A DNA stretch of 64,000 bases from Herbiconiux sp. A18JL235. GTDB taxonomy: Bacteria; Actinomycetota; Actinomycetes; Actinomycetales; Microbacteriaceae. A model generated the notes under the pieces. It was not told the origin of the DNA, made no database searches, and saw nothing but the letters and a program-made list of their open reading frames with translations. Location: contig NZ_CP162511.1 in the NCBI RefSeq assembly GCF_040939305.1, positions 4,130,649-4,194,648 of the forward strand. Direction: 5' to 3'. Of the stretch, positions 1 through 64,000 are shown one piece after another (positions within the stretch are counted from its first letter, which is position 1; the number at the start of each line of letters is the position of its first letter). The translations under genes were made by a program, and so were the position numbers.

Positions 1-1101
1 GGTGTCGGTCTCCTGCTTCTGGTCGAAGGTGGCCGACGGCCAGTCGTGGAGCACCGCGTCGACGCGCTCCATCGCCAGGTTCGCCCCCTTCACGACCCGC
101 ACCTTCACGGGGGCCCCGCCGCGTGCACGCCGCTCGGCGGCCCAGTGATGCAGACGCTGGAACGCGGGCAGCGCATCGGGGAGGTAGGCCTGCAGCACGA
201 TTCCCGCCTCGACGTCGAGGAAGTCGGGCTCGTCGAGCACACGCTGGAAGACGGCGATGGTGAGATCGAGGTCGCGGTACTCCTCCATGTCGAGGTTGAT
301 GAACGTGCGCCCCTCGCCCGACTCCGAACCGACGAGGCCCTTCTTCGACGCGAGCCGGTAGAGGGGGATGAGGCTCTGCGCGACGCGCTCGACGGTGGCG
401 TCGAAGGCCCACATCGAGACCCCGGCGGCCACCGAGGACACCTTCACCGAGACGTAGTCGATGTCGGGGCGCTGGATGAGGGCCTTCGTGCCCTCGAGCC
501 GCTTCGAGGCCTCGGAGTCGCCCAGCACGGCTTCGCCGAGCAGGTTGACGTTGAGGCGCACCGCGGTGGCACCGCCGTTCTCCCTGGCGCGCAGCACCTG
601 CACTGCGGCACCGATCTTCGAGGGCCGGGCGTCGACGACGAGGTGGCCGACCATCTCGCGCAGCACCTTGCGGGCGATCGGCACGACGACTCCCGGAACG
701 ACCTCGCCGAGCATGCCGCCGGCCGTGACGGCCGCGCGGAGATGAGGCGGGAGGAACTGCGGAGTGCGCTTGGCGAGCGCCGAAAGATGCTTTCCGGCGA
801 CGAAGACGTCTTCCGGGCGGGCGACCCCGTCGACGAAGCCGAGGGTGAAATCGAGCCCGTCGGGGTCTTTCAGCACTCCGGCGAGCCGCGCGGCCCCGGG
901 GTCGACGGGAGCATCGCGGCTCGCATCGAGCCAGTGCCGAGCCAGGGCCACCGCCTTCTCCCCCAGCCCGAGCGGCCCGAGCGATTCGGCCGGCACGACC
1001 TCGTCGACCGTCTCCGAGGGTGCCGGCTCACCATGAGCCGGCTCACCGGGCGACGGATCGACGTCGGCGTGGGGCTGCTGGGGGGTGTGCGGCTCGGCCA
1101 T
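1..1101 (-). CDS. putA: Bifunctional proline dehydrogenase / L-glutamate gamma-semialdehyde dehydrogenase (PutA type), N-terminal part only
   Basis: The frame is open for 367 codons and runs off the left edge of the window, so only the N-terminus is present. After an acidic Pro-rich leader of about 45 residues the sequence matches the proline dehydrogenase TIM barrel of actinobacterial PutA, with the conserved VKVSS and VVKGANLAMERV motifs, the latter around residues 335-350. The enzyme oxidises proline to P5C using FAD; in this family a P5C dehydrogenase domain usually follows, but it lies outside the window and is inferred. The ATG at 1101 is preceded by TATCCT six bases upstream, which suggests a leaderless transcript. 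It is divergent from the FAD oxidoreductase gene that starts at 1143. Confidence 0.85.
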   Translation of the reverse strand, partial: MAEPHTPQQPHADVDPSPGEPAHGEPAPSETVDEVVPAESLGPLGLGEKAVALARHWLDASRDAPVDPGAARLAGVLKDPDGLDFTLGFVDGVARPEDVFVAGKHLSALAKRTPQFLPPHLRAAVTAGGMLGEVVPGVVVPIARKVLREMVGHLVVDARPSKIGAAVQVLRARENGGATAVRLNVNLLGEAVLGDSEASKRLEGTKALIQRPDIDYVSVKVSSVAAGVSMWAFDATVERVAQSLIPLYRLASKKGLVGSESGEGRTFINLDMEEYRDLDLTIAVFQRVLDEPDFLDVEAGIVLQAYLPDALPAFQRLHHWAAERRARGGAPVKVRVVKGANLAMERVDAVLHDWPSATFDQKQETDT

Positions 1102-1107
1102 TCTTCG

Positions 1108-1113
1108 AGGATA
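1108..1113 (-). promoter_or_regulatory. Leaderless -10 box of putA
   Basis: TATCCT on the minus strand lies six bases before the ATG at 1101. That spacing places the transcription start on or next to the start codon. Confidence 0.5.
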
Positions 1114-1130
1114 GGTCGTGGCCCCGCCAT

Positions 1131-1136
1131 TAGGCT
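1131..1136 (+). promoter_or_regulatory. Leaderless -10 box of the FAD oxidoreductase gene
   Basis: TAGGCT lies six bases before the ATG at 1143, and no Shine-Dalgarno sequence is present. Confidence 0.5.
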
Positions 1137-1142
1137 CAGGGC

Positions 1143-2768
1143 ATGCAGGCTGTGGAGAACTTCGATGTCGTGGTTGTCGGTGGAGGACACAACGGCCTCG
1201 TCGCCGCCGCCTATCTCGCCGCCGCCGGGCAGACTGTCTGCGTGCTCGAGCGGGACGACCACCTCGGCGGCGCGGCGGTCTCCTCGTATGCCTTCGAGGG
1301 AATGGATGCCCGCCTCTCCCGCTACTCCTACCTGGTCAGCCTCCTCCCGCAGAAGATCGTCGACGACCTCCGCCTCGACGTCACGCTGCGACGTCGCCGC
1401 TACTCCTCCTACACGCCGGAGCCCGGAACCGACCGCGGCCTCCTCATCGACAACGACGACCCGGTCGCCACCCGCGACTCGTTCGCATCGGTGGGCGCGG
1501 CCGCCGACGCCGACGCCTTCGAGCGCTTCGGCGCCGATCTCGCCCGGCTCGCCGCGGCCGTCTGGCCCACCCTCACCGAACCGCTTCCCACCCGCAGCGA
1601 GCTGCGCGCCCTCCTCGGCGATGATGAACTCTGGCGCGCTTTCGTCGAAGAGCCTGTGGGCGTCGAGATCGAGCGCAGGTTCGCCTCAGACCTGGTGCGG
1701 GGCGTCGTCGCCACCGACGCGCTCATCGGCACCTTCGCCTCGGTTCACGAGGCCACCCTCGCCCAGAACGTGTGCTTCCTCTACCACGTCGTCGGCGGCG
1801 GCACCGGCGACTGGGACGTCCCCGTCGGCGGCATGGGCGCCGTGACGGGCGAGCTCGAGCGGGCGGCCCGCGCCGCCGGAGCCGAGCTGCGCACCGGAGC
1901 CGAGGTGGTGAGCGTCTCGCCGGAGGGAGCCGTCGACTACCTTGACGCGTCGACGGGCGCCACTCGGCGGGTGCAGGCCGGCCGGGTGCTCGCGAACGTC
2001 GCGCCTGCGCTGCTCGACCGTCTGCTCGGGATCGACCCCGCGCCCGGCGTCCCCGCGCCCGGCGACCCCACACCCGGTACCCCCGCAGCCGGCACCCCCG
2101 CCCCCGAGGGCGCCCAGGTGAAGGTCAACCTCCTCCTCTCCCGACTTCCTCGCCTCCGCGACGCCCAGGTATCGCCCGAGGCGGCCTTCGGCGGCACCTT
2201 CCACATCAACGAACTGCTGAGCCAGCTCGAGGCCGCCCATGCCGAGGCGGAGGGGGGCGCCGTGCCCCGCGTGGTGCCCGCCGAGATCTACTGCCATTCG
2301 CTGACCGACCCGAGCATCCTGTCGCCCGAGCTGCAGCAGGCGGGTGCGCAGACCCTCACGGTGTTCGCCCTGCACACCCCGCACCGGCTCCTCGCCGACG
2401 GGGTGACGAATGCGCGTGAGCTCGGCGCCGCGGTGCTGAGCTCGCTCGACAGCGTGCTGGCCGAGCCGATCGAGCCGCTGCTCCTGCGCGACGCCCACGG
2501 TGAGCCCTGCATCGAGGTGAAGACGACGGCCGACCTCGAGGCGGCTCTCGGCATGCCGGGTGGCAACATCTTCCACGGCTCGCTCAGCTGGCCGTTCGTC
2601 GACGACGACGCGCCCCTCACCACTGCGGCGGAGCGGTGGGGCGTGGCGACCGGGCATCCGCGCATCCTGCTCTGCGGATCGGGGTCGCGCCGAGGCGGCG
2701 CCGTGTCGGGCCTCGGCGGCTACAGCGCCGCCATGGCCGTGCTCGAAGACGGCATCGACGGCGCCTGA
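1143..2768 (+). CDS. FAD-dependent oxidoreductase of the phytoene-desaturase / PYROXD2 family
   Basis: This 541-residue flavoprotein starts with a Rossmann FAD motif (VVGGGHNGL, residues 11-19) followed by the typical LERDDHLGGAAVS segment. The second FAD-binding segment is near the C-terminus (LCGSGSRRGGAVSGLGG). It belongs to the broad family of phytoene-desaturase-like amino-oxidases; no carotenoid genes are nearby, so the substrate is unknown. Residues about 297-322 are a low-complexity insert of repeated P-x-P-G/P-A-P-G units that most relatives would not need for folding. The ATG at 1143 follows a -10 box at leaderless distance. Family confidence is good; the function is not known. Confidence 0.8.
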   Translation: MQAVENFDVVVVGGGHNGLVAAAYLAAAGQTVCVLERDDHLGGAAVSSYAFEGMDARLSRYSYLVSLLPQKIVDDLRLDVTLRRRRYSSYTPEPGTDRGLLIDNDDPVATRDSFASVGAAADADAFERFGADLARLAAAVWPTLTEPLPTRSELRALLGDDELWRAFVEEPVGVEIERRFASDLVRGVVATDALIGTFASVHEATLAQNVCFLYHVVGGGTGDWDVPVGGMGAVTGELERAARAAGAELRTGAEVVSVSPEGAVDYLDASTGATRRVQAGRVLANVAPALLDRLLGIDPAPGVPAPGDPTPGTPAAGTPAPEGAQVKVNLLLSRLPRLRDAQVSPEAAFGGTFHINELLSQLEAAHAEAEGGAVPRVVPAEIYCHSLTDPSILSPELQQAGAQTLTVFALHTPHRLLADGVTNARELGAAVLSSLDSVLAEPIEPLLLRDAHGEPCIEVKTTADLEAALGMPGGNIFHGSLSWPFVDDDAPLTTAAERWGVATGHPRILLCGSGSRRGGAVSGLGGYSAAMAVLEDGIDGA

Positions 2769-2798
2769 AGGGCTCCGCGCGGCACGCTGGGGCCCGCC

Positions 2799-3347
2799 CT
2801 ACTCCCAGACGCTCGCCGCCGGCGCCTTCGTCGACGGCAGCTTCGTCGCCTCGGCCCACGACGCCGCCCACTCGGGGAAGCGGTCGCCCGCAGGGGCGGG
2901 CCCGACGATGGCCTTCAGATCGTCGACCGGCACGATGCCGCCTGACCGCTTGAGGAAGCGGGCACGGATGAAGGCACGGGCATAGATCTCCCCGCGCACG
3001 ACGAACCGCTGCTCCATCAGCACCGACCGGTCGTCGAAGCCGAGCACCCTGCTCTCCACCTCGAATCGCTGCCACAGCTGCAGCGAGCGCCGGAAGCTGA
3101 TGGTCTCGGCCACGACGACCGGGTACCAGCCCCTCTCGCTGAGCTTCGACCAGGTGCCGCTGCGCTGCATGAGATCGAGGCGGGCGATGTCGAGTAGCGA
3201 CAGGTAGACGCCGTTGTTCATATGGCGCAGCACGTCGAGGTCGGTCGGGATCACACGGAACGGCGTGCTCGAGACCTCCCAGACGCCGAGCCGCGACCTG
3301 AAGCGGGAGCGCAGGGACTGGAGCAGGGTTCGCAGCAGGAAGTGCAC
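2799..3347 (-). CDS. Acyl-CoA thioesterase, hot-dog fold (4HBT-like)
   Basis: This 182-residue protein carries the hot-dog signature of 4-hydroxybenzoyl-CoA-thioesterase-like enzymes: the TDLDVLRHMNNGVYLSLLD segment near residues 35-55, where the Asp and Asn-Gly pair sit in the active-site region. Eukaryotic THEM6-like proteins share this layout. It should hydrolyse an acyl-CoA of unknown type in the cytoplasm. The frame stays open far upstream, but the GTG at 3347 is chosen because TACGAT sits six bases before it and because longer versions would run into the divergent trhO gene. The stop lies 30 bases from the end of the convergent FAD oxidoreductase gene. Confidence 0.75.
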   Translation of the reverse strand: MHFLLRTLLQSLRSRFRSRLGVWEVSSTPFRVIPTDLDVLRHMNNGVYLSLLDIARLDLMQRSGTWSKLSERGWYPVVVAETISFRRSLQLWQRFEVESRVLGFDDRSVLMEQRFVVRGEIYARAFIRARFLKRSGGIVPVDDLKAIVGPAPAGDRFPEWAASWAEATKLPSTKAPAASVWE

Positions 3348-3353
3348 GGCCCG

Positions 3354-3359
3354 ATCGTA
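3354..3359 (-). promoter_or_regulatory. Leaderless -10 box of the thioesterase gene
   Basis: TACGAT on the minus strand is six bases before the GTG start at 3347. Confidence 0.45.
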
Positions 3360-3446
3360 GGGTTCGGGGTGCGGATGCGCGAAAGCAACTGAGGTTTCCG
3401 ACAATCGCGAGCCGGTCGGGGCGGCCCGTGCTGGAAGTCCGGCGAC

Positions 3447-3452
3447 TAGGAT
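3447..3452 (+). promoter_or_regulatory. Leaderless -10 box of trhO
   Basis: TAGGAT lies six bases before the GTG start at 3459. Confidence 0.5.
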
Positions 3453-3458
3453 CGCCGG

Positions 3459-4397
3459 GTGCCCATCCCGAAGATCCTCCTGTACTACGTCTTCGCACCG
3501 GTGGCCGACCCGGAGGCGGTACGGCTCTGGCAGCGCGACCTCGGCGAGTCTCTCGGGCTGCGTGGGCGCATCCTCATCTCCGCGCACGGCATCAACGGCA
3601 CCGTGGGCGGCGAGCTCGACGCGGTGAAGCGCTACCTCCGCAAGACCCGCGAGTTCGCCCCGTTCCGCGAGCTCGACGCGAAGTGGAGCGAGGGCACGGC
3701 GCTCGAAGACGCCCCGGCGAGCCCGCACACCCCCTACCGAGCGATCACCGACTTCCCGCGTCTCAGCGTGAAGGTGCGCGACGAGATCGTGAGCTTCGGT
3801 GCTCCGGACGAGCTGCGGGTCGACGAGCACGGGGTGGTGGGGGGCGGCGTGCGGCTGACGCCCGGGCAGGTGCACGAACTCGTCGACGAGCGCCGCGCTG
3901 CCGGCGAGGAGGTCGTGTTCTTCGACGGCCGGAACCCGTTCGAGGCCGAGATCGGGCGGTTCGAGAACGCCGTCGTGCCCGAGGTCGCCTCCACCCGCGA
4001 CTTCGTCGCCGAACTCGACAGCGGCCGGTACGACCACCTCAAGTCATCCCCGGTCGTGACGTATTGCACCGGCGGCATACGATGCGAGGTGCTCTCGTCG
4101 CTCATGGTCGCGCGGGGTTTCGAGCGGGTCTTCCAGCTCGACGGCGGCATCGTGCGCTACGGCGAGGCCTACGGCGACGGGGGGCTCTGGCACGGTTCGC
4201 TCGCCGTCTTCGACGGCCGCGAGTCGATCGCCTTCTCACCCCAGGTCGAGGTGATCTCGCACTGCGCCGGATGCGGCACCCCCACGGCGCGGCTGCAGAA
4301 CTGCTCCGACCCCGCCTGCCGCTCACGGCTCGTGGTGTGCGAGGCCTGCAGCGCGGCCCACGACATGAGCTGCCGGGAGCACGCAGCGCAGGAATAG
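3459..4397 (+). CDS. trhO: tRNA uridine(34) hydroxylase TrhO (rhodanese family, formerly YceA)
   Basis: This 312-residue protein has the YceA/TrhO layout: an N-terminal domain starting PKILLYYVF, a central rhodanese domain with the active-site loop CTGGIRC (first Cys near residue 203), and a Cys-rich tail with several C-x2-C pairs that may bind zinc. Family members hydroxylate U34 of tRNA to ho5U in an oxygen-dependent reaction, the first step towards cmo5U-type wobble modification. The GTG start at 3459 is fixed by a -10 box six bases upstream. The TAG stop is also the first three bases of the -10 box of the next gene. Confidence 0.88.
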
Positions 4398-4400
4398 GCT
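4395..4400 (+). promoter_or_regulatory. Leaderless -10 box overlapping the trhO stop codon
   Basis: TAGGCT begins with the TAG stop of trhO and lies six bases before the ATG at 4407. The second gene can therefore be transcribed independently from inside the end of trhO. Confidence 0.5.
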
Positions 4401-4406
4401 CGCCCC

Positions 4407-5276
4407 ATGAGCTCTCCCTCCCCCCATAGCGCAGCCGCCGACCCACACCGCTCGAGCGCTCCGCGCGACTCCTACGACCCGCAGCTCGCCCACCCGAGCC
4501 ACGAGCTCATCCACGATCGTGCCGACGCTCTGCTCGCGCTGCATCACGCTCCCGAGATCCTCACCGTGGTGAACGTCTGGGACGTCGCCAGCGCCACCGT
4601 CATCGCCGACCTGCCTGAGACCAAGGCCCTCGCCACGGCCAGCCACGGCATCGCGGCCGCCTACGGCTTCGAGGACGGCGAGAAGATCCCGGTCGATCTC
4701 ATGATCGAAGCGGTCGGGCGCATCGCGCTCTCGACCTCGTTGCCGGTCTCGGCCGACCTCGAGGGCGGCTACGGCGACACGGGCGAGACGGTCAGGCGCG
4801 CCATCGGCGTGGGCGTGGTCGGCGCCAACATCGAAGACCGGATGCGCCCCCACATCGAGTCCGTCGAGAACGTCGCCGAGGTGATGAAGGCCGCCGAGGC
4901 CGAGGGCGTGCGGTTCGTGCTGAACGCGCGCACCGACGCGCTGCTGCGGCGCGGCGACCGCCCGCTCGACGAGGCGATCGACGACGCCATCGAACGCGGT
5001 CGCGCCTACCTCGACGCGGGTGCGGCGTGCGTGTTCGTGCCCGGGCTCGTCGACGAGGCGATCGCCGAGCGGCTGGTCGACGGCATCGGGCACCTCAAGG
5101 TGAGCGTCATCGGCGTACCGGGCGCGCTCTCCCCCGAGCGCTACCAGGAGCTCGGCATCGCCCGCATCTCCTACGGCCCGTGGCCGCAACGGGTCGCGCT
5201 GGCCGCCCTGCGGCAGTCGGCGCGCTCGCTCTACGCCGGCGGCGTGCTGCCGGCCGACACCCCGGTGCTCACCTAG
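4407..5276 (+). CDS. Isocitrate lyase / PEP mutase superfamily protein
   Basis: This 289-residue TIM-barrel protein shows the metal-binding SADLEGGYGD motif and the NIEDRM and NARTDAL segments of the PEP mutase/isocitrate lyase superfamily. It lacks the K-K/R-C-G-H catalytic loop of true isocitrate and 2-methylisocitrate lyases: the IEDRM motif is followed directly by RPHIESVENVAEVM. It therefore belongs to the uncharacterised PEP-phosphonomutase-like group, which may cleave or rearrange a C-C or C-P bond in a carboxylic acid. The ATG at 4407 has a leaderless -10 box. The stop is 14 bases from the end of the convergent LssY gene. Calling it prpB or aceA would be unsafe. Confidence 0.75.
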   Translation: MSSPSPHSAAADPHRSSAPRDSYDPQLAHPSHELIHDRADALLALHHAPEILTVVNVWDVASATVIADLPETKALATASHGIAAAYGFEDGEKIPVDLMIEAVGRIALSTSLPVSADLEGGYGDTGETVRRAIGVGVVGANIEDRMRPHIESVENVAEVMKAAEAEGVRFVLNARTDALLRRGDRPLDEAIDDAIERGRAYLDAGAACVFVPGLVDEAIAERLVDGIGHLKVSVIGVPGALSPERYQELGIARISYGPWPQRVALAALRQSARSLYAGGVLPADTPVLT

Positions 5277-5290
5277 GCCCCTGAGACGCG

Positions 5291-6739
5291 TCAGCGCCCC
5301 CCGTCGAGCCGTCGCTCCGCGCGCGCCTGGCGCCGCTCCACGGCCCGCCGGTGCGAGAACCGCCTGGCCTCCGTTCCCGACAGGGCGAGCAGCACGAGCA
5401 CGTCGAACGACAACCCCACCAGGTTCGTCTGCAGGGTGATCTGCGGCCCACCCTTCACGAAGTCGATCGCCGTCACCACCACGGCGGCGGCACTGATGCC
5501 CATCCCCGTGAACCGGGCCCAGTTGTGCCCGTGATAGATCAGGAACGCCAGCACCGTGTACAGCGCAATGACGAGCAGCGCGACGGTGACGAAGACCGCG
5601 GCCACCACCGAGGCCAGGTAGCGCGCATCGGCGGGCGTCAGCGCACCGGTCAGCGTTCTGAAGTCGATCTCACCGTCGCCGAGCGAGAAGGCGACCACCA
5701 CCACGGCGCCGAGGGCCGACAGGATGCGCGCCACCATCAGCAGCACACCCAGATAGATCGCTGCGGGTCGCCGAGTGCTCGCGATCGGCGATTCCGTGAA
5801 CACGGCGGCCGGGGTGGGTGCGACCGGTCGTTCGGAGGCGCCGGCGGTTGCGGTGCCGCCACCTCCGGCATCCTCGCCCACCGCCACCTCGCGCAGGTCG
5901 ATGACGGGCAGATCGCCGTCGGTGACGATGGCGTCACCCCCGCCGTTGACGTGGTGGTAGCCGGTCGAGAAGTTCTTGATCAGCTGCACCGACGCATCCG
6001 GATTCCCTTCCACCAGGGTGCTCACGATGTGGTCGCGCTCGCGGTCGGTGTCCTTGTCGATGCGGTGGGTGATCTGCAGCGTGAAGAACGACAGGCCGAT
6101 GCTGCGGTCGTAGGTGCCGGCGGCCATCCAGTCGGCCTCGTGCCCGCCGGGCAGCAGCCACCCAGGGGGGCAGCGCCAGAACCGCACGTGGTGACGTTTG
6201 GCCGGATTGCCCTCCACCTCCTGCTGGTAGGTGAAGTCCTGCAGCTGGCCGAACAGGAACAGGCGCGAGACCGGCGCACCCGGGTAGCTGCGCCGCAGCA
6301 GGGTCGCCCGCACCGTGCGCAGCGCCGAGGTGAGGCCCATGTCGTCGGCCTGGTGCCAGCCAGCCCGCACCATGGCCTCGTGCACCTGCTGCTCGGTGCC
6401 CCGCAGGGCGACGTTCACGGGGTCGCCGAGCAAGCCCTCGCGGGTCTTCGCGCGGCCGATGAAGTAGTCGGGAACGTAGAACAGAGTGAGGATGCTGTGC
6501 ACCCGGGGCAGCAGCAGGTACGCCACGACGAGCCAGAACACGACGAGGAACCACAGCTGCTGCCAGCCCCTGGCGAACGACTCGGTGGCGACCAGGAAGG
6601 CGAGCCAGGCCGTCGCCAGCGTTCCGAACAGGAAGAAGGCGCTGTCGACGACGAGCCCCACCGATCCGCGCAGGGTGCGGCGTCTGATGTGCTCGACCAG
6701 ACCGGCGTCTTCGAGCTCCTCGGCGCTCGGATCGGCCAT
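5291..6739 (-). CDS. LssY C-terminal domain membrane protein
   Basis: This 482-residue membrane protein has two hydrophobic helices near residues 25-75, a soluble middle part and three or four further helices after residue 330. The middle matches the LssY C-terminal domain (PLNVAL/DPVNVAL region, GWHQADDMG, the FLFG-Q-DFTYQQE stretch and the HHVRFWRCP motif). In other bacteria this domain occurs with PAP2-type phosphatases; its role is not established. Start choice: the ATG at 6739 follows AAAGGA with an eight-base spacer, whereas two upstream in-frame ATGs have no usable ribosome site. It is divergent from the ABC transporter genes. Confidence 0.7.
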   Translation of the reverse strand: MADPSAEELEDAGLVEHIRRRTLRGSVGLVVDSAFFLFGTLATAWLAFLVATESFARGWQQLWFLVVFWLVVAYLLLPRVHSILTLFYVPDYFIGRAKTREGLLGDPVNVALRGTEQQVHEAMVRAGWHQADDMGLTSALRTVRATLLRRSYPGAPVSRLFLFGQLQDFTYQQEVEGNPAKRHHVRFWRCPPGWLLPGGHEADWMAAGTYDRSIGLSFFTLQITHRIDKDTDRERDHIVSTLVEGNPDASVQLIKNFSTGYHHVNGGGDAIVTDGDLPVIDLREVAVGEDAGGGGTATAGASERPVAPTPAAVFTESPIASTRRPAAIYLGVLLMVARILSALGAVVVVAFSLGDGEIDFRTLTGALTPADARYLASVVAAVFVTVALLVIALYTVLAFLIYHGHNWARFTGMGISAAAVVVTAIDFVKGGPQITLQTNLVGLSFDVLVLLALSGTEARRFSHRRAVERRQARAERRLDGGR

Positions 6740-6812
6740 CGGGAGCATCCTTTCGTTCCGTGCGATTGTGCCAGCTTCGTGGGAATGCTGTGACAACGCC
6801 CGACCGCCACCC

Positions 6813-6818
6813 TAGGCT
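6813..6818 (+). promoter_or_regulatory. Probable -10 box of the ABC transporter operon
   Basis: TAGGCT matches the local -10 consensus. A start about seven bases downstream would skip the ATG at 6822 and give a leader of roughly 48 bases before the ATG at 6873, which has its own AGGAAA ribosome site. Confidence 0.4.
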
Positions 6819-6872
6819 GGAATGGCGGCGTCGCCGCGCGTTCTTTCCCCGGACACCGACAGGAAACCATCG

Positions 6873-7775
6873 ATGCCCACCGGCGTACCCATCGAGTTCG
6901 CACATCTGACGAAGTCGTTCGGCACCGTGAACGCCGTCTCCGACCTCACCCTCACCGTCGAACCCGGGCAGGTCACGGGGTTCCTCGGGCCGAACGGAGC
7001 GGGCAAGACGACCACCCTCCGCATGCTCCTCGGCCTCGTGCGCCCGACTTCCGGCGCTGCCACGTTCGGCGGCTCGCGCTACGCCGAGCTGCACTCCCCG
7101 CTCGCGACCGTCGGGGCCTCGCTCGAGGCGGCGAGCTTCCACCCGGGCCGATCCGCCCGCAACCACCTCGCGGTCTACGCGCAGGCGGCGGGCCTCCCGA
7201 AGACGGCTCCGGATGCGGCACTCGAGAAGGTGGGCCTCTCCGGCTACGGCAACCGGCGGGTGGGCGGGTACTCGCTCGGCATGCGCCAGCGGCTCGGGCT
7301 CGCATTCGCACTGCTCGGCGACCCGGGAGTGCTGGTGCTCGACGAGCCCATCAACGGGCTCGACCCGGAGGGCATCAAGTGGATCCGCCTGTTGCTGCGC
7401 GGCATGGCCGCCGAGGGGCGCACCGTGCTCATCAGCTCGCACCTGCTGAGCGAAGTGCAGCAGACCGTCGACGAGGTCGTCATCATCTCGCACGGAGCGC
7501 TCGTGCACCGCGGCGAGCTGTCGAGCCTCGACACCTCCGACTCGAAACAGGTGCAGGTGAACGCCGACGACCGCGACCGGCTCGCCGAGATCATCCGTGC
7601 CGCCGGCTACGAGGTGTCGAAGCTGCGCTCGGGAGTTCTCGTCGAGAACGCCGAGGCGGGGGTGATCGGCCGGCTCGCCTTCGACGCGGGAATACCGCTC
7701 ACCGGGTTGTCGCAGAAGCGCACCGGTCTCGAGGAGTCGTTCCTCGCGCTCGTGGGCGAGGAGGGTGCGCTGTGA
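6873..7775 (+). CDS. ABC transporter ATP-binding protein
   Basis: This 300-residue ATPase has Walker A GPNGAGKTT (residues 39-47), an ABC signature in the variant form YSLGMRQRLGLA, Walker B VLVLDEP and the switch His in LISSHLLSEVQ. The C-terminal extension after residue 215 is typical of the drug/bacitracin (BcrA/CcmA-like) exporter subfamily. It powers the permease encoded next, whose GTG start overlaps the stop of this gene (GTGA). The ATG at 6873 is preferred to the ATG at 6822 because the upstream -10 box lies too close to the latter. Confidence 0.85.
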   Translation: MPTGVPIEFAHLTKSFGTVNAVSDLTLTVEPGQVTGFLGPNGAGKTTTLRMLLGLVRPTSGAATFGGSRYAELHSPLATVGASLEAASFHPGRSARNHLAVYAQAAGLPKTAPDAALEKVGLSGYGNRRVGGYSLGMRQRLGLAFALLGDPGVLVLDEPINGLDPEGIKWIRLLLRGMAAEGRTVLISSHLLSEVQQTVDEVVIISHGALVHRGELSSLDTSDSKQVQVNADDRDRLAEIIRAAGYEVSKLRSGVLVENAEAGVIGRLAFDAGIPLTGLSQKRTGLEESFLALVGEEGAL

Positions 7776-8575
7776 ACCTCCTCTCCGCTGTGCGCTCCGA
7801 GATCACGAAGATCACCAGCACCCGCCTGTGGTGGGTGCTCTCGCTCATCATGGTGGGCTACGTCGCGCTGTGCGCGGGCGGGATGGCCGTCATCCTCGGC
7901 GGCCTGGGGTCGCAGGCGAACGGGCCCGCCATCCCCTCGGCCCAGCTGCCCTCGCTGGTGTACAGCTTCGCGACCTCGGTGGGCTACGTGTTCCCCGTGC
8001 TGTTCGGAGCGCTCGCGGTGACGAGCGAGTTCCGGTTCCAGTCACTCACCCCGACGTTCCTCGCGGTGCCGCGGCGCGGGTTCGTGCTGGCGGGCAAGGT
8101 CATCGCGCTGCTGCTCGCCGGCGCCGTGTTCGGGGTATTGGCACTGATCGCGTCGATGGGCGTCGGTGCGGGTCTGCTCGCCGCGTTCGGCGTCGACCCG
8201 CTGCTGTCGACACCCGAGATCTGGGCGTTCGTGGGGCGCAGCATCCTCGCCATGGCGCTGTGGTCGGCGCTCGGGGTGGGGCTCGGAGCCCTCGTGCCCA
8301 GCCAGGTCGCCGCCATCGTCATCGTGCTCGCCTTCACCCAGTTCGTCGAGCCGCTGCTGAGGGTGGCTGCGGGGTTCACCGACTGGTCGGCGCAGGTGGC
8401 CCAGTTCCTGCCGGGCGCGGCCAGCGACTCCCTGGTGGGTGCGAGCGTCTACGCCGCCATGTCCGGGGGCGGCGCCGGCCTCGAGTGGTGGCAGGGCGGG
8501 CTCGTGCTCGCCGCCTACGCCGCCGTCGCCACGGTCATCGGCTTCTTCACCTCTTGGCGCCGCGACGTCTCGTAG
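7772..8575 (+). CDS. ABC transporter permease (ABC-2 type)
   Basis: This 267-residue protein has about six membrane helices. It begins NLLSAVRSEITKITSTRLWW, the cytoplasmic lead-in common to ABC-2 permeases partnered with BcrA-like ATPases. GAGGAGG precedes the GTG at 7772, which overlaps the stop codon of the ATPase gene by four bases, so the two are translationally coupled. The complex likely exports a drug, peptide or lipid; there is no substrate clue nearby. A longer open frame starting at 7379 is an artefact of high GC and overlaps the ATPase gene. Confidence 0.8.
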   Translation: MNLLSAVRSEITKITSTRLWWVLSLIMVGYVALCAGGMAVILGGLGSQANGPAIPSAQLPSLVYSFATSVGYVFPVLFGALAVTSEFRFQSLTPTFLAVPRRGFVLAGKVIALLLAGAVFGVLALIASMGVGAGLLAAFGVDPLLSTPEIWAFVGRSILAMALWSALGVGLGALVPSQVAAIVIVLAFTQFVEPLLRVAAGFTDWSAQVAQFLPGAASDSLVGASVYAAMSGGGAGLEWWQGGLVLAAYAAVATVIGFFTSWRRDVS

Positions 8576-8636
8576 CGCCGCCCTGGCCGCCCCGCGCATC
8601 CGCCTTCGACCCGCTCCACCTCCCCACCCGAGCCAC

Positions 8637-8693
8637 TTTTCGCGGACAAAGTCCGTGAAAACTGCGGTTCGGACGGACTTTGTCCGTGAGAAC
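8637..8693. promoter_or_regulatory. Pair of mirrored palindromes upstream of the AcuI-type gene
   Basis: CGGACAAAGTCCG (8643-8655) and CGGACTTTGTCCG (8674-8686) are each imperfect palindromes and are reverse complements of one another. Their centres are 31 bases apart, about three DNA turns. The first extends to an 11-pair stem (8637-8661, one G-T pair). Neither is followed by a T tract, so they do not look like Rho-independent terminators. They lie 70-120 bases before the gene at 8756 and could be operators for an unknown regulator or a dispersed repeat. Confidence 0.55.
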
Positions 8694-8755
8694 GTGGGTC
8701 GCCGCCGGGAGGATGTGCGTGGCAGGGTGGAGGGAGGCGAGCGGAAGGCGAAGCG

Positions 8756-9751
8756 ATGGCCCGAGCGATGATGGCGACGGAGAAGGGCGCGGCCGCGCGG
8801 CTGCTCGAGATCGACGACGAGGAGTTCTTCGAGGGGTCGGGTGGCGACGAGGCCGTCGACCTCGACGTGCTGTTCTCGAGCGTGAACTTCAAGGACGGCC
8901 TCGCGATCACCGGCCGGCCGGGCGTGCTGCGCGCATGGCCGCTCATCCCGGGCATCGACATCGTGGGCCGCGTCACGCGCTCCCGATCGTCGCGCTTCGC
9001 ACCGGGCGACCTCGTGGTGCTGAACGGAGACGGCATCGGCGAGAACCGTCACGGCGGCTTCGCCACGAAGGCGCGGGTGCGACCGGATGCGCTGCTGCAC
9101 CTCCCCGAGGCGATCTCACCCGAGCGGGCAGCCGCGATCGGCACCGCGGGCTTCACCTCGATGCTGGCCGTGCTGGCGCTGCAAGACGCCGGGGTCACGC
9201 CCGACGACGGCGAGGTGCTCGTCACGGGCGCGGCAGGCGGTGTCGGCTCGGTGGCGATCTCCCTCCTGGCCGGCCGCGGCTACACCGTCGTCGCGTCGTC
9301 GGGCCGCGTGGAGGCGCAGGGCGACTACCTGCGGTCCTTGGGTGCCGCCCGGGTCGTCGACCGCTCGCCCCTGGGCGAGCCGGGCAAGCCGCTGCAGACC
9401 CAGCAGTGGGCGGGAGCCGTCGACTCCGTCGGAAGCACCACCCTCGCGAACGTGCTCGCGCAGACGAACTACGGCGGCACCGTCGTGGCCTGCGGCCTCG
9501 CGGCGGGAAGCGAGCTGCCCACCACGGTGATGCCGTTCATCCTCCGCGGGGTGACGCTCACCGGCGCGAACTCGGTCGAGGCCCCTCGTGCGCTCCGCGA
9601 GCGCGCCTGGACCGACCTCGCGAACGAGCTCGACCTCGGTCTCCTCGACTCGATGACCACCACCATCGGTCTCGACGCCGTCGCCGACACCGCCGAACGC
9701 ATCCTCGCCGGCCAGGTGCGCGGCCGCACCGTCGTCGACGTCGCCTCGTAG
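8756..9751 (+). CDS. MDR-family NADPH oxidoreductase, AcuI/YhdH type (acrylyl-CoA reductase-like)
   Basis: This 331-residue medium-chain reductase has the features of the AcuI/YhdH family: SSVNFKDGLAITG near residue 45, the WPLIPGIDIVGRV segment, and the nucleotide-binding motif VTGAAGGVGSVA near residue 160. Zinc ligands of alcohol dehydrogenases are absent. Characterised members reduce acrylyl-CoA to propionyl-CoA with NADPH. The N-terminus is shorter and more polar than in Escherichia coli YhdH. The ATG at 8756 follows a GGAAGGCGAAGCG purine-rich stretch. The paired palindromes upstream suggest its own regulation. Confidence 0.78.
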   Translation: MARAMMATEKGAAARLLEIDDEEFFEGSGGDEAVDLDVLFSSVNFKDGLAITGRPGVLRAWPLIPGIDIVGRVTRSRSSRFAPGDLVVLNGDGIGENRHGGFATKARVRPDALLHLPEAISPERAAAIGTAGFTSMLAVLALQDAGVTPDDGEVLVTGAAGGVGSVAISLLAGRGYTVVASSGRVEAQGDYLRSLGAARVVDRSPLGEPGKPLQTQQWAGAVDSVGSTTLANVLAQTNYGGTVVACGLAAGSELPTTVMPFILRGVTLTGANSVEAPRALRERAWTDLANELDLGLLDSMTTTIGLDAVADTAERILAGQVRGRTVVDVAS

Positions 9752-9776
9752 CCGCGCCCACAGCAGCGCGCCCGCT

Positions 9777-10154
9777 TCAGTCGGTGATGCGGGTGGTGCC
9801 TTCGACGGGCGGGAGGCGGAGGGCGCGGAGCAGCTGCACGGAGTGGGAGGTGGTGACGATGATGCGGGAGAACTCCTGCTCGTCGAGGTCGATGACCACA
9901 GAGGTGCGGGTGCCCTTCACGAGGAGGAAGTCTTTGCCGTCGTGGAACTTCCAGGTGCCGACGGCCAGGGTGAGCGGGATGGCGGCACCTGGCGCTCTGA
10001 TGCCGCGCACCCACACCCATGGGTCGTCGGTGAGGGCCGCCGACTTGATGCTCTCGAGCGGCACCACGATGTCGGTGCGCCGGAACGACAGCATCTTCTC
10101 GGCACGCGTGAGCCTGATCTCGAGGCGATCGGTGTGGACGAAGAGAACGGCCAT
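9777..10154 (-). CDS. Conserved hypothetical protein, PH-like fold
   Basis: This 125-residue soluble protein is rich in beta strands (VLFVHTDRLEIRLT, FRRTDIVVPLESIKSA, SVVIDLDE). The pattern resembles small bacterial PH-like domain proteins of actinomycetes, which often carry the phrase on 'IPLESIxSA'. No catalytic motif, signal peptide or membrane segment is visible. It sits convergent to the AcuI-type gene and 95 bases before the promoter-distal end of hemL. The function is unknown. Confidence 0.6.
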   Translation of the reverse strand: MAVLFVHTDRLEIRLTRAEKMLSFRRTDIVVPLESIKSAALTDDPWVWVRGIRAPGAAIPLTLAVGTWKFHDGKDFLLVKGTRTSVVIDLDEQEFSRIIVTTSHSVQLLRALRLPPVEGTTRITD

Positions 10155-10249
10155 GGATCTATCCTGCCGTGGCTTGCCTGAAGATCAGCACGATTCCTCA
10201 GGGATGCTGCATAACGATTGTGAACCCGCTCGGTGCCGGCGATGACCTG

Positions 10250-11632
10250 TCACTGCCGCGGCCGGGTCGCCGTCGCTGCTGCGGCCGCCGCGGCTGGGAG
10301 CGCGTCGAGGATGCGGGTGACCGCCGCCTCGTCGTGCGCAGCCGAGACGAACCAGGCCTCGTACACCGAGGGCGGGAGCGAGACACCGGCGTCGAGCATC
10401 GCGTGGAAGAAGGGGCCGTAGCGGTACCCCTCCTGACGCTGCACCTCGGCGTAGTCGCGAGGGGGCACGGCGGAGCCGAAGGTGAAGCTGAACAGGTTGC
10501 CCGCGCGCTGCACGCTGTGGGCCACCCCGGCGTCGGCGAGCGCCTCCGACACCGCGGAGGAGATCGTCGCCGCCGTGGCGTCGAGCGCCTCGTACACCGA
10601 GCCGTCGGCGAGTCGCAGCGTGGTGATGCCCGCGGCCACCGCGACCGGGTTCCCCGACAGGGTGCCGGCCTGGTAGACCGGCCCGAGCGGAGCCAGGGAG
10701 TCCATGACCTCGGCCCGCCCGCCGAGGGCGGCGAGGGGCATGCCACCGCCGACGACCTTGCCGAAGGTGACCAGGTCGGGAACGTAGGCCGGCACGTGGT
10801 GGGCGTCGGGGGCATCCTGATGCACCTCGGCCACGGGCCGGCCCCCGTTCTCGAGCCCCCACCACCCGGCGGCGCCGACCCGGAAGCCGGTGAGCACCTC
10901 GTCGAGGATGAGGAGCGACCCGTTCGCGTGGGCGATGTCGGCGAGCGCAGCGTTGAAGCCGGGCGCGGGTGGTACCACGCCCATGTTCGCGGGCGCCGCC
11001 TCGACGATGACGGCGGCGATCTCTCGGCCGCGCTCAGCGAAGAGTCGCCGCACCGCGTCGAGATCGTTGTACGGGAGCACGACCGTGAGGGCCGCGACCG
11101 CCTCGGGCACGCCCGCCGACGCCGGCAGCGCCAAGGTGGCGAGCCCCGAGCCCGCCTCGGCGAGGAGCGAGTCGGAGTGGCCGTGGTAGTGCCCCGCGAA
11201 CTTCACCAGCAGCTCACGACCGGTGAAACCGCGGGCGAGCCGGATGGCGGTCATGGTCGCCTCGGTGCCGGTGGAGACCAGCCTGAGCTTCTCGACCGGG
11301 TTCACCCCGCCCGCGGTCACCCGCTCACGCACAAGCTCGGCGAGGTCGGTCTCGGCCGGTGTCGTGGCGCCGAAGGAGAGCCCGCGCGCCGCCGCCTGCT
11401 GCACGGCGGCCACCACCTCGGGATGCGCGTGGCCGAGGATTGCAGGCCCCCACGAGCTCACCAGGTCGACGTACTCGACCCCCTCCGAGTCGGTGACGTA
11501 GGGGCCGCGTGCCGACACCAGGAAGCGCGGGGTGCCGCCCACCGATCGAAAGGCGCGCACCGGCGAGTTGACCCCGCCCGGCATCGACTGCTGTGCCCGC
11601 TCGAACTCCGTGGCGTTGGTGGTGGCGGGCAT
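10250..11632 (-). CDS. hemL: Glutamate-1-semialdehyde 2,1-aminomutase
   Basis: This 460-residue PLP enzyme converts glutamate-1-semialdehyde to 5-aminolevulinate, the second step of C5-route heme synthesis. The N-terminus ([16 protein letters not shown]) and [14 protein letters not shown] are classic HemL. The PLP Lys lies in [14 protein letters not shown], near residue 292. A stretch of about ten extra residues with several His precedes that motif ([14 protein letters not shown]). The ATG at 11632 shares one base with the hemB stop (TGATG), so hemB and hemL are coupled. The Ala-rich C-terminus is typical of high-GC proteins. Confidence 0.95.
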
Positions 11633-12627
11633 CACAGTCCTCTCAGGGTGCGGGCGACCTCGACCGCCCAGTAGGTGAGCACGGCCTCGGCACCGGCACG
11701 ACGGATGCTCGTGAGCGACTCGAGGATGGCCCGGTCGCGGTCGATCCACCCCTGGGCGGAGGCCGCCTCGATCATCGCGTACTCGCCGGAGACCTGATAG
11801 GCCCAGACCGGCACCGGAACCGCGGCGGAGACGTCGGCGACGAGGTCGAGGTAGCTGAGGGCGGGCTTGACCATGACGATGTCGGCCCCCTCCTCGACGT
11901 CGATGACCGCCTCGCGGAGCCCCTCGCGCCGGTTCGCCGGGTCGAGCTGGTAGGTCTTGCGGTCGCCGCGCAGCGTCGACCCCACCGCCTCGCGGAACGG
12001 GCCGTAGAACGCGGAGGCGTACTTCGCGGCGTAGGCCAGCACAGCGACCTGCTCGAAGCCGTCGGCGTCGAGGGCGGCGCGCACTGCGGCGACCTGGCCG
12101 TCCATCATGCCGGAGAGCCCGAGCAGCTGCGAGCCGGCTCTGGCCTGCTCGACCGCCATGTCGCGGTAGCGCACGAGCGTGGCGTCGTTGTCGACCGTGC
12201 CGTCGGCGGCGAGTACTCCGCAGTGCCCGTGATCGGTGAACTCGTCGAGACACAGATCGGTCTGCACCACGAGCGCGTCGCCCACCTCGGCGGCGACGAC
12301 CCGCGTCGCCGCGTTGAGCACACCCTCGGGGTCGGTGGCGGCGCTGCCCGAGGCGTCTTTGGCGGAGTCGGCCGGCACGCCGAACAGCATGACCCCGCCG
12401 AGGCCGGCCTCGGCGGCTTCGGCGACCGCAGCGCGCAGCGAGTCGAAGGTGTGCTGCACCACCCCGGGCATCGACTGCAGGGGCGCGGGCTCGACGATGT
12501 CGTCGCGCACGAAGAGCGGGAGCACCAGTTGCGCCGGGTCGAGACGGGTCTCGGCGACCAGCCGGCGCATCGCCGGGGTGGAGCGCAGCCGGCGGGGCAG
12601 TACCGCGGGGAAGGAGCCTGAGGTCAT
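11632..12627 (-). CDS. hemB: Porphobilinogen synthase (5-aminolevulinate dehydratase)
   Basis: This 331-residue enzyme condenses two 5-aminolevulinate molecules to porphobilinogen. It shows the two Schiff-base Lys segments [15 protein letters not shown] (near residue 200) and [10 protein letters not shown] (near residue 250). The metal-site segment reads [14 protein letters not shown], a mixed Cys/Asp form between zinc and magnesium types. The ATG at 12627 is selected because TAAGCT lies seven bases upstream; an in-frame ATG at 12678 falls inside the LexA-type box of the divergent gene. The stop overlaps the hemL start by one base. Confidence 0.95.
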
Positions 12628-12634
12628 GGCCTCC

Positions 12635-12640
12635 AGCTTA
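12635..12640 (-). promoter_or_regulatory. Leaderless -10 box of hemB
   Basis: TAAGCT on the minus strand, seven bases before the ATG at 12627. The GGAGG between them would lie inside or at the edge of the -10/start interval and may be coincidental. Confidence 0.4.
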
Positions 12641-12670
12641 GATCCGCTGTCTCGGAAAGCGCCGGATCCC

Positions 12671-12686
12671 TCGAACATTCATTCGA
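12671..12686. promoter_or_regulatory. LexA-type SOS box upstream of the AlkB-like gene
   Basis: TCGAACATTCATTCGA matches the actinobacterial LexA consensus TCGAAC-N4-GTTCGA at 11 of 12 defined positions. It ends eight bases before the -10 box of the gene at 12707, overlapping the -35 region, where LexA binding would block transcription. Confidence 0.7.
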
Positions 12687-12693
12687 AAGTCTG

Positions 12694-12699
12694 TACGGT
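12694..12699 (+). promoter_or_regulatory. -10 box of the AlkB-like gene
   Basis: TACGGT lies seven bases before the ATG at 12707. A purine-rich GGTGGAG also overlaps this interval. Confidence 0.4.
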
Positions 12700-12706
12700 G
12701 GAGCAC

Positions 12707-13339
12707 ATGAACCTCGACTTCCAGACCTCGCTCTTCGACGACCTCGACGCCGAGCCCGGCCTCGAGCCGCTCGGCGACGCGGTGGTGCGCACGCAGCTCG
12801 AGGAGGGCGCCTGGGTCGACCTCCGCCCGGGCTGGGTGTCGAACTCCGACGCGCTCTTCGAACGGCTCGCCCTCGACGTGCCGTGGCGTGCCGACCGCCG
12901 CGAGATGTACGACAAGGTCGTCGAGGTGCCGCGCCTGGTCTCGCACTTCGCCGCGGGTGACGTCTACCCTGATCTCACCCTCGCCCGCGCGCAGGACGCG
13001 CTGAACGACCACTACGGCAGGCCGCCCGGCCAGGTCTTCGAGACCGCCGGGCTGTGCTTCTACCGCACCGGAGACGACAGCGTCGCCTGGCACGGCGACC
13101 GCGTCGGCCGCGCCATCCACAGCGACACGATGGTCGCCATCCTCTCGGTGGGGGCGGCGCGCACGCTGTCGGTGCGGCCGAAGGGAGGCGGCGAGACCTT
13201 GAGGTTCCCCGTCGGCCACGGCGATCTCATCGTCATGGGCGGCAGCTGTCAGCGCACCTACGAGCACGCGGTGCTGAAGACCAAGACGGCGGTCGGCCCG
13301 CGCATCAGCGTCCAGTTCCGCCCCGTCTGGCCGAGGTGA
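12707..13339 (+). CDS. AlkB-like 2-oxoglutarate/Fe(II) dioxygenase, DNA alkylation repair
   Basis: This 210-residue protein has the AlkB iron and 2-oxoglutarate ligands: H-x-D in WHGDRVG (His near residue 129, Asp near 131), the distal His in TYEHAV (near 187) and the C-terminal RISVQFR arginines. The NDHYGRPPGQVFETAGLCFYRTGDDSVAWH stretch is the nucleotide-recognition region of AlkB homologues (longer runs omitted). AlkB enzymes oxidatively remove methyl groups from 1-methyladenine and 3-methylcytosine. The gene lies alone on the plus strand inside the heme cluster and carries a LexA-type box, which points to SOS induction. Shorter, upstream in-frame starts are excluded because they would lie in hemB. 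Confidence 0.85.
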   Translation: MNLDFQTSLFDDLDAEPGLEPLGDAVVRTQLEEGAWVDLRPGWVSNSDALFERLALDVPWRADRREMYDKVVEVPRLVSHFAAGDVYPDLTLARAQDALNDHYGRPPGQVFETAGLCFYRTGDDSVAWHGDRVGRAIHSDTMVAILSVGAARTLSVRPKGGGETLRFPVGHGDLIVMGGSCQRTYEHAVLKTKTAVGPRISVQFRPVWPR

Positions 13340-13352
13340 CGAAGGCGCGGTC

Positions 13353-14132
13353 TCAGCCCCGTCGGGAGTTCGCGACCTCGATCACCGCGTTGATGAGCGA
13401 CTCGGCCGAACGCCCCTTCGCGATCACGTCGACGCGCAGCCCGTAGGCCGTCGCGTCTTCGGCCGTACGCGGGCCGATGGCCGCGACGAGCGTCGATTCG
13501 GGCACCGGCCCGAGCTGCTTCTGCACCTGCTCCGCCACCGAACCCGAGGTCACGAACACGGCGTCGATGGCCCCCGCGGCGAGATCGGCCCTGATCTGCG
13601 GGTCGACCTCGACCCCGATGGTGCGGTACGCGACGACCGACTCCACCGTGTGGCCCCTCTTGATGAGGCCCTCGGTGAGCACGGGCTTCGCGATGTCGCT
13701 GCGCAGCGTGAGAACGCGGAGCTCGGGGCCGAACTGCTCGAAGCGCTTGAGCTCGCGCAACAGGCCCTTGGCCGAGTTGTCTTCCGGCGGCACCAGGTCG
13801 ACCTTGTAGCCCGCCGCCGTGAGGGCGGCGGCGGTGGTCTCGCCGACCGCGGCGATGTGCGTCTCGGGAGGCACCACGGCCTGGTGCGCGGCGAGCACGT
13901 CGACAGTGGTCGCGCTCGTCATGGTGAGCCAGTCGAAGGCGCCCTGGGCGAGTGCCTCGAGCGCCCGGTCGAGCGTCTCGGCGTCTTCGGTGGGCGCGAA
14001 GTTGATCATGGGCGCGACGATGGGCTGGGCGCCGACGGCGCGCAGATCGGCGGCGACGCCGTGGCCCCAGGGCCCGCCACGGGGAACGAGGATGCGCCAC
14101 CCGCCGAGCGGGCGCTGCGACCACGCGGTCAT
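13353..14132 (-). CDS. hemD: Uroporphyrinogen-III synthase
   Basis: This 259-residue protein has the two-lobed HemD pattern: WRILVPRGGPWG at the start, FDWLTMTSATTVD (the usual TS-x-x-A/TV loop) near residue 70, VAAVGETTAAAL, and FVTSGSVAEQV with VAAIGPRTAEDA in the second half. It closes and inverts hydroxymethylbilane to uroporphyrinogen III. The ATG at 14132 overlaps the hemC stop by four bases (ATGA), giving translational coupling. The gene is convergent with the AlkB-like gene, 13 bases away. Confidence 0.92.
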   Translation of the reverse strand: MTAWSQRPLGGWRILVPRGGPWGHGVAADLRAVGAQPIVAPMINFAPTEDAETLDRALEALAQGAFDWLTMTSATTVDVLAAHQAVVPPETHIAAVGETTAAALTAAGYKVDLVPPEDNSAKGLLRELKRFEQFGPELRVLTLRSDIAKPVLTEGLIKRGHTVESVVAYRTIGVEVDPQIRADLAAGAIDAVFVTSGSVAEQVQKQLGPVPESTLVAAIGPRTAEDATAYGLRVDVIAKGRSAESLINAVIEVANSRRG

Positions 14133-15058
14133 CGGTCACCTCCGACCGGGGCGAACTCGGCGACTCCGTCGTCGAGCAGCTGGGTGGCTACCGCTTCGCC
14201 GAGCAGGGCGGCGACGTATTGATCGTCTCCGAGCAGGCGGGCCGATCGCTCGCAGCCGAGCTCGACGTCACCGGCGGGGCCGTAGACGGTCGCCGAGAGC
14301 GTGAGCTCGTCGTCGCGCACGCTGGCCGTGGCACCGACGGGAGCCGCGCATCCGGCTTCGAGGGCGGCCAGCACCGCGCGTTCGGCCAGCACGGCCGTAC
14401 GCGTCGGGGGGTGCTCGATGGTGAGGAGCTCGGGAATGCTGTCTCCCTCTCGGGTCTCGATCGCGAGCGCGCCCTGGCCGGGCGCGGTGGGCCACAGCTC
14501 GAGTGCGAAGAGTTCGGATGCTGCCTCTAGCCTACCCAGCCGCGACAGGCCTGCCGACGCCAGCACGACGGCGTCGAGATCGCCGTCGGCGACTCGTGCC
14601 AGTCTGGTGTCGACGTTGCCCCTGATGTCGACGACCTCGAGATCGGGTCGGAGGCTCAGCAGCTGGGCGACGCGACGCGGTGACCCCGTGCCCACCCTGG
14701 CGCCCTCAGGCAGTTCGTCGAGGGTGAGTCCGTCTCGGCTGCACAGGGCGTCGCGAGCGTCTTCGCGCACCGGTATGGCGCCGAGCACGAGCCCGTCGTG
14801 CTTGGCGGTGGGAAGGTCTTTCAGGGAGTGCACGATGAAGTCGCACTCGCCGGCGAGGAGAGCCTCCCGCAGGGCGCTGGCGAACACACCGGTGCCCCCG
14901 AGGCTCGACAGCGACTCCTTCGAGCGGTCGCCCTCCGAGGTGATGAAGATGGTCTCGATCGACACCCCGGAGGCCTCCTCGAGGGCAGCGACGACGTGAC
15001 CCGTCTGGGCGCGCGCCAGCGCACTGCCTCGGGTTGCGGCTCGGAGTGTTCTCGTCAC
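14129..15058 (-). CDS. hemC: Hydroxymethylbilane synthase (porphobilinogen deaminase)
   Basis: This 309-residue enzyme polymerises four porphobilinogens. It begins TLRAATRGSALARAQ, has the GTGVFASALREALL and VHSLKDLPT segments, GTGSPRRVAQL and RGNVDTRL, and the cofactor-binding Cys in LEAGCAAPVGA, near residue 237. The GTG at 15058 is preferred because the mature HemC fold starts at once. A GTG at 15145 would add 29 residues that do not resemble HemC and would include a hairpin (15091-15113). It follows hemH in the same direction after about 108 bases and overlaps hemD. Confidence 0.93.
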   Translation of the reverse strand: MTRTLRAATRGSALARAQTGHVVAALEEASGVSIETIFITSEGDRSKESLSSLGGTGVFASALREALLAGECDFIVHSLKDLPTAKHDGLVLGAIPVREDARDALCSRDGLTLDELPEGARVGTGSPRRVAQLLSLRPDLEVVDIRGNVDTRLARVADGDLDAVVLASAGLSRLGRLEAASELFALELWPTAPGQGALAIETREGDSIPELLTIEHPPTRTAVLAERAVLAALEAGCAAPVGATASVRDDELTLSATVYGPAGDVELGCERSARLLGDDQYVAALLGEAVATQLLDDGVAEFAPVGGDR

Positions 15059-15090
15059 GGTGCGCTCGTCGTTCCAGGATGCTGCGGGTC

Positions 15091-15113
15091 TCGTGCCGTG
15101 GTGGTGGGCACGA
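15091..15113 (-). other. Hairpin between hemH and hemC
   Basis: TCGTGCC and GGCACGA form a perfect seven-pair stem with a nine-base loop in the 108-base gap before hemC. No T tract follows, so it may be a weak attenuator, an RNA processing site or nothing. Confidence 0.3.
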
Positions 15114-15166
15114 GGGGTCTCATTCGATTCTGTCGCATCCCGCACGGGAGTTGGTCGAATTCAAGG

Positions 15167-16357
15167 TCACGGTGCGATACCGGCCAGTGCGGGCTTGAAG
15201 CCCAGACGCACGTTCTCGCAACAGCCGGGCCGGCACACGTCGTACCAGGGACCGAGCGCGGTACGCGCCGGCCGCTCGCTCGCCGGAGTGCCCGACACGC
15301 GCTCGAGCACGAGGTCGACGAGCCCCGAGACGTACGCGGGGTCGACACCGGGGGTGGGGGTGCGCACGCCGTGCAGCCCGTGCTCGGCGCAGGTCTCGAG
15401 CGCCTCGTTGTCGAGGTCCCACATGACCTCCATGTGGTCGCTCACGAAGCCGAGCGGCACGATGACGACGGCCTTCACGCCCTTGGCGGGCAGCTCGGCG
15501 ATGGCGTCGTTGATGTCGGGCTCGAGCCAGGGCTGGCTGGGCGGGCCCGAGCGGGACTGGTAGACGAGCTGCCAGGGCAGGCCGTCGGCCCCCGCCGCCG
15601 TCGCCATCACGGCCTCGGCCACGGCGAGGTGCTGGGCCGCATAGGCGCCACCGGGGCCGAACCCGCGCGCGGCCGGGCCGGAGCGCTCGGCGTCGGCGCT
15701 CGGGATGGAGTGCGTGCTGAACAGCACCTCGATCTCGCGGGCGGGGTCGAGGTCGGGGAACTGCTCCCGGATGCCCGCGATCGCCGCCGCGACGCCGTCG
15801 ATGAAGGGCTGCACGAAACCGGGGTGGTCGAAGAACTGCCGCACCTTGTCGATGGTGATCTCACCGGCGAGCCCGGTCTCGTCGAGGGCGATGGCGAAGT
15901 CTTCGCGGTACTGACGGCAGCTCGAGTACGAGCTGTAGGCGCTCGTGGCGACGGCGATGAGCGAGCGGAAGCCGCGCTCGTGCGCCTCGGTGAGGGCTTC
16001 GCGCAGGTACGGATCCCAGTTGCGGTTGCCCCAGAGCACGGGCAGCTCGATGCCGCGGGTGGCGAGCTCGGCCTCGAGGGCCGCCTTGAGGGCGCGGTTC
16101 TGGGCGTTGATGGGGCTCACGCCGCCGAACGCCCGGTAGTGGTGGGCCACCTCCTCGAGTCGCTCGTCGGGGATGCCGCGGCCCCTCGTGACGTTGCGGA
16201 GGAAGGGGATGACGTCGTCCTGCCCCTCCGGCCCGCCGAAGCTGGCGAGCAGGATCGCGTCGTAGGCGACCGGCTGCTCGACGTGCTCCGGTCCGCTCGC
16301 GGCAGCGGCGCTGGCACCGGGCACGACGGCGGGATCGGATGCGACGGCGTCGCTCAC
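15167..16357 (-). CDS. hemH: Coproporphyrin ferrochelatase
   Basis: This 396-residue ferrochelatase inserts iron, here presumably into coproporphyrin III because ChdC is encoded next to it. Conserved parts are YDAILLASFGGPEG, the SAYSSYSSCRQYREDF segment and LFSTHSIP with the catalytic His. The C-terminal DVCRPGCCENV cluster together with the Cys in SSCRQY suggests the [2Fe-2S] cluster known in actinobacterial ferrochelatases; this is inferred from Cys positions only. An N-terminal Ala-rich stretch of about 30 residues precedes the domain. The GTG at 16357 overlaps the chdC stop (GTGA). The enzyme is also called CpfC. Confidence 0.93.
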   Translation of the reverse strand: MSDAVASDPAVVPGASAAAASGPEHVEQPVAYDAILLASFGGPEGQDDVIPFLRNVTRGRGIPDERLEEVAHHYRAFGGVSPINAQNRALKAALEAELATRGIELPVLWGNRNWDPYLREALTEAHERGFRSLIAVATSAYSSYSSCRQYREDFAIALDETGLAGEITIDKVRQFFDHPGFVQPFIDGVAAAIAGIREQFPDLDPAREIEVLFSTHSIPSADAERSGPAARGFGPGGAYAAQHLAVAEAVMATAAGADGLPWQLVYQSRSGPPSQPWLEPDINDAIAELPAKGVKAVVIVPLGFVSDHMEVMWDLDNEALETCAEHGLHGVRTPTPGVDPAYVSGLVDLVLERVSGTPASERPARTALGPWYDVCRPGCCENVRLGFKPALAGIAP

Positions 16358-17100
16358 TGGAGCACCTCGACGATCTCGGCGATGTCGATGCGCCGGCCGG
16401 TGAAGAACGGAACCTCTTCGCGCACGTGCAGGCGCGCATCCGTCGCCCTGAGGTGGCGCATGAGGTCGACCAGGTTGAGCAGCTCGTCGTCTTCGAGAGC
16501 GAGGATCCACTCGTAGTCGCCGAGCGCGAACGAGGCGACGGTGTTCGCGAGCACGGAGCGGTACTCGGCACCCTTGCGGCCGTGGTCGGCGAGCATGGCG
16601 CGGCGCTCCTCCTCGGGGAGGATGTACCACTCGTACGAGCGCACGAACGGGTAGACCGTGAGCCAGGCGGCTGGCTCCTTGCCGCGCATGAAGGCGGGCA
16701 GGTGGTTGGCCGAGAACTCCGCGTCACGGTGCACGCCCATCGCGTTCCAGGTCGGCAGGAGCGGAGCGAACAGGCGGGTGCGGCGGATCTGGCGGAGCGC
16801 CCACTGCAGCGTCTCGGGAACGCTGCCGTGCAGCCACACCATGATGTCGGCGTCGGCGCGCAGGCCCGACACGTCGTAGACACCGCGCAGCATGACGTCT
16901 TCGTCGATGACGGAGGCGATGGCCTCGTCGAGCTCGGCGAGCGCCGCGGGCACGTCGAAGCCGTCGACAGCGAGCGGGGCGTCGGGGTTGCGGCGGAACA
17001 CCGCCCAGAGGGTGTAGCCCACCACGGGCACCGCCTCCGAGTCCTCGACGTCTCGGGGCGCGACGGGGTGAGGGTCGACGGCGGCTGTCGGGTCGGTCAT
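16354..17100 (-). CDS. chdC: Coproheme decarboxylase ChdC (HemQ)
   Basis: This 248-residue chlorite-dismutase-fold protein ends the coproporphyrin route by decarboxylating coproheme to heme b with peroxide. It carries the proximal heme His in MLADHGRKGAEY and the catalytic-Tyr region YPFVRSYEWYILPEEERR. The start is the ATG at 17100, preceded by GAAAGAGC; a longer in-frame version from 17202 would add a non-conserved leader. It leads a coupled pair with hemH. Its presence shows that this bacterium uses the coproporphyrin-dependent rather than the protoporphyrin-dependent pathway. Confidence 0.94.
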   Translation of the reverse strand: MTDPTAAVDPHPVAPRDVEDSEAVPVVGYTLWAVFRRNPDAPLAVDGFDVPAALAELDEAIASVIDEDVMLRGVYDVSGLRADADIMVWLHGSVPETLQWALRQIRRTRLFAPLLPTWNAMGVHRDAEFSANHLPAFMRGKEPAAWLTVYPFVRSYEWYILPEEERRAMLADHGRKGAEYRSVLANTVASFALGDYEWILALEDDELLNLVDLMRHLRATDARLHVREEVPFFTGRRIDIAEIVEVLQ

Positions 17101-17246
17101 GCTAGCTCTTTCGTTGTCGAGGAGGCCGGTGGGGCGACGCAGGCCCACCGCGGGTGCGGGCCGTTCCACGGAGTCGACGGAGTGGTCGGCCTGCCGGAAC
17201 ACGCCCTACCTCCACGGTACGCGACCTGGATGGGAGATTCGTCGAC

Positions 17247-17546
17247 TCAGCGACGCCCTGCGAACCGGAAGCCGAGAACGGCTGCGGCCCCGACCGCCAC
17301 CACGGCGGCACCGACACCTGCGGCGAAGCCGATGGGGTTGTCGCGCCGATAGCGGGCGAGCGAGCTCTTCAGGCGGTGCGCGGCGTGACGGGCCTGCTTC
17401 GGCACGTTCAGCTTGAACTCGATGGCGTCGAGCGTGGCGCGGAGCTCCGCGCGGGTCTTCTCGATGTCGGCGTGCAGCTCGGCCTTCGACCGTTGGGGGG
17501 TCGAGGCGTCGGCGGCACCGGGCTTCACGGCGTTGGCGTCACTCAT
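17247..17546 (-). CDS. DUF3618 domain protein, single membrane anchor
   Basis: This 99-residue protein has the DUF3618 pattern RSKAELHADIEKTRAELRATLDAIEFKLN at residues about 22-50, then NPIGFAAGVGAAVVAVGAAAVLGF, one C-terminal membrane helix ending in RFAGRR. It is encoded in a three-gene set with a holin-like and a YtxH-like protein, a combination known in actinomycetes but without a proven function. Its ATG at 17546 overlaps the stop of the upstream gene by one base (TGATG). The three genes lie inside the heme cluster between hemY and chdC. Confidence 0.75.
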   Translation of the reverse strand: MSDANAVKPGAADASTPQRSKAELHADIEKTRAELRATLDAIEFKLNVPKQARHAAHRLKSSLARYRRDNPIGFAAGVGAAVVAVGAAAVLGFRFAGRR

Positions 17547-17950
17547 CACTGGCCCAATCCCTTGACGACGTTGATGTCTTTCTTGATGCTCGTGATGGCG
17601 TCTTCGGGCACCGGAGGAACGCCCTTCTTGATCGATGCGACCCCGACGAGCACCAGGATCGCGACGAGCAGAAGAAGACCGCCGGCGACGATGAGCGCCG
17701 CGAGCCACGCGGGCAGCACCGTGGCGATGCCGAGCACGGCCGCTGCGATCAGCACCGCGAGGGCGAAGAAGGCGAACAGCCCCGCCGCCACGAACAGGCC
17801 GATGCCGATGCCGAGCTTCGCCAGCCGCCCGGTGAGTTCGCGCTTGAGGTTCTCGAGTTCGTCTTTGAGCAGCTGGATGATCAGCGTGGGCAGCTCGGCG
17901 AACAGCGACACGAGCGAGCGGCGTGCCTTCTTGTCGCGCTCTTCAGTCAC
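17546..17950 (-). CDS. Actinobacterial holin-X / phage-holin-family membrane protein
   Basis: This 134-residue protein has a charged amphipathic N-terminus (LIIQLLKDELENLKREL), two strong membrane helices between residues about 48 and 105, and a Lys-rich tail. This is the layout of the holin-X family (Phage_holin_3_6). Despite the name these chromosomal proteins are not prophage lysis genes. The GTG at 17950 follows an AAAGGA ribosome site. It is translationally coupled to the DUF3618 gene and follows the YtxH-like gene by 18 bases. Confidence 0.72.
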   Translation of the reverse strand: MTEERDKKARRSLVSLFAELPTLIIQLLKDELENLKRELTGRLAKLGIGIGLFVAAGLFAFFALAVLIAAAVLGIATVLPAWLAALIVAGGLLLLVAILVLVGVASIKKGVPPVPEDAITSIKKDINVVKGLGQ

Positions 17951-17968
17951 GTCGGTGAATCCTTTCGG

Positions 17969-18415
17969 TCACTCGTCGGAGGTGGATGCGGATGCGGCCG
18001 ACGACGAGTTCGCGCTCCGCTTGGGAGCGGGCTTCTTGGCGGCGGTGGTCTTCGCGGCGGCAGAGGGCTTCGGTGCGCCGGAGGCGGAGGAGGCCGATGC
18101 CGGGGAGCCGGAAGCCGAAGCGCCTCCCGAGCGGGCGACGGGCCCCGACGAGCTGCCGCGCTGGGGCGACGACAGCGGTTCGCGCCCGATGAGGGCGCCG
18201 AGCGCGTTGCGGGCCTTGCGGGAGAGGGTGGCCTTCACCTCGTCGACGCGGGCGCCGGCGAAGTCCTGCACGGTGTGCACCCCGGCCTGCACGGTCGGGG
18301 TGTTCCAGACCTTCTCCGCACCCGCCTTGATCTGCTCGTACCGCTCACGGCCGGCCCGTGTGCCGAGTACGTAGCCGGTGGCCAGCCCGACGACGAAGAT
18401 GATCTTTCCGCGCAT
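17969..18415 (-). CDS. YtxH-like membrane-anchored protein
   Basis: This 148-residue protein starts with a membrane helix that ends in LGTRAGRERYEQI, the signature of YtxH-like proteins. It continues with a helical, probably amphipathic part and a low-complexity Ser/Ala/Lys/Pro tail (residues about 85-148). The ATG at 18415 has a CGGAG ribosome site; the upstream in-frame ATG at 18481 has none. It is the first gene of the three-gene membrane set and begins 96 bases after the hemY stop. Confidence 0.65.
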   Translation of the reverse strand: MRGKIIFVVGLATGYVLGTRAGRERYEQIKAGAEKVWNTPTVQAGVHTVQDFAGARVDEVKATLSRKARNALGALIGREPLSSPQRGSSSGPVARSGGASASGSPASASSASGAPKPSAAAKTTAAKKPAPKRSANSSSAASASTSDE

Positions 18416-18511
18416 GTGAACTCCGATCGATCGTGAGTGCGGGGTCCCGTTCAGAGTAGTCCGGAAGCACCGCACCCGCATGGCCCCCGATCGCAGCCCG
18501 GCAGCTGCCGG

Positions 18512-20071
18512 TCAGTCGAGCCTGCGATCGCCCCTCAGTTCGGCGGCGAGCGCCGACGCCGTCTCGTTCGCGTGCTGGACGGTGGCGGCGAGGCCGGTGC
18601 CCGACACCCAGGCGCCCACCACGTCGAGCCCCGGCACCTCCTTGACGGCGGCGAGGGTCTGCCGCACGCGCGCCTTGTGGCCCACGGTGGCGAATGCGAG
18701 CGAGTCGTCCCACCGCACGACGGAGAACCCCCGCACCACTGCCGGGTCGAGCCGAACCCCCAGGAGGGTCGAGGCGTCGGAGAGCACCGCGGACTGCTCG
18801 GGAGCTGTCCCGGCGGATGCGTCGGGCGCGATGCCGGTTCGCGCATCGGTCGCTCCCACGGCACGAGCATCCGTCGGCGCGCCCCGTCGCCCGTAGGACA
18901 GGCGCAGCACGTGGCGGTGCGCCGGCAGCGCATCGGCGAGCCAGCGCCACTTCGCCGTCGAGTGCGTGAGCGCCTTCGCGCCGACACCCGGCGTGCCCTC
19001 GGCGACGAGCACCCCCGTGCCGCGGGGTGCGACGTCGAGCGCGGGTTCGTCGACGACGAGCGTGGCGAGGGTGACGGATGCGGGGGCCGGCCAGTCGCCG
19101 ATGCCCGGCAAAGCGGCGGTCGCGCCGAGTGACGCCCGGCCGGCTCCGGCCTCGTCGAGGAGGCCGAGGCCGGGGCGGAACCCCGTCGCGACGACGACGG
19201 CGCGGGCGGAGAAGGCCTGCTCCCCGCCCTCGCCCTCGACCCTCACGCACCAGCGGTGCGCCGGGTCGTCGCGGCGGTCGAGCCCCGAGACGCGCGCACC
19301 ACGACGGATCTCGACGCCGAAGAACCGGCAGTCGGCCTCCAGCGCCTCGATGAGCCGGTACATGCCACCCACGATGCCTTGCACCTGCGATCCCGCCGGC
19401 GCCTGCTCGCGCAGGGCCATCACGGCACCCGAGAGCGAACCCTGCACGGTCATGGCCTGGGTGAGGCCGGGGGCGACGGTGTGCACGTCGACGACGGAGG
19501 GGTCGGCGGAGTGCACGCCCGCGACCACGGGCGTGACCAGTCGCTCGAGCACGAGGCGCCCCATGCGGCGGCGCACGATGTCGCCGAGGTCGGTCTCGGT
19601 GCGCACCCGAAGCAGCGGCATCAGCCGGTCGAGGTAGGCGCGCAGCGAGCCGCGCCAGCCGATCACCCGGCGCACGTCGTCGGCGAGCGGCACGCCGGGG
19701 ATGCCGAGCACGCCTGCCGCGGGCAGCGGCGCCGCTCCCCCGCTCCAGGCCACCCACGCGCCCTTGCGGTCGGGCACGACGATGTCGTCGCCGAGACCCA
19801 GTTCGCCGACCAGTGCGGCGACGGTGCCCTTGCGGGTGGCGAAGCTCTCGGCGCCCGAGTCGAGCTCGACTCCTGCCACGTCGTGGGTTCCCACGAAGCC
19901 GCCGAGCTCGGCGCGCTCCTCGAGCAGCACGACGTTGTTGCCCAGACGGGCGAGCCGACGCGCGACGACGAGGCCGGCGACGCCTCCCCCGACCACGACG
20001 ACATCGGTGGCGGTCGGCGGATGCTCGGGGCGGGCATCCGTGCCGGCTGCGGGCGGTGGCGCCTCGGTCAC
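18512..20071 (-). CDS. hemY: Coproporphyrinogen III oxidase (HemY/CgoX type)
   Basis: This 519-residue FAD enzyme has the dinucleotide motif VVVGGGVAGLVVARRLA at residues 24-40, followed by the LLEERAELGGFVGT segment, and the C-terminal VVGAWVSGTGLAATV. In coproporphyrin-pathway bacteria this protein oxidises coproporphyrinogen III to coproporphyrin III using oxygen. The pathway assignment follows from the neighbouring chdC. An insert rich in T/D/A (about residues 390-425) is unusual low-complexity sequence. The ATG at 20071 overlaps the hemE stop by four bases. The N-terminal 20 residues are Pro/Ala-rich. Confidence 0.92.
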   Translation of the reverse strand: MTEAPPPAAGTDARPEHPPTATDVVVVGGGVAGLVVARRLARLGNNVVLLEERAELGGFVGTHDVAGVELDSGAESFATRKGTVAALVGELGLGDDIVVPDRKGAWVAWSGGAAPLPAAGVLGIPGVPLADDVRRVIGWRGSLRAYLDRLMPLLRVRTETDLGDIVRRRMGRLVLERLVTPVVAGVHSADPSVVDVHTVAPGLTQAMTVQGSLSGAVMALREQAPAGSQVQGIVGGMYRLIEALEADCRFFGVEIRRGARVSGLDRRDDPAHRWCVRVEGEGGEQAFSARAVVVATGFRPGLGLLDEAGAGRASLGATAALPGIGDWPAPASVTLATLVVDEPALDVAPRGTGVLVAEGTPGVGAKALTHSTAKWRWLADALPAHRHVLRLSYGRRGAPTDARAVGATDARTGIAPDASAGTAPEQSAVLSDASTLLGVRLDPAVVRGFSVVRWDDSLAFATVGHKARVRQTLAAVKEVPGLDVVGAWVSGTGLAATVQHANETASALAAELRGDRRLD

Positions 20072-21150
20072 GGCTCGGCCCGCAGCGAGTCGAGGGGGGT
20101 GCCGTGCACGAGCTCGACGATGCGGGTGAGCACGCCGGGGTCGGTCTCGGGTGGAACCCCGTGGCCGAGGTTCACCACGTGCGCGGGAGCGCTGAGGCCA
20201 CGGCGCAGCACGTCGAGCACGTGGGCCTCGAGCACGGGCCAGGGCGCGGCGAGCAGCGCCGGGTCGATGTTGCCCTGCACGGGCACACCACCGCCGAGCC
20301 GCTCCGACGCCACGTCGAGCGGCAGCCTCCAGTCGACGCCCACGGTGTCGACTCCGATCTCGTGCATCGGCTTCAGCACCTCGCCGCTGCCGACGCCGAA
20401 GTGCACGAGCGGCACGGGCAGGTCGCGCACGTGCTCGAGGGCCTCCGCCGAGAACGGTGCGACCCGGCTGACGTAGTCGGCCTTCGAGAGGGAGCCGACC
20501 CAGGAGTCGAACAGCTGGCCGGCGCTCGCCCCGGCGACGATCTGGGCACGGAGGAAGCGGCCGGTGACCTCCGCCGCCCAGCTCAGCAGGCCCGCCCAGG
20601 CCCCCGGGTCGGCGTGCATGAGCGTGCGGGCGCGGATGTGGTCTTTCGACGGCCCGCCCTCGACGAGATAGGCGGCGAGGGTGAACGGGGCGCCCGCGAA
20701 GCCGATGAGCGGCGTGCTGCCGAGCTCGCCGACGGTGAGTGCCACACCCTGCTCGATGGCCGAGAAGTCGGCACCGGCGGGGTCGGGCAGGGCGACGACA
20801 TCGGCGGCGGTGCGCACGGGCTCCGCCAGCACGGGCCCGCGCCCCGGCACGATCTCGACGTCGACGCCGGCGAGCCGCAACGGTATGACGATGTCGCTGA
20901 AGAAGATGCCGGCGTCGACGCCGTGGCGACGGATCGGCTGGAGGGTGATCTCGCTCGCCATCGACGGGTCGAGGCAGGCGTCGAGCATCCGTGTTCCCAC
21001 CCGGAGTTCGCGGTACTCGGGCAGCGAACGGCCCGCCTGACGCATGAACCAGACCGGGGCGGTGGAGCCGCGCGTTCCGGTGTAGGCGGAGACCAGGGCG
21101 GAGTCTCCCTTACGGCCGTCGAGGAGCGGATGCGAGGCGGGCAGAGTCAC
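20068..21150 (-). CDS. hemE: Uroporphyrinogen decarboxylase
   Basis: This 360-residue enzyme decarboxylates uroporphyrinogen III to coproporphyrinogen III. It has the PVWFMRQAGRSLPEYRELR active-site motif near residue 30, the FSDIVIPL segment with the catalytic Asp, GFAGAPFTLAAYLVEGG, and NLGHGVPPETDP near the C-terminus. The GTG at 21150 has TAGGAT six bases upstream, so it is probably leaderless. It is divergent from hemA with only 38 bases between the two start codons, which implies shared control of the first committed step and the branch to coproporphyrinogen. Confidence 0.95.
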   Translation of the reverse strand: MTLPASHPLLDGRKGDSALVSAYTGTRGSTAPVWFMRQAGRSLPEYRELRVGTRMLDACLDPSMASEITLQPIRRHGVDAGIFFSDIVIPLRLAGVDVEIVPGRGPVLAEPVRTAADVVALPDPAGADFSAIEQGVALTVGELGSTPLIGFAGAPFTLAAYLVEGGPSKDHIRARTLMHADPGAWAGLLSWAAEVTGRFLRAQIVAGASAGQLFDSWVGSLSKADYVSRVAPFSAEALEHVRDLPVPLVHFGVGSGEVLKPMHEIGVDTVGVDWRLPLDVASERLGGGVPVQGNIDPALLAAPWPVLEAHVLDVLRRGLSAPAHVVNLGHGVPPETDPGVLTRIVELVHGTPLDSLRAEP

Positions 21151-21156
21151 CGAAAC

Positions 21157-21162
21157 ATCCTA
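21157..21162 (-). promoter_or_regulatory. Leaderless -10 box of hemE
   Basis: TAGGAT on the minus strand, six bases before the GTG at 21150. It lies within 20 bases of the hemA -10 box on the other strand, so the two promoters overlap back to back. Confidence 0.55.
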
Positions 21163-21176
21163 CGCGTCGGCTGGAT

Positions 21177-21182
21177 TAGACT
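21177..21182 (+). promoter_or_regulatory. Leaderless -10 box of hemA
   Basis: TAGACT lies six bases before the GTG at 21189. The -35 region of hemA would fall inside the beginning of hemE. Confidence 0.5.
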
Positions 21183-21188
21183 TGGTCG

Positions 21189-22547
21189 GTGCTCATCTGT
21201 CTCACCGCCAACCACCGGAACGCGAGTTTCGACATGTTGGAGAAGCTCTCGGTGGGCACGGCGGAGGTCGCCAAGACGCTCGTGAGCGAGAGCGACTTCG
21301 TGCAGGGGGCCGTCGTTCTGGCCACCTGCAACCGCTTCGAGGCCTACCTCGACATCGACGAACCGCTCACCGCGGGCATCTCGCTGGCGGTCGAGGAAGC
21401 CGCCGAGACCTTCGGCTCGGCCTCCGGCACCGACGTCGCCGAGCTGCGCGACAGTCTCACCGTGCTCTGCGGCGACGGAGTCGCCGACCACCTCTTCGCC
21501 GTCTCCTCCGGCCTCGAGTCCGTCGTCGTCGGAGAAGACGAGATCGCGGGGCAGGTCAAGCGCGCACTCAGCACCGCCCGCATCGACGGCACCACCTCGT
21601 CAGACCTCGAACGCCTCTTCCAACGCGCCTCGCACACCTCCCGCGGGGTGAAGACGAAGACGGGCCTCGGCGGCGCCGGCCGCTCCCTCGCCCGTCTCGC
21701 GCTCGACCTCGCCGAGAGCCGCGTCACCGACTGGGCGGCGACCCGGGTGCTGCTGGTCGGCACGGGCCAGTACGCCCGCGTCACGCTCGCCAACCTGCGC
21801 GAGCGTGGCGTCACCGACATCAGCGTCTACTCGCCCTCCGGCCGTGCCGCCGTGTTCGCTGCCAAGCAGGGCCTCGTGCCCGTGCCCGCCGAGGGCTACC
21901 TCGCCGCCGTCGCGGCCTCCGACATCGTCATCACCTGCAGCACCGCCGAGACCGTCGTGCTCGACGCCTCGCACCTCGTCGCCGCCTCCGCGCTGCCGGG
22001 CGCTCTGGCCCGCCGGCTCGTCATCGACCTCGGCCTGCCGCGCAACGTCGACCCGGGAGTGGCGGGCATCGGGGGCACCGAGCTGCTCGACCTCGAGACC
22101 ATCAGCCTGCACGCCCCGCTCGACGAGCTGAACGCCGAATCGGATGCGCGGGCCCTCGTCGACCAGGCCGCCGCCGAGTACCGCGCGGGCAAGGCCGAGG
22201 CGGCGGTCACCCCCGCCGTCGTCGCTCTGCGTTCGCACCTGTTCGACCTGCTCGACGCCGAGATCGAGCGCTCCCGCTCGCACGGCGCTTCAGCGACCTC
22301 CTCGCCCGGCGAGCAGACCGAACGGGCACTCCGGCACCTCGTGGGAGTCATTCTGCACTCCCCCTCCGTGCGGGCACGCGAACTCGCCCGAGAGGGTCGT
22401 GCCGACGAGGTGTTCGCGGCGGTCGAGACGCTGTTCGGGCTCGGGGGCGCGGCTGCGGAGCGTTCTGTCGACGCCGCAGCCGCAGCATCCGATACTGACA
22501 CCGACTCCCCGGTCGCCCTCGACGCCTACCGCCGCCACGGCGCCTGA
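21189..22547 (+). CDS. hemA: Glutamyl-tRNA reductase
   Basis: This 452-residue enzyme reduces glutamyl-tRNA to glutamate-1-semialdehyde, the entry step of the C5 heme route. It has the catalytic Cys in [10 protein letters not shown] (Cys47), the [14 protein letters not shown] motif, and the NADPH-domain [13 protein letters not shown] near residue 185, ending in an extended helical tail. Typical HemA proteins have ILSTCNR and GxGEMG; here the latter is GTGQYA, as in other actinomycetes. The GTG at 21189 has a -10 box six bases upstream. It is the only heme gene on the plus strand and is divergent from hemE. Confidence 0.94.
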
Positions 22548-22584
22548 GCCGCGGCACAGGAGCCGCACGGAGCGCCCGAGTGCC

Positions 22585-23643
22585 TCAGGCGAGCCCGAGC
22601 GCCCCGCACACCCGATCGATGTCGGCTTCGTCGTTCCACAGGTGGAAGGCCACCCGGGCGCGCCCCGCGCGCGACGAGCCGGCGATGTCGGCTGCGGCGA
22701 GCGCCGCGATGACGCTGCCGTCGGGGTCGGGCCAGGTGACGATCGCGCTCTCCGACTCGGGCTCGCCGAGGTGCCGCCGCAGCGCGTTCGCGAGGCCAAC
22801 GCAGTGCCGCTGCACGGCGGCGATGTCGGCCGAGGCGAACAGTTCGACCGCCGGAGCTGTTCCGTACCACGCCTGCCAGGCCGGCGACACGTCGAAACGG
22901 CGCGCACTCGATGCGAGCCGCATCTCGGGCCCGTAGCACGAGCCCCACACGTCGTCACCCGAGTACCAGTTCGCCGTGAACGGGTGCAGGCGTTCGGCGA
23001 ACTCCTCCGAGACGGTGAAGAACGTCGTGCCTCGGGGCGCACAGAGCCATTTGTAGGCGTGACACACCGTCGCGTCGAACCGGCTCGCGTCGACGGGCAT
23101 CCAGCCCACCGCCTGAGTGGTGTCGACGAAGGTCGCCGCGCCGTGCCGCTGCGCGGCCTCGACGACGGCCTCGGCATCGGCGAGGCGCCCGGTCGCCGAC
23201 TGCACGAGTGAGAACGAGACCAGCGTCGTCGAGGGTGTGACGGCTTCGGCGAGCCGCTCGAGCGGCACGCACCGAACCGTGAGCCGGCCGAGTTGCTGCT
23301 GCACCAGGAACGGGAACACCATCGAGCTGAAGTCGCCCTCCACCAGCAGCACCTCAGAACCCTCGGGCAGCGAGCCGGCGACGACCGAGGCGAACACCGA
23401 GACCTGCGATCCGACGGCAACCCGGTCGGTCTCCACCGAGTTCAGGCGCGCGAAGGCCCCGCGAGCCCGCTCGACGGCCGCGCCGTACCGGGCGGGGTCG
23501 CGGTGGCCCTCGCCCCAGGCGCCGAGGTCGCCGGTCAGGGCCTCGACGGTCTCGCGAGGCGGCGCACCCACCATGCACGCCGAGAGGTAGCCGGGTCGCA
23601 CCGAGAAGTGCGACCGGAGTTCGTCGAGGGTGAGTGCGGCCAT
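22585..23643 (-). CDS. Aminotransferase class V-fold PLP enzyme
   Basis: This 352-residue PLP enzyme has the Lys in CHAYKWLCAPRG near residue 200, preceded by VDTTQAVGWMPVD with the cofactor-binding Asp. This is the pattern of the isopenicillin-N epimerase / cysteine-desulfurase-like class V group. No cysteine-desulfurase active-site Cys loop is evident. The substrate is unknown. It starts 93 bases from the divergent LysR regulator, which is likely to control it; the hemA stop is 37 bases from its own stop. Confidence 0.75.
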   Translation of the reverse strand: MAALTLDELRSHFSVRPGYLSACMVGAPPRETVEALTGDLGAWGEGHRDPARYGAAVERARGAFARLNSVETDRVAVGSQVSVFASVVAGSLPEGSEVLLVEGDFSSMVFPFLVQQQLGRLTVRCVPLERLAEAVTPSTTLVSFSLVQSATGRLADAEAVVEAAQRHGAATFVDTTQAVGWMPVDASRFDATVCHAYKWLCAPRGTTFFTVSEEFAERLHPFTANWYSGDDVWGSCYGPEMRLASSARRFDVSPAWQAWYGTAPAVELFASADIAAVQRHCVGLANALRRHLGEPESESAIVTWPDPDGSVIAALAAADIAGSSRAGRARVAFHLWNDEADIDRVCGALGLA

Positions 23644-23708
23644 GCCCCCATGGTTCCGGAGCCGGTTCCATCACACCACCGCCAGTGTCGGATGCCATCG
23701 ATAACCGA

Positions 23709-23717
23709 GCATTATGC
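23709..23717. promoter_or_regulatory. Possible LysR operator
   Basis: GCATTATGC is a perfect nine-base palindrome about 20-28 bases before the LysR start, in the 93-base divergent region shared with the aminotransferase gene. Confidence 0.3.
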
Positions 23718-23723
23718 ATGCGG

Positions 23724-23729
23724 TAGCCT
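23724..23729 (+). promoter_or_regulatory. Leaderless -10 box of the LysR gene
   Basis: TAGCCT lies seven bases before the ATG at 23737. Confidence 0.4.
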
Positions 23730-23736
23730 GGCCGCC

Positions 23737-24738
23737 ATGACGCTCTCGAGCATTCCGGTGACGCCCCCCTCGGGCGCGTACGACCTCGACTCCCAGACCC
23801 TCCGGGTCGTCGCCGCGATCGCCGAGTTCGGGTCGATCACCCGGGCAGCCTCGGTGCTCGGGTTCAGCCAGCCGGCCGTGAGCCAGCACCTCAAGCGGGT
23901 GGAGTCGCGTCTCGGCATGCCCCTCGTCACGCGCTCGGGCCGCGGCATCCGACTCACCGAAGCCGGAGGTGTCGTGGCGAGGCACGCCGCCGTCGTGCTC
24001 GCGGCCCTCGACTCCGCGGCGAGCGAGCTCTCCGACCTCTCCGGGCTGCGCTCGGGCCGGGTGCGCCTCACCGCGTTCCCCTCGGCCTCCTCCACCATCG
24101 TGCCGCAGCTCATCGGCACCATGGCCGCCGAGCACGCCGGAGTGCAGTTCAGCTACCTCGAGGCCGAACCGCCCGAGGCCGTCGCCTCCGTGCGCGACGG
24201 CCACACCGATCTCGCCGTCGCGTTCCACTACCCCGCCGACCGCGACGACCCGTTCCTCGACTCCGTCGAGACCCTCGTGGTGCACGAGCTCGCCCGCGAC
24301 GAGATCCTGGTGCTGGTTCCCGACGGTCACCCCGCACTCGACGCCGACCCCGGCACGTCCGTCGACCACGGCACCCCCGTCGACCTCGCACGCCTCAGGC
24401 AGGAGTCGTGGATCGCCGGATGCCCGCGCTGCCGCGCCCACCTCATCGGCAGCTGCGCCCGCAGCGGTTTCTCCCCCACCGTCTCGGTCGAGACCGACAA
24501 CGCCGTCGCGGTGATGAGCATGGTGGCGGCCGGCCTCGGCGTCGCGCTGCTGCCCGCGCTCGCCCTCGCCGCCTCTCCTCTCCCCGCCGGCATCGTGGCA
24601 CGCCCCACCTCGGGAGGAGACCACCGGATGATCGTCGCCGTCACGAGGCCGGGTGCCGACCACGTTCCCGCGGTGGGTGAGGCGCTCCGCCTGCTGCGCG
24701 CGCATCCGTCGACCACCGCGCGCGGATCGGCGCGCTAG
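23737..24738 (+). CDS. LysR-family transcriptional regulator
   Basis: This 333-residue regulator has a LysR helix-turn-helix at residues about 20-78 (LRVVAAIAEFGSITRAA, FSQPAVSQHLKRVE, GRGIRLTEAG) and a periplasmic-binding-like effector domain after residue 100. The effector domain contains C-x2-C and a third Cys in GCPRCRAHLIGSC, a pattern found in a subgroup of actinobacterial LysR proteins that could sense metal or redox state. The ATG at 23737 follows a leaderless -10 box; earlier in-frame starts would overlap the aminotransferase gene. The stop overlaps the convergent serine hydrolase gene by four bases. Confidence 0.85.
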   Translation: MTLSSIPVTPPSGAYDLDSQTLRVVAAIAEFGSITRAASVLGFSQPAVSQHLKRVESRLGMPLVTRSGRGIRLTEAGGVVARHAAVVLAALDSAASELSDLSGLRSGRVRLTAFPSASSTIVPQLIGTMAAEHAGVQFSYLEAEPPEAVASVRDGHTDLAVAFHYPADRDDPFLDSVETLVVHELARDEILVLVPDGHPALDADPGTSVDHGTPVDLARLRQESWIAGCPRCRAHLIGSCARSGFSPTVSVETDNAVAVMSMVAAGLGVALLPALALAASPLPAGIVARPTSGGDHRMIVAVTRPGADHVPAVGEALRLLRAHPSTTARGSAR

Positions 24739-25733
24739 AAGATGTACTCCAGCACGTCGGTGCCGAGGGTGCGCATGGCGTCGAGCACGGCGAGGCGCGC
24801 CGAGATGCTGCTGTCGTTGAAGCGCATGGTCACGGCATAGGAGACGCCGGCCCGGGGACCGGTGACGACCCCGGCTTCGCTGCGCACACCGGAGTCGGTG
24901 CCGGTCTTGTTGAACAGGGCGACCCCGTGGTCGGCGTCGAGGTGCGCGAGCGGGTCGAGACCGAAGGCTCCCGCCACCATCGAGAGGTCGCTGTTGAGAC
25001 CGAGCCAGCCGACCACGAGCCGGGAGGTGGCCTCGTCGACGATCTCACCGCGTTCGAGGCGACGGAACAGGCTCGCGAGCTCGCGCGCCGAGCCGACGGA
25101 GAGCTGGGGAGCGTCGTCGGGGCCGCGCTCGTCGCGCACGATGTCGAGGAGGAGGGTGCGCTTGAGGCCGAGCGACTCGGCGCGGGTGCGCACCGCGTCG
25201 AGACCGATGCGCCGCAGCAGCACGTTCGTGGCGAGGTTGTCGCTCGTGGCGCCGACGAGCGCAGCCAGGTCGGCGATGGGCAGGGCGGGAACCTGGAGGT
25301 GCCGCCACAGGCCCGAGTCGGCGACCGAGTCGTGAGGCGTGCGGTTGAGGATGCTGAGTGCCTCCGGCCCGGGAGCGGGGCGCGCCGAACGAGGGGCGTT
25401 CGCGTGCCCTGCGGCCTCCACGCCGCCCAAGGGATCGCGCCCGCCGCGCCCTCCGTCGCGCGCCGAGATGCGCGCGGCGACCTCGATGAGCAGGAGCACC
25501 TTGCCGATGGAGGCGGTGGGCACCGACAGGTGGTCGTCGACCGAGAACAGCACGGTGCCGTCGGCGAGGTCGATCGCGCAGGCGGTGACCTGCACGCCCG
25601 AGAGCGCGAGCTCGGTGAGGGAGGCGAACCCCTTGCGGAAGACGATGCCGTCGTCGACCGCATCCGACCGGCGGCCGCGCGGAGCCTGTTCCTCCCGCTC
25701 GGCACGTGCCCGACGGCGGATCGAATCCGGCAT
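24735..25733 (-). CDS. Serine hydrolase with class A beta-lactamase fold, no signal peptide
   Basis: This 332-residue protein has the three class A motifs: S-x-x-K in TASIGK (near residue 75), SDN in ATSDNLATN and K-T-G in FNKTGTDSG. No E-x-x-L-N deacylation motif is clear between SDN and KTG. The N-terminus is charged (PDSIRRRARAEREEQ) rather than a signal peptide, so it may act in the cytoplasm or start later. An insert of about 40 Gly/Ala/Arg-rich residues follows S-x-x-K. It follows the M13 peptidase gene by 40 bases and likely shares its transcript. The substrate is unknown; it should not be called a resistance gene. Confidence 0.7.
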   Translation of the reverse strand: MPDSIRRRARAEREEQAPRGRRSDAVDDGIVFRKGFASLTELALSGVQVTACAIDLADGTVLFSVDDHLSVPTASIGKVLLLIEVAARISARDGGRGGRDPLGGVEAAGHANAPRSARPAPGPEALSILNRTPHDSVADSGLWRHLQVPALPIADLAALVGATSDNLATNVLLRRIGLDAVRTRAESLGLKRTLLLDIVRDERGPDDAPQLSVGSARELASLFRRLERGEIVDEATSRLVVGWLGLNSDLSMVAGAFGLDPLAHLDADHGVALFNKTGTDSGVRSEAGVVTGPRAGVSYAVTMRFNDSSISARLAVLDAMRTLGTDVLEYIF

Positions 25734-25773
25734 GCTGTGGCGCCTCCCCTGCCCCGCGCTCGCGCGCGGCCTC

Positions 25774-27762
25774 CTACCAGATGGTCACACGCTCAGCTGG
25801 GTCCAACCAGAGACGATCGTGTGAATCGACGTCGAAGGCCTCGTAGAACTCGTCGATGTTGCGCACGATCTGGTTGCACCGGAACTCGTTCGGGGAGTGC
25901 GGGTCGATCGAGAGCAGGCGGATGACCTCCTCGTCGCGTGACTTCTGCTGCCAGGCCTGAGCCCAGGAGAGGAAGAAGCGCTCCGCGCCCGAGAGCCCGT
26001 CGACAACGGGCGGCTCGACCTGCTGCCCGTTCTCGTCGCGGAGGCTCAGCAGATAGGCCTTCCAGGCGATGCCGAGACCGCCGAGGTCGCCGATGTTCTC
26101 GCCGATGGTGAGCGCGCCGTTCACGTGGTGGTCGGGAACCTGGGCGGGGGCGAGGGCGTCGTACTGCGCGATGAGCGAGGAGGTGCGCTTCTCGAACGCC
26201 TCGCGGTCGGCCTCCGTCCACCAGTCGGTGAGCCTGCCGTCGCCGTCGAAGCGCGAGCCCTGGTCGTCGAAGCCGTGGCCGATCTCGTGCCCGATCACCG
26301 CGCCGATGGCCCCGTAGTTCGCCGCGGCGTCCCTCGACTCGTCGAAGAACGGGAACTGCAGGATGGCGGCGGGGAAGACGATCTCGTTGAAACCCGGGTT
26401 GTAGTAGGCGTTGATGGTCTGCGGCGTCATGAACCACTCGTCGCGGTCGAGCGGCTTGCCGATCTTGCCGAGCTCGCGCTGGAACTCGAACTCACTGGTG
26501 GCGCGCACGTTCGCGATGAGATCGGTGGGGTCGACCTCGAGCCCCGAGTAGTCGCGCCAGCGGGCGGGGAAGCCGATCTTCGGGGTGAACTTGGCGAGCT
26601 TGTCGAGCGCGCGCTCCCGGGTGGCCGGGCTCATCCATTCCAGTGTCGAGATCGATTCGCGGTAGGCCTCGATGAGGTTGGCGACGAGCACGTCCATCGC
26701 CGCCTTCGCGGTGGGCGGGAAGTGCTTCTCGACGTAGATCTTGCCGACCGCCTCGCCCATCGCGCCCTCGACGAACGAGACGCCCCGCTTCCAGCGCGCC
26801 CGCATGCTCGGGGTGCCGGTGAGGATGCGGGCGTAGAAGTCGAAGTTCTCCTCGACGAAGTCGCCCGAGAGATAGGGCGCCCAGCCGTGCACGATCTTCC
26901 AGAGCAGCCAGTCCTTCCAGCTCTCCAGCGGCTGGGCGGTGAGGGCCGCCACGACGCCGTCGACGAAACCGGGCTCACGCACCACGAGCTCGTCGAACAC
27001 GCCCTGGGGGGCGCCGAGGGCGTCACGCCAGAGCTCGAGCAGGGTGGTGCCGTCGACGACACCGGCGGTGCCGGCCAGGTCGACGAGCTCGGCCCAGCTG
27101 AGCAGGTTGTAGGTGGCCTGGGCGTCGCGGGTGCGCACGTTGTCCCAGTGGGTGGCGGCGATCGCCGTCTCGAGGTCGAACACCCGCTGCGCGCGACGCG
27201 GAGCGTCGTCGATGCCGGCGAGCTCGAACATGCGCTGGATGTGGCCGAGGTACGCCTCCCGCACCGAGGCGAACTTCTCGTCGCGGAAGTAGCTCTCGTC
27301 GGGCAGCGAGATGCCGCCCTGCTCCACGAAGACGAGGTAGCGCTCGGGGTTGCCGGGGTCGTTGTCGACGAAGAGCCTGAACAGGCCGGACACGCCCTGG
27401 CGCTCGAGACGGCCGAGTGTGGTGACGAGGCCCGGCACGTCGGCGACGGTGTCGACCAGCGCCAGCTGGGGTGCGATCGGCGTCGCCCCGAGGGCGTCGA
27501 TGCGCTCCTCGTCCATGAAGCTGGTGAACAGGTCGCCGATCTTGCGGGCCTCGGTGCCCTCGGGGGCGCCCTGAGACTCCTCGATGATCTCGCGCACGGC
27601 CTTCTCGGCCTCTTCGGCGAGCACGTAGAAGGAGCCGTAGCGCGCCTTGTCGTCGGGGATCTCGGTGCGCTCGATCCACCTGCCGTTGACGTGGCGGAAG
27701 AGGTCGTCTTGCGCGCGGACCGTGGGGTCGAGGCTGTCGATGTCGATTCCGGATGCAGTCAC
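25774..27762 (-). CDS. M13-family zinc metallopeptidase (neprilysin/PepO type)
   Basis: This 662-residue protein has the zinc motif HEIGHGFDDQGSRFD, the third ligand region ENIGDLGGL, the NAYYNP substrate motif and the C-terminal W of M13 peptidases. N-terminal PDDKARYGSF matches the family. There is no signal peptide, as in other actinobacterial M13 enzymes, which suggests a cytoplasmic or unconventional location. It cleaves short peptides. The GTG at 27762 has TAGAGT six bases upstream. The serine hydrolase gene follows in the same direction. Confidence 0.9.
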   Translation of the reverse strand: MTASGIDIDSLDPTVRAQDDLFRHVNGRWIERTEIPDDKARYGSFYVLAEEAEKAVREIIEESQGAPEGTEARKIGDLFTSFMDEERIDALGATPIAPQLALVDTVADVPGLVTTLGRLERQGVSGLFRLFVDNDPGNPERYLVFVEQGGISLPDESYFRDEKFASVREAYLGHIQRMFELAGIDDAPRRAQRVFDLETAIAATHWDNVRTRDAQATYNLLSWAELVDLAGTAGVVDGTTLLELWRDALGAPQGVFDELVVREPGFVDGVVAALTAQPLESWKDWLLWKIVHGWAPYLSGDFVEENFDFYARILTGTPSMRARWKRGVSFVEGAMGEAVGKIYVEKHFPPTAKAAMDVLVANLIEAYRESISTLEWMSPATRERALDKLAKFTPKIGFPARWRDYSGLEVDPTDLIANVRATSEFEFQRELGKIGKPLDRDEWFMTPQTINAYYNPGFNEIVFPAAILQFPFFDESRDAAANYGAIGAVIGHEIGHGFDDQGSRFDGDGRLTDWWTEADREAFEKRTSSLIAQYDALAPAQVPDHHVNGALTIGENIGDLGGLGIAWKAYLLSLRDENGQQVEPPVVDGLSGAERFFLSWAQAWQQKSRDEEVIRLLSIDPHSPNEFRCNQIVRNIDEFYEAFDVDSHDRLWLDPAERVTIW

Positions 27763-27768
27763 GCGACA

Positions 27769-27774
27769 ACTCTA
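27769..27774 (-). promoter_or_regulatory. Leaderless -10 box of the M13 peptidase gene
   Basis: TAGAGT on the minus strand, six bases before the GTG at 27762. Confidence 0.45.
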
Positions 27775-27811
27775 CGCATGACGCGCTTCCGGATGCCGGG
27801 TCGACCTCGGG

Positions 27812-28174
27812 TCAGGCCAGCAGCTTCGCCTTCGCGGCCGCGAACTCCTCGTCGGAGAGGATGCCGGCGTCTTTCAGGGCGGCGAGCTTCTGCAGCTCGG
27901 CGACCAGGTCGACACCACCCGCGGCGGGCGCGGGCGCGGGCGCCGCCGCCGGAGCGGCCGGCTGCTGGGCCGCCACTGCGGCTGCCGCGGCGGCGTCGAT
28001 CTGCTCCTGCTGCTGCTGGGCCTGCCAGGCTGCCTGCTGCTGCTGGTCTTGCGCCCTGGCCTGGGCGCGGCGCTGCATGCCGCCGCTGACCGCGGTGGCG
28101 GTTCCCGCCACGACGGCGGTGCGGGCGGCGAGGCCGAGGAGGCCGGGGCGGCCCATCCTTCTGAATCCGGGCAT
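27812..28174 (-). CDS. SHOCT-domain protein with Gln/Ala-rich linker
   Basis: This 120-residue protein ends with a SHOCT module (LVAELQKLAALKDAGILSDEEFAAAKAKLL), a short C-terminal oligomerisation domain. The N-terminus has a short hydrophobic stretch (LLGLAARTAVVAGTATAVSG). The middle is a Gln-rich then Ala/Pro-rich linker of low complexity. AGGAG precedes the ATG at 28174. It follows the DUF6325 gene by 90 bases. In actinomycetes SHOCT and DUF6325 proteins frequently occur together, but the function is not known. Confidence 0.75.
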   Translation of the reverse strand: MPGFRRMGRPGLLGLAARTAVVAGTATAVSGGMQRRAQARAQDQQQQAAWQAQQQQEQIDAAAAAAVAAQQPAAPAAAPAPAPAAGGVDLVAELQKLAALKDAGILSDEEFAAAKAKLLA

Positions 28175-28264
28175 GTCATGTCTCCTGTCGAGAGCTGGTT
28201 CGGGGTGCGGGGGTGCTGCGGATGCGGGGCCCGGGCGAACCGGGACGGAACGAAGGGCGCGCCG

Positions 28265-28690
28265 CTACTCGGCGATCGCCGCCATGACCTCGTTGACGAC
28301 GGGCGCCGGGATGCGCTCGCTCGACACGACGGTGCCGCCGTTGCCGGCCAGCTTCGAGGCCAGGTTCTTGGCCCAGAGCAGCTCGATGACGAGCAGCGCC
28401 GCCGAGGAGCCGGCGGGGATCTCGGCGGCGAGCTCCTCCACGTCGTCGATGGAGGCGAGCCCGGTGGCCTCGAGCACGAGGTCGCCGAAGCCGATCTCGT
28501 CTCCGGCCTCGTCGAGCTCGAGCACCGTGAGGTCGCCCTCGAGCGACTTCGTGACGAAGAGCAGGTCGAGCAGGCGCACGGCGCCGGCGTCGACGACCTC
28601 CTCGAACGCGGAGACGATCTCGGGGCCGGGGCGCTCGCCCTCGAAGCCCACCAGGATGAGCTCGACCGGACCGTAGGTGAATTCAGCCAT
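28265..28690 (-). CDS. DUF6325 family protein
   Basis: This 141-residue acidic protein has the DUF6325 layout: YGPVELILVGFEGE at the start, VRLLDLLFVTKSLEGDLTVLELDE, and ALLVIELLWAKNLA with a small-residue motif in the second half. There is no signal peptide or strong membrane helix. GAGAGG precedes the ATG at 28690. It pairs with the SHOCT gene downstream and is divergent from the MATE transporter. A role in envelope stress is often guessed for the pair; nothing here proves it. Confidence 0.65.
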   Translation of the reverse strand: MAEFTYGPVELILVGFEGERPGPEIVSAFEEVVDAGAVRLLDLLFVTKSLEGDLTVLELDEAGDEIGFGDLVLEATGLASIDDVEELAAEIPAGSSAALLVIELLWAKNLASKLAGNGGTVVSSERIPAPVVNEVMAAIAE

Positions 28691-28792
28691 CGTCGGCCTC
28701 TCGTCGTCGGGGTCGGTGGCCGGCGCGCGCTGCTGCCCGTCGGCCCGACCCTCGGCACGTTACCAGCCCCGATGAGCGCGCCACCACCGATC

Positions 28793-28798
28793 TAGGCT
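28793..28798 (+). promoter_or_regulatory. Leaderless -10 box of the MATE transporter gene
   Basis: TAGGCT lies six bases before the GTG at 28805. Confidence 0.5.
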
Positions 28799-28804
28799 GA
28801 ACAG

Positions 28805-30124
28805 GTGCTCACCATCGACCGCGACATCCTGCGTCTTGCGGTTCCGGCACTCGGCGCCCTCGTCGCCGAGCCCCTGTTCCTGCTCACCGACACCGCGCTG
28901 GTGGGCCACCTCGGCGAGGTGCCGCTGGCCGGGCTCGGCGTGGCGAGCGCGGTGCTGCAGACGGTGGTCGGGCTCACCATCTTCCTCGCCTACGCCACCA
29001 CCCCCGCTGTCGCGCGACGGCTCGGAGCCGGCGACCGCCCGGGTGCGGTCAAGGCGGGCATCGACGGCATGTGGCTCGCGCTCGGGGTGGGTGTCGTGCT
29101 GGCGCTGGCGGGGTGGCCGCTGGCCCGGCCCGTCGTCGACCTGTTCGGCTCGACGCCCGCGGTGGGCGATGCCGCGGTCACCTACCTCACCGTCTCGCTG
29201 CTCGGCATCCCGGGCATGCTCGTCGTCATCGCTGCCACCGGGCTGCTGCGCGGCCTGCAAGACACCCGCACCCCGCTCGTCGTCGCCGTCGCCGGCTTCG
29301 CGGCGAACGCCGGGCTGAACGCCCTCCTCATCTACGGGCTCGGCTGGGGCATCGCGGGCTCGGCGGCGGGCACCGTGCTGGCGCAGTGGGCCATGGCCAC
29401 GGTCTACGTGGTGATCGCGGTGCGAGCCGCGCGCCGCGATCGGGTGGCGCTCCGCCCTGGTCGGGACGGCGTGGGCGGAGCGGCGCTCTCGGGCGGCTGG
29501 CTGCTCCTGCGCACGGCGAGCCTGCGGGTCGCGATCCTCGCCGCCGTCACCGTCGCCGCCGGCCTCGGCGTCACCGAGCTCGCCGCCTTCCAGATCGCGA
29601 TGACGATCTTCACCACGCTCGCGTTCATCCTCGACGCGCTGGCCATCGCCGGGCAGGCGCTGATCGGGCACGGGCTCGGCGCCGCCGAGGTCGACCGGGT
29701 GCACCTCGTCACCAGACGCCTGGTGCGCTGGGGGGTGCTCACCGGGGTGGGGCTCGGCGCGCTGACCGCGGCGCTCGCCCCGTTCGCCGGGCCGGTGTTC
29801 AGCCCGCTGCCCGAGGTGCATTCGGCGGTCACCGCCGCCCTCCTCACGATGGCCGTCGGCATCCCGCTGGCCGGCTTCGTCTTCGTGCTCGACGGGGTGC
29901 TCATCGGCGCCGGCGACGCCAGGTACCTCGCCTGGACGGGTCTGGTGAACCTCGCCGTCTTCGCACCGATGGTCGCCGCCCTGGTCGTCGTGCATCCGGA
30001 AGGCACAGCAGGGCTGGTGTGGTTGTGGCTCGCCTTCGGCCTCGGCTACATCGGTGCGCGCGCCGTCACCCTGGGGCTCCGGGCACGCGGCTCGCGGTGG
30101 ATCGTCACGGGCGCGCCCGCCTGA
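28805..30124 (+). CDS. MATE-family efflux transporter
   Basis: This 439-residue membrane protein has about twelve helices and MATE family motifs: LAVPALGALVAEPLFLLTD at the start, FLAYATTPAVARRLGAGD in the first half, and ALIGHGLGAAEVDRV in the second. It resembles the DinF branch. It likely exports cationic compounds using a Na+ or H+ gradient. The GTG at 28805 has a leaderless -10 box. The gene is convergent with the metallo-hydrolase gene only five bases away, so the two transcripts must overlap at their ends. Confidence 0.88.
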   Translation: MLTIDRDILRLAVPALGALVAEPLFLLTDTALVGHLGEVPLAGLGVASAVLQTVVGLTIFLAYATTPAVARRLGAGDRPGAVKAGIDGMWLALGVGVVLALAGWPLARPVVDLFGSTPAVGDAAVTYLTVSLLGIPGMLVVIAATGLLRGLQDTRTPLVVAVAGFAANAGLNALLIYGLGWGIAGSAAGTVLAQWAMATVYVVIAVRAARRDRVALRPGRDGVGGAALSGGWLLLRTASLRVAILAAVTVAAGLGVTELAAFQIAMTIFTTLAFILDALAIAGQALIGHGLGAAEVDRVHLVTRRLVRWGVLTGVGLGALTAALAPFAGPVFSPLPEVHSAVTAALLTMAVGIPLAGFVFVLDGVLIGAGDARYLAWTGLVNLAVFAPMVAALVVVHPEGTAGLVWLWLAFGLGYIGARAVTLGLRARGSRWIVTGAPA

Positions 30125-30128
30125 GGCG

Positions 30129-30923
30129 TCAGACCTCGATGCGGTCGCCCACCCGAGCGACCCGAACATCGCCCGCGAACTCAGCGGATGCGCGGCGCAC
30201 CGCATCGTCGTCGGCAACGGTCTCGGCGAGGTGCGTGAGCAGTAGTCGCTCGGCACCCGCGGCCGCCGCGGTGCGACCCGCGTCGTCGGGGGTGTGGTGC
30301 ACGGGCGGGCCCGCGGGTGCGCCGTCGTAGCCCGCCTCGACGATCAGGAGATGAGCCCCTTCGCCGAGCTCGACGAGGGAGGTGCAGGGTGCGCTGTCGC
30401 CCGAGTACGCCAGGCGACGGCCCCGGTGCTTGGCCGCGAGCCCGAAGGCGGGAACGCCGTGCTGCACCGGGCCCCACTCCAGGGTGAGGTCGCCGAGGCG
30501 GTGCTCCCCCCATCCACTCATCGTCACCGGGGTGAACACGCGCGGCAGCTCGTGCACGGCGTTCGGCCCCAGGAAGTCGACGAGCCGCTCGACGAGGCCG
30601 TCGGGGGCGATGAGGGGAATCGGATGCGCGGGGCGGAGTTCGGAGAAGCGCAGGGCGTAGTAGGCCACCAGCAGGTCGGCGGAGTGATCGGCGTGCCGGT
30701 GCGAGACGAAGACGGCGTCGAGCTCATCGAGACCGATGTGGCGCTGGAGCTCGGCGAGGGTGCCGGTGCCGGCGTCGACCCAGACGTTCGTGGGGCGGCG
30801 CGCGGAGTCGGTGCCGGCGGAGTCGGTGCCGGCGGGGTCGTCGGTCGCCTGCAGCAGGTAGCCCGAGCACGGGTCGCCGGGCCGCGGGTAGGGGGTTGCT
30901 GTGCCGAGCACGGTGACGATCAC
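30129..30923 (-). CDS. MBL-fold metallo-hydrolase (RNase Z-like)
   Basis: This 264-residue metallo-beta-lactamase-fold protein has the metal motif VSHRHADHSADL, YSGDSAPC and LLTHLAE, as in RNase Z/ElaC-like hydrolases. It lacks the long exosite of RNase Z, so its substrate is unknown. Near residue 30 it has an in-frame duplicated stretch (AGTDSAGTDS) caused by a 15-base tandem repeat. The ATG at 30923 overlaps the LacI stop (ATGA), so it is cotranslated with that regulator. Confidence 0.78.
   Translation of the reverse strand: MIVTVLGTATPYPRPGDPCSGYLLQATDDPAGTDSAGTDSARRPTNVWVDAGTGTLAELQRHIGLDELDAVFVSHRHADHSADLLVAYYALRFSELRPAHPIPLIAPDGLVERLVDFLGPNAVHELPRVFTPVTMSGWGEHRLGDLTLEWGPVQHGVPAFGLAAKHRGRRLAYSGDSAPCTSLVELGEGAHLLIVEAGYDGAPAGPPVHHTPDDAGRTAAAAGAERLLLTHLAETVADDDAVRRASAEFAGDVRVARVGDRIEV
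30802..30831. repeat. 15-base in-frame tandem repeat in the MBL hydrolase gene
   Basis: GCGGAGTCGGTGCCG occurs twice in tandem and encodes a duplicated AGTDS unit in a surface loop. It could vary in copy number between strains by slippage. Confidence 0.55.
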
Positions 30924-32017
30924 TCAGGCCTCCTCTCGGGCGCTGACACGCCGTCATGGGGCGGTGCCGTGGTGGCACCGCGGTGGAAGGTGCAGACGAA
31001 GACACCCGAGGCCGCCGGCCTGCCCGCGAGCAGCTCGACCACGGCGGTTCCCGCCGCCTTCCCCTTCTCGGCCACCGGCTGCCGCATGGTGGTGAGGTCG
31101 CGGTCGCCGAGCCCGTCGATGCGCACGCCGTCGAAGCCCGTGACGCTGAGGTCGCGAGGCACCTCGAGGCCGAGGTCGCGGGCCGCCTGCAGCACGCCGA
31201 CGGCCAGCAGGTCGCTCTGCGCGAGCACCGCGGTGGGCCGCTCGCGCTCGGGCACCTCGAGCAGGGCGCGGGCGGCGAGGGCGCCCTCCTCGACGAGGTT
31301 GTGCCCGGCCGACCAGGCGGGCGCGTCGGGGAAGACGCGCAGCACCCCCTCGAGCCGGTCGGCGGCGACGGCGGTGGTCATCGCCTGTCGGCGCTCGGGC
31401 GTGAGCGGGCCGGTCTCGCGGTGCTCGTCGGTGCCGAGGGTGATGACGGCGACCTTCCGGTGGCCGAGTTCGGCGAGATGCCGCGCCAGCGTCTCGGCCG
31501 CGTCGGCGTTGTCGAGACCGATGTCGGTGACCCCGGCAGCGTAGCTCTGTGCTCCACCCTCGATCGTGACCACCGGCACACCGCGGGCCTGCAGGGCCGG
31601 GATCACCGAGCCGAAGACGGGGCTGCATCCCATGATGACCGCCGCGTCGACCGCCGCCTCGCGGATGCCGCCCTCGACCGCCCCCGATTCGGTCATGAGC
31701 AGCAGGCCGTTGCTGTCGGAGCCGAGCCCCGTGGCGATGCCGTCGAGGGTCGAGACGTTCACCGGGTCGCGGAAGGCGTTGAGCAGACTCTCGTCGAAGA
31801 CGATGCCGACGACCCCGGAACGCCCCTGACGCAGCGACCTCGCCCGCGGATCGGGCCCTGAGTAGCCGAGCTCCCGAGCGGCGGCGAGCACCCGCTCACG
31901 TGTGGCGTCGGAGACCGGGCCCGCGCCGCTGAAGGCGAGGGATGCGGTCGACACCGACACCCCCGCGTGCTCGGCCACGAGGGAGAGCGTGACCCGTGGT
32001 TGCTCGGCGCTCGACAT
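30920..32017 (-). CDS. LacI-family transcriptional regulator
   Basis: This 365-residue regulator has a LacI helix-turn-helix ([18 protein letters not shown] at residues about 8-26), the hinge region and a periplasmic-binding-protein-like sugar domain, ending with [16 protein letters not shown]. The ATG at 32017 is chosen because TAGGCT is seven bases upstream; a longer frame to 32098 would cross the operators. Two tandem operator-like palindromes lie just upstream, between this gene and the divergent MFS gene, implying control of both and autoregulation. Confidence 0.88.
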
Positions 32018-32024
32018 GCTTGCT

Positions 32025-32030
32025 AGCCTA
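32025..32030 (-). promoter_or_regulatory. Leaderless -10 box of the LacI gene
   Basis: TAGGCT on the minus strand, seven bases before the ATG at 32017, directly abutting the tandem operators. Confidence 0.5.
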
Positions 32031-32031
32031 G

Positions 32032-32059
32032 TCGAATCGTTTCGATCGAATCGTTTCGA
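32032..32059. promoter_or_regulatory. Tandem LacI-type operators
   Basis: TCGAATCGTTTCGA occurs twice with no gap (32032-32045 and 32046-32059). Each is a palindrome with a central CG and matching TCGAA/TTCGA arms, as expected for LacI-family operators. They cover the space just upstream of the LacI -10 box and precede the MFS gene by about 53 bases. Confidence 0.7.
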
Positions 32060-32112
32060 CCCCCCACCCATCGGAACCCTCCACGACCAGCGCACCACCG
32101 ACCAGGAGCACC

Positions 32113-33408
32113 ATGACCACCGCCACGCTCTCGCGCCCGCAACTCACCGCCTGGCGCAACGCGATCTTCGTGGTCTTCGCGCTGTCGGGCATCTCGCTCG
32201 CCAGCTGGGTCGCCCGGCTGCCCACCGTGCGCGACAACCTCGGCCTCGACACCGCGCAGGTGGGCATCCTCATCTTCGCGATGTCGGCAGGCTCCGTGAT
32301 CGGCCTCGTGGCCGCGCCGCCCATCATGCTGCGTCTCGGTGCCCGCACGGGCATGGTGGTGGCGCTCTGCCTCGTCGCCCTCGGCTGCGTGCTCATAGGG
32401 CTCGGCACCTCCGTCTTCTTCACCGCCGCGGTCGTGGCGGTGGGCCTCGCCCTGTTCGGCTTCGGCAACGGCGCCGTCGACGTGATGATGAACGTCGAAG
32501 GCGCCGCAGCCGAGCGCGCCATCGGCAAGACGCTCATGCCCCTCATGCACGCCTTCTACAGCTTCGGCACGGTGGCGGGCGCCGGCCTCGGTGCCCTCGC
32601 CTCGCTGTTCGCGGTGCCCGTCGCTGTGCACCTCAGCGTGATCGCGGCGGTCATCGCCGTCGCGGCGCTCGTGGCCATCCGCTTCGTGCCGCGCGGGGCC
32701 GAGGCGTCAGAAGCGTCTGGCGCGACCGAAGCCGACGCAGCGGGCTCGTCCGCCGCCGCAGCACCCCGGGCGGGCTTCCGCGAGCGTCTGCTCGGCAGCC
32801 TCGTCGTGTGGAAAGACCTGCGACTGCTCGCCATCGGCGTGATCATGCTCGGCATGGCCTTCGCCGAGGGCTCGGCAAACGACTGGCTGACGCTTGCCGT
32901 CGTCGACGGCTACGACCAGTCGAACACCACCGGCGCCGTCGTGTTCGGCCTGTTCACCGTGTCGATGACGGCGGGGCGCGTGCTCGGGGGGCCGGTGCTC
33001 GACCGCTTCGGGCGCGTTCCCGTGCTGAGGGTGAGCGCCCTGCTCGGCGCGCTCGGGCTGGCCGTGTTCATCTTCGCGCCCGCCCTCGCGCCGATGGCCC
33101 CCTGGATCGGCTACGCCGGCACCGTGTTCTGGGCCCTCGGCTGCTCGCTCGGCTTCCCGGTCGGCATGTCGGCCGCCGCCGACAACGACGACCCGCGTGT
33201 GTCGGCGGCGCGGGTGAGCGCCGTGGCGATCATCGGGTACGTGGCGTTCCTGGTGGGCCCGCCCGTCATCGGCCTGCTCGGTCACGAGTTCGGCATCCTC
33301 AACGGCCTGCTGCTCGTGCTCGCCCTCGTGGTGCTCGCCGGCCTCGCCTCGCCCGCCGCCCGCGAGCGCCACCCCCGCCCCGCCGTGAAGCCGGCCGCTT
33401 CGGCCTGA
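32113..33408 (+). CDS. MFS transporter (FucP/YbjJ-like)
   Basis: This 431-residue major facilitator protein has twelve predicted helices in two halves joined by a Ala/Ser/Glu-rich loop (residues about 195-220). It begins [24 protein letters not shown], typical of the FucP/YbjJ-like sugar transporter branch. The ATG at 32113 has a good AGGAG ribosome site, unlike its leaderless neighbours, so its transcript has a leader that could contain the LacI operators. The neighbouring LacI suggests transport of a sugar or nucleoside. Confidence 0.82.
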
Positions 33409-33428
33409 GCCGCCGCGCGCATCCGCGT

Positions 33429-33434
33429 TACGCT
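33429..33434 (+). promoter_or_regulatory. Leaderless -10 box of nucS
   Basis: TACGCT lies six bases before the GTG at 33441. Confidence 0.45.
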
Positions 33435-33440
33435 CGTCGG

Positions 33441-34136
33441 GTGCGTCTCGTCATTGCCACCTGTTCCGTCGACTACGCGGGCCGTCTCAGCGCGCACCTG
33501 CCGCTCGCCAAGCGCCTGCTCATGCTGAAGAGCGACGGGAGCCTGCTCGTGCACTCCGACGGCGGCTCCTACAAGCCGCTGAACTGGATGAGCCCGCCCT
33601 GCACCGTCACCGTACTCGAGCCCGACGCCGACCAGGCGGATGCGGGAATCACCGAGCTCTGGAAGGTCACCCAGAAGAAGACCGACGACGTGCTGGTCGT
33701 GTCGATCCACGAGGTGGAGCACGACTCGGCGCACGAGCTCGGCATCGACCCCGGGCTCGTGAAAGACGGCGTCGAGGCGCACCTGCAGAAGCTCCTCGCC
33801 GAGCAGATCGAGCTGCTCGGCGACGGCCACACCCTGGTGCGCCGGGAGTACATGACGGCGATCGGCCCGGTCGACATCCTCGCCCGCGACTCGGCCGGTG
33901 CTGCCGTCGCCGTCGAGATCAAGCGCCGCGGCGACATCGACGGCGTGGAGCAGCTCACCCGCTACCTCGAGCTGATGAACCGCGACCCGCACCTCTCGCC
34001 CGTGCAGGGCGTCTTCGCCGCGCAGGAGATCAAGCCGCAGGCCCGCACCCTCGCTCACGACCGTGGCATCCGCACCCTCGTGCTCGACTACGACGCCATG
34101 CGCGGACTCGACGACGCCGACTCCCGCCTGTTCTGA
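33441..34136 (+). CDS. nucS: Mismatch-specific endonuclease NucS (EndoMS)
   Basis: This 231-residue protein is NucS, the core of the non-canonical mismatch repair of actinomycetes that lack MutS/MutL. The N-terminal DNA-binding domain begins [15 protein letters not shown]. The nuclease domain has the D-x(n)-E-x-K site in GPVDILARD and [22 protein letters not shown]. The C-terminal tail DADSRLF resembles the beta-clamp-binding tail of other NucS proteins; this is an inference from position. The GTG at 33441 has a -10 box six bases upstream. A much longer open frame upstream overlaps the MFS gene and is not real. No mutS or mutL is in the window. Confidence 0.92.
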
Positions 34137-34171
34137 GCGGCGCGCGACCCGTTCGCGCCCCGCGCCCCGGA

Positions 34172-34177
34172 TAGGGT
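34172..34177 (+). promoter_or_regulatory. Leaderless -10 box of the SseB-like gene
   Basis: TAGGGT lies six bases before the GTG at 34184. Confidence 0.45.
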
Positions 34178-34183
34178 GGGCGG

Positions 34184-34585
34184 GTGGCACGTCGCGCTCC
34201 CGCCTTCCCGAAGTCGTACTCGAACCGGCAGCTCCGCAAGGCGCTCGAGACGTTCGCGGCCCTGCCCAACCGCACCACGCTCGACGCCCTGCTCGCTGCG
34301 ATGCGCACCGGAGGCCTCGTCGTCGACATCACCGGAACGACGGATGCTGCCGACCCGCAGCTGCGCACCCTGCTGTCGACCGAGGGTGAGCCGGTGCTTC
34401 CGCTGTTCACCTCGATCGCCGAGCTGAGGCTCGCTGTTCCCGAGGAGGCTCGGGCCGAGGCTCAGGCGATGATCCTGCCCGCGCGCGAAGCGCTCGCGCT
34501 GGTGGAGACTGCCGACTTCGTCGCCGTGCAGTTCGACCCGGGGAGCATCGGGCAGGTCATCAAGCGCGACTACGTCACGGGCTGA
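34184..34585 (+). CDS. SseB-domain protein
   Basis: This 133-residue protein fits the SseB N-terminal domain: LRKALETFAALPNRTTLDALLAAM, then VLPLFTSIAELRLAVPEEARAEAQ and a final VAVQFDPGS. SseB domains are beta-rich modules of unknown function often duplicated next to other genes. The GTG at 34184 has a leaderless -10 box. It follows nucS by 48 bases and ends 53 bases before the inverted-repeat element. Confidence 0.65.
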   Translation: MARRAPAFPKSYSNRQLRKALETFAALPNRTTLDALLAAMRTGGLVVDITGTTDAADPQLRTLLSTEGEPVLPLFTSIAELRLAVPEEARAEAQAMILPAREALALVETADFVAVQFDPGSIGQVIKRDYVTG

Positions 34586-34638
34586 GCGGGGGCGCGCCGC
34601 GCATCCGGAGTCTCTGCGCCGAACGACGGAGCCCCTAG

Positions 34639-34793
34639 GTGTGTCTCTCAACCCGGGGGGCGGCGAGGACGTGCCCGGGTGGTGTGATCGCAAGGCGGAT
34701 GAGGAGTCGATAGCGGCGCTATCGACTCCGAAGACAACGCCGCGAGCGCGCCGCCCGGGTGCGCCGCAGCGCCCGCCGGGTTGAGAGACACAC
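34639..34793. mobile_element. 155-base terminal-inverted-repeat element (MITE-like)
   Basis: GTGTGTCTCTCAACCCGG at the left end (34639-34656) is matched by its exact reverse complement at the right end (34776-34793). Both ends are flanked by CCTAG (34634-34638 and 34794-34798), which looks like a five-base target duplication, although the sequence is itself nearly palindromic. The interior is GC-rich and holds a perfect 12-pair hairpin at 34703-34729. There is no coding frame. The right flank forms the TAG stop of the permease gene on the minus strand. It could be a non-autonomous mobile element, a dispersed repeat or a bidirectional terminator between two convergent genes. Confidence 0.6.
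34703..34729. repeat. Perfect 12-pair hairpin inside the element
   Basis: GGAGTCGATAGC (34703-34714) and GCTATCGACTCC (34718-34729) are separated by a three-base GGC loop. On neither strand does a T tract follow. Confidence 0.7.
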
Positions 34794-34794
34794 C

Positions 34795-35967
34795 CTAGGC
34801 CACGAGAGCGAGCACCACGGTCGCGAGCGGCACGATGACCACGACCGCGATGAGCCCCAGCCCCATGAAGCGCGGCCACGAGATGGTCACCCCGAGCGAC
34901 GTCAGGCGCTGGTGCCAGAGCAGGGTCGCGAGCGAGGCCCACGGGGTGACCAGCGGGCCGAGGTTGGTGCCGATGAGCAGCGCCATGATGCGCGCCGAGC
35001 TGTCGGCGTGCGGCTCGAGCACGAGGTAGGCGGGGAGGTTGTTCAGCACGTTCGCGCTGAGGGCGCCCACCGCCGCGAGGTGCAGCAGGCTGAGCGGGTC
35101 GTCGCCCGAGCCGGTCACCTGGGTCAGAACGGATTCGAGTCCGCGCACCTGAGCGGCTTCGACCAGCACGAACAACCCGAGGGCGATGCCGAGCGCCTGC
35201 CACGGGATGAGCGAGGGCCTGATCGCCGAGCGTCGCCGCACGAGGAACATGCCGAGCAGCAGCACCGCGCCCGCCCCGGCCACCAGCGCGACCTCGATGC
35301 CCGAGACGAGCATCGGCAGCAGCACCGCCACGACGACGGCGCTGAACACGAGCAGCACGCGGTCGTCGACCGGCGTGCGCTCGGGCAGCGTGAACGACCC
35401 GCGGAGGCTGCGGCGGTGCACGAGCGAGAGGATGGCCACGGTCGCCGCCACGCCCACCAGCCCGGGCGCCCACGACACCGCGAGGAAGGAGGCGGGGCTC
35501 TCACCGAGACGGTCGGCGGCGAGCAGGTTGGTGAGGTTCGAGACCGGCAGGAACAGCGACGCCGTGTTGGCGAGCCACACGGTCGCCAGCGCGAAGGGCA
35601 GGGGCGGGATGCCGACGTGCTGCGCCAGAACGACCACCACCGGTGTCACCAGCACGGCGGTGGTGTCGAGCGAGAGGAAGGCGGTGCTCACCACGGCGAG
35701 CGCGATGACGAGCGCCCAGAGCAGCCACACCCGCCCGCGACCCCAGCCGGCGAGGCGTTCGGCGAGCGCCGTGAACACGCCCGCCTCGCTCGCGAGTTCG
35801 GCGACGATCGTGATGCCGACGACGAAGGCGAGCACCGGGGCCACCCGCGCAAGGAGCGCGACGAAGTCGCTCCAGGGCAGGAACCCGGCGGCGACGACGA
35901 GGGCGGCGGCGAGGAGGAGGGCGACGGTGAGGATCGTTCCGATCCTGCGCCCTGCAGCGGCGAGCAT
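34795..35967 (-). CDS. ArsB/NhaD-type ion transporter permease
   Basis: This 390-residue membrane protein has about eleven helices with the family motifs LDTTAVLVTPVVVVLA, LANTASLFLPVSNLTNLL, and NVLNNLPAYLVLEP with GTNLGPLVTPWASLATLLW. This places it in the ion transporter superfamily of ArsB arsenite permeases, NhaD and SLC13-like proteins. No arsR or arsC is near, so arsenite export is not shown. The ATG at 35967 is chosen over a much longer frame that overlaps the HAD gene; TAGACT lies eight bases upstream. The stop codon falls within the flank of the inverted-repeat element. Confidence 0.8.
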   Translation of the reverse strand: MLAAAGRRIGTILTVALLLAAALVVAAGFLPWSDFVALLARVAPVLAFVVGITIVAELASEAGVFTALAERLAGWGRGRVWLLWALVIALAVVSTAFLSLDTTAVLVTPVVVVLAQHVGIPPLPFALATVWLANTASLFLPVSNLTNLLAADRLGESPASFLAVSWAPGLVGVAATVAILSLVHRRSLRGSFTLPERTPVDDRVLLVFSAVVVAVLLPMLVSGIEVALVAGAGAVLLLGMFLVRRRSAIRPSLIPWQALGIALGLFVLVEAAQVRGLESVLTQVTGSGDDPLSLLHLAAVGALSANVLNNLPAYLVLEPHADSSARIMALLIGTNLGPLVTPWASLATLLWHQRLTSLGVTISWPRFMGLGLIAVVVIVPLATVVLALVA

Positions 35968-36063
35968 GATCGGCGAGTCTATTCCGCTTCGGGTCGCCGC
36001 CGGTGACGGTCGGGGACACCTCCCGGCGCCCGCTCGGTTGGGGGGGCCTGAGCGCCCTCCACC

Positions 36064-36069
36064 TAGGAT
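36064..36069 (+). promoter_or_regulatory. Leaderless -10 box of the HAD hydrolase gene
   Basis: TAGGAT lies seven bases before the GTG at 36077. An in-frame ATG at 36068 overlaps the box and so would not be transcribed. Confidence 0.45.
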
Positions 36070-36076
36070 GTCTCGG

Positions 36077-36748
36077 GTGACTCGACAGACTCCCACCAAA
36101 CCCTGGTCGTGCATCCTGTTCGACCTCGACGGCACCATCACCGATTCCGCCCCCGGCATCATCGGCCGTCTGTCGCGCACGCTCGAAGCCCTCGGCCGGC
36201 CGGTGCCGCTGCCCGCCGAGCTGGTCGCCTTCGTCGGCCCGCCCATCCTCGACGGGTTCCGCGACGTCGCCGACATGAACCCGCAGGAGGCCGCCGAGGC
36301 GCTTCAGGTGTACCGCGGGCTCGCGGCGACCGACGGCCCTCAGGGCGACGCCACCGTCTACCCCGGCATGCTCGGGCTGGTGAAGGCCATCCACGAGGCC
36401 GGTGTGCCGCTCGCGCTGGCCACCTCGAAGTCGGAGGTGCAGGCGCAGCGCGTGCTGGAGCACCTCGGCATCGCCGACTGCTTCGACGTCGTCTGCGGCT
36501 CGTCGGAAGACGAGACCAGGAGCGCCAAGAAGGACGTGGTCGAAGAGGCGTTGCGCCGCCTGAGGGAGCAGGGGGTCGACCTGTCGAACCTCGTCATGGT
36601 GGGCGACCGCGAGCACGACGTGGAGGGCGCCGGGCATCACGGGGTTCCCGTGGTCATGGTCGAGTGGGGCTACGGCTCGCCCGCCGAGGCGGTGGGTGCC
36701 ATCGCGGTGGTGCACTCGGTCGAGCAATTGCGCGACAAGCTGCTCTGA
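36077..36748 (+). CDS. HAD-family phosphatase, Gph-like
   Basis: This 223-residue HAD hydrolase has motif I FDLDGTITDS (residues about 13-22), motif II in LATSKSEVQ, motif III Lys in SAKKDVVEEAL and motif IV MVGDREHDVEGA. The cap domain is of the small helical type as in phosphoglycolate phosphatase. It may hydrolyse phosphoglycolate, pyrophosphate or a sugar phosphate. The GTG at 36077 is chosen from the -10 position. It is followed by an unrecognised gene after 18 bases, probably in the same transcript. Confidence 0.82.
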   Translation: MTRQTPTKPWSCILFDLDGTITDSAPGIIGRLSRTLEALGRPVPLPAELVAFVGPPILDGFRDVADMNPQEAAEALQVYRGLAATDGPQGDATVYPGMLGLVKAIHEAGVPLALATSKSEVQAQRVLEHLGIADCFDVVCGSSEDETRSAKKDVVEEALRRLREQGVDLSNLVMVGDREHDVEGAGHHGVPVVMVEWGYGSPAEAVGAIAVVHSVEQLRDKLL

Positions 36749-36766
36749 CAGGTCCATACTCCCTTC

Positions 36767-37402
36767 ATGGGGTCTGAAGCGCTCGTCACGGTGACGGTGA
36801 CGGATGCGCGTGGCCAAGTGCTCCTCACCGCCGACGGCGTGAAGGCGGTGCTGGAGTCGGGCGAGCTCGTCCTCCGCGCCCCGGTGCGCCGCACCTTCGT
36901 GCTCACCTCCCTCGACGGGGTGGAGACAGCGGGGCCCGAGCTGCGGTTCCACGACCACGAGCACCGCTTCGCCCTCCGCTTCGAGTCGGAGACGGCAGCG
37001 GTGCGGTGGGCTGCCAAGGCCTCGGCGCCGCCGCCCACACTCGCCTCGAAGCTCGGGGTCTCGCCCGAGCATCCCGCCGTCGTTCTCGGGCGGGCCCCGG
37101 GCGACGAGGTGCTGCTCGCCGCACTCGACGGGTGCAGAGTCGAGGGGCCGCAGCCGTCGGCGGTCGTCGCCCTCGCCGAGGTCGACACCCGCGACGAGCT
37201 GGAGCAGGCCCTCATTGAGTGGGCAGCCCTCCCCACGCCTCTGCCGCTCTGGGTGGTGCACGGCAAGGGTGCGACGACGGCGATCCGGGCCGACGAGGTG
37301 CGGCTGGCGCTGCGCGAGCGCGGGTTCACCGACACGAAGGTGTCGGCCGTCTCGTCGTCGCGGGGCGCGACGCGATACAGCCCGCCGAGGCCGCATGGCT
37401 GA
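36767..37402 (+). CDS. Conserved hypothetical protein, 211 residues
   Basis: I do not recognise this protein. It has a beta-rich N-terminus (LVTVTVTDARGQVLLT), a middle with FHDHEHRFALRFESE, a VLGRAPGDEVLLAALDG segment and a C-terminal HGKGATTAIRADEVRLALRERGF that resembles the ends of DUF3052-like actinobacterial proteins. There is no signal peptide or membrane helix. It overlaps the next gene by eight bases, so the two are translationally coupled. It follows the HAD gene by 18 bases. Confidence 0.55.
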   Translation: MGSEALVTVTVTDARGQVLLTADGVKAVLESGELVLRAPVRRTFVLTSLDGVETAGPELRFHDHEHRFALRFESETAAVRWAAKASAPPPTLASKLGVSPEHPAVVLGRAPGDEVLLAALDGCRVEGPQPSAVVALAEVDTRDELEQALIEWAALPTPLPLWVVHGKGATTAIRADEVRLALRERGFTDTKVSAVSSSRGATRYSPPRPHG

Positions 37403-38195
37403 GCGCAACGGCGGCGTCGGCGGTCACGGTGGCGGCGTCGTCGAAGCAAGACGGCACCCGGTGCTGAGGCGGTTCGCGGGCGTCGTCGTCGCAGCGCTGG
37501 CGGTGCTCGCGGTACTGGTCGTCGCCTTCGTCATCTCGGCGAAGACCACCTTCGCCGCCGAGCTCGAGCCGGTGCAGGAGGTCGCCGCCGACAGCGCGGT
37601 CGACGTGCGGTGGAGCTACGACCAGGTGGTGCTCACGCCGAGCGCCGGTGGGAGCACGACCGGTCTGATGTTCATTCCCGGGGCGAAGGTCGACCCGCTC
37701 GCCTACATCTACAAGCTCGCGCCGCTGGCCGAGGCGGGGGTGACCGTAGTGATCCCCCGGCCGCTGCTCAACTTCGCCATCCTCGACGCGCGGCCGCTCG
37801 AGGCGTTCACCTCGGCGGCTCCGGGTGTCGACACCTGGTTCGTGGGAGGGCACTCGCTCGGCGGTGTGAAGGCCTGCCAGTACGCGAGCGGGGGCGGGGT
37901 GGCGGGCCTGGTGCTGTTCGGCTCGTACTGCGCGGGCGATGAGTCGTCGCTCGACGTGCCCGTGCTGTCGCTCTGGGGTTCGAACGACGGGCTGAGCACG
38001 CCCACCGACATCGAGGCGAGCCGCGCCCAGCTGCCCGCGGGCACCGAGTTCGTCGAGCTCGAGGGCGCCACCCACGCCCAGTTCGGCGACTACGGTCTCC
38101 AGCCCGGCGACGGCGACACCACCACCACCGACCCCGAGGTGCGCGCCGCCATCGCCGCCGCCCTGGTTCCTTTCGTCACCGAGGGCGGCGGCTGA
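37395..38195 (+). CDS. Membrane-anchored alpha/beta hydrolase
   Basis: This 266-residue hydrolase has one N-terminal membrane helix (residues about 28-48) and an extracytoplasmic hydrolase domain. The nucleophile is in the elbow GGHSLGG, the acid in LWGSNDGLS and the His in EGATHAQFGDYG, the usual order Ser-Asp-His. It belongs to a Gly-rich actinobacterial alpha/beta hydrolase group of unknown substrate. The ATG at 37395 lies inside the end of the previous gene. It is convergent with the surface-protein gene, ten bases away. Confidence 0.8.
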   Translation: MAERNGGVGGHGGGVVEARRHPVLRRFAGVVVAALAVLAVLVVAFVISAKTTFAAELEPVQEVAADSAVDVRWSYDQVVLTPSAGGSTTGLMFIPGAKVDPLAYIYKLAPLAEAGVTVVIPRPLLNFAILDARPLEAFTSAAPGVDTWFVGGHSLGGVKACQYASGGGVAGLVLFGSYCAGDESSLDVPVLSLWGSNDGLSTPTDIEASRAQLPAGTEFVELEGATHAQFGDYGLQPGDGDTTTTDPEVRAAIAAALVPFVTEGGG

Positions 38196-38205
38196 CACCG
38201 ATTCG

Positions 38206-39360
38206 TCAGCGTGCCTGCCGGCGTCCTGCCTGCCTCACCCGAACGACGGCGAGCGTTCCGCCGAGGAGCGCGAGCGCCACGAAGGCCACACCGGGAATCA
38301 CCTCGGCACCGGTCTGCGCCAACGACCCGGCGCCGCGCGTGCCGGCGGTGCCGGCGGCCTCGCCCGCACCCGCACCGCCGCTACCCGAAGCACCGCCACC
38401 CGTTCCCGACCCACCGGGCGCCGCGGTCGCCGTCGCGCTCGGAGTGGGAGTCGCCGTCGGGTTCGGCGTCGCCGTCGAGGTGGGCGTCGGAGTCCGAGTC
38501 GGTGTGGGAGTGGGCGTCGGCCCGACCCCCGACACTGCCTCGGCGGTCAGCGGCAGGATGACCGTGACGCTCGGCGCCTCGGGATTGCCGTTCATGACGC
38601 GGCCGACGATCGTCACCGTGCCGGTGACACTCCCCGCCTTCGTGGGGCTGAATCGAAGATCGACGGTTCCCGTGTCGCGCGGCATGAGGGTCGCGCCCGC
38701 ACCGAACGACGACGACGCGATCTTCACGGTCGACAGCGCAGCGCCGGCACTGTCGCGCACCACGACGTCGCCCTCAGTGAAACGGAGGGGGTCGATGCCC
38801 GCCACCGTGATCGTGAGGCGCACCGTCGCCTGACTCCCCGTTTTCACGCTGCCGAAGGCCAGTGCAGCCCTGCCATCCGGCTGGGTGGCCGTGAAGGAGG
38901 CACGATCGGTGGTGAGGGACTGGGCGTCGAAACGGACGGGGAGAGTGAACGAGCCAATACCCGAGACGTCGAGGGCGGTGAGTGCCACCGTCTGGCTGGA
39001 GACCGTGCCGGCGGCCGGCGCTGTGTACTGCACGGTGAGCGTACGCCGCTGCCCCGTCGCGATCACATCACCGGCCTTGATCGTCGTGCCGGTGAGAACG
39101 AACGGGGCGGTCAGGGTGCCGAGGGGCGCCGGGTCGATCGTGACCGAGTCCATACCCTCGTTGAGGATGGTGATCGTGCGGGTGATGACGGTTCCTGTCT
39201 TGACGGGACCGAAATTGCCGTCCTTGCCCTCGATGATCACCGACAGGGGGTCGCTCGGAGCCGCCATCGCCGGACCCGGCGCGAAGGCCGCACCCGCTAG
39301 AGCGATGCCCGCGACGACGAGCGTCGTCAACGCGCGCTTCAGAACGGAGTTCGATGGCAT
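38206..39360 (-). CDS. Sortase-anchored surface protein with LAQTG motif
   Basis: This 384-residue secreted protein has a signal peptide (ALTTLVVAGIALAGAAFAPG, cleaved near AMA-APSD), two or three beta-sandwich repeats of the choice-of-anchor / ASPM-SPD-2-Hydin type (GNFGPVKTGT, ALAFGSVKTGSQ), a Thr/Pro-rich stalk (residues about 285-330) and a C-terminal sortase signal: LAQTG at 347-351, a hydrophobic helix and the basic tail RVRQAGRRQAR. LAxTG is the motif preferred by class E sortases, and a class E sortase is encoded at 51062-51892. The start at 39360 is chosen for the signal peptide; a longer frame from 39417 adds no signal features. Confidence 0.8.
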   Translation of the reverse strand: MPSNSVLKRALTTLVVAGIALAGAAFAPGPAMAAPSDPLSVIIEGKDGNFGPVKTGTVITRTITILNEGMDSVTIDPAPLGTLTAPFVLTGTTIKAGDVIATGQRRTLTVQYTAPAAGTVSSQTVALTALDVSGIGSFTLPVRFDAQSLTTDRASFTATQPDGRAALAFGSVKTGSQATVRLTITVAGIDPLRFTEGDVVVRDSAGAALSTVKIASSSFGAGATLMPRDTGTVDLRFSPTKAGSVTGTVTIVGRVMNGNPEAPSVTVILPLTAEAVSGVGPTPTPTPTRTPTPTSTATPNPTATPTPSATATAAPGGSGTGGGASGSGGAGAGEAAGTAGTRGAGSLAQTGAEVIPGVAFVALALLGGTLAVVRVRQAGRRQAR

Positions 39361-39456
39361 GGGGGTACCCGCTTTCTTCTCAGACGTGGGAATCAGCGTG
39401 CGTGACGACCGCCCCACCCCGTTATGAGCAATCAGTACTCACCCACCGGGCCTCCC

Positions 39457-39462
39457 TACGAT
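39457..39462 (+). promoter_or_regulatory. Leaderless -10 box of the coiled-coil protein gene
   Basis: TACGAT lies six bases before the ATG at 39469. Confidence 0.45.
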
Positions 39463-39468
39463 GGGCAC

Positions 39469-40752
39469 ATGGACGCCCTCTCACTCCTCCCGAGCGTGAT
39501 CGTGTTCGGCACCGTCGGCGTGGCGGTGGTCTCGGCGGTCGTGCTGCTGCGGCGCCGGGCCCGGCGCTCCCCCGCACCCGCCATCTCTCGCGCGCCGGCC
39601 CGCGAGAGCGTCGCCGACCTCTCCCGCCGCGCCGGCATCGCCCTCGTGCGCATGGACGACGCCGTGCGCTCCGCCGAGCAGGAGCTCGAGTTCGCCCGCG
39701 CCGAGTTCGGCGACGCCGCCACCACGGCCTTCGCCGACGCAGTCGCCACGGCGAAGCGCCGCGCCTCGGAGGCGTTCGCCCTGAAGCAGCGTCTCGACGA
39801 CAGCGTTCCCGACACCGAGCAGGAGCAGCGCGATTGGAACAAGCGCATCCTGGCCCTCGGCGACACCGCCGTCGCCCTGGTCGACGAGCAGACCCGCGGG
39901 TTCGACGACCGCCGCCGCGCCGAGAGCTCCGCCGCCGAGTCACTGCGCCTCGTGCGTGCCCGTCTCGCCGAGGCGCGCGCCGACGTCCCGGAAGCGCGCC
40001 GCACCCTCGAACGCGTCTCCGCCTCGTTCGATCCCGAAGCGCTCGGCAGCCTCACGAGTGCGCCCGACCGTGCCGAGAGACTCTTCGCCAGCGCCTCCTC
40101 GCGCCTCGACGAGGCGGCGGCGCTCCTGGAGTCCGACCCGCTGGCCGCCGTGGCGGGTCTTGTCCGCACTGCAGGAGAGGAGCTCGCCGACGCGCGCGAC
40201 ATCCTCTCCGACGTGCGCGAGCTCCCCGCCGCTCTCGACCGCGCCACCGCAGCCCGCGAGGCGGCACTCGCCGCCGCCCGCGACCTCCTCGTCGAGGCGG
40301 CGCGGCTGCGCGACGAGGTCGACGACCAGTCGGCGGCGACCGAGATCGCCGTGGCCCTCACCGGGCTCACCGACGCCGTCGGCACCGCCTCGCGGAGACG
40401 ACCACCGCATCCGAGTGCCGACCTCGACCTCCTCGCCGCGGCGAGCGCCCCCCTCGAGACGGCGGTGGCCACGGCGCGGAGCGCCCAGCGCCGGCTCGAC
40501 GCCGCCCGCGAGGCTCTCGCCGGTGCCCTGCAGATCGCCGAGAGCCACCTCGACACGGCCCGCCGCTCGATCGCCTCGAACCGCGGCCGGGTGGGGCCGG
40601 ATGCGCGCACCCGCCTGGCCTCGGCCGAACGCGAACTCGGTCTGGCACGCCTCGAGGCCGACCCGATCGCCGCGCTCGACGGGGCGCGCCGCGCAGCGAC
40701 CCTCGCCACCGATGCCGACGCCCTGGCCCACTACGACGCCCTGCACGGCTGA
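39469..40752 (+). CDS. Membrane-anchored coiled-coil protein
   Basis: This 427-residue protein has one N-terminal membrane helix (SVIVFGTVGVAVVSAVVLL) and then almost entirely Ala/Glu/Arg-rich helical sequence with strong heptad-like character, probably a long coiled coil. It resembles the C-terminal part of TPM-domain proteins of actinomycetes, but the TPM domain itself is missing. No catalytic motif is seen. The ATG at 39469 has a leaderless -10 box; an in-frame ATG at 39424 is upstream of it. It sits between the surface protein and the tRNA-Leu gene. Confidence 0.65.
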   Translation: MDALSLLPSVIVFGTVGVAVVSAVVLLRRRARRSPAPAISRAPARESVADLSRRAGIALVRMDDAVRSAEQELEFARAEFGDAATTAFADAVATAKRRASEAFALKQRLDDSVPDTEQEQRDWNKRILALGDTAVALVDEQTRGFDDRRRAESSAAESLRLVRARLAEARADVPEARRTLERVSASFDPEALGSLTSAPDRAERLFASASSRLDEAAALLESDPLAAVAGLVRTAGEELADARDILSDVRELPAALDRATAAREAALAAARDLLVEAARLRDEVDDQSAATEIAVALTGLTDAVGTASRRRPPHPSADLDLLAAASAPLETAVATARSAQRRLDAAREALAGALQIAESHLDTARRSIASNRGRVGPDARTRLASAERELGLARLEADPIAALDGARRAATLATDADALAHYDALHG

Positions 40753-40798
40753 GCCCCAGCGGGCATCCCCCAGAGCGGGCTACCCCTTAAAGCACGAA

Positions 40799-40818
40799 TG
40801 CCGGTCACAAGACCGGCA
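40799..40818 (-). terminator. Hairpin downstream of tRNA-Leu
   Basis: TGCCGGTC and GACCGGCA form a perfect eight-pair stem with a four-base loop. It lies eleven bases after the 3' end of tRNA-Leu on the minus strand. The following T tract is weak, so termination is probable but not certain. Confidence 0.45.
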
Positions 40819-40829
40819 CCCGATGTCCG

Positions 40830-40913
40830 TGCGCGAGGGGGGACTTGAACCCCCACGCCCTTGCGGGCACTGGCACCTGAAGCCAGCGCGTCTGCCAATT
40901 CCGCCACTCGCGC
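40830..40913 (-). tRNA. tRNA-Leu(CAG)
   Basis: An 84-base class II tRNA with a seven-pair acceptor GCGCGAG/CTCGCGC, the D-arm starting TGGCGGAATTGGCAGACGC, anticodon loop TTCAGGT (anticodon CAG), a long variable arm CCCGCAAGGGC and T-arm GGGGGTTCAAGTCCCCC. CCA is not encoded. It marks the usual boundary of the fhaA operon in actinomycetes. Confidence 0.95.
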
Positions 40914-41120
40914 GAACTAGGAGAGGTTAGCACGCCGCGGCGGCGCGAGCGAACCGGGGCCCTGACGGGGCCTGAGAGTGCATTAACACCCAAGACAAGT
41001 AACATCGACGTAGCATTCACGCCTTTGACAGTGCGCCTCCTGCGCGCGGCAGCCACCGACACCGAGAATCCCACCGGACTGGTGGGCCGACGGAGACGCG
41101 GAAACAAGATCGGGAGAGAC
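40914..41120. other. Intergenic region between tRNA-Leu and fhaA
   Basis: These 207 bases contain the divergent promoters of tRNA-Leu and the fhaA operon. TAACAT (41000) and TAGCAT (41011) are candidate -10 boxes for fhaA, giving a leader of about 100 bases. No other structure is clear. Confidence 0.35.
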
Positions 41121-41888
41121 GTGGGAATACTGGACAACTTCGAGAGGGGTCTCGAGCGCGCCGTGAACGGCGCCTTCGCGAAGACCTTCCGCTCGGGGCT
41201 CCAGCCGGTCGAGATCTCCTCGGCGCTGAAGCGCGAACTCGACACCAAGGCGGCGGTGGTCTCGCGCGACCGCATCCTGGTGCCGAACAGCTTCCAGGTG
41301 CGGTTGTCCTCCTCCGACCACCAGCGCATGGCGGGCATCGGCCAGGCCCTGCTCGACGACCTCGACCAGATCGTCGTTCAGCACGCCGCCCAGCAGGGCT
41401 TCCAGTTCGCCGGCCCGGTGATGATCGAACTGGTGCCCGACGAGAAGCTCACCACGGGTGTCGTGCAGATCGACTCGGCGAACCTGCAGGGTGAGGTGAG
41501 CTGGGTTCCCGTGCTCGACGTCGCCGGGGTGCGCCACCCCATCACCCGCTCCCGCACCATCGTCGGCCGGGGCAGCGACGCCGACATCACCGTCGACGAC
41601 ACCGGCACCTCGCGCAAGCACGTCGAGATCGTGTGGGACGGCCAGAACGCCCAGGCCCGCGACCTCGGCTCCACGAACGGTTCCGAGCTGAACGGTCGGC
41701 CGTTCCAGCGCGCCAACCTCGAGCCCGACTCGGTCATCCGCATCGGCCGAACCGACATCGTCTTCCGGGTGGTGCCGCAGACCTCCGTGCGCGGTGCCGA
41801 TGCGGGCAGGGGAGCCCGGCCCGCCGAGGGCCGCGCCTCCCACGACGCCGGCCGCCCCCCGCTCGATCCCGGCGGATTCTGGCGGTAG
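41121..41888 (+). CDS. fhaA: FhaA, FHA-domain protein with DUF3662
   Basis: This 255-residue protein has an N-terminal DUF3662 domain (residues about 1-120: ILDNFERGLERAVNGAF, RDRILVPNSFQVRLS) and a C-terminal FHA domain with the phosphopeptide-binding loops GRGSDADITVDD, TSRKHVEI and DLGSTNGSELNG. In mycobacteria FhaA binds phosphorylated MviN/FhaA partners at sites of peptidoglycan synthesis. It is the first gene of the seven-gene envelope operon. The GTG at 41121 follows GGGAGAGAC; an in-frame upstream ATG at 41025 extends into the leader. The leader of about 90 bases or more is unusual here, because most neighbours are leaderless. Confidence 0.93.
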   Translation: MGILDNFERGLERAVNGAFAKTFRSGLQPVEISSALKRELDTKAAVVSRDRILVPNSFQVRLSSSDHQRMAGIGQALLDDLDQIVVQHAAQQGFQFAGPVMIELVPDEKLTTGVVQIDSANLQGEVSWVPVLDVAGVRHPITRSRTIVGRGSDADITVDDTGTSRKHVEIVWDGQNAQARDLGSTNGSELNGRPFQRANLEPDSVIRIGRTDIVFRVVPQTSVRGADAGRGARPAEGRASHDAGRPPLDPGGFWR

Positions 41889-41895
41889 GCGGCTC

Positions 41896-42483
41896 ATGAG
41901 CGAACTCACCCTCCTCATCCTGCAGCTGGCGTTCCTGGCGCTGCTGTGGGTGTTCATCTTCATCGTGGTCTACGCGATGCGCTCCGACCTGTTCGGTCAG
42001 CGGGTGCGCAAGCTGAAGGATGCTCCTGCCGCAGCAGGTGCCCCCGTGAACCCCCCCGCACCGAACCCGGCGAACGCAGCCGCGGCAGCCCCGGCAGCCC
42101 CCGCCGCACCGCCCCCGCCCGCGCCGAAGGTGCCCACCTTCGTGCCCGTCGCCGGCACCGAGCTGAGCGGTCCGCCGCGCGCCACCACCACCAACGCCGG
42201 CCGACTCGTCATCACCTCGGGCCCCAAGTCGGGCAGCGAGATCGCCCTCGGGTCGGAGCCGCTCACCATCGGCCGCTCCTCCGACTCCAGCGTCGTCATC
42301 CGCGACGACTACACCTCCACCCACCACGCTCGCCTCATGATCTGGGGCGACGAGTGGGTCATCCAAGACCTCGATTCCACGAACGGCACCTTCCTCGACG
42401 GCGTGCGGGTGACCGCTCCCGTCCACGTGCCCCTGAACACGCCGATCCGCATCGGTGCCACGAGCTTCGAGCTCCGGCGGTAG
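41896..42483 (+). CDS. fhaB: FhaB, FHA-domain membrane protein
   Basis: This 195-residue protein has an N-terminal membrane helix (LLILQLAFLALLWVFIFIVV), a Pro/Ala-rich linker and a C-terminal FHA domain (GRSSDSSVVIRDDYTSTHHARL, DLDSTNGTFLDG) that should bind phosphothreonine on the kinases. In mycobacteria the equivalent (FipA) binds FtsZ and FtsQ. It follows fhaA by seven bases and precedes pstP by three, so the genes are tightly packed. The membrane helix is the usual difference from FhaA. Confidence 0.93.
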   Translation: MSELTLLILQLAFLALLWVFIFIVVYAMRSDLFGQRVRKLKDAPAAAGAPVNPPAPNPANAAAAAPAAPAAPPPPAPKVPTFVPVAGTELSGPPRATTTNAGRLVITSGPKSGSEIALGSEPLTIGRSSDSSVVIRDDYTSTHHARLMIWGDEWVIQDLDSTNGTFLDGVRVTAPVHVPLNTPIRIGATSFELRR

Positions 42484-42486
42484 CCC

Positions 42487-43830
42487 ATGGCCATCGTGAC
42501 CGTGAGCGCGGCCGTGTCCCACGTGGGCAAGATCCGCTCGAACAACCAGGACTCCGGCTTCGCCGGCGAGACCCTCTTCGCCGTCGCCGACGGCATGGGC
42601 GGGCACGCCGGCGGAGACGTCGCGAGCGCCCTGGCGCTCAAGCGCCTCGCCGAGATCGACGGCGAATACAGCTCCGCCGTCGATGCCGAGTTCGCGCTGC
42701 AGGAAGCCATCGTCGCGGCCAACGCGGTGCTCACCGAGACCGTGTACGAGCATCCGGAGCTCACCGGCATGGGCACGACGCTGTCGGCACTCGTGCGCGT
42801 CGGGCACAGTGTCGCCCTCGCCCACATCGGCGACTCCCGGGTCTACCGCCTGCGCGACGACACCCTCACGCAGATCACCGTCGACCACACCTTCGTGCAG
42901 CGGCTCGTCGACTCCGGGCGCATCACGCCCGAGGAGGCGAAGACGCACCCGAGGCGCTCGGTGCTCATGCGCGTGCTCGGCGACGTCGACGCGGCGCCCG
43001 AGGTCGACCTGCAAGTGATGGACACCCGGCCCGGCGACCGCTGGATGCTCTGCTCCGACGGCCTCTCCGGCGTGGTCGAGCACGACGAGATCGAGGCGAT
43101 CCTGAAAGACTCCATCGCCCCGGCAGACGCCGCGGATGCGCTGGTGAAGTCGAGCCTGGACCACGGCGCCCCCGACAACGTCACCGTCGTCGTGGTCGAC
43201 GTGCACCAGTCGCTCGACACCCCCGAGGTGGAGCCGGTTCTGGTGGGCTCGGCGGCACGGCCGATCGCGTTCGAGCAGTCGTCGGGTCGGCGCACCTCGC
43301 GCATCCCTGGCCTCAGGCTGCACCCGAGGGGCCCCGCCTCCACCGAGCCGAGCCACTTCGAACCGGGCTCGGAGGATTACCTCGACGAGCTCATCGAAGA
43401 AGACCGGCGGCGCAGCCGTCGCCGCAAGATCACCTGGCTGATCGCGGCACTCCTCGCCGTGGCGCTCATCGCCCTGGGTCTCTACGCCGGCTACCGCTGG
43501 ACGCAGACCCGCTACTACGTGGGCGAGTCGAACGGCAACGTCGCCGTCTTCCAGGGTGTGCAGCAAGGGGTCGGCCCCATCCAGCTCTCGCACGTGTTCC
43601 AGGAGACCGACATCCCGACGGATGCTCTCCCCGGTTACACGCAACGCCAGGTCGAGAACACCATCAGCGCCGACTCGGTCACCGCGGCGCTCGACATCGT
43701 GAAGCGCCTGAGCGACACCGCGGCCGAGGGCTCCGAGAGTGGATCGGGCGAGGGCGGGTCGACCGACGGCGGTACGCCGACGCCGACGCCGACGCCGACC
43801 CCGAGCCCGAGCGGGAGCCCCGCACCGTGA
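42487..43830 (+). CDS. pstP: PstP, PP2C-family Ser/Thr phosphatase
   Basis: This 447-residue phosphatase has the PP2C metal motifs: SNNQDSGF, AVADGMGGHAGGDVAS, HIGDSRVYRL, LCSDGLSGVV and GAPDNVTVVVVD. A membrane helix follows at residues about 317-340 and the C-terminus is a Gly/Ser/Thr/Pro-rich extracytoplasmic tail. It reverses the action of PknA/PknB. Its stop overlaps the rodA start by four bases (GTGA). It is the sole phosphatase gene in the operon. Confidence 0.95.
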   Translation: MAIVTVSAAVSHVGKIRSNNQDSGFAGETLFAVADGMGGHAGGDVASALALKRLAEIDGEYSSAVDAEFALQEAIVAANAVLTETVYEHPELTGMGTTLSALVRVGHSVALAHIGDSRVYRLRDDTLTQITVDHTFVQRLVDSGRITPEEAKTHPRRSVLMRVLGDVDAAPEVDLQVMDTRPGDRWMLCSDGLSGVVEHDEIEAILKDSIAPADAADALVKSSLDHGAPDNVTVVVVDVHQSLDTPEVEPVLVGSAARPIAFEQSSGRRTSRIPGLRLHPRGPASTEPSHFEPGSEDYLDELIEEDRRRSRRRKITWLIAALLAVALIALGLYAGYRWTQTRYYVGESNGNVAVFQGVQQGVGPIQLSHVFQETDIPTDALPGYTQRQVENTISADSVTAALDIVKRLSDTAAEGSESGSGEGGSTDGGTPTPTPTPTPSPSGSPAP

Positions 43831-45230
43831 CAGACGCCACAGCTCCGGTGGGCACGGCACCCGCCGCCCCGGCCGCTCCTCCCACCAAGGGGGTGCGACG
43901 CATCCGGGTGCCGCAGAAGCTGCGCAACCTCGAGCTGTTCCTGCTCGTGTTCGTCTGCGCGGTCAACGCCTTCGCCATCGTGCTGGTGCAGTTCGGTGCG
44001 CTCGGCGCCGCCGACGGCACCGTGGTGACCCTGGGTGCCGGGCTGTCGCTGCTCGTGTTCGGGCTGCACATCGCGCTGCGATTCGTGGCGACGAACGCCG
44101 ATCCGTTCATCCTGCCCATCGCGACGCTGCTGAACGGTGTCGGCATCGCGATGATCTACCGCATCGACATCGCCGAGAACCTCACCGGCTGGGAGAGCAC
44201 CGCGGTGCGCCAGGTGGTGTGGAGCGGCATCGCGATCGTGCTGGCGCTCCTCGTCATCGTCGTCATCCGCAACCACCGGGTGCTGCAGCGCTACACCTAC
44301 CTCGCGATGCTCGTGGCCGCGGTGCTCCTGCTGCTGCCGATGCTGCCGGTGATCGGCCAGGAGATCTACGGGGCGCGGGTGTGGATCCACATCGGTGCGT
44401 TCTCGTTCCAGCCCGGTGAGGTGGCGAAGATCGCCCTCGCGGTGTTCTTCGCCGGCTACCTCGTCTCGCGCCGCGACAGCCTGTCGATGGTCGGCACGAA
44501 GGTGCTCGGCATGCGCTTCCCGCGCGCCCGCGACCTCGGCCCCATCCTGGTGCTCTGGGCGATGTCGATGGCGATCATCATCTTCCAGCGCGACCTCGGC
44601 ACGGCGCTCCTGTACTTCGGCCTGTTCGTCGTGATGATCTACGTCGCCACCGGGCGCGCCAGCTGGGTCGTGCTGGGCGTCGGGCTGTTCCTCGTCGGAG
44701 CCGTCGTCGCCGGCCAGGTGCTGGTGTACGTCAACGACAGGTTCACCAACTGGCTCGACGCCTTCAACCCCGCCATCTACGACGAGGTCGGGGGCAGCTA
44801 CCAGTTGGTGCAGGGTCTGTTCGGCCTCGCGAACGGCGGACTCATCGGCACCGGTCTCGGCCGGGGGCGGCCCGACATCACCCCGCTCGCGCAGAGCGAC
44901 TACATCGTCGCCTCGCTCGGTGAGGAGCTCGGGCTCGCCGGCCTGTTCGCGATCTTCGCGCTGCTGCTGCTGTTCGTCTCGCGCGGCTTCCGCATCAGCT
45001 TCGCCGGGCAGGACGACTTCGGCCGTCTGCTCGGCGTGGGGCTGTCGTTCACGGTCGCGCTGCAGTGCTTCATCGTCATCGGCGGTGTCACGAGGGTCAT
45101 CCCCCTCACCGGTCTCACCACGCCGTTCATGGCGGCGGGCGGCTCCTCGCTCGTGGCGAACTGGATCATCGTCGGACTGCTGCTGCGCCTGTCGGACACA
45201 GTGCGCAATCAGCCGAGGCTGGTGATCTAG
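43827..45230 (+). CDS. rodA: RodA-type peptidoglycan glycosyltransferase (FtsW/RodA/SpoVE family)
   Basis: This 467-residue protein has about ten to twelve membrane helices and SEDS motifs: GARVWIHIGAFSFQPGEVAKIALA, IIIFQRDLGTALLYFGL and the C-terminal GLTTPFMAAGGSSLVANW. SEDS proteins polymerise lipid II glycan with a class B PBP, here PbpA. A charged 30-residue N-terminal tail (KGVRRIRVPQK) may be a kinase target. The GTG at 43827 overlaps the pstP stop. A longer open frame to the left is not coding and covers fhaB and pstP in another frame. Confidence 0.95.
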   Translation: MTDATAPVGTAPAAPAAPPTKGVRRIRVPQKLRNLELFLLVFVCAVNAFAIVLVQFGALGAADGTVVTLGAGLSLLVFGLHIALRFVATNADPFILPIATLLNGVGIAMIYRIDIAENLTGWESTAVRQVVWSGIAIVLALLVIVVIRNHRVLQRYTYLAMLVAAVLLLLPMLPVIGQEIYGARVWIHIGAFSFQPGEVAKIALAVFFAGYLVSRRDSLSMVGTKVLGMRFPRARDLGPILVLWAMSMAIIIFQRDLGTALLYFGLFVVMIYVATGRASWVVLGVGLFLVGAVVAGQVLVYVNDRFTNWLDAFNPAIYDEVGGSYQLVQGLFGLANGGLIGTGLGRGRPDITPLAQSDYIVASLGEELGLAGLFAIFALLLLFVSRGFRISFAGQDDFGRLLGVGLSFTVALQCFIVIGGVTRVIPLTGLTTPFMAAGGSSLVANWIIVGLLLRLSDTVRNQPRLVI

Positions 45231-45234
45231 AGAC

Positions 45235-46686
45235 GTGACCCGTGAACTCAAACGCGTGAGCGTGGTCGTCTTCCTCATGTTCGCGACCCTGTTCGTGTCG
45301 ACGACGATCATCCAGTTCTTCCAAGCCGACAATCTCTCGAGCGACGCCAGGAACGCCCGCACCATCTACGCCAGCTACGACACCGAGCGCGGCCCCATCC
45401 TCGTCGACGGGCAGCCGATCGCCGTCTCGGTGCCCACCACCGACGAGTTCAAGTACCAGCGCACCTACCCGAACGGCCCGCTCTACAGCGCCGTCACGGG
45501 CTACTACACGCTCGGCCAGGGGTCGAGCCAGATCGAGCAGGCGCTGAACGACTACCTCTCGGGAACCAGCGACTCGCAGTTCCTCGACTACCTCAACCGC
45601 CTGGTCACCGGCCAGAACCCCCAGGGCGCCTCGGTCGAGCTCACCATCGACCCCGTGCTGCAGCAGGCCGCCTACGACGCGCTCGGCAGCTACCAGGGCG
45701 CCGTGGTGGCGATCGAGCCGGCCACCGGGCGCATCCTCGCGATGGTCTCCAAGCCCGACTACGACCCCAACACCCTCGCCGTGCACGACAGCCAGCAGGT
45801 GCTCGACACCTACGACCAGCTGCTCGCCGCCCCCGGCGACCCGCTCATCAACAAGACCATCAACGACCTGAACCCGCCCGGGTCGACGTTCAAGATCGTC
45901 ACCACCTCGGCGGCCGTGCAGACCGCCGGCCTCGACGTGAACCACACCGAGCCGAACCTCGCGCGCCTGCAGCTGCCCGGCTCCGACTCGACCGTCGCCA
46001 ACGCCGGCGGCGGCACCTGCGGCGGGGGCGACACTGTGACCATCCAGACCGCCTTCGTGCTCTCCTGCAACATCCCCGTGGCCGAGCTCGGCATGGAGAT
46101 GGGCGAGCCGGCCCTGGCCGACATGGCGAAGGCCTTCGGCTTCGGCTCGGAGCTGTCGGTGCCGATGGATGTCTCGACCAGCGTGTTCCCGCGCGGTCTC
46201 GACGACGCGCAGCTCGCGCTGGCCTCGTTCGGGCAGGGCAGCGATGTGGCTACGCCCATCCAGGTGGCGATGCTCTCGGCAGCGGTGGCGAACGGAGGAA
46301 AGCTGATGACACCGACTCTCGTCGACGAGATCAGGGCGCCTGATCTCAGTCTTCTCCAGGGCTTCGAGGCGAAGGAGTTCGGCACCCCGCTGACTTCGGT
46401 AACAGCTTCGACACTTTCCGGGCTCATGGTCGAGGCCGTCGAGAGCGGCGCGGCGACTAATGCAAGAATAGACGGGGTCAGTGTGGCCGGTAAGACCGGG
46501 ACCGCGGAGAACGGGGAGGGCGATCCCTACACCCTGTGGTTCACCGGATTCGCTCCTGCAGACAATCCTCGGATCGCCGTCGCAGTCGTCGTCGAAGACG
46601 GCGGCGGGATGGGCCAGGACGGTACGGGGAACGAACTAGCCGCACCGATCGCGAAACGAGTACTAGAGGCGGGCTTGAGTAAATGA
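45235..46686 (+). CDS. pbpA: PbpA, class B penicillin-binding protein
   Basis: This 483-residue PBP has an N-terminal membrane anchor (VSVVVFLMFATLFVST), a dimerisation domain, then the transpeptidase domain with S-x-x-K STFK (Ser217), SCN (Ser277) and KTGT (Lys420). It cross-links peptidoglycan made by RodA. In mycobacteria PknB phosphorylates PbpA. The GTG at 45235 follows rodA by four bases. The ATG of pknA overlaps its stop. No unusual insert. Confidence 0.95.
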   Translation: MTRELKRVSVVVFLMFATLFVSTTIIQFFQADNLSSDARNARTIYASYDTERGPILVDGQPIAVSVPTTDEFKYQRTYPNGPLYSAVTGYYTLGQGSSQIEQALNDYLSGTSDSQFLDYLNRLVTGQNPQGASVELTIDPVLQQAAYDALGSYQGAVVAIEPATGRILAMVSKPDYDPNTLAVHDSQQVLDTYDQLLAAPGDPLINKTINDLNPPGSTFKIVTTSAAVQTAGLDVNHTEPNLARLQLPGSDSTVANAGGGTCGGGDTVTIQTAFVLSCNIPVAELGMEMGEPALADMAKAFGFGSELSVPMDVSTSVFPRGLDDAQLALASFGQGSDVATPIQVAMLSAAVANGGKLMTPTLVDEIRAPDLSLLQGFEAKEFGTPLTSVTASTLSGLMVEAVESGAATNARIDGVSVAGKTGTAENGEGDPYTLWFTGFAPADNPRIAVAVVVEDGGGMGQDGTGNELAAPIAKRVLEAGLSK

Positions 46687-48476
46687 GACCCACAGCAGGG
46701 GTGACCTTCGGGGGCCGGTACGAGCTGTCCAATCGCATCGCGATCGGGGGCATGGGCGAGGTCTGGCAGGCCACCGATCTCGTGATCGGGCGCACCGTCG
46801 CCATCAAGATCCTGAAAGACGAGTACCTCGGCGACCCGGGCTTCCTCGAGCGCTTCCGCGCCGAGGCCCGTCACGCCGCCCTCGTCAACCACGAGGGCAT
46901 CGCCAACGTCTTCGACTACGGCGAGGAGGAGGGCAGCGCCTACCTCGTCATGGAACTCGTTCCCGGCGAGGCGCTCTCCACCATCCTCGAGCGCGAGCAC
47001 GTGCTCTCCACCGACCGCGTGCTCGACATCATCGCGCAGACCGCGCTGGCCCTGCAGGCGGCGCACGCCGCCGGGCTCGTGCACCGCGACATCAAGCCGG
47101 GCAACCTCCTCATCACGCCCGACGGGCGGGTGAAGATCACCGACTTCGGCATCGCCCGCATCGCCGACCAGGTGCCGCTCACCGCCACCGGTCAGGTGAT
47201 GGGCACCGTGCAGTACCTCTCGCCCGAGCAGGCGAGCGGTCAGCCGGCGTCGCCGACCACCGACATCTACTCGCTCGGCATCGTGGCGTACGAGTGCCTC
47301 GCGGGCAAGCGCCCCTTCACCGGCGAGTCGCAGGTCGCCATCGCCATGGCGCAGATCAACGAGACCCCTCCCGACCTGCCGACCACGGTGGCGGCGCCGG
47401 TGCGCAACCTCGTGCTCTCCTGCATCGCGAAGAAGCCCGACGAGCGCCCCTCCTCCACCAGCGCCCTCGCGCGGGCCGCGATGGCCCTGCGTCGCGGCGA
47501 CATCGCCTCGGCGGCGGCGGCCGTGCCCGCCGTGCTCGGCAACGAGCCCCTGCCGCCCACCGTCGCGACCACGGTGATGCCCTCGCCCGGCAGCACCCAG
47601 GCGACAACCGTGCTCTCGCAGCCCCCGGCGGCAGCGGCAGCCCCTCCTTTCGCGGGTCTTCCCCCGTCGGCAGCGGCCGAGGAGGAGGAGCCCAAGAAGC
47701 GCAGCCCGTGGACGTGGCCGCTCATCGTGCTCATCATCATCCTGGCGCTCGTGCTCGTCGGCACGATCGTCGCCTTGGTGTTCCAGGGCAACGGCAGCGG
47801 GGCCCCCGCGACGACACCCGCCAGCACGGCGTCGAACACGCCGAGCAACACGCCCACGTCGACCTCCCCCACTCCGACCCCGAGCCCCACCACGGTCGCC
47901 GTGAGCGAGGCGGAGCTGAAGGGCAAGTCATTCGACGAGGCCGCCGGCATCCTCGAAGGCATGGGCCTCAGCGCCGCCCGCGTGGCCGGAAACCCGGCTC
48001 CGGCCGCCGACCAGGTCGACATCGTGTATCAGGCCACCCCGGTCGGCAACGTGAAGATCGGCACCACGGTGTCGCTCACCGTGTACACCGACGTCATCGT
48101 TCCGGATGCTCCGACCACCTCGCCGACCGCCGGCCAGGGCGTCTCGGGCGACACGGTTCCGGTGAACGGCGTCTTCACGGTGAACTGGGTCTCGTACAGC
48201 TGCCCCTCCGGCACCACGCTCAGCGGGTACGCGGTGGAGGCCACGGGAGCCACGGTCACCACCCCACCGTCGGGCACCACGGCGCAGGCGTCGCTAACCG
48301 CGACCGGTGAGGCAGGCTCATCCATCGAGGTGAAGTACAGCGCGAGCTGCTCCGGCTCTGCCTCCGGCCTGTCGCCCGCGCTCGTGCTCACCATCGAGAA
48401 CAGCCAGCCCACCAACCCCGGGAACGGAAACGGCAACGGGAACGGCAACGGCAACGGCGGCGAGAACGGCCAGTGA
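46683..48476 (+). CDS. pknA: PknA, transmembrane Ser/Thr kinase with a single PASTA-like domain
   Basis: This 597-residue kinase has a complete catalytic domain (Gly loop IAIGGMGEVW, VAIK, HRDIKPGN with Asp136, DFG, GTVQYLSPEQ) at residues about 10-270, an Ala/Pro-rich juxtamembrane part, a membrane helix at about 343-367, one PASTA-like extracytoplasmic domain at about 405-472, a beta-rich segment and a Gly/Asn-rich tail of repeated GNGN units. Mycobacterial PknA lacks PASTA, so the extension is notable. The ATG overlaps the pbpA stop (ATGA) and pknB overlaps its stop. Confidence 0.94.
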   Translation: MRPTAGVTFGGRYELSNRIAIGGMGEVWQATDLVIGRTVAIKILKDEYLGDPGFLERFRAEARHAALVNHEGIANVFDYGEEEGSAYLVMELVPGEALSTILEREHVLSTDRVLDIIAQTALALQAAHAAGLVHRDIKPGNLLITPDGRVKITDFGIARIADQVPLTATGQVMGTVQYLSPEQASGQPASPTTDIYSLGIVAYECLAGKRPFTGESQVAIAMAQINETPPDLPTTVAAPVRNLVLSCIAKKPDERPSSTSALARAAMALRRGDIASAAAAVPAVLGNEPLPPTVATTVMPSPGSTQATTVLSQPPAAAAAPPFAGLPPSAAAEEEEPKKRSPWTWPLIVLIIILALVLVGTIVALVFQGNGSGAPATTPASTASNTPSNTPTSTSPTPTPSPTTVAVSEAELKGKSFDEAAGILEGMGLSAARVAGNPAPAADQVDIVYQATPVGNVKIGTTVSLTVYTDVIVPDAPTTSPTAGQGVSGDTVPVNGVFTVNWVSYSCPSGTTLSGYAVEATGATVTTPPSGTTAQASLTATGEAGSSIEVKYSASCSGSASGLSPALVLTIENSQPTNPGNGNGNGNGNGNGGENGQ

Positions 48477-50167
48477 CCGACGAAACCCGACTCCTCGCGG
48501 GGAGGTACCGGCTCGGTGAGCTGATCGGCCGCGGCGGCATGTCGAACGTCTACTCGGGGCGCGACGAGCGTCTCGGGCGCCAGGTCGCGATCAAGCTGCT
48601 GAAGTCGTCGCTCGCCGGCGACCCGGTGTTCCGCACCCGCTTCAGGCAGGAGGCGCAGGCCGCGTCGCGCATGGCGCACCCCACGATCGTGCGTGTGTTC
48701 GACGCCGGGGAGGAGCGGGTCGCCGAAGCCGGCGGCTTCGAGGGCATCGTCCCGTTCATCGTGATGGAGTTCGTCGAGGGCAAACTCCTCAAAGATCTCA
48801 TCAAGGAGGGCCCGGTCGACTCGGCCGAGGCCATCCGCATCACCGAGGGCATCCTCACCGCCCTGGAGTACTCCCACCGCGCCGGTGTCGTGCACCGCGA
48901 CATCAAGCCGGGCAACGTGATGGTCACCCACGGCGGCCAGGTGAAGGTGATGGACTTCGGCATCGCCCGTGCCATCTCCGATTCCTCGGCCACGGTCGCG
49001 CAGACCACCGCCATCCTCGGCACCGCCCAGTACTTCTCGCCCGAGCAGGCCCGCGGGGAGTCGGTCGACGCCCGCACCGACCTGTACTCGACCGGCGTCG
49101 TGCTGTTCGAGATGCTGACCGGCGAGCCCCCCTTCAGAGGCGAGACCCCGGTCGCCGTCGCCTACCAGCACGTCTCCGAGATGCCGGTGGCACCGTCGAG
49201 CATCAACCCCTTGGTGTCGCCCGCCATCGATCAGGTGGTGCTGCACGCCCTGGCCAAAGACCGGTTCGCGCGCTTCCAGAGCGCCGTCGAGTTCCGGGCC
49301 GACCTCGAGGTCGCCGGCGCCGGCAAGATCCCCTCGAAGCGGCTGCCGGCCGAAGACTTCCAGTCCTCTCTGTTCGGCGCACCGCCGAGCCTCACGCAGG
49401 GCAACGAGTCGGCGCTCACCCAGCTCGCCGGCGACGACGAGTACTCGGTGCGCACCCAGTCGCGGCCGCCCGTGGTGTGGATCTGGGCGGGAATCGCCTC
49501 GGTCGCCGTCATCCTCGTCGCCATCGTGTTCTGGGTGCTCACCCTGCAGCCGACGGATGCGCTCCCCTCCACGTCGAGGGAGGTGCCGAACGTGAGCGGC
49601 CAGAGCTTCGAAGCCGCAGACGCCACGCTGCAGCAGCTCGATCTCGTGACCCAGCGCTTCGACGTCAACAGCGACACCGTCGCGGCAGGCCAGGTGGTCG
49701 AGACCGACCCGGCCGCGGGAACGATCGTGAGCCCCGGTACCGTCATCGAGGTGCGGGTCTCTCTCGGCAAGCAGGCGGTCGCGGTGCCCGATGTGAAGGG
49801 CACAGCCGCCACCGACGCGGCGTCGACGCTTTCCGGCGCCGGCTTCGTGGTGGGGCAGACCATCAAGGAGAACTCCCCCGACGTGCCGGCCGACATCGTC
49901 ATCCGCACCGATCCCGAGGCGGGAACCGATTCCTTCTCGGGCGACACCATCGACCTCGTCGTCTCCACCGGCCTCGTCACCGTTCCCGACCTCACGGGGC
50001 TCGGCATCAACGATGCGGATGCGCGGCTCACCGCCGACGGCATCCCGGTCACCAGGCAGCCCGTCACGGGATGCCAGCCCAATGAGCTCAACACGGTGCG
50101 CAGTCAGTCGGCGATGGGCGACCTCGCCCAGAAGTCTCCGGTGACGCTCACCTTCTGTGCGAGCTGA
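48473..50167 (+). CDS. pknB: PknB, transmembrane Ser/Thr kinase with three PASTA domains
   Basis: This 564-residue kinase has Gly loop IGRGGMSNVY, VAIKLL, HRDIKPGN with Asp143, DFG, and GTAQYFSPEQ. A membrane helix is at about 336-358. Three PASTA domains follow, starting near residues 371, 437 and 503 (VPNVSGQS, VPDVKGTA, VPDLTGLG), ending with a Cys pair in the last 30 residues. PASTA domains bind muropeptides or lipid II, coupling the kinase to growth. The GTG at 48473 overlaps the pknA stop. The mycobacterial PknB has four PASTA domains, so this one is short by one. Confidence 0.95.
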   Translation: MTDETRLLAGRYRLGELIGRGGMSNVYSGRDERLGRQVAIKLLKSSLAGDPVFRTRFRQEAQAASRMAHPTIVRVFDAGEERVAEAGGFEGIVPFIVMEFVEGKLLKDLIKEGPVDSAEAIRITEGILTALEYSHRAGVVHRDIKPGNVMVTHGGQVKVMDFGIARAISDSSATVAQTTAILGTAQYFSPEQARGESVDARTDLYSTGVVLFEMLTGEPPFRGETPVAVAYQHVSEMPVAPSSINPLVSPAIDQVVLHALAKDRFARFQSAVEFRADLEVAGAGKIPSKRLPAEDFQSSLFGAPPSLTQGNESALTQLAGDDEYSVRTQSRPPVVWIWAGIASVAVILVAIVFWVLTLQPTDALPSTSREVPNVSGQSFEAADATLQQLDLVTQRFDVNSDTVAAGQVVETDPAAGTIVSPGTVIEVRVSLGKQAVAVPDVKGTAATDAASTLSGAGFVVGQTIKENSPDVPADIVIRTDPEAGTDSFSGDTIDLVVSTGLVTVPDLTGLGINDADARLTADGIPVTRQPVTGCQPNELNTVRSQSAMGDLAQKSPVTLTFCAS

Positions 50168-50205
50168 ACCGCGCACCAGGGCCCTCACCGAACGTCGTCG
50201 TCATT

Positions 50206-50229
50206 CCACAGCCTGCGGATGGGCTGTGG
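50206..50229. terminator. Hairpin between convergent pknB and trpG
   Basis: CCACAGCC (50206-50213) and GGCTGTGG (50222-50229) form a perfect eight-pair stem with an eight-base loop, 39 bases after pknB and 34 before the trpG stop. No clear T tract follows. Confidence 0.4.
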
Positions 50230-50233
50230 ATAA
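50225..50233. promoter_or_regulatory. DnaA box
   Basis: TGTGGATAA, the reverse complement of the TTATCCACA DnaA consensus, overlaps the right arm of the hairpin. Another perfect copy set lies 2 kb away after crgA. Confidence 0.5.
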
Positions 50234-50262
50234 CCAGGCGAGGTGAGTGCTCGCAGCCGCCG

Positions 50263-50901
50263 TCAGACGGCGCGCAGGAGGGGGTTGAGCGAGGCAGCGC
50301 GCTCCGGTGCCTCCTCGAGCCCGGCTGCGGCGAGCCAGTTCCCCAGCATGCGGTAGCCCCCCTCGGTGAGCACCGACTCCGGGTGGAACTGCACGCCGTA
50401 CACCGGGGCGCTCACATGGCGAAGACCCATGATGACGCCGCCGTCGGTACGGGAGGTGACCACCAATGAGTCGGGCACCGTGCCGTCGACGACGGCCAGC
50501 GAGTGATAGCGGGTCGCCGTGAACCCGTCGGGCACGCCGTCGTAGAAGGCGCTGTCGTCGTGCCTGATGACCGAGGTCTTGCCGTGCATGAGCTCCTCGG
50601 CGTTGGTGACCGTCGCCCCGAGGGCCTCCGCGATGGCCTGGTGGCCGAGGCACACTCCGAGCAACGGCTTGCCTGCATCGAGAGCGGCGAGCACGACCGG
50701 AATCGACACTCCCGCCTCGGAGGGCTTGCCGGGCCCGGGCGACACGAGCACCGCGTCGTACCCGGAGATCGTCTCGGCGGCGTCGGCGGCGTCGAACGAG
50801 TCGTTGCGAACCACCTCGGTGTCGGCGCCCAGCTGCTGCAGATAGCCGTTCAGCGTGTAGACGAAGCTGTCGTAGTTGTCGATGACGAGAACGCGGGTCA
50901 T
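50263..50901 (-). CDS. Glutamine amidotransferase, anthranilate / aminodeoxychorismate synthase component II
   Basis: This 212-residue class I glutamine amidotransferase has the catalytic triad: GVCLGHQAI with the nucleophilic Cys near residue 83, and FHPESVL with His and Glu near the C-terminus. It supplies ammonia to the chorismate-using large subunit, which is not in the window. A trpG- or pabA-type gene lies here in most actinomycetes next to pknB. The ATG at 50901 overlaps the stop of the small membrane-protein gene (ATGA) and follows a GGTGGAG ribosome site. Confidence 0.9.
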   Translation of the reverse strand: MTRVLVIDNYDSFVYTLNGYLQQLGADTEVVRNDSFDAADAAETISGYDAVLVSPGPGKPSEAGVSIPVVLAALDAGKPLLGVCLGHQAIAEALGATVTNAEELMHGKTSVIRHDDSAFYDGVPDGFTATRYHSLAVVDGTVPDSLVVTSRTDGGVIMGLRHVSAPVYGVQFHPESVLTEGGYRMLGNWLAAAGLEEAPERAASLNPLLRAV

Positions 50902-51059
50902 TGCTCCACCGTGACATCCTGCGAGGGCGCCGTCAACTGATCGATCCACGGGAAGACCCAGAAGGCCAGCACGGCCAGCACCGCCACCACCAGAACGATG
51001 ACGATGAGGATGCGCAGCCACAAGGGGCCTGGGATGAGGCGCCAGAGCGCTGCGTACAT
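50898..51059 (-). CDS. Small single-helix membrane protein, 53 residues
   Basis: This 53-residue protein is a single membrane helix (LRILIVIVLVVAVLAVLAFWVF) with a short charged N-terminus (MYAALWRLIPGP) and the tail IDQLTAPSQDVTVEQ. It sits exactly between srtE (two bases after its stop) and the amidotransferase gene, which it overlaps by four bases. It is conserved in position in related actinomycetes to my recollection, but no function is known. It might be a small subunit or chaperone for the sortase or divisome. Confidence 0.6.
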   Translation of the reverse strand: MYAALWRLIPGPLWLRILIVIVLVVAVLAVLAFWVFPWIDQLTAPSQDVTVEQ

Positions 51060-51061
51060 GG

Positions 51062-51892
51062 TCAGGCTCCTACGAGTCCGGAGAGGGCGGCCGGTGCGCC
51101 GGCCGAGCGGGGAGTCCAGTCGGTGAGCACGCCGTAGGCGATGATGCGTTCGGACGCGATGTAGAGCGGGTTGCAGCTCGTGAGCGTGATGATGCGGTCG
51201 GTGGGCGTGGCGCCCTCCACCTGCGGCACGGGGTCGATGACCCCGACACCATAGGGAGTCACGTACTCCAGGCCGCGGAAGGTGTAGGTGTACCACCCGT
51301 CCTGGGTCTCGATGTAGATCTTGTCGCCGACCGTGAGCTCATTGATCTTGAGGAAGGGGCTGCCCCAGCCGTCGCGGTGCGCGGCGATGGCGAAGTTCCC
51401 CACCTCGCCGGGCATCTGGGTGGTGGAGTAGTGACCGGCTCCACCCTTGTTGAGCACCGACTTGGGGTCGACGCCCTGCGCGATGGTCTTCTTGAAATCG
51501 GAGCCGAAGCGCGGCACGTACATCACCGCGAAGTCTTCGGTGTCGGCCGGAGCCTCGAGGCCTGTCGCCGGCGGCTCGCCGTAGGCGAAGGCGGTCGTCG
51601 CCGTCGGGTCGGTCGCGGGTGCGGAGGCCTGGGGTGAGGGAACCGAGCCCGCGTCGCCCTGCTCGGCCCAGGTCTCGGAGAGCGAGCCGGCGTCGGAGGA
51701 CTGCTGATTGCTCAGCAGGATGCCGTTCAGCGAGAACTGCCAGCCGAGGAACAGCAGCACGAGCACGCCGGCGGTGATGAGCAGCTCACCGGCTACCCCG
51801 ACGATGCGGTTCACGAGGCTGCGCTTGCGGCGGCGAGGGCGGCGGAGCGGGGGTTCGTCATCGACGGAGATGGCGGCCCGCTCTTCGGTCAT
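51062..51892 (-). CDS. Class E sortase
   Basis: This 276-residue sortase has a membrane helix at about 25-50, a Ser/Ala/Thr-rich linker and the catalytic beta-barrel with His in AAHRDGWGSPF, Cys in TLTSCNPLY and Arg in SERIIAYG. The TLTSCNP-x(n)-R pattern with LTSC is the class E signature of high-GC Gram-positives, which recognise LAxTG. The surface protein at 38206-39360 ends with LAQTG. The ATG at 51892 has TAGGAT seven bases upstream; a longer frame to 51952 starts with non-conserved residues. The protein is encoded first in a three-gene run with the small membrane protein and the amidotransferase. Confidence 0.9.
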   Translation of the reverse strand: MTEERAAISVDDEPPLRRPRRRKRSLVNRIVGVAGELLITAGVLVLLFLGWQFSLNGILLSNQQSSDAGSLSETWAEQGDAGSVPSPQASAPATDPTATTAFAYGEPPATGLEAPADTEDFAVMYVPRFGSDFKKTIAQGVDPKSVLNKGGAGHYSTTQMPGEVGNFAIAAHRDGWGSPFLKINELTVGDKIYIETQDGWYTYTFRGLEYVTPYGVGVIDPVPQVEGATPTDRIITLTSCNPLYIASERIIAYGVLTDWTPRSAGAPAALSGLVGA

Positions 51893-51899
51893 GAGAGCA

Positions 51900-51905
51900 A
51901 TCCTA
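51900..51905 (-). promoter_or_regulatory. Leaderless -10 box of the sortase gene
   Basis: TAGGAT on the minus strand, seven bases before the ATG at 51892. Confidence 0.5.
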
Positions 51906-51955
51906 AGAGGTGCTGGCTGTGCGACCGCCTCGAACTCCCGCGCTCTCCACACCTT

Positions 51956-52000
51956 GTGGAACGGCCTGTGGAGAACCAGTGGAGAACCGTGTGGGAAACC
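51956..52000 (+). promoter_or_regulatory. Four GTGG direct repeats upstream of crgA
   Basis: GTGGAACGGC, GTGGAGAACC, GTGGAGAACC and GTGGGAAACC begin at 51956, 51968, 51979 and 51991. The spacing is 12, 11 and 12 bases, one helical turn each, and the last ends five bases before the crgA -10 box. The pattern resembles the GTGGG-type direct repeats bound by the division regulator MraZ. Overlap with weak DnaA boxes (TGTGGAnAA) is an alternative. Confidence 0.5.
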
Positions 52001-52004
52001 CCGT

Positions 52005-52010
52005 TAGAAT
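52005..52010 (+). promoter_or_regulatory. Leaderless -10 box of crgA
   Basis: TAGAAT lies seven bases before the ATG at 52018. Confidence 0.5.
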
Positions 52011-52017
52011 CGTCGGC

Positions 52018-52284
52018 ATGGCTCGAGACAAAGCATCCACCAAGGACGTCGCCCGCCGCAACCGCGAGGTTCAGCGCACGAGCGACGACTCCTCGGCGCA
52101 GAATCCGAACCCGGTCTGGTTCAAGCCCGTCATGTTCGGGTTCATGATCGTCGGTCTGCTGTGGATCATCGTCTTCTACGTGAGCCAGGGGCTTTTCCCC
52201 ATTCCCGACCTCGGCAGCTGGAACATCCTCATCGGCTTCGGCATCGCCTTCATCGGCTTCATCATGACGACCCGCTGGCGCTAA
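52018..52284 (+). CDS. crgA: Cell division protein CrgA
   Basis: This 88-residue protein has a basic N-terminus (MARDKASTKDVARRNREVQ), two membrane helices (FGFMIVGLLWIIVFYVS, ILIGFGIAFIGFIM) and the tail TTRWR, the CrgA pattern. It bridges FtsZ-ring, FtsQ and FtsI in mycobacteria and delays division in streptomycetes. It stands alone on the plus strand with an MraZ-like repeat array upstream and a DnaA-box cluster downstream. The ATG at 52018 has a leaderless -10 box. Confidence 0.94.
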   Translation: MARDKASTKDVARRNREVQRTSDDSSAQNPNPVWFKPVMFGFMIVGLLWIIVFYVSQGLFPIPDLGSWNILIGFGIAFIGFIMTTRWR

Positions 52285-52298
52285 TTACACGGGTGTGA

Positions 52299-52357
52299 TT
52301 ATCCCCAGTGTGGAAACTACTGTGGATAACTTTGGGCTGTGGATAACCTGGTCCACA
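52299..52357. promoter_or_regulatory. DnaA-box cluster between crgA and the rhomboid gene
   Basis: Five boxes lie in 59 bases: TTATCCCCA (52299), TGTGGAAAC (52309), TGTGGATAA (52321, perfect), TGTGGATAA (52338, perfect) and TGGTCCACA (52349). This is too dense to be chance in a GC-rich genome. It is about 11 kb from the dnaN-oriC side, where it could bind DnaA outside the origin. Confidence 0.65.
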
Positions 52358-52388
52358 CCGAGCCCGGTCGGTCTCGCTCGGCAGAGGG

Positions 52389-53231
52389 CTAGACGAGCAC
52401 CCGAACCGCGGTGATCGCCACCAGTGCCACGGCGACAGCGGCGACCAGCAGCACCTGAACGGTCTTCAGTCGGCGCGGGCGGGTGCGCACGTAGACCAAC
52501 GCGACGAGCGCACCGGCGATGAGACCGCCGACGTGCGCCTGCCACGAGATGCCCGGCACCAGGAATCCGTAGGCGAGGTTCAGGGCCACCAGCACGAGCA
52601 GCTGCACGCTGTTCCCACCCAGATGGCGGTTGATGATGAAGTAGGCGCCCATGAGGCCGAAGATGGCACCGGATGCGCCCACCACCGGCTGCAACGGATT
52701 CGTCAGCAGGGTGACCGCCACCGAGCCCCCGAACCCGGAGATGAGATAGAGGGCGAGGTAACGCCCTCGACCGAGCAGGCGCTCGAGCGCACTGCCGAAC
52801 ACGAACAGCGTGAACATGTTGAACAGCAGGTGCAGGATCGACCCGTGCACGAAGACGGCGGTGAGCATCCGCCATGGTTCGAACGAGACGCCGGTGGCCG
52901 GGATGACGTAGGCTCCCGCGAACTGCAGCGCCTGCGTCACACCGGGGATGAACTGGAGCAGGAACACCACCACGCACACCGCGATGATGGCGTACGTGAC
53001 GACGGGAGCGCCGCTGCCCGTCAGGTTCTGCAGGATCGCCGGTCGACCGCGCTTGACGCGAGGCGCCTCCTGCCGGTCGCGAGCTGCGCACTCCACGCAG
53101 TGCACGCCCACCGCCGCCTGCACCTGACACTCGGGGCACACGGTTCGCGCGCAGCGCTGACACAGCACGTAGCTCTGCCTGCCGGGATGCCGGTAGCAGT
53201 AGTTGTCAGACGACGCCGGGGCGCTGGTCAT
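52389..53231 (-). CDS. Rhomboid-family intramembrane serine protease with B-box-type zinc motif
   Basis: This 280-residue membrane protein starts with a zinc-binding region (CYRHPGRQSYVLCQRCARTVCPECQ, with five Cys and one His over residues about 11-40). The rhomboid core follows: FVHGSILHLLFNMFTLFVFG, the catalytic Ser in GASGAIFGLMG and the catalytic His in WQAHVGGLIAGAL. It cleaves membrane-embedded substrates. The ATG at 53231 is preferred; upstream in-frame sequence overlaps the cyclophilin gene. The DnaA-box cluster follows its stop. Confidence 0.85.
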   Translation of the reverse strand: MTSAPASSDNYCYRHPGRQSYVLCQRCARTVCPECQVQAAVGVHCVECAARDRQEAPRVKRGRPAILQNLTGSGAPVVTYAIIAVCVVVFLLQFIPGVTQALQFAGAYVIPATGVSFEPWRMLTAVFVHGSILHLLFNMFTLFVFGSALERLLGRGRYLALYLISGFGGSVAVTLLTNPLQPVVGASGAIFGLMGAYFIINRHLGGNSVQLLVLVALNLAYGFLVPGISWQAHVGGLIAGALVALVYVRTRPRRLKTVQVLLVAAVAVALVAITAVRVLV

Positions 53232-53265
53232 CGGAGTGCTTCGACCCGTCGAGGGAGAGGAGCGC

Positions 53266-53805
53266 TCAGACCGCCTCGATGGTGACGTTCTCGAGCACGA
53301 CCTCGTCGAGCGGACGATCGTAGGCGTCGGTGGCCACGCCCGCGAGCTTGTCGACGATGCGCTTCGAGGCGTCGTCGGCGACGGCGCCGAAGATGGTGTG
53401 CTTGCCCTGCAGCCAGGTGGTGGGGCCGACGGTGATGAAGAACTGCGAGCCGTTGGTGCCCTTGCCACCCTGCACGCCGGCGTTGGCCATGGCAAGCACA
53501 TAGGGCTCGGTGAAGTCGAGTTCGGGGTTGATCTCGTCGTCGAAGCGGAAGCCGGGGCCGCCGGTGCCGTTGCCCAGCGGGTCGCCGCCCTGGATCATGA
53601 AGCCGGGGATGATGCGGTGGAAGACGATGCCCTCGTACAGCGGTGCCGTGGTGGGCTGACCGGTCTTCGGGTCGCTCCACTCCAGCTCACCCGTGGCGAG
53701 GCCGACGAAGTTCTTCACCGTCTTGGGCGCGTGGTGGCCGTAGAGGTTGACGACGATCGGTCCGTGGTTGGTGTTGAGCGTGGCGACATGGGTGTGAACG
53801 GGCAT
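53266..53805 (-). CDS. Peptidyl-prolyl cis-trans isomerase, cyclophilin type
   Basis: This 179-residue cyclophilin has the active-site pattern GIVFHRIIPGFMIQGGDP, GTGGPGFRFDDE, LAMANAG-x(n)-GSQFFITVGPTTWLQGKHTIFG. It has no signal peptide, so it acts in the cytoplasm on proline isomerisation, like actinobacterial PpiA. The ATG at 53805 is preferred; the in-frame ATG at 53823 adds six residues. This gene is conserved in this place near gyrA in actinomycetes. Confidence 0.92.
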   Translation of the reverse strand: MPVHTHVATLNTNHGPIVVNLYGHHAPKTVKNFVGLATGELEWSDPKTGQPTTAPLYEGIVFHRIIPGFMIQGGDPLGNGTGGPGFRFDDEINPELDFTEPYVLAMANAGVQGGKGTNGSQFFITVGPTTWLQGKHTIFGAVADDASKRIVDKLAGVATDAYDRPLDEVVLENVTIEAV

Positions 53806-53945
53806 GTGGTCATTCTCGCACATGGGCCATGCCGTCCAGTGAAGGCCCAGGTTTTGCTGAGGGTCTCATCAGCGACCCGGCTTCTGTGGTCGGGCGATGC
53901 GTGCCAAGATGAAGACATCCGTGCTCTCGCCGATGGAGGTTTCTC

Positions 53946-54497
53946 ATGAGTCTTTCCCGCAAGCGTCGCAAAGCGCTCAAGCGTCTGAAGGGAACGGCAG
54001 AAGAGCTGTGGGTCGATCAGCAGGCCGTCATCGACCGGGCGAACGCCATCCTGCGTGAGGCCGGCAAGCAGGCGAGCTTCCTCGCCGACGAAGAGGTGAA
54101 GCCGCGCGTGAAGTCGGCTGTCGACTCCGTCGCTCCCACGATCAGCCGCAAGGCGGCAGAGGTGAAGGTGGCCGGCGAGGCCGTCAAGCGCCAGTTCGCC
54201 ACGGATGTGCTGCCCGCCCTCGCAGGCACGGTCGCGTCCGCGGCGTCGGTGCTGCAGTCGTCGAAGAACCCCGAGCTGTTGAAGCAGGCGGGCAAGAAGG
54301 CGGCCAAGGCCTCGAAGGCGCTGCAGAAGCAGGTTCCGAGTTCGGGCGGTTCGAAGGCCGGCGTGGTCGTGATCGTGAGCCTCGGTGTGGTCACCGCCCT
54401 CGGCATCGGTTACGCCCTCTGGCAGACCTTCCGCGCCGACGACGAACTCTGGATCGCCGACGAAGACCCCGAACCCGAGACCAACCCCGAAAGCTAG
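53946..54497 (+). CDS. Hypothetical protein with C-terminal membrane helix
   Basis: This 183-residue protein has a strongly basic N-terminus (SLSRKRRKALKRLKG), a helical middle with many Lys/Ala, and a C-terminal membrane helix (AGVVVIVSLGVVTALGIGYALW) followed by an acidic tail (DEDPEPETNPES). No domain is recognised. GGAGG precedes the ATG at 53946. A perfect 14-pair terminator hairpin follows its stop. Such Lys-rich helical proteins in actinomycetes are sometimes DNA-binding; this is a guess. Confidence 0.6.
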   Translation: MSLSRKRRKALKRLKGTAEELWVDQQAVIDRANAILREAGKQASFLADEEVKPRVKSAVDSVAPTISRKAAEVKVAGEAVKRQFATDVLPALAGTVASAASVLQSSKNPELLKQAGKKAAKASKALQKQVPSSGGSKAGVVVIVSLGVVTALGIGYALWQTFRADDELWIADEDPEPETNPES

Positions 54498-54513
54498 AAC
54501 CAGCTTTCACAAC

Positions 54514-54548
54514 GAAGAAGCCCCCGGCACACCACCGGGGGCTTCTTC
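54514..54548 (+). terminator. Rho-independent terminator
   Basis: GAAGAAGCCCCCGG (54514-54527) and CCGGGGGCTTCTTC (54535-54548) form a perfect 14-pair stem with a seven-base loop, followed by CGTTAAC. The outer A/T-rich stem makes it usable on both strands. Confidence 0.75.
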
Positions 54549-54570
54549 CGTTAACTCAGCCCTCAACGAC

Positions 54571-54598
54571 GAAGAGGATGCGCGTACGCATCCTCTTC
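54571..54598. terminator. Palindromic hairpin, first copy
   Basis: GAAGAGGATGCG and CGCATCCTCTTC form a perfect 12-pair stem with a CGTA loop. It is nearly identical to the next hairpin and lies between the plus-strand gene and tRNA-Ala. Confidence 0.6.
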
Positions 54599-54614
54599 CA
54601 TAGGCACAGACGAC

Positions 54615-54642
54615 GAAAAGGATGCGTGTACGCATCCTTTTC
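54615..54642 (-). terminator. Palindromic hairpin, second copy, probable tRNA-Ala terminator
   Basis: GAAAAGGATGCG and CGCATCCTTTTC form a perfect 12-pair stem with a TGTA loop. Read on the minus strand it is followed by TCGTCGT and comes 12 bases after tRNA-Ala. Confidence 0.6.
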
Positions 54643-54653
54643 CATTGGTACCG

Positions 54654-54726
54654 TGGAGCCTGGGAGAATCGAACTCCCGACATCCTGCTTGCAAAGCAGG
54701 CGCTCTACCAACTGAGCTAAGGCCCC
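54654..54726 (-). tRNA. tRNA-Ala(TGC)
   Basis: A 73-base tRNA with acceptor GGGGCCT/AGGCTCC (one G-T pair), D-arm TTAGCTCAGTTGGTAGAGC, anticodon loop TTTGCAA (anticodon TGC) and T-arm GGGAGTTCGATTCTCCC. CCA is not encoded. It follows tRNA-Ile in the usual order near gyrA. Confidence 0.96.
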
Positions 54727-54769
54727 CCATCAAACCGCGGTTCGAGGGAGATTTCTTGTGGATCTCTCG

Positions 54770-54843
54770 TGGGGCTACAAGGACTTGAACCTTGGACCTC
54801 TTCGTTATCAGCGAAGCGCTCTAACCGCCTGAGCTATAGCCCC
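54770..54843 (-). tRNA. tRNA-Ile(GAT)
   Basis: A 74-base tRNA with acceptor GGGGCTA/TAGCCCC, D-arm TAGCTCAGGCGGTTAGAGC, anticodon loop CTGATAA (anticodon GAT) and T-arm CAAGGTTCAAGTCCTTG. CCA is not encoded. It is transcribed before tRNA-Ala on the minus strand. Confidence 0.96.
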
Positions 54844-54897
54844 GTTTTTTGACCAGAGACGAGACTACCCTACGGAGGCCCCGATCTCCCAATCGGC

Positions 54898-55305
54898 TTA
54901 CTTGTTGGTGAAGCCGAGCATGACTCCACCGGTGATGCGCACCGCGAGGTTGTACAGCGCCGCCGCGATCGCACCGAGCGCCGTGATGACGATGACGTTC
55001 AGCAGCGCGACGACGATGGAGAAGCCCATCACCTGCGGCAGCGAGGCGAAGTCGAACAGGTCGAAGTTGCCGGCGCCCGCGATGTCTTGCAGGAGCGTGT
55101 TGACGGAGTCGAACACACCGGTCTGGTTGAGCACCGACCACACCAGGAAGCTGGCGACCACGGTGACGATGCCGAGGATGATGGCCAGGAGGAAGGAGAT
55201 CTTCAGCACCGACCAGAAGTCGATGTAGACCAGCTTCAGCCGAACCTGCTTGGTGGTGGCGACTCTTGCCGTCTTCTTCGCGAATTTGTCGCCAAGATTA
55301 CTCAT
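54898..55305 (-). CDS. DUF3566 membrane protein
   Basis: This 135-residue protein matches DUF3566: [41 protein letters not shown], and [21 protein letters not shown], with two or three membrane helices. It is always found after gyrA in actinomycetes. Its function is unknown; a link to chromosome or envelope is only inferred from synteny. The ATG at 55305 overlaps the gyrA stop by eight bases. Confidence 0.85.
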
Positions 55306-57829
55306 CCGTCGTTACGTCCTCTCCAGGGGCAGACTCTGCCCCTGTGCTCTCCTCGAGCTCCGATTCAAGGTTTCGTTCGGTGTTCTTCGCCACCGCGATG
55401 ATGCGATCGTCGTCCGCGAAGCGGGCGAAGACCACGCCCATCGTGTCGCGTCCCTTAGCCGGTACTTCGGCCACGGCAGAGCGTACCACCTTGCCACTGG
55501 CAAGAACCACAAGGACCTCGTCGTCCTCCCCCACGATGAGGGACCCGATGAGATCGCCCCTCGCCTCGGCGAGTTTGGCCACCTTGATGCCGAGTCCGCC
55601 TCGGCCCTGCACGCGGTACTCGTCGACGGAGGTGCGCTTGGCGTAGCCGCCCTCTGTGACGATGAACACGAAGCCCTCGTCGGAGACGACGGAGGCGCCC
55701 TGCAGGCGGTCGTCGTCGCGGAACTTCATGCCGATGACGCCCGAGGTCGCCCGGCCCATCGGCCGGAGGGCCTCGTCGCTCGCGGTGAAGCGGATCGACA
55801 TGCCCTTCTTCGACACCAGCAGCAGGTCGGCGTCTTCGTCGACGAGCATCGCCGAGACCAGCTCGTCGTCGTCGCGCAGGTTGATGGCGATGATGCCACC
55901 GGTGCGGTTGGTGTCGTACTCGGTGAGCGCTGTCTTCTTGAGCAGCCCGTCGCGGGTGGCGAGCACGAGGTACTTCGCCGTCTTGTAGTCGGGGATGTCG
56001 AGGATCTGCGTGATCTGCTCGTCGGCGGCCAGCGCCAGCAGGTTCGCGACGTGCTGTCCCTTCGCGTCGCGGCCGGCCTCCTGGAGCTCGTAGGCCTTGG
56101 CGCGGTAGACGCGACCGCGGTTGGTGAAGAACAGCAGCCAGTGGTGCGTGGTGGTGACGAAGAAGTGCTCGACGACGTCGTCGGCTCGTAGCTGCGCCCC
56201 CTTCACACCCTTGCCGCCGCGGTGCTGGCTGCGGTAGTTGTCGCTCCGCGTGCGCTTGACGTAGCCGCCGCGGGTGACGGTGACCACCATCTCCTCCTCG
56301 GGGATGAGGTCTTCGATGTTCATGTCGCCGTCGAAGCCGAACATGATCTCGGTGCGCCGGTCGTCGCCGAACTTCTCGACGATCTCGCCGAGCTCGTCGA
56401 TGATGATCTCGCGCTGACGGGCCGGCGAGCCGAGGATGACGTTGTACTCGTCGATCTTCAGCTGCAGCTCGTCTGCCTCGTCTTGGATCTTCTGACGTTC
56501 GAGCGCGGCGAGCCGGCGCAGCTGCAGCTCGAGGATGGCGCGCGCCTGCAGCTCGTCGATGTCGAGCAGATCCATCAGCCCGTCGCGGGCCTCCTCGACG
56601 GTCGGCGAGCGACGGATGAGCGCGATGACCTCGTCGAGCGCGTCGAGCGCCTTGAGGTAGCCGCGCAGGATGTGCATGCGGGCCTCGGCCTCACGCAACC
56701 GGTAGGTGGTGCGCCGCACGATGACGTCGATCTGGTGCGAGACCCACTCGGTGATGAAGCCGTCGAGCGGCAGGGTGCGCGGGATGCCGTCGACGATCGC
56801 GAGCATGTTCGCGCCGAAGTTGTCTTGCAGCTGGGTGTGCTTGTAGAGGTTGTTCAGCACCACCTTCGCCACCGCATCGCGCTTCAGCACGATGACGAGG
56901 CGCTGACCGGTGCGACCGGAGGTCTCGTCGCGGATGTCGGCGATGCCCGCGAGCTTGCCGTCCTTCACCAGGTCGGCGATCTTGATGGCGAGGTTGTCGG
57001 GGTTCACCTGGTAGGGCAGCTCGGTGACCACGAGGCAGGTACGGCCCTGCAGTTCCTCGACGTTCACCACGGCGCGCATGGTGATCGACCCCCGCCCGGT
57101 GCGGTACGCATCCTGGATGCCCTTGACACCGAGGATCTGAGCGCCGGTCGGGAAGTCGGGGCCCTTGATGCGCTGGATGAGCGCCTCGAGCAGTTCTTCG
57201 CGCTCGGCCTCGGGGTTCTGCAGGTACCAGATGGCGCCCTCGGCGACCTCGCGCAGGTTGTGCGGGGGGATGTTCGTGGCCATGCCGACGGCGATGCCGA
57301 CGGAGCCGTTCACGAGCAGGTTCGGGAAGCGGCTCGGCAGCACGATCGGCTCGAGCGTGCGGCCGTCGTAGTTGTCCTGGAAGTCGACTGTCTCTTCCTG
57401 GATGTCGCGCACCATCTCGAGCGCGAGGGGCGCCATCTTCGTCTCGGTGTACCGGGGGGCCGCAGCGCCGTCGTTGCCCGGCGAGCCGAAGTTGCCCTGT
57501 CCGAGCGCGAGGGGGTAGCGCAGCGACCAGGGCTGGATGAGGCGCACCAGGGTGTCGTAGATCGACGAGTCGCCGTGCGGGTGGAACTGGCCCATCACCT
57601 CGCCGACGACGCGCGCCGACTTCGAGAAGGCGCGGTCGGGCCGGTAGCCGCCGTCGAACATCGCGTAGATCACGCGGCGGTGCACGGGCTTGAGTCCGTC
57701 GCGCACGTCGGGCAGGGCGCGGCCCACGATCACGCTCATCGCGTAGTCGAGGTAGGAGCGCTGCATCTCCAGCTGCAGGTCGACCTGCTCGATGCGATCG
57801 CCGGGCGCGGGGGTCAGTTCATCCGTCAT
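55298..57829 (-). CDS. gyrA: DNA gyrase subunit A
   Basis: This 843-residue subunit cuts and rejoins DNA with the catalytic Tyr in APRYTE (Tyr127). The quinolone-resistance region reads [14 protein letters not shown], with wild-type Ser, Ser and Asp at the usual mutation sites. The C-terminal domain has a GyrA box in the form [10 protein letters not shown] and six beta-pinwheel repeats. The acidic C-terminal tail ([22 protein letters not shown]) ends the protein. The gene starts 35 bases after gyrB. Confidence 0.98.
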
Positions 57830-57864
57830 GTGTCAGTAGTCAGTCTCTGTCGAGGCCCGAGGGC

Positions 57865-59973
<2,109 letters not shown>

Positions 59974-59979
<6 letters not shown>

Positions 59980-60465
59980 GTAAGTATCGCGAGGACCCCG
60001 GCCTGGAATCGATCTGGAGCCCCGTTTCCAGGACGGGGCGTGGGGTGCTTCGAAGCGGATCGACTCGATGCCCGCGTCGGGAAACCGCTGAGCGATCGTC
60101 GTCATGATGAGCACACGCATGTGCCGCAGCTGGGTCGCCCAGGCCGTGGAGTCGCATTGCACGGTCAGCACCGAGTCGGTGATGCCGATGGGCGTCGAGT
60201 GCTCTGCGGTGTCGGGGCCGGCGATCTCCTTCCAGGCCAGCAGCAGGTCGGACTTCGCCAGCGAGCTCGTCCAGCCGAGCTCGCTCTCGAGTCCCGCCAT
60301 CACGTCGCCGAGGCCACGCGGGTCGCGCCCGCTGCCGTACGGAACGTTCGCCTCGTCGTCGTCGCCGGGGCTCCTCCCCTTCTTCTGCCGCCATCTCGCG
60401 GCACGCGCATCCGAGTTCCCGAACGCCGATTTGAGGCGCAGGTAGACGTTCTGGGCCTCAGACAT
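59974..60465 (-). CDS. dciA: DciA-family protein (DUF721), helicase-loading factor
   Basis: This 163-residue protein has the DUF721/DciA core at residues about 58-140: WTSSLAKSDLLLAWKEIAGPDTAEHSTP, and WATQLRHMRVLIMTTIAQ. DciA proteins load the replicative helicase in bacteria without DnaC. The N-terminus is basic and disordered. The ATG at 60465 overlaps the recF stop by eight bases. The name is from the family; function here is inferred. Confidence 0.88.
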
Positions 60466-61645
60466 CGGCCGGCTCCTCGACGATGCGGCCGGCCCGTATG
60501 CGCACCGTGTGCGCGGTGAGCGCTTCGGGCACGTCGTCGTAGACCGCGGCGGTGATGAGCACCTGCTCGTAGTCCTTCACCGCATCCGCCAGCCTCGCCC
60601 GCCGGCGCTGGTCGAGCTCAGCGAAGACGTCGTCGAGGATGACGATCGGGTCGCCGGTCGAGGAGTCGGACCGCAGCAGCTCGGCGCAGGAGAGCTTCAG
60701 CGCGAGCGCGAACGACCACGACTCGCCGTGACTGGCGTAGCCCTTGGCCGGAAGGCCGTTCAGCGTGAATGAGACGTCGTCGCGGTGCGGTCCGCAGAGG
60801 GTGATGCCGCGATCACGCTCGGCGCGGGCGACACGCTCGAGCGCTGTGCGGAAAGCCTCGGCGAGCGCCTCGCGGCTGGGCGCATCCGTCGTGCCCGGCG
60901 CCGCCCTCTCCTCGTCTTCGTCGCGGTCGTCGGACTCCGGATGCTCGGCCAGCACGCTCAGCACCACCTCGAGCGCCGGCTCCTGCTCCGACCCCGCCAC
61001 CGCCTGGTACGCCTCGCGCACGAACGGGGCGAGGGCCGCGACCACGGCGATGCGTTCGGCCATGATCTCGGCGCCGAGCTCCACCAGCCGCTCGTTCCAG
61101 AGTTCGAGCGTCGGCAGCTTCGCGTCACGGAGACCGGATGCGCGCGCCGACTTCAGAAGCGCGTTCCGTTGCTTGAGCACGCGCTCGTAATCGGCGAACA
61201 CCCCGAGAAGGCGGGGAGTCTTGGCGCCGAGGAGCGCATCCACGAACCGCCGGCGGGTGGAGGGTTCGCCCCGGATGAGGGCTAGGTCTTCGGGCGCGAA
61301 CAGCACGGTCGAGATGTACCGCGGCAGATCGCGCGGTTTCACCGCCGCCCGGTTCACCTGCGCCCGGTTGGCGGCCGAGCGGTTCAGCTGCAGTTCCACC
61401 AGCAATTCACGCTCTTCATGGCCGAGGCGTGCCCGCACGATCGCCGAGTCCCGACCGGCGCGGATGAGTGCGTGATCGGTCGAGACCCGGTGCGAGGCGA
61501 GCGTGCTGAGGTAGCCGAGCGATTCCACCAGGTTGGTCTTGCCCTGCCCGTTGCTGCCGACGAACAGGTTCGGGCCGGGCTGCAGTTCGACCTCCGCGGT
61601 CTCGTAGTTGCGGAAGTCGGTGAGGCTGAGGTGGCGGACGATCAC
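60458..61645 (-). CDS. recF: DNA replication and repair protein RecF
   Basis: This 395-residue SMC-like ATPase has Walker A GSNGQGKTN (residues about 29-37), the signature SHGESWSFALALKLS and Walker B PIVILDDVFAELD. It binds gapped DNA and helps RecOR load RecA. An acidic insert (SDDRDEDEERAAPG) lies near residue 230. The GTG at 61645 is chosen because IVRHLSLTDFRNY is the conserved N-terminus; a frame from 61702 adds 19 basic residues that overlap gnd. Confidence 0.95.
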   Translation of the reverse strand: MIVRHLSLTDFRNYETAEVELQPGPNLFVGSNGQGKTNLVESLGYLSTLASHRVSTDHALIRAGRDSAIVRARLGHEERELLVELQLNRSAANRAQVNRAAVKPRDLPRYISTVLFAPEDLALIRGEPSTRRRFVDALLGAKTPRLLGVFADYERVLKQRNALLKSARASGLRDAKLPTLELWNERLVELGAEIMAERIAVVAALAPFVREAYQAVAGSEQEPALEVVLSVLAEHPESDDRDEDEERAAPGTTDAPSREALAEAFRTALERVARAERDRGITLCGPHRDDVSFTLNGLPAKGYASHGESWSFALALKLSCAELLRSDSSTGDPIVILDDVFAELDQRRRARLADAVKDYEQVLITAAVYDDVPEALTAHTVRIRAGRIVEEPADV

Positions 61646-61673
61646 GGCCGGCGGGACTCGGCGGGTTGTGCGG

Positions 61674-62561
61674 TCAGTCGAGCTCCTTGACCGCGTGACC
61701 ACCGAACTGGTTGCGCAGCGCGGCGACAGCCTTCATCGAGGGCGAGTCCTCCTGGCGCGAGACGAACCTGGCGAAGATCGACGCGCTGATGGCGGGCATC
61801 GGCACGGCGTTCTCGATCGCCTCCTCGAGGGTCCAGCGGCCCTCGCCGGAGTCTTCGACGTAGCCCTGGATGTCGTGGAACTCGGGGTCGGCCTCGAGCG
61901 CACGCACGAGCAGCTCGAGCAGCCACGAGCGCACGACGGTGCCGCGCTGCCAGGCCTTGAAGGTGCCCGTGACGTCTTTGATGATGTCCTTCTTGGCGTC
62001 GAGCAGCTCGTAGCCCTCGGCGTAGGCCTGCATGATGCCGTACTCGATGCCGTTGTGCACCATCTTCGCGTAGTGGCCCGCGCCGACCTCACCCGCATGA
62101 ACGAAACCCTCGTCGCGCGGGCCCTCGGGGCGAAGCGCGTCGAAGATGGGCATGGCCCGCTCGACGTTCTCGGCGGTGCCGCCCACCATCAGGCCGTAGC
62201 CGTTCTCGAGGCCCCAGACGCCGCCGGAGACACCGGCGTCCATGAACTGGATGCCCTTCGGCGCGAGGAACTCGGAGTGCTTGAAGTCCTCGGTCCACTT
62301 CGAGTTGCCGCCGTCGATGATGAGGTCGCCCTCCTCCAGCACCTCGGCCAGGTCGTGGACGACCGAGTCGGTGATGGCGCCGGCGGGAACCATCACCCAG
62401 ACGATGCGAGGAGACGGCAGGGCTGCGGCGAGGGCCTTCAGGTCGGGCACGTCGCTCACAGCAGGGTTGGTGTCGTAGCCGACCACGTCGATCCCGGCGT
62501 TCTTCAGGCGGGCGCGCATGTTGTTGCCCATCTTGCCCAGGCCGATGAGTCCGATGTTCAT
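61674..62561 (-). CDS. gnd: 6-phosphogluconate dehydrogenase (short, decarboxylating)
   Basis: This 295-residue enzyme oxidises and decarboxylates 6-phosphogluconate to ribulose-5-phosphate. It has the Rossmann motif GLIGLGKMGNNM, DGGNSKWTED and the catalytic GAGHYAKMVHNGIEYG. The Asp in VVGYDTNP at the end of the second strand suggests NAD rather than NADP, as in the short GntZ-like form. This gene sits between dnaN and recF, a placement common in actinomycetes. AAGGAG precedes the ATG at 62561. Confidence 0.93.
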   Translation of the reverse strand: MNIGLIGLGKMGNNMRARLKNAGIDVVGYDTNPAVSDVPDLKALAAALPSPRIVWVMVPAGAITDSVVHDLAEVLEEGDLIIDGGNSKWTEDFKHSEFLAPKGIQFMDAGVSGGVWGLENGYGLMVGGTAENVERAMPIFDALRPEGPRDEGFVHAGEVGAGHYAKMVHNGIEYGIMQAYAEGYELLDAKKDIIKDVTGTFKAWQRGTVVRSWLLELLVRALEADPEFHDIQGYVEDSGEGRWTLEEAIENAVPMPAISASIFARFVSRQEDSPSMKAVAALRNQFGGHAVKELD

Positions 62562-62590
62562 GTTCGACTGTCTCCTTGCGTGAGGTGGTG

Positions 62591-63736
62591 TCAGCGCAGC
62601 AGCAGGTTGGGCTGCAGCAGGTACTTGTAGTCGTCGGAGCCGGGCTGGTCTTTCGACGACTGGCTCGTGATGAGCACCGGGCCGGGCTTGTTCGGGTTGT
62701 CGGTCTTGGTGAACGAGATGCGCACGAACTCCGAGTGCACGGCCGAGAGACCGTCGAGCAGGAACTGGGGCTTAAGCGAGACGACGGTGTCGTCTCCCGT
62801 GAGCAGTGCGTCGATCGATTCGGAGGCCTGCGCCTGCTCGGAACCGATGGCCTCGAGGGTGACGCCGTCGATCGTGAAGGTGAATCGCAGTGCCGCTTCA
62901 CGCTCGAGCACGAGCGACACACGCTTGGTCGCCTCGATGAGGTCGGCGGTGTTGATGACCGCGTAGTTGTCGACGGTCTCGGGGAACAGCCGCTTCACCG
63001 GCGGGAAGTTGCCCTTGATGAGGAGCGTCGTCACGGTCTTCTTGTCGGACTTGAATGCGATGAGCTCGCGGTCGTCGCTGTTCGTGATAGCCACCGAGAT
63101 GGTGCCGGCGTTGCCGAACGTCTTGCCGACCTCCTGCAGGGTGCGCGCGGGCACCAGGGCGGTCGCGGTCGTGGTGCCGGAGTCGTTGGAGTCCCAGTCG
63201 ATGTTGCGCACCGCCACACGGTAACGGTCGGTGGCGACGAGCGAGATGGTGTTCTCGCTGACCTCGAGCTGAACACCCGTGATGACGGGCGTGACGTCGT
63301 CACGTGAAGCAGCGACGGCGACCTGCGAGACAGCCGCCGAGAACTGCTCGGCGGGGAGGAGACCCGATTCGGCACCGACCTGCGGCAGGGTGGGGTACTC
63401 CTCGACGGGCATGCTGAGCAGGGTGAAGCGGGCGGAGCCGCAGCTGACCACGATGCGGCTGTCTTCGGTGGCGAAGCGCACCGGTGCATTCGGCAGGCGG
63501 TTGGCGATGTCGGACAGCAGGCGCCCCGAGACCAGCACCACACCGGGCTCCTCGACGTCGGCGGCGATCTGCGTCTGGGCAGATACCTCGTAGTCGAAGG
63601 AGGAGAGGGTGAGACCCTCGTCGTTCGCCTCGATCAGCACACCGCTCAGGATCGGCAGTGTCGTGCGCTGCGGAAGCAGCTTGACGGCGAATGACACGGC
63701 TTCGCTGAAGACGTCTCGGTTTACTTGGAACTTCAC
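62591..63736 (-). CDS. dnaN: DNA polymerase III beta sliding clamp
   Basis: This 381-residue clamp has three repeated domains: KFQVNRDVFSEAVSFAV and RTTLPILSGVLIEA at the start, and the conserved FPPVKRLFPE in the middle. It is a processivity factor for Pol III and partner for NucS and other clamp-binding proteins. The GTG at 63736 has a GAGGTG ribosome site and gives the usual length; a longer frame from 63802 starts within the oriC edge. dnaA should lie to its right on the same strand. Confidence 0.97.
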   Translation of the reverse strand: MKFQVNRDVFSEAVSFAVKLLPQRTTLPILSGVLIEANDEGLTLSSFDYEVSAQTQIAADVEEPGVVLVSGRLLSDIANRLPNAPVRFATEDSRIVVSCGSARFTLLSMPVEEYPTLPQVGAESGLLPAEQFSAAVSQVAVAASRDDVTPVITGVQLEVSENTISLVATDRYRVAVRNIDWDSNDSGTTTATALVPARTLQEVGKTFGNAGTISVAITNSDDRELIAFKSDKKTVTTLLIKGNFPPVKRLFPETVDNYAVINTADLIEATKRVSLVLEREAALRFTFTIDGVTLEAIGSEQAQASESIDALLTGDDTVVSLKPQFLLDGLSAVHSEFVRISFTKTDNPNKPGPVLITSQSSKDQPGSDDYKYLLQPNLLLR

Positions 63737-64000
63737 GAAGTCACCTCTGTCGGTGTTGGAGACCTGGGGTCGCTCCATGCTACCGGGTGGAGGACTTGTC
63801 ATTCGGGTCGCATCCGCAGCGCTCGCAGCGCGTCGAGGTTGTCGGAGGGATTTTCATTAAGAGAGATTTCTTAATGGTCTTAACGTCTGTGGATATGTGG
63901 ACAAGTCTGTTTAAACCGCGACGCCACCGAGAACTACATCTTTGTGAGTTGTCGAATCCGTGTGAACGACATGGGGATGCGAGCGACGGCCGGGTGACGG
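63737..64000. other. dnaN-side edge of oriC
   Basis: These 264 bases have no gene. They hold the dnaN leader, an A/T-rich stretch at 63850-63885 that is unusual for this GC content, a perfect eight-pair hairpin CATTAAGA-N6-TCTTAATG (63855-63876), and two DnaA boxes: TGTGGATAT (63888-63896) and TGTGGACAA (63896-63904, perfect TTGTCCACA on the minus strand). More boxes should lie past the window towards dnaA. Confidence 0.75.

Follow-up and report, generated by a model that had tools for sequence, protein, structure and literature searches.

A CTAG-flanked miniature element between two convergent Herbiconiux genes and the conserved hairpin module in its interior

Between two convergent genes of Herbiconiux sp. 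A18JL235 lies a short palindrome without any gene of its own, which raises the question of whether it is a transposon, a structured repeat or part of the termination signals of its neighbours. A sequence-only reading of the window, by which we mean the whole analysed stretch of 64,000 nucleotides, had left these three possibilities side by side and had proposed that an insertion set the end of the adjacent permease. The layout that it described is confirmed (Table 1): the exact inverted ends of 18 bases, which become 19 if the next pair (34638/34794) is included, the central hairpin with 12 perfect pairs (34703-34714 with 34718-34729), the position between an SseB-domain gene and a permease gene, and the flank that supplies the TAG stop of the latter. 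CCTAG is indeed present on both sides (34634-34638 and 34794-34798), but the first C is not part of the duplication, which is CTAG. The two ends are unequal, the left one (CTAGGTGTG) being one G shorter than the right one (CTAGGGTGTG). The plus strand of the element folds at -130.7 kcal/mol versus a mean of -72.4 for shuffled sequences (z -13.1), and the minus strand at -110.6 kcal/mol (z -10.8 versus shuffles). A scan of 34400-35000 gave no promoter-like site and no T-tailed terminator-like site, a tRNA scan of 33000-36500 gave none, and a Rfam 15 covariance search returned no match for 34000-35400 at E up to 1 and none for eight additional loci with the E-value limit set to 0.1.

Table 1. 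Coordinates of the element, its parts and its neighbours in the window
Feature	Positions	Strand	Remark
SseB N-terminal-domain gene, convergent neighbour	34184..34585	+	Pfam match
CTAG, left copy of the target duplication, 4 bases	34635..34638		deduced from three empty sites of the element's relatives
Left terminal inverted repeat, IS5-type end GTGTGTCTCTCAACCCGG	34639..34656	+	outer bases like the ends of the 981-base IS of G003
Conserved hairpin module, model R1, 102.1 bits	34670..34763	+	also present without the outer ends, as at G000:C1:3291976 and in further genera
Internal loops, 5' strand, GCAAGGCGGATGAGGA	34690..34705	+	columns of alignment A1 mostly invariant or nearly so
Terminal hairpin, 12 pairs, loop GGC	34703..34729	+	sequence varies among copies, pairing mostly kept
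Internal loops, 3' strand, GAAGACAACGCCGC	34730..34743	+	columns of alignment A1 mostly invariant or nearly so
Right terminal inverted repeat	34776..34793	-	exact match to the left end
CTAG, right copy of the target duplication	34795..34798		reverse complement is the TAG stop of the permease
Permease gene, insertion target	34795..36276	-	CitMHS / ArsB Pfam match; longest ORF, putative start

The element is a MITE with IS5-type ends, and it is close to certain that it belongs to a mobile family. Searches of the genome and its relatives, as had been recommended, did find other copies: the sister species G006 has two full-length relatives elsewhere (L006 and L021, 89 and 84% identical to the window element), and the window's own genome (G000) contains a relative shortened to 65 bases (L030), one isolated end (L003) and an end-less copy of the interior (L022). 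The readings as a non-autonomous transposable element and as a dispersed structured repeat, formerly offered as alternatives, therefore both hold, the former also by virtue of the empty sites of these relatives. All 15 other genomes of the genus lack the element at the permease site, and so it is neither a solitary sequence nor one fixed at the same place in all relatives. When joined flanks were used as the query, the sites of L006 and L021 were recovered in G000 and that of L030 in G006, all of them element-free. Aligned, the three empty sites read CTAG, CTAG and TTAG, one copy each, where the occupied sites have CTAG on both sides, and because of this CTAG is identified as a 4-base target duplication. 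The expected variation of the flank among copies was seen hardly at all (TTAG at one empty site), since CTAG is itself the insertion target. An empty site with a single flank copy was seen for the three relatives, but not for the window site, which in G006 has a native TAG in the same codon preceded by G (GTAG rather than CTAG); we therefore infer the duplication at the window site from the family.

Several partial or misleading matches accompany these copies. L030 (G000:C1:3774731-3774797) is a 65-base derivative with IS5-type ends and without the hairpin core, the corresponding site being empty in G006; either it moved coreless or the core was lost afterwards. The lone right end with CTAG (G000:C1:2598048-2598073; L003, L032) has no partner end in sight nearby. 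Partial matches to about positions 93-150 of the query in other genomes are weak, look like G+C-rich chance and were not used. In 13 of the 27 loci listed (L034-L041, L043, L044 and L046-L048, from 13 genomes of the genus), the matches resembling CTAGGGCGTGTCTC belong to one conserved stretch distinct from the element, which carries this sequence or a near-match; it misleads end searches and was not counted among the copies.

A candidate for the mover is found within the genus. G003 carries a 981-base IS bounded by CTAGGGCGTGTCTC, a piece of whose transposase is 54% identical over 105 amino acids to a Streptomyces plasmid protein annotated as an IS5 family transposase; the transposase is not a single open frame, which may reflect decay or a programmed frameshift. 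The ends of the MITE and of this IS have about 15 outer bases in common and differ at the inner end. We propose that the 164-base MITE depends for its movement on an IS5-family transposase acting in trans, which would insert at CTAG and duplicate it. For E. coli IS5, PMC11677980 gives a 4-base target duplication with the consensus C(A/T)A(G/A), and the family of the window element resembles IS5-family ISs and their MITEs in this 4-base duplication at CTAG-like sites. The short inverted ends are a further likeness, as seen in the IS of the genus with end CTAGGGCGTGTCTC. On a plasmid of Streptomyces sp. NBC_00723 (L257:1499-2520), an IS5-family element stands beside another CTAG-bounded sequence with one CTAG common to both, an arrangement as if one element had entered the target duplication of the other.

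The stop codon of the permease, by contrast with the original proposal, is not a product of the insertion. Its tail was located in 9 of 15 relatives, the other 6 giving no anchor for it, and in all nine, which are free of the element, the last codon of the protein is unchanged; consequently neither a C-terminus set by the insertion nor a longer permease in element-free strains can be upheld. The stop in these nine is TAG in two (G006, G007) and TGA in seven. At two of the three empty sites, the CTAG or TTAG is the neighbouring gene's own TAG stop, as judged from ORFs, and thus predates the insertion. CTAG occurs 20 times in the window versus 176 expected from base content. Among annotated plasmid MITEs, the CTAG of the element coincides with an annotated TAG stop in 5 of 8 cases and other CTAGs in 2 of 17 (nine loci; Fisher p 0.017); L262, fetched as background, was omitted from this count, its annotation holding just 3 genes. 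In one of the five, CTAG provides the stop for both convergent neighbours, and 6 of the 8 MITEs lie between convergent genes. CTAG is thus a rare sequence, and it reads TAG on both strands; many of the insertions that are retained lie on TAG stops, and the duplication preserves the stop of the gene.

The interior of the element is a copy of a conserved hairpin module some 95-105 bases in length, whose internal loops hardly vary and which MITEs with diverse IS5-type ends have in common; the module also occurs end-less behind genes. A query of 103 interior bases found matches without the outer ends in G000, G006 and G005; those of G000 and G006 (L022, L028) adjoin the same gene end, and G006 has a tandem of three copies. 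Tandem copies about 80-120 bases apart are seen at G006:C1:1197546-1197849 (L029) and in G404, G144, G178 and G420. A family-wide DNA search, with two candidates scored per matching genome, extended the module to further genera, 12 of the 398 genomes searched matching with an E-value of 1e-6 or better. The model of the module, R1, gave lower bounds, candidates per genome being scored in part: at least 5 of 150 family genomes, at least 13 of 396 genomes of the phylum, among which four weak single matches lie outside the class, and all 15 genomes of g60, a different genus within the family, with 3 to 19 matches each and at least 164 in all. An exact pattern found the module in Nocardioides sp. 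Root1257 and in 9 of 396 phylum genomes, its reversed control in none; the match in G532 looks like chance. A g60 copy used as the query against plasmids matched nine records, every one from Streptomyces, and phage records gave no match to the module. This recurrence in distant actinomycetes points to a family of structured elements that has yet to be described; no paper on the hairpin module is among the matches listed in a search that covered the text, as opposed to the figures, of open-licence PMC articles. From 139 model matches, five were dropped (four opposite-strand shadows and one weak second match in L196), and the remaining 134 correspond to 111 unique copies that underlie the by-group strand counts and the stop and folding counts. 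Among 15 of the 17 matches on G380:C1, which are those listed, the 9 below 1.44 Mb are all on the minus strand and the 6 above 2.57 Mb all on the plus strand, a split that may reflect a bias in replication direction or merely in gene strand.

What is constant among these copies is the core and not the ends. Of 113 copies tested, 28 combine matching ends with a CTAG on one side or both; two of these, g60 rows L119 and L120, were judged to have passed the end test by chance and were removed, which leaves 26 module-bearing MITEs. They comprise 17 of the 23 copies from Streptomyces plasmids and from g104, a genus with large genomes that is presumably Streptomyces, 4 of the 8 from g110, three from the window genus and one each from G383 and L208; about 13 end types are represented, with CTAG on both sides in 15 of the 26. 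Left and right ends agree within a copy (identity 0.91), while right ends compared between copies do not (0.43) and the 24 core loop bases do (0.89). Among the 85 copies that failed the end test, 58 come from g60. In this the family differs from IS5-family ISs and MITEs, as a conserved structured module is common to about 13 end sequences and is missing from both transposase-bearing copies examined, the IS of G003 and the plasmid IS5, in which a model search found no hairpin module. The module of L256 is broken by inserts and was missed by the model, but could be recognised by eye: on this plasmid of Streptomyces sp. NBC_00536 (L256:2501-2725), a MITE with the core carries one extra insert in each arm of the outer stem, at facing positions.

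The copies without ends have a setting of their own. In g60, with gene calls based on codon-position G+C rather than annotation, 40 of 60 copies have a coding stop between -6 and +15 bases from their right end, versus 1 of 60 for the mirrored left end; the 60 are the copies examined out of at least 164 matches in the genus. One gene end with a C-terminus like EDIIEELVGEVDDATRR carries the module in eight genomes, in which the stems differ and yet are mostly paired. Read from their C-terminal residues, the host genes would include homologues of corC-type genes, guaA, greA and nrdH. The left neighbour is often, not invariably, convergent. No upstream promoter excess was seen in 57 flanks and no T tract in the 60 copies, in which T accounts for 15% of the 12 bases that follow the stem on each side. 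Stand-alone and tandem copies of this kind fit the alternative that the module is itself mobile and enters the loops of existing palindromes, be they terminator hairpins behind stops or the interiors of MITEs, as does the pairing of the flanks regardless of their sequence, with ends that differ between copies around constant loops. The fixed orientation to the gene in g60 (40 versus 1) nevertheless demands more than the targeting of loops, and we regard such a module as unlikely.

That the hairpin module is a real structured family is close to certain. In an alignment (A1) of 30 copies that were collected independently of the model, 96% of the pair cells are standard pairs although the stems vary, both sides change in 28 of the 36 pairs, and the pair at columns 31/68 occurs in all four Watson-Crick forms. 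The covariation score is 0.563 versus 0.168 for shuffled alignments, none of 500 shuffles reached any of the five measures, and slid controls lie far below the real alignment. A second set of 25 other copies, mostly from other genera and aligned by fitting to the model, hence biased towards it, scores 0.640 versus 0.190 (0 of 500 shuffles). The core is 54 bases long in most of the 30 copies and 52-57 in the others. A1 has 26 invariant columns, mostly within or beside the loops, in which the bases GCAAGGCGGA..GA and GA.GACAACGC hardly vary and look like tandem G-A pairs.

The fold is protected on one strand, antisense to the abutting gene. Mismatches in the outer stem of the 30 model-independent copies are G-T in 84 cases versus A-C in 6, and the direction is the same in all five groups: 140 versus 10 in g60, 91 versus 5 in Streptomyces and g104, 31 versus 0 in the window genus, 21 versus 5 in g110 and 33 versus 9 in the others. 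The inner pairs of g60 have a weak G-T excess (14 versus 9 A-C). RNA folding favours the strand that tolerates G-T in 109 of 111 copies (mean -61.9 versus -49.0). G-T is the better-tolerated mismatch in DNA too, and by analogy with REP hairpins or integron attC the working form could be single-stranded DNA bound by a nuclease or recombinase, the folded strand being opposite to the coding strand of the abutting gene; the conserved bases, however, lie in the inner loops and not at the ends, and we give this form a small chance. A further alternative dispenses with selection on the fold. In quasi-palindrome correction, template switching copies one arm of an imperfect palindrome onto the other, which would explain why ends and stems differ across copies and agree inside each. 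Such correction should ignore the strand, yet the mismatches are skewed as described, and it does not foresee the invariant A1 columns in and beside the loops; we therefore consider it quite improbable. That the element is a plain bidirectional terminator of this gene pair that never moved, as its position between convergent genes and the stability of both strands might suggest, can be dismissed, given the other copies with single CTAG or TTAG at their empty sites, the 15 relatives without it and the lack of a T-tailed site in 34400-35000.

We consider the locus as a whole to be probably explained by a MITE moved by an IS5-family transposase and carrying a conserved 3'-end structural module. 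The role of that module is a more tentative matter: our best guess from the sequences, which we hold with somewhat less than even confidence, is a 3'-end structure acting on incoming transcription. As an RNA made from the strand that is antisense to the abutting gene, this structure would allow an element to land after a stop codon without harm or even with benefit, for instance by halting antisense or convergent transcription that enters the gene. In one genus the module has been retained behind genes. The main puzzle is an antisense fold with neither promoter excess nor T tract. These features count against our explanation, as do the left neighbours that are not always convergent, the two ISs without the module, an IS in G003 with about 15 end bases in common, the weak inner G-T excess of g60, the coreless L030 with its IS ends and the GTAG of G006. 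It is possible, but in our view doubtful, that a structured RNA module, conserved in the Actinomycetota and missing from Rfam, has outlived changes of transposon, being brought onto TAG stops by IS5-type elements with diverse ends, has been domesticated behind housekeeping genes and guards their 3' ends in antisense.

Known systems offer partial parallels. REP and BIME sequences are short palindromic repeats behind genes, REPs being linked to a tetranucleotide and to RAYT; the module is likewise short, palindromic and found behind genes, but it differs in its conserved internal loops, its variable stems and, in many copies, its IS5-type ends. With intrinsic terminators it has in common a stable hairpin at the stop codon, and it differs from them in the missing T tract, the conserved loops and the nearly fixed length of its core.

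A MITE alone would be ordinary; a fold that stays constant despite changing ends, and that is kept end-less behind genes, is not. If the MITE family behaves as we propose, it would be a clear case of transposons that hit stop codons and leave the protein unchanged. If the module acts as RNA, it would constitute a family outside Rfam 15 that spans several actinomycete families, and perhaps one in which the cargo of transposons has been converted into the 3' ends of genes.
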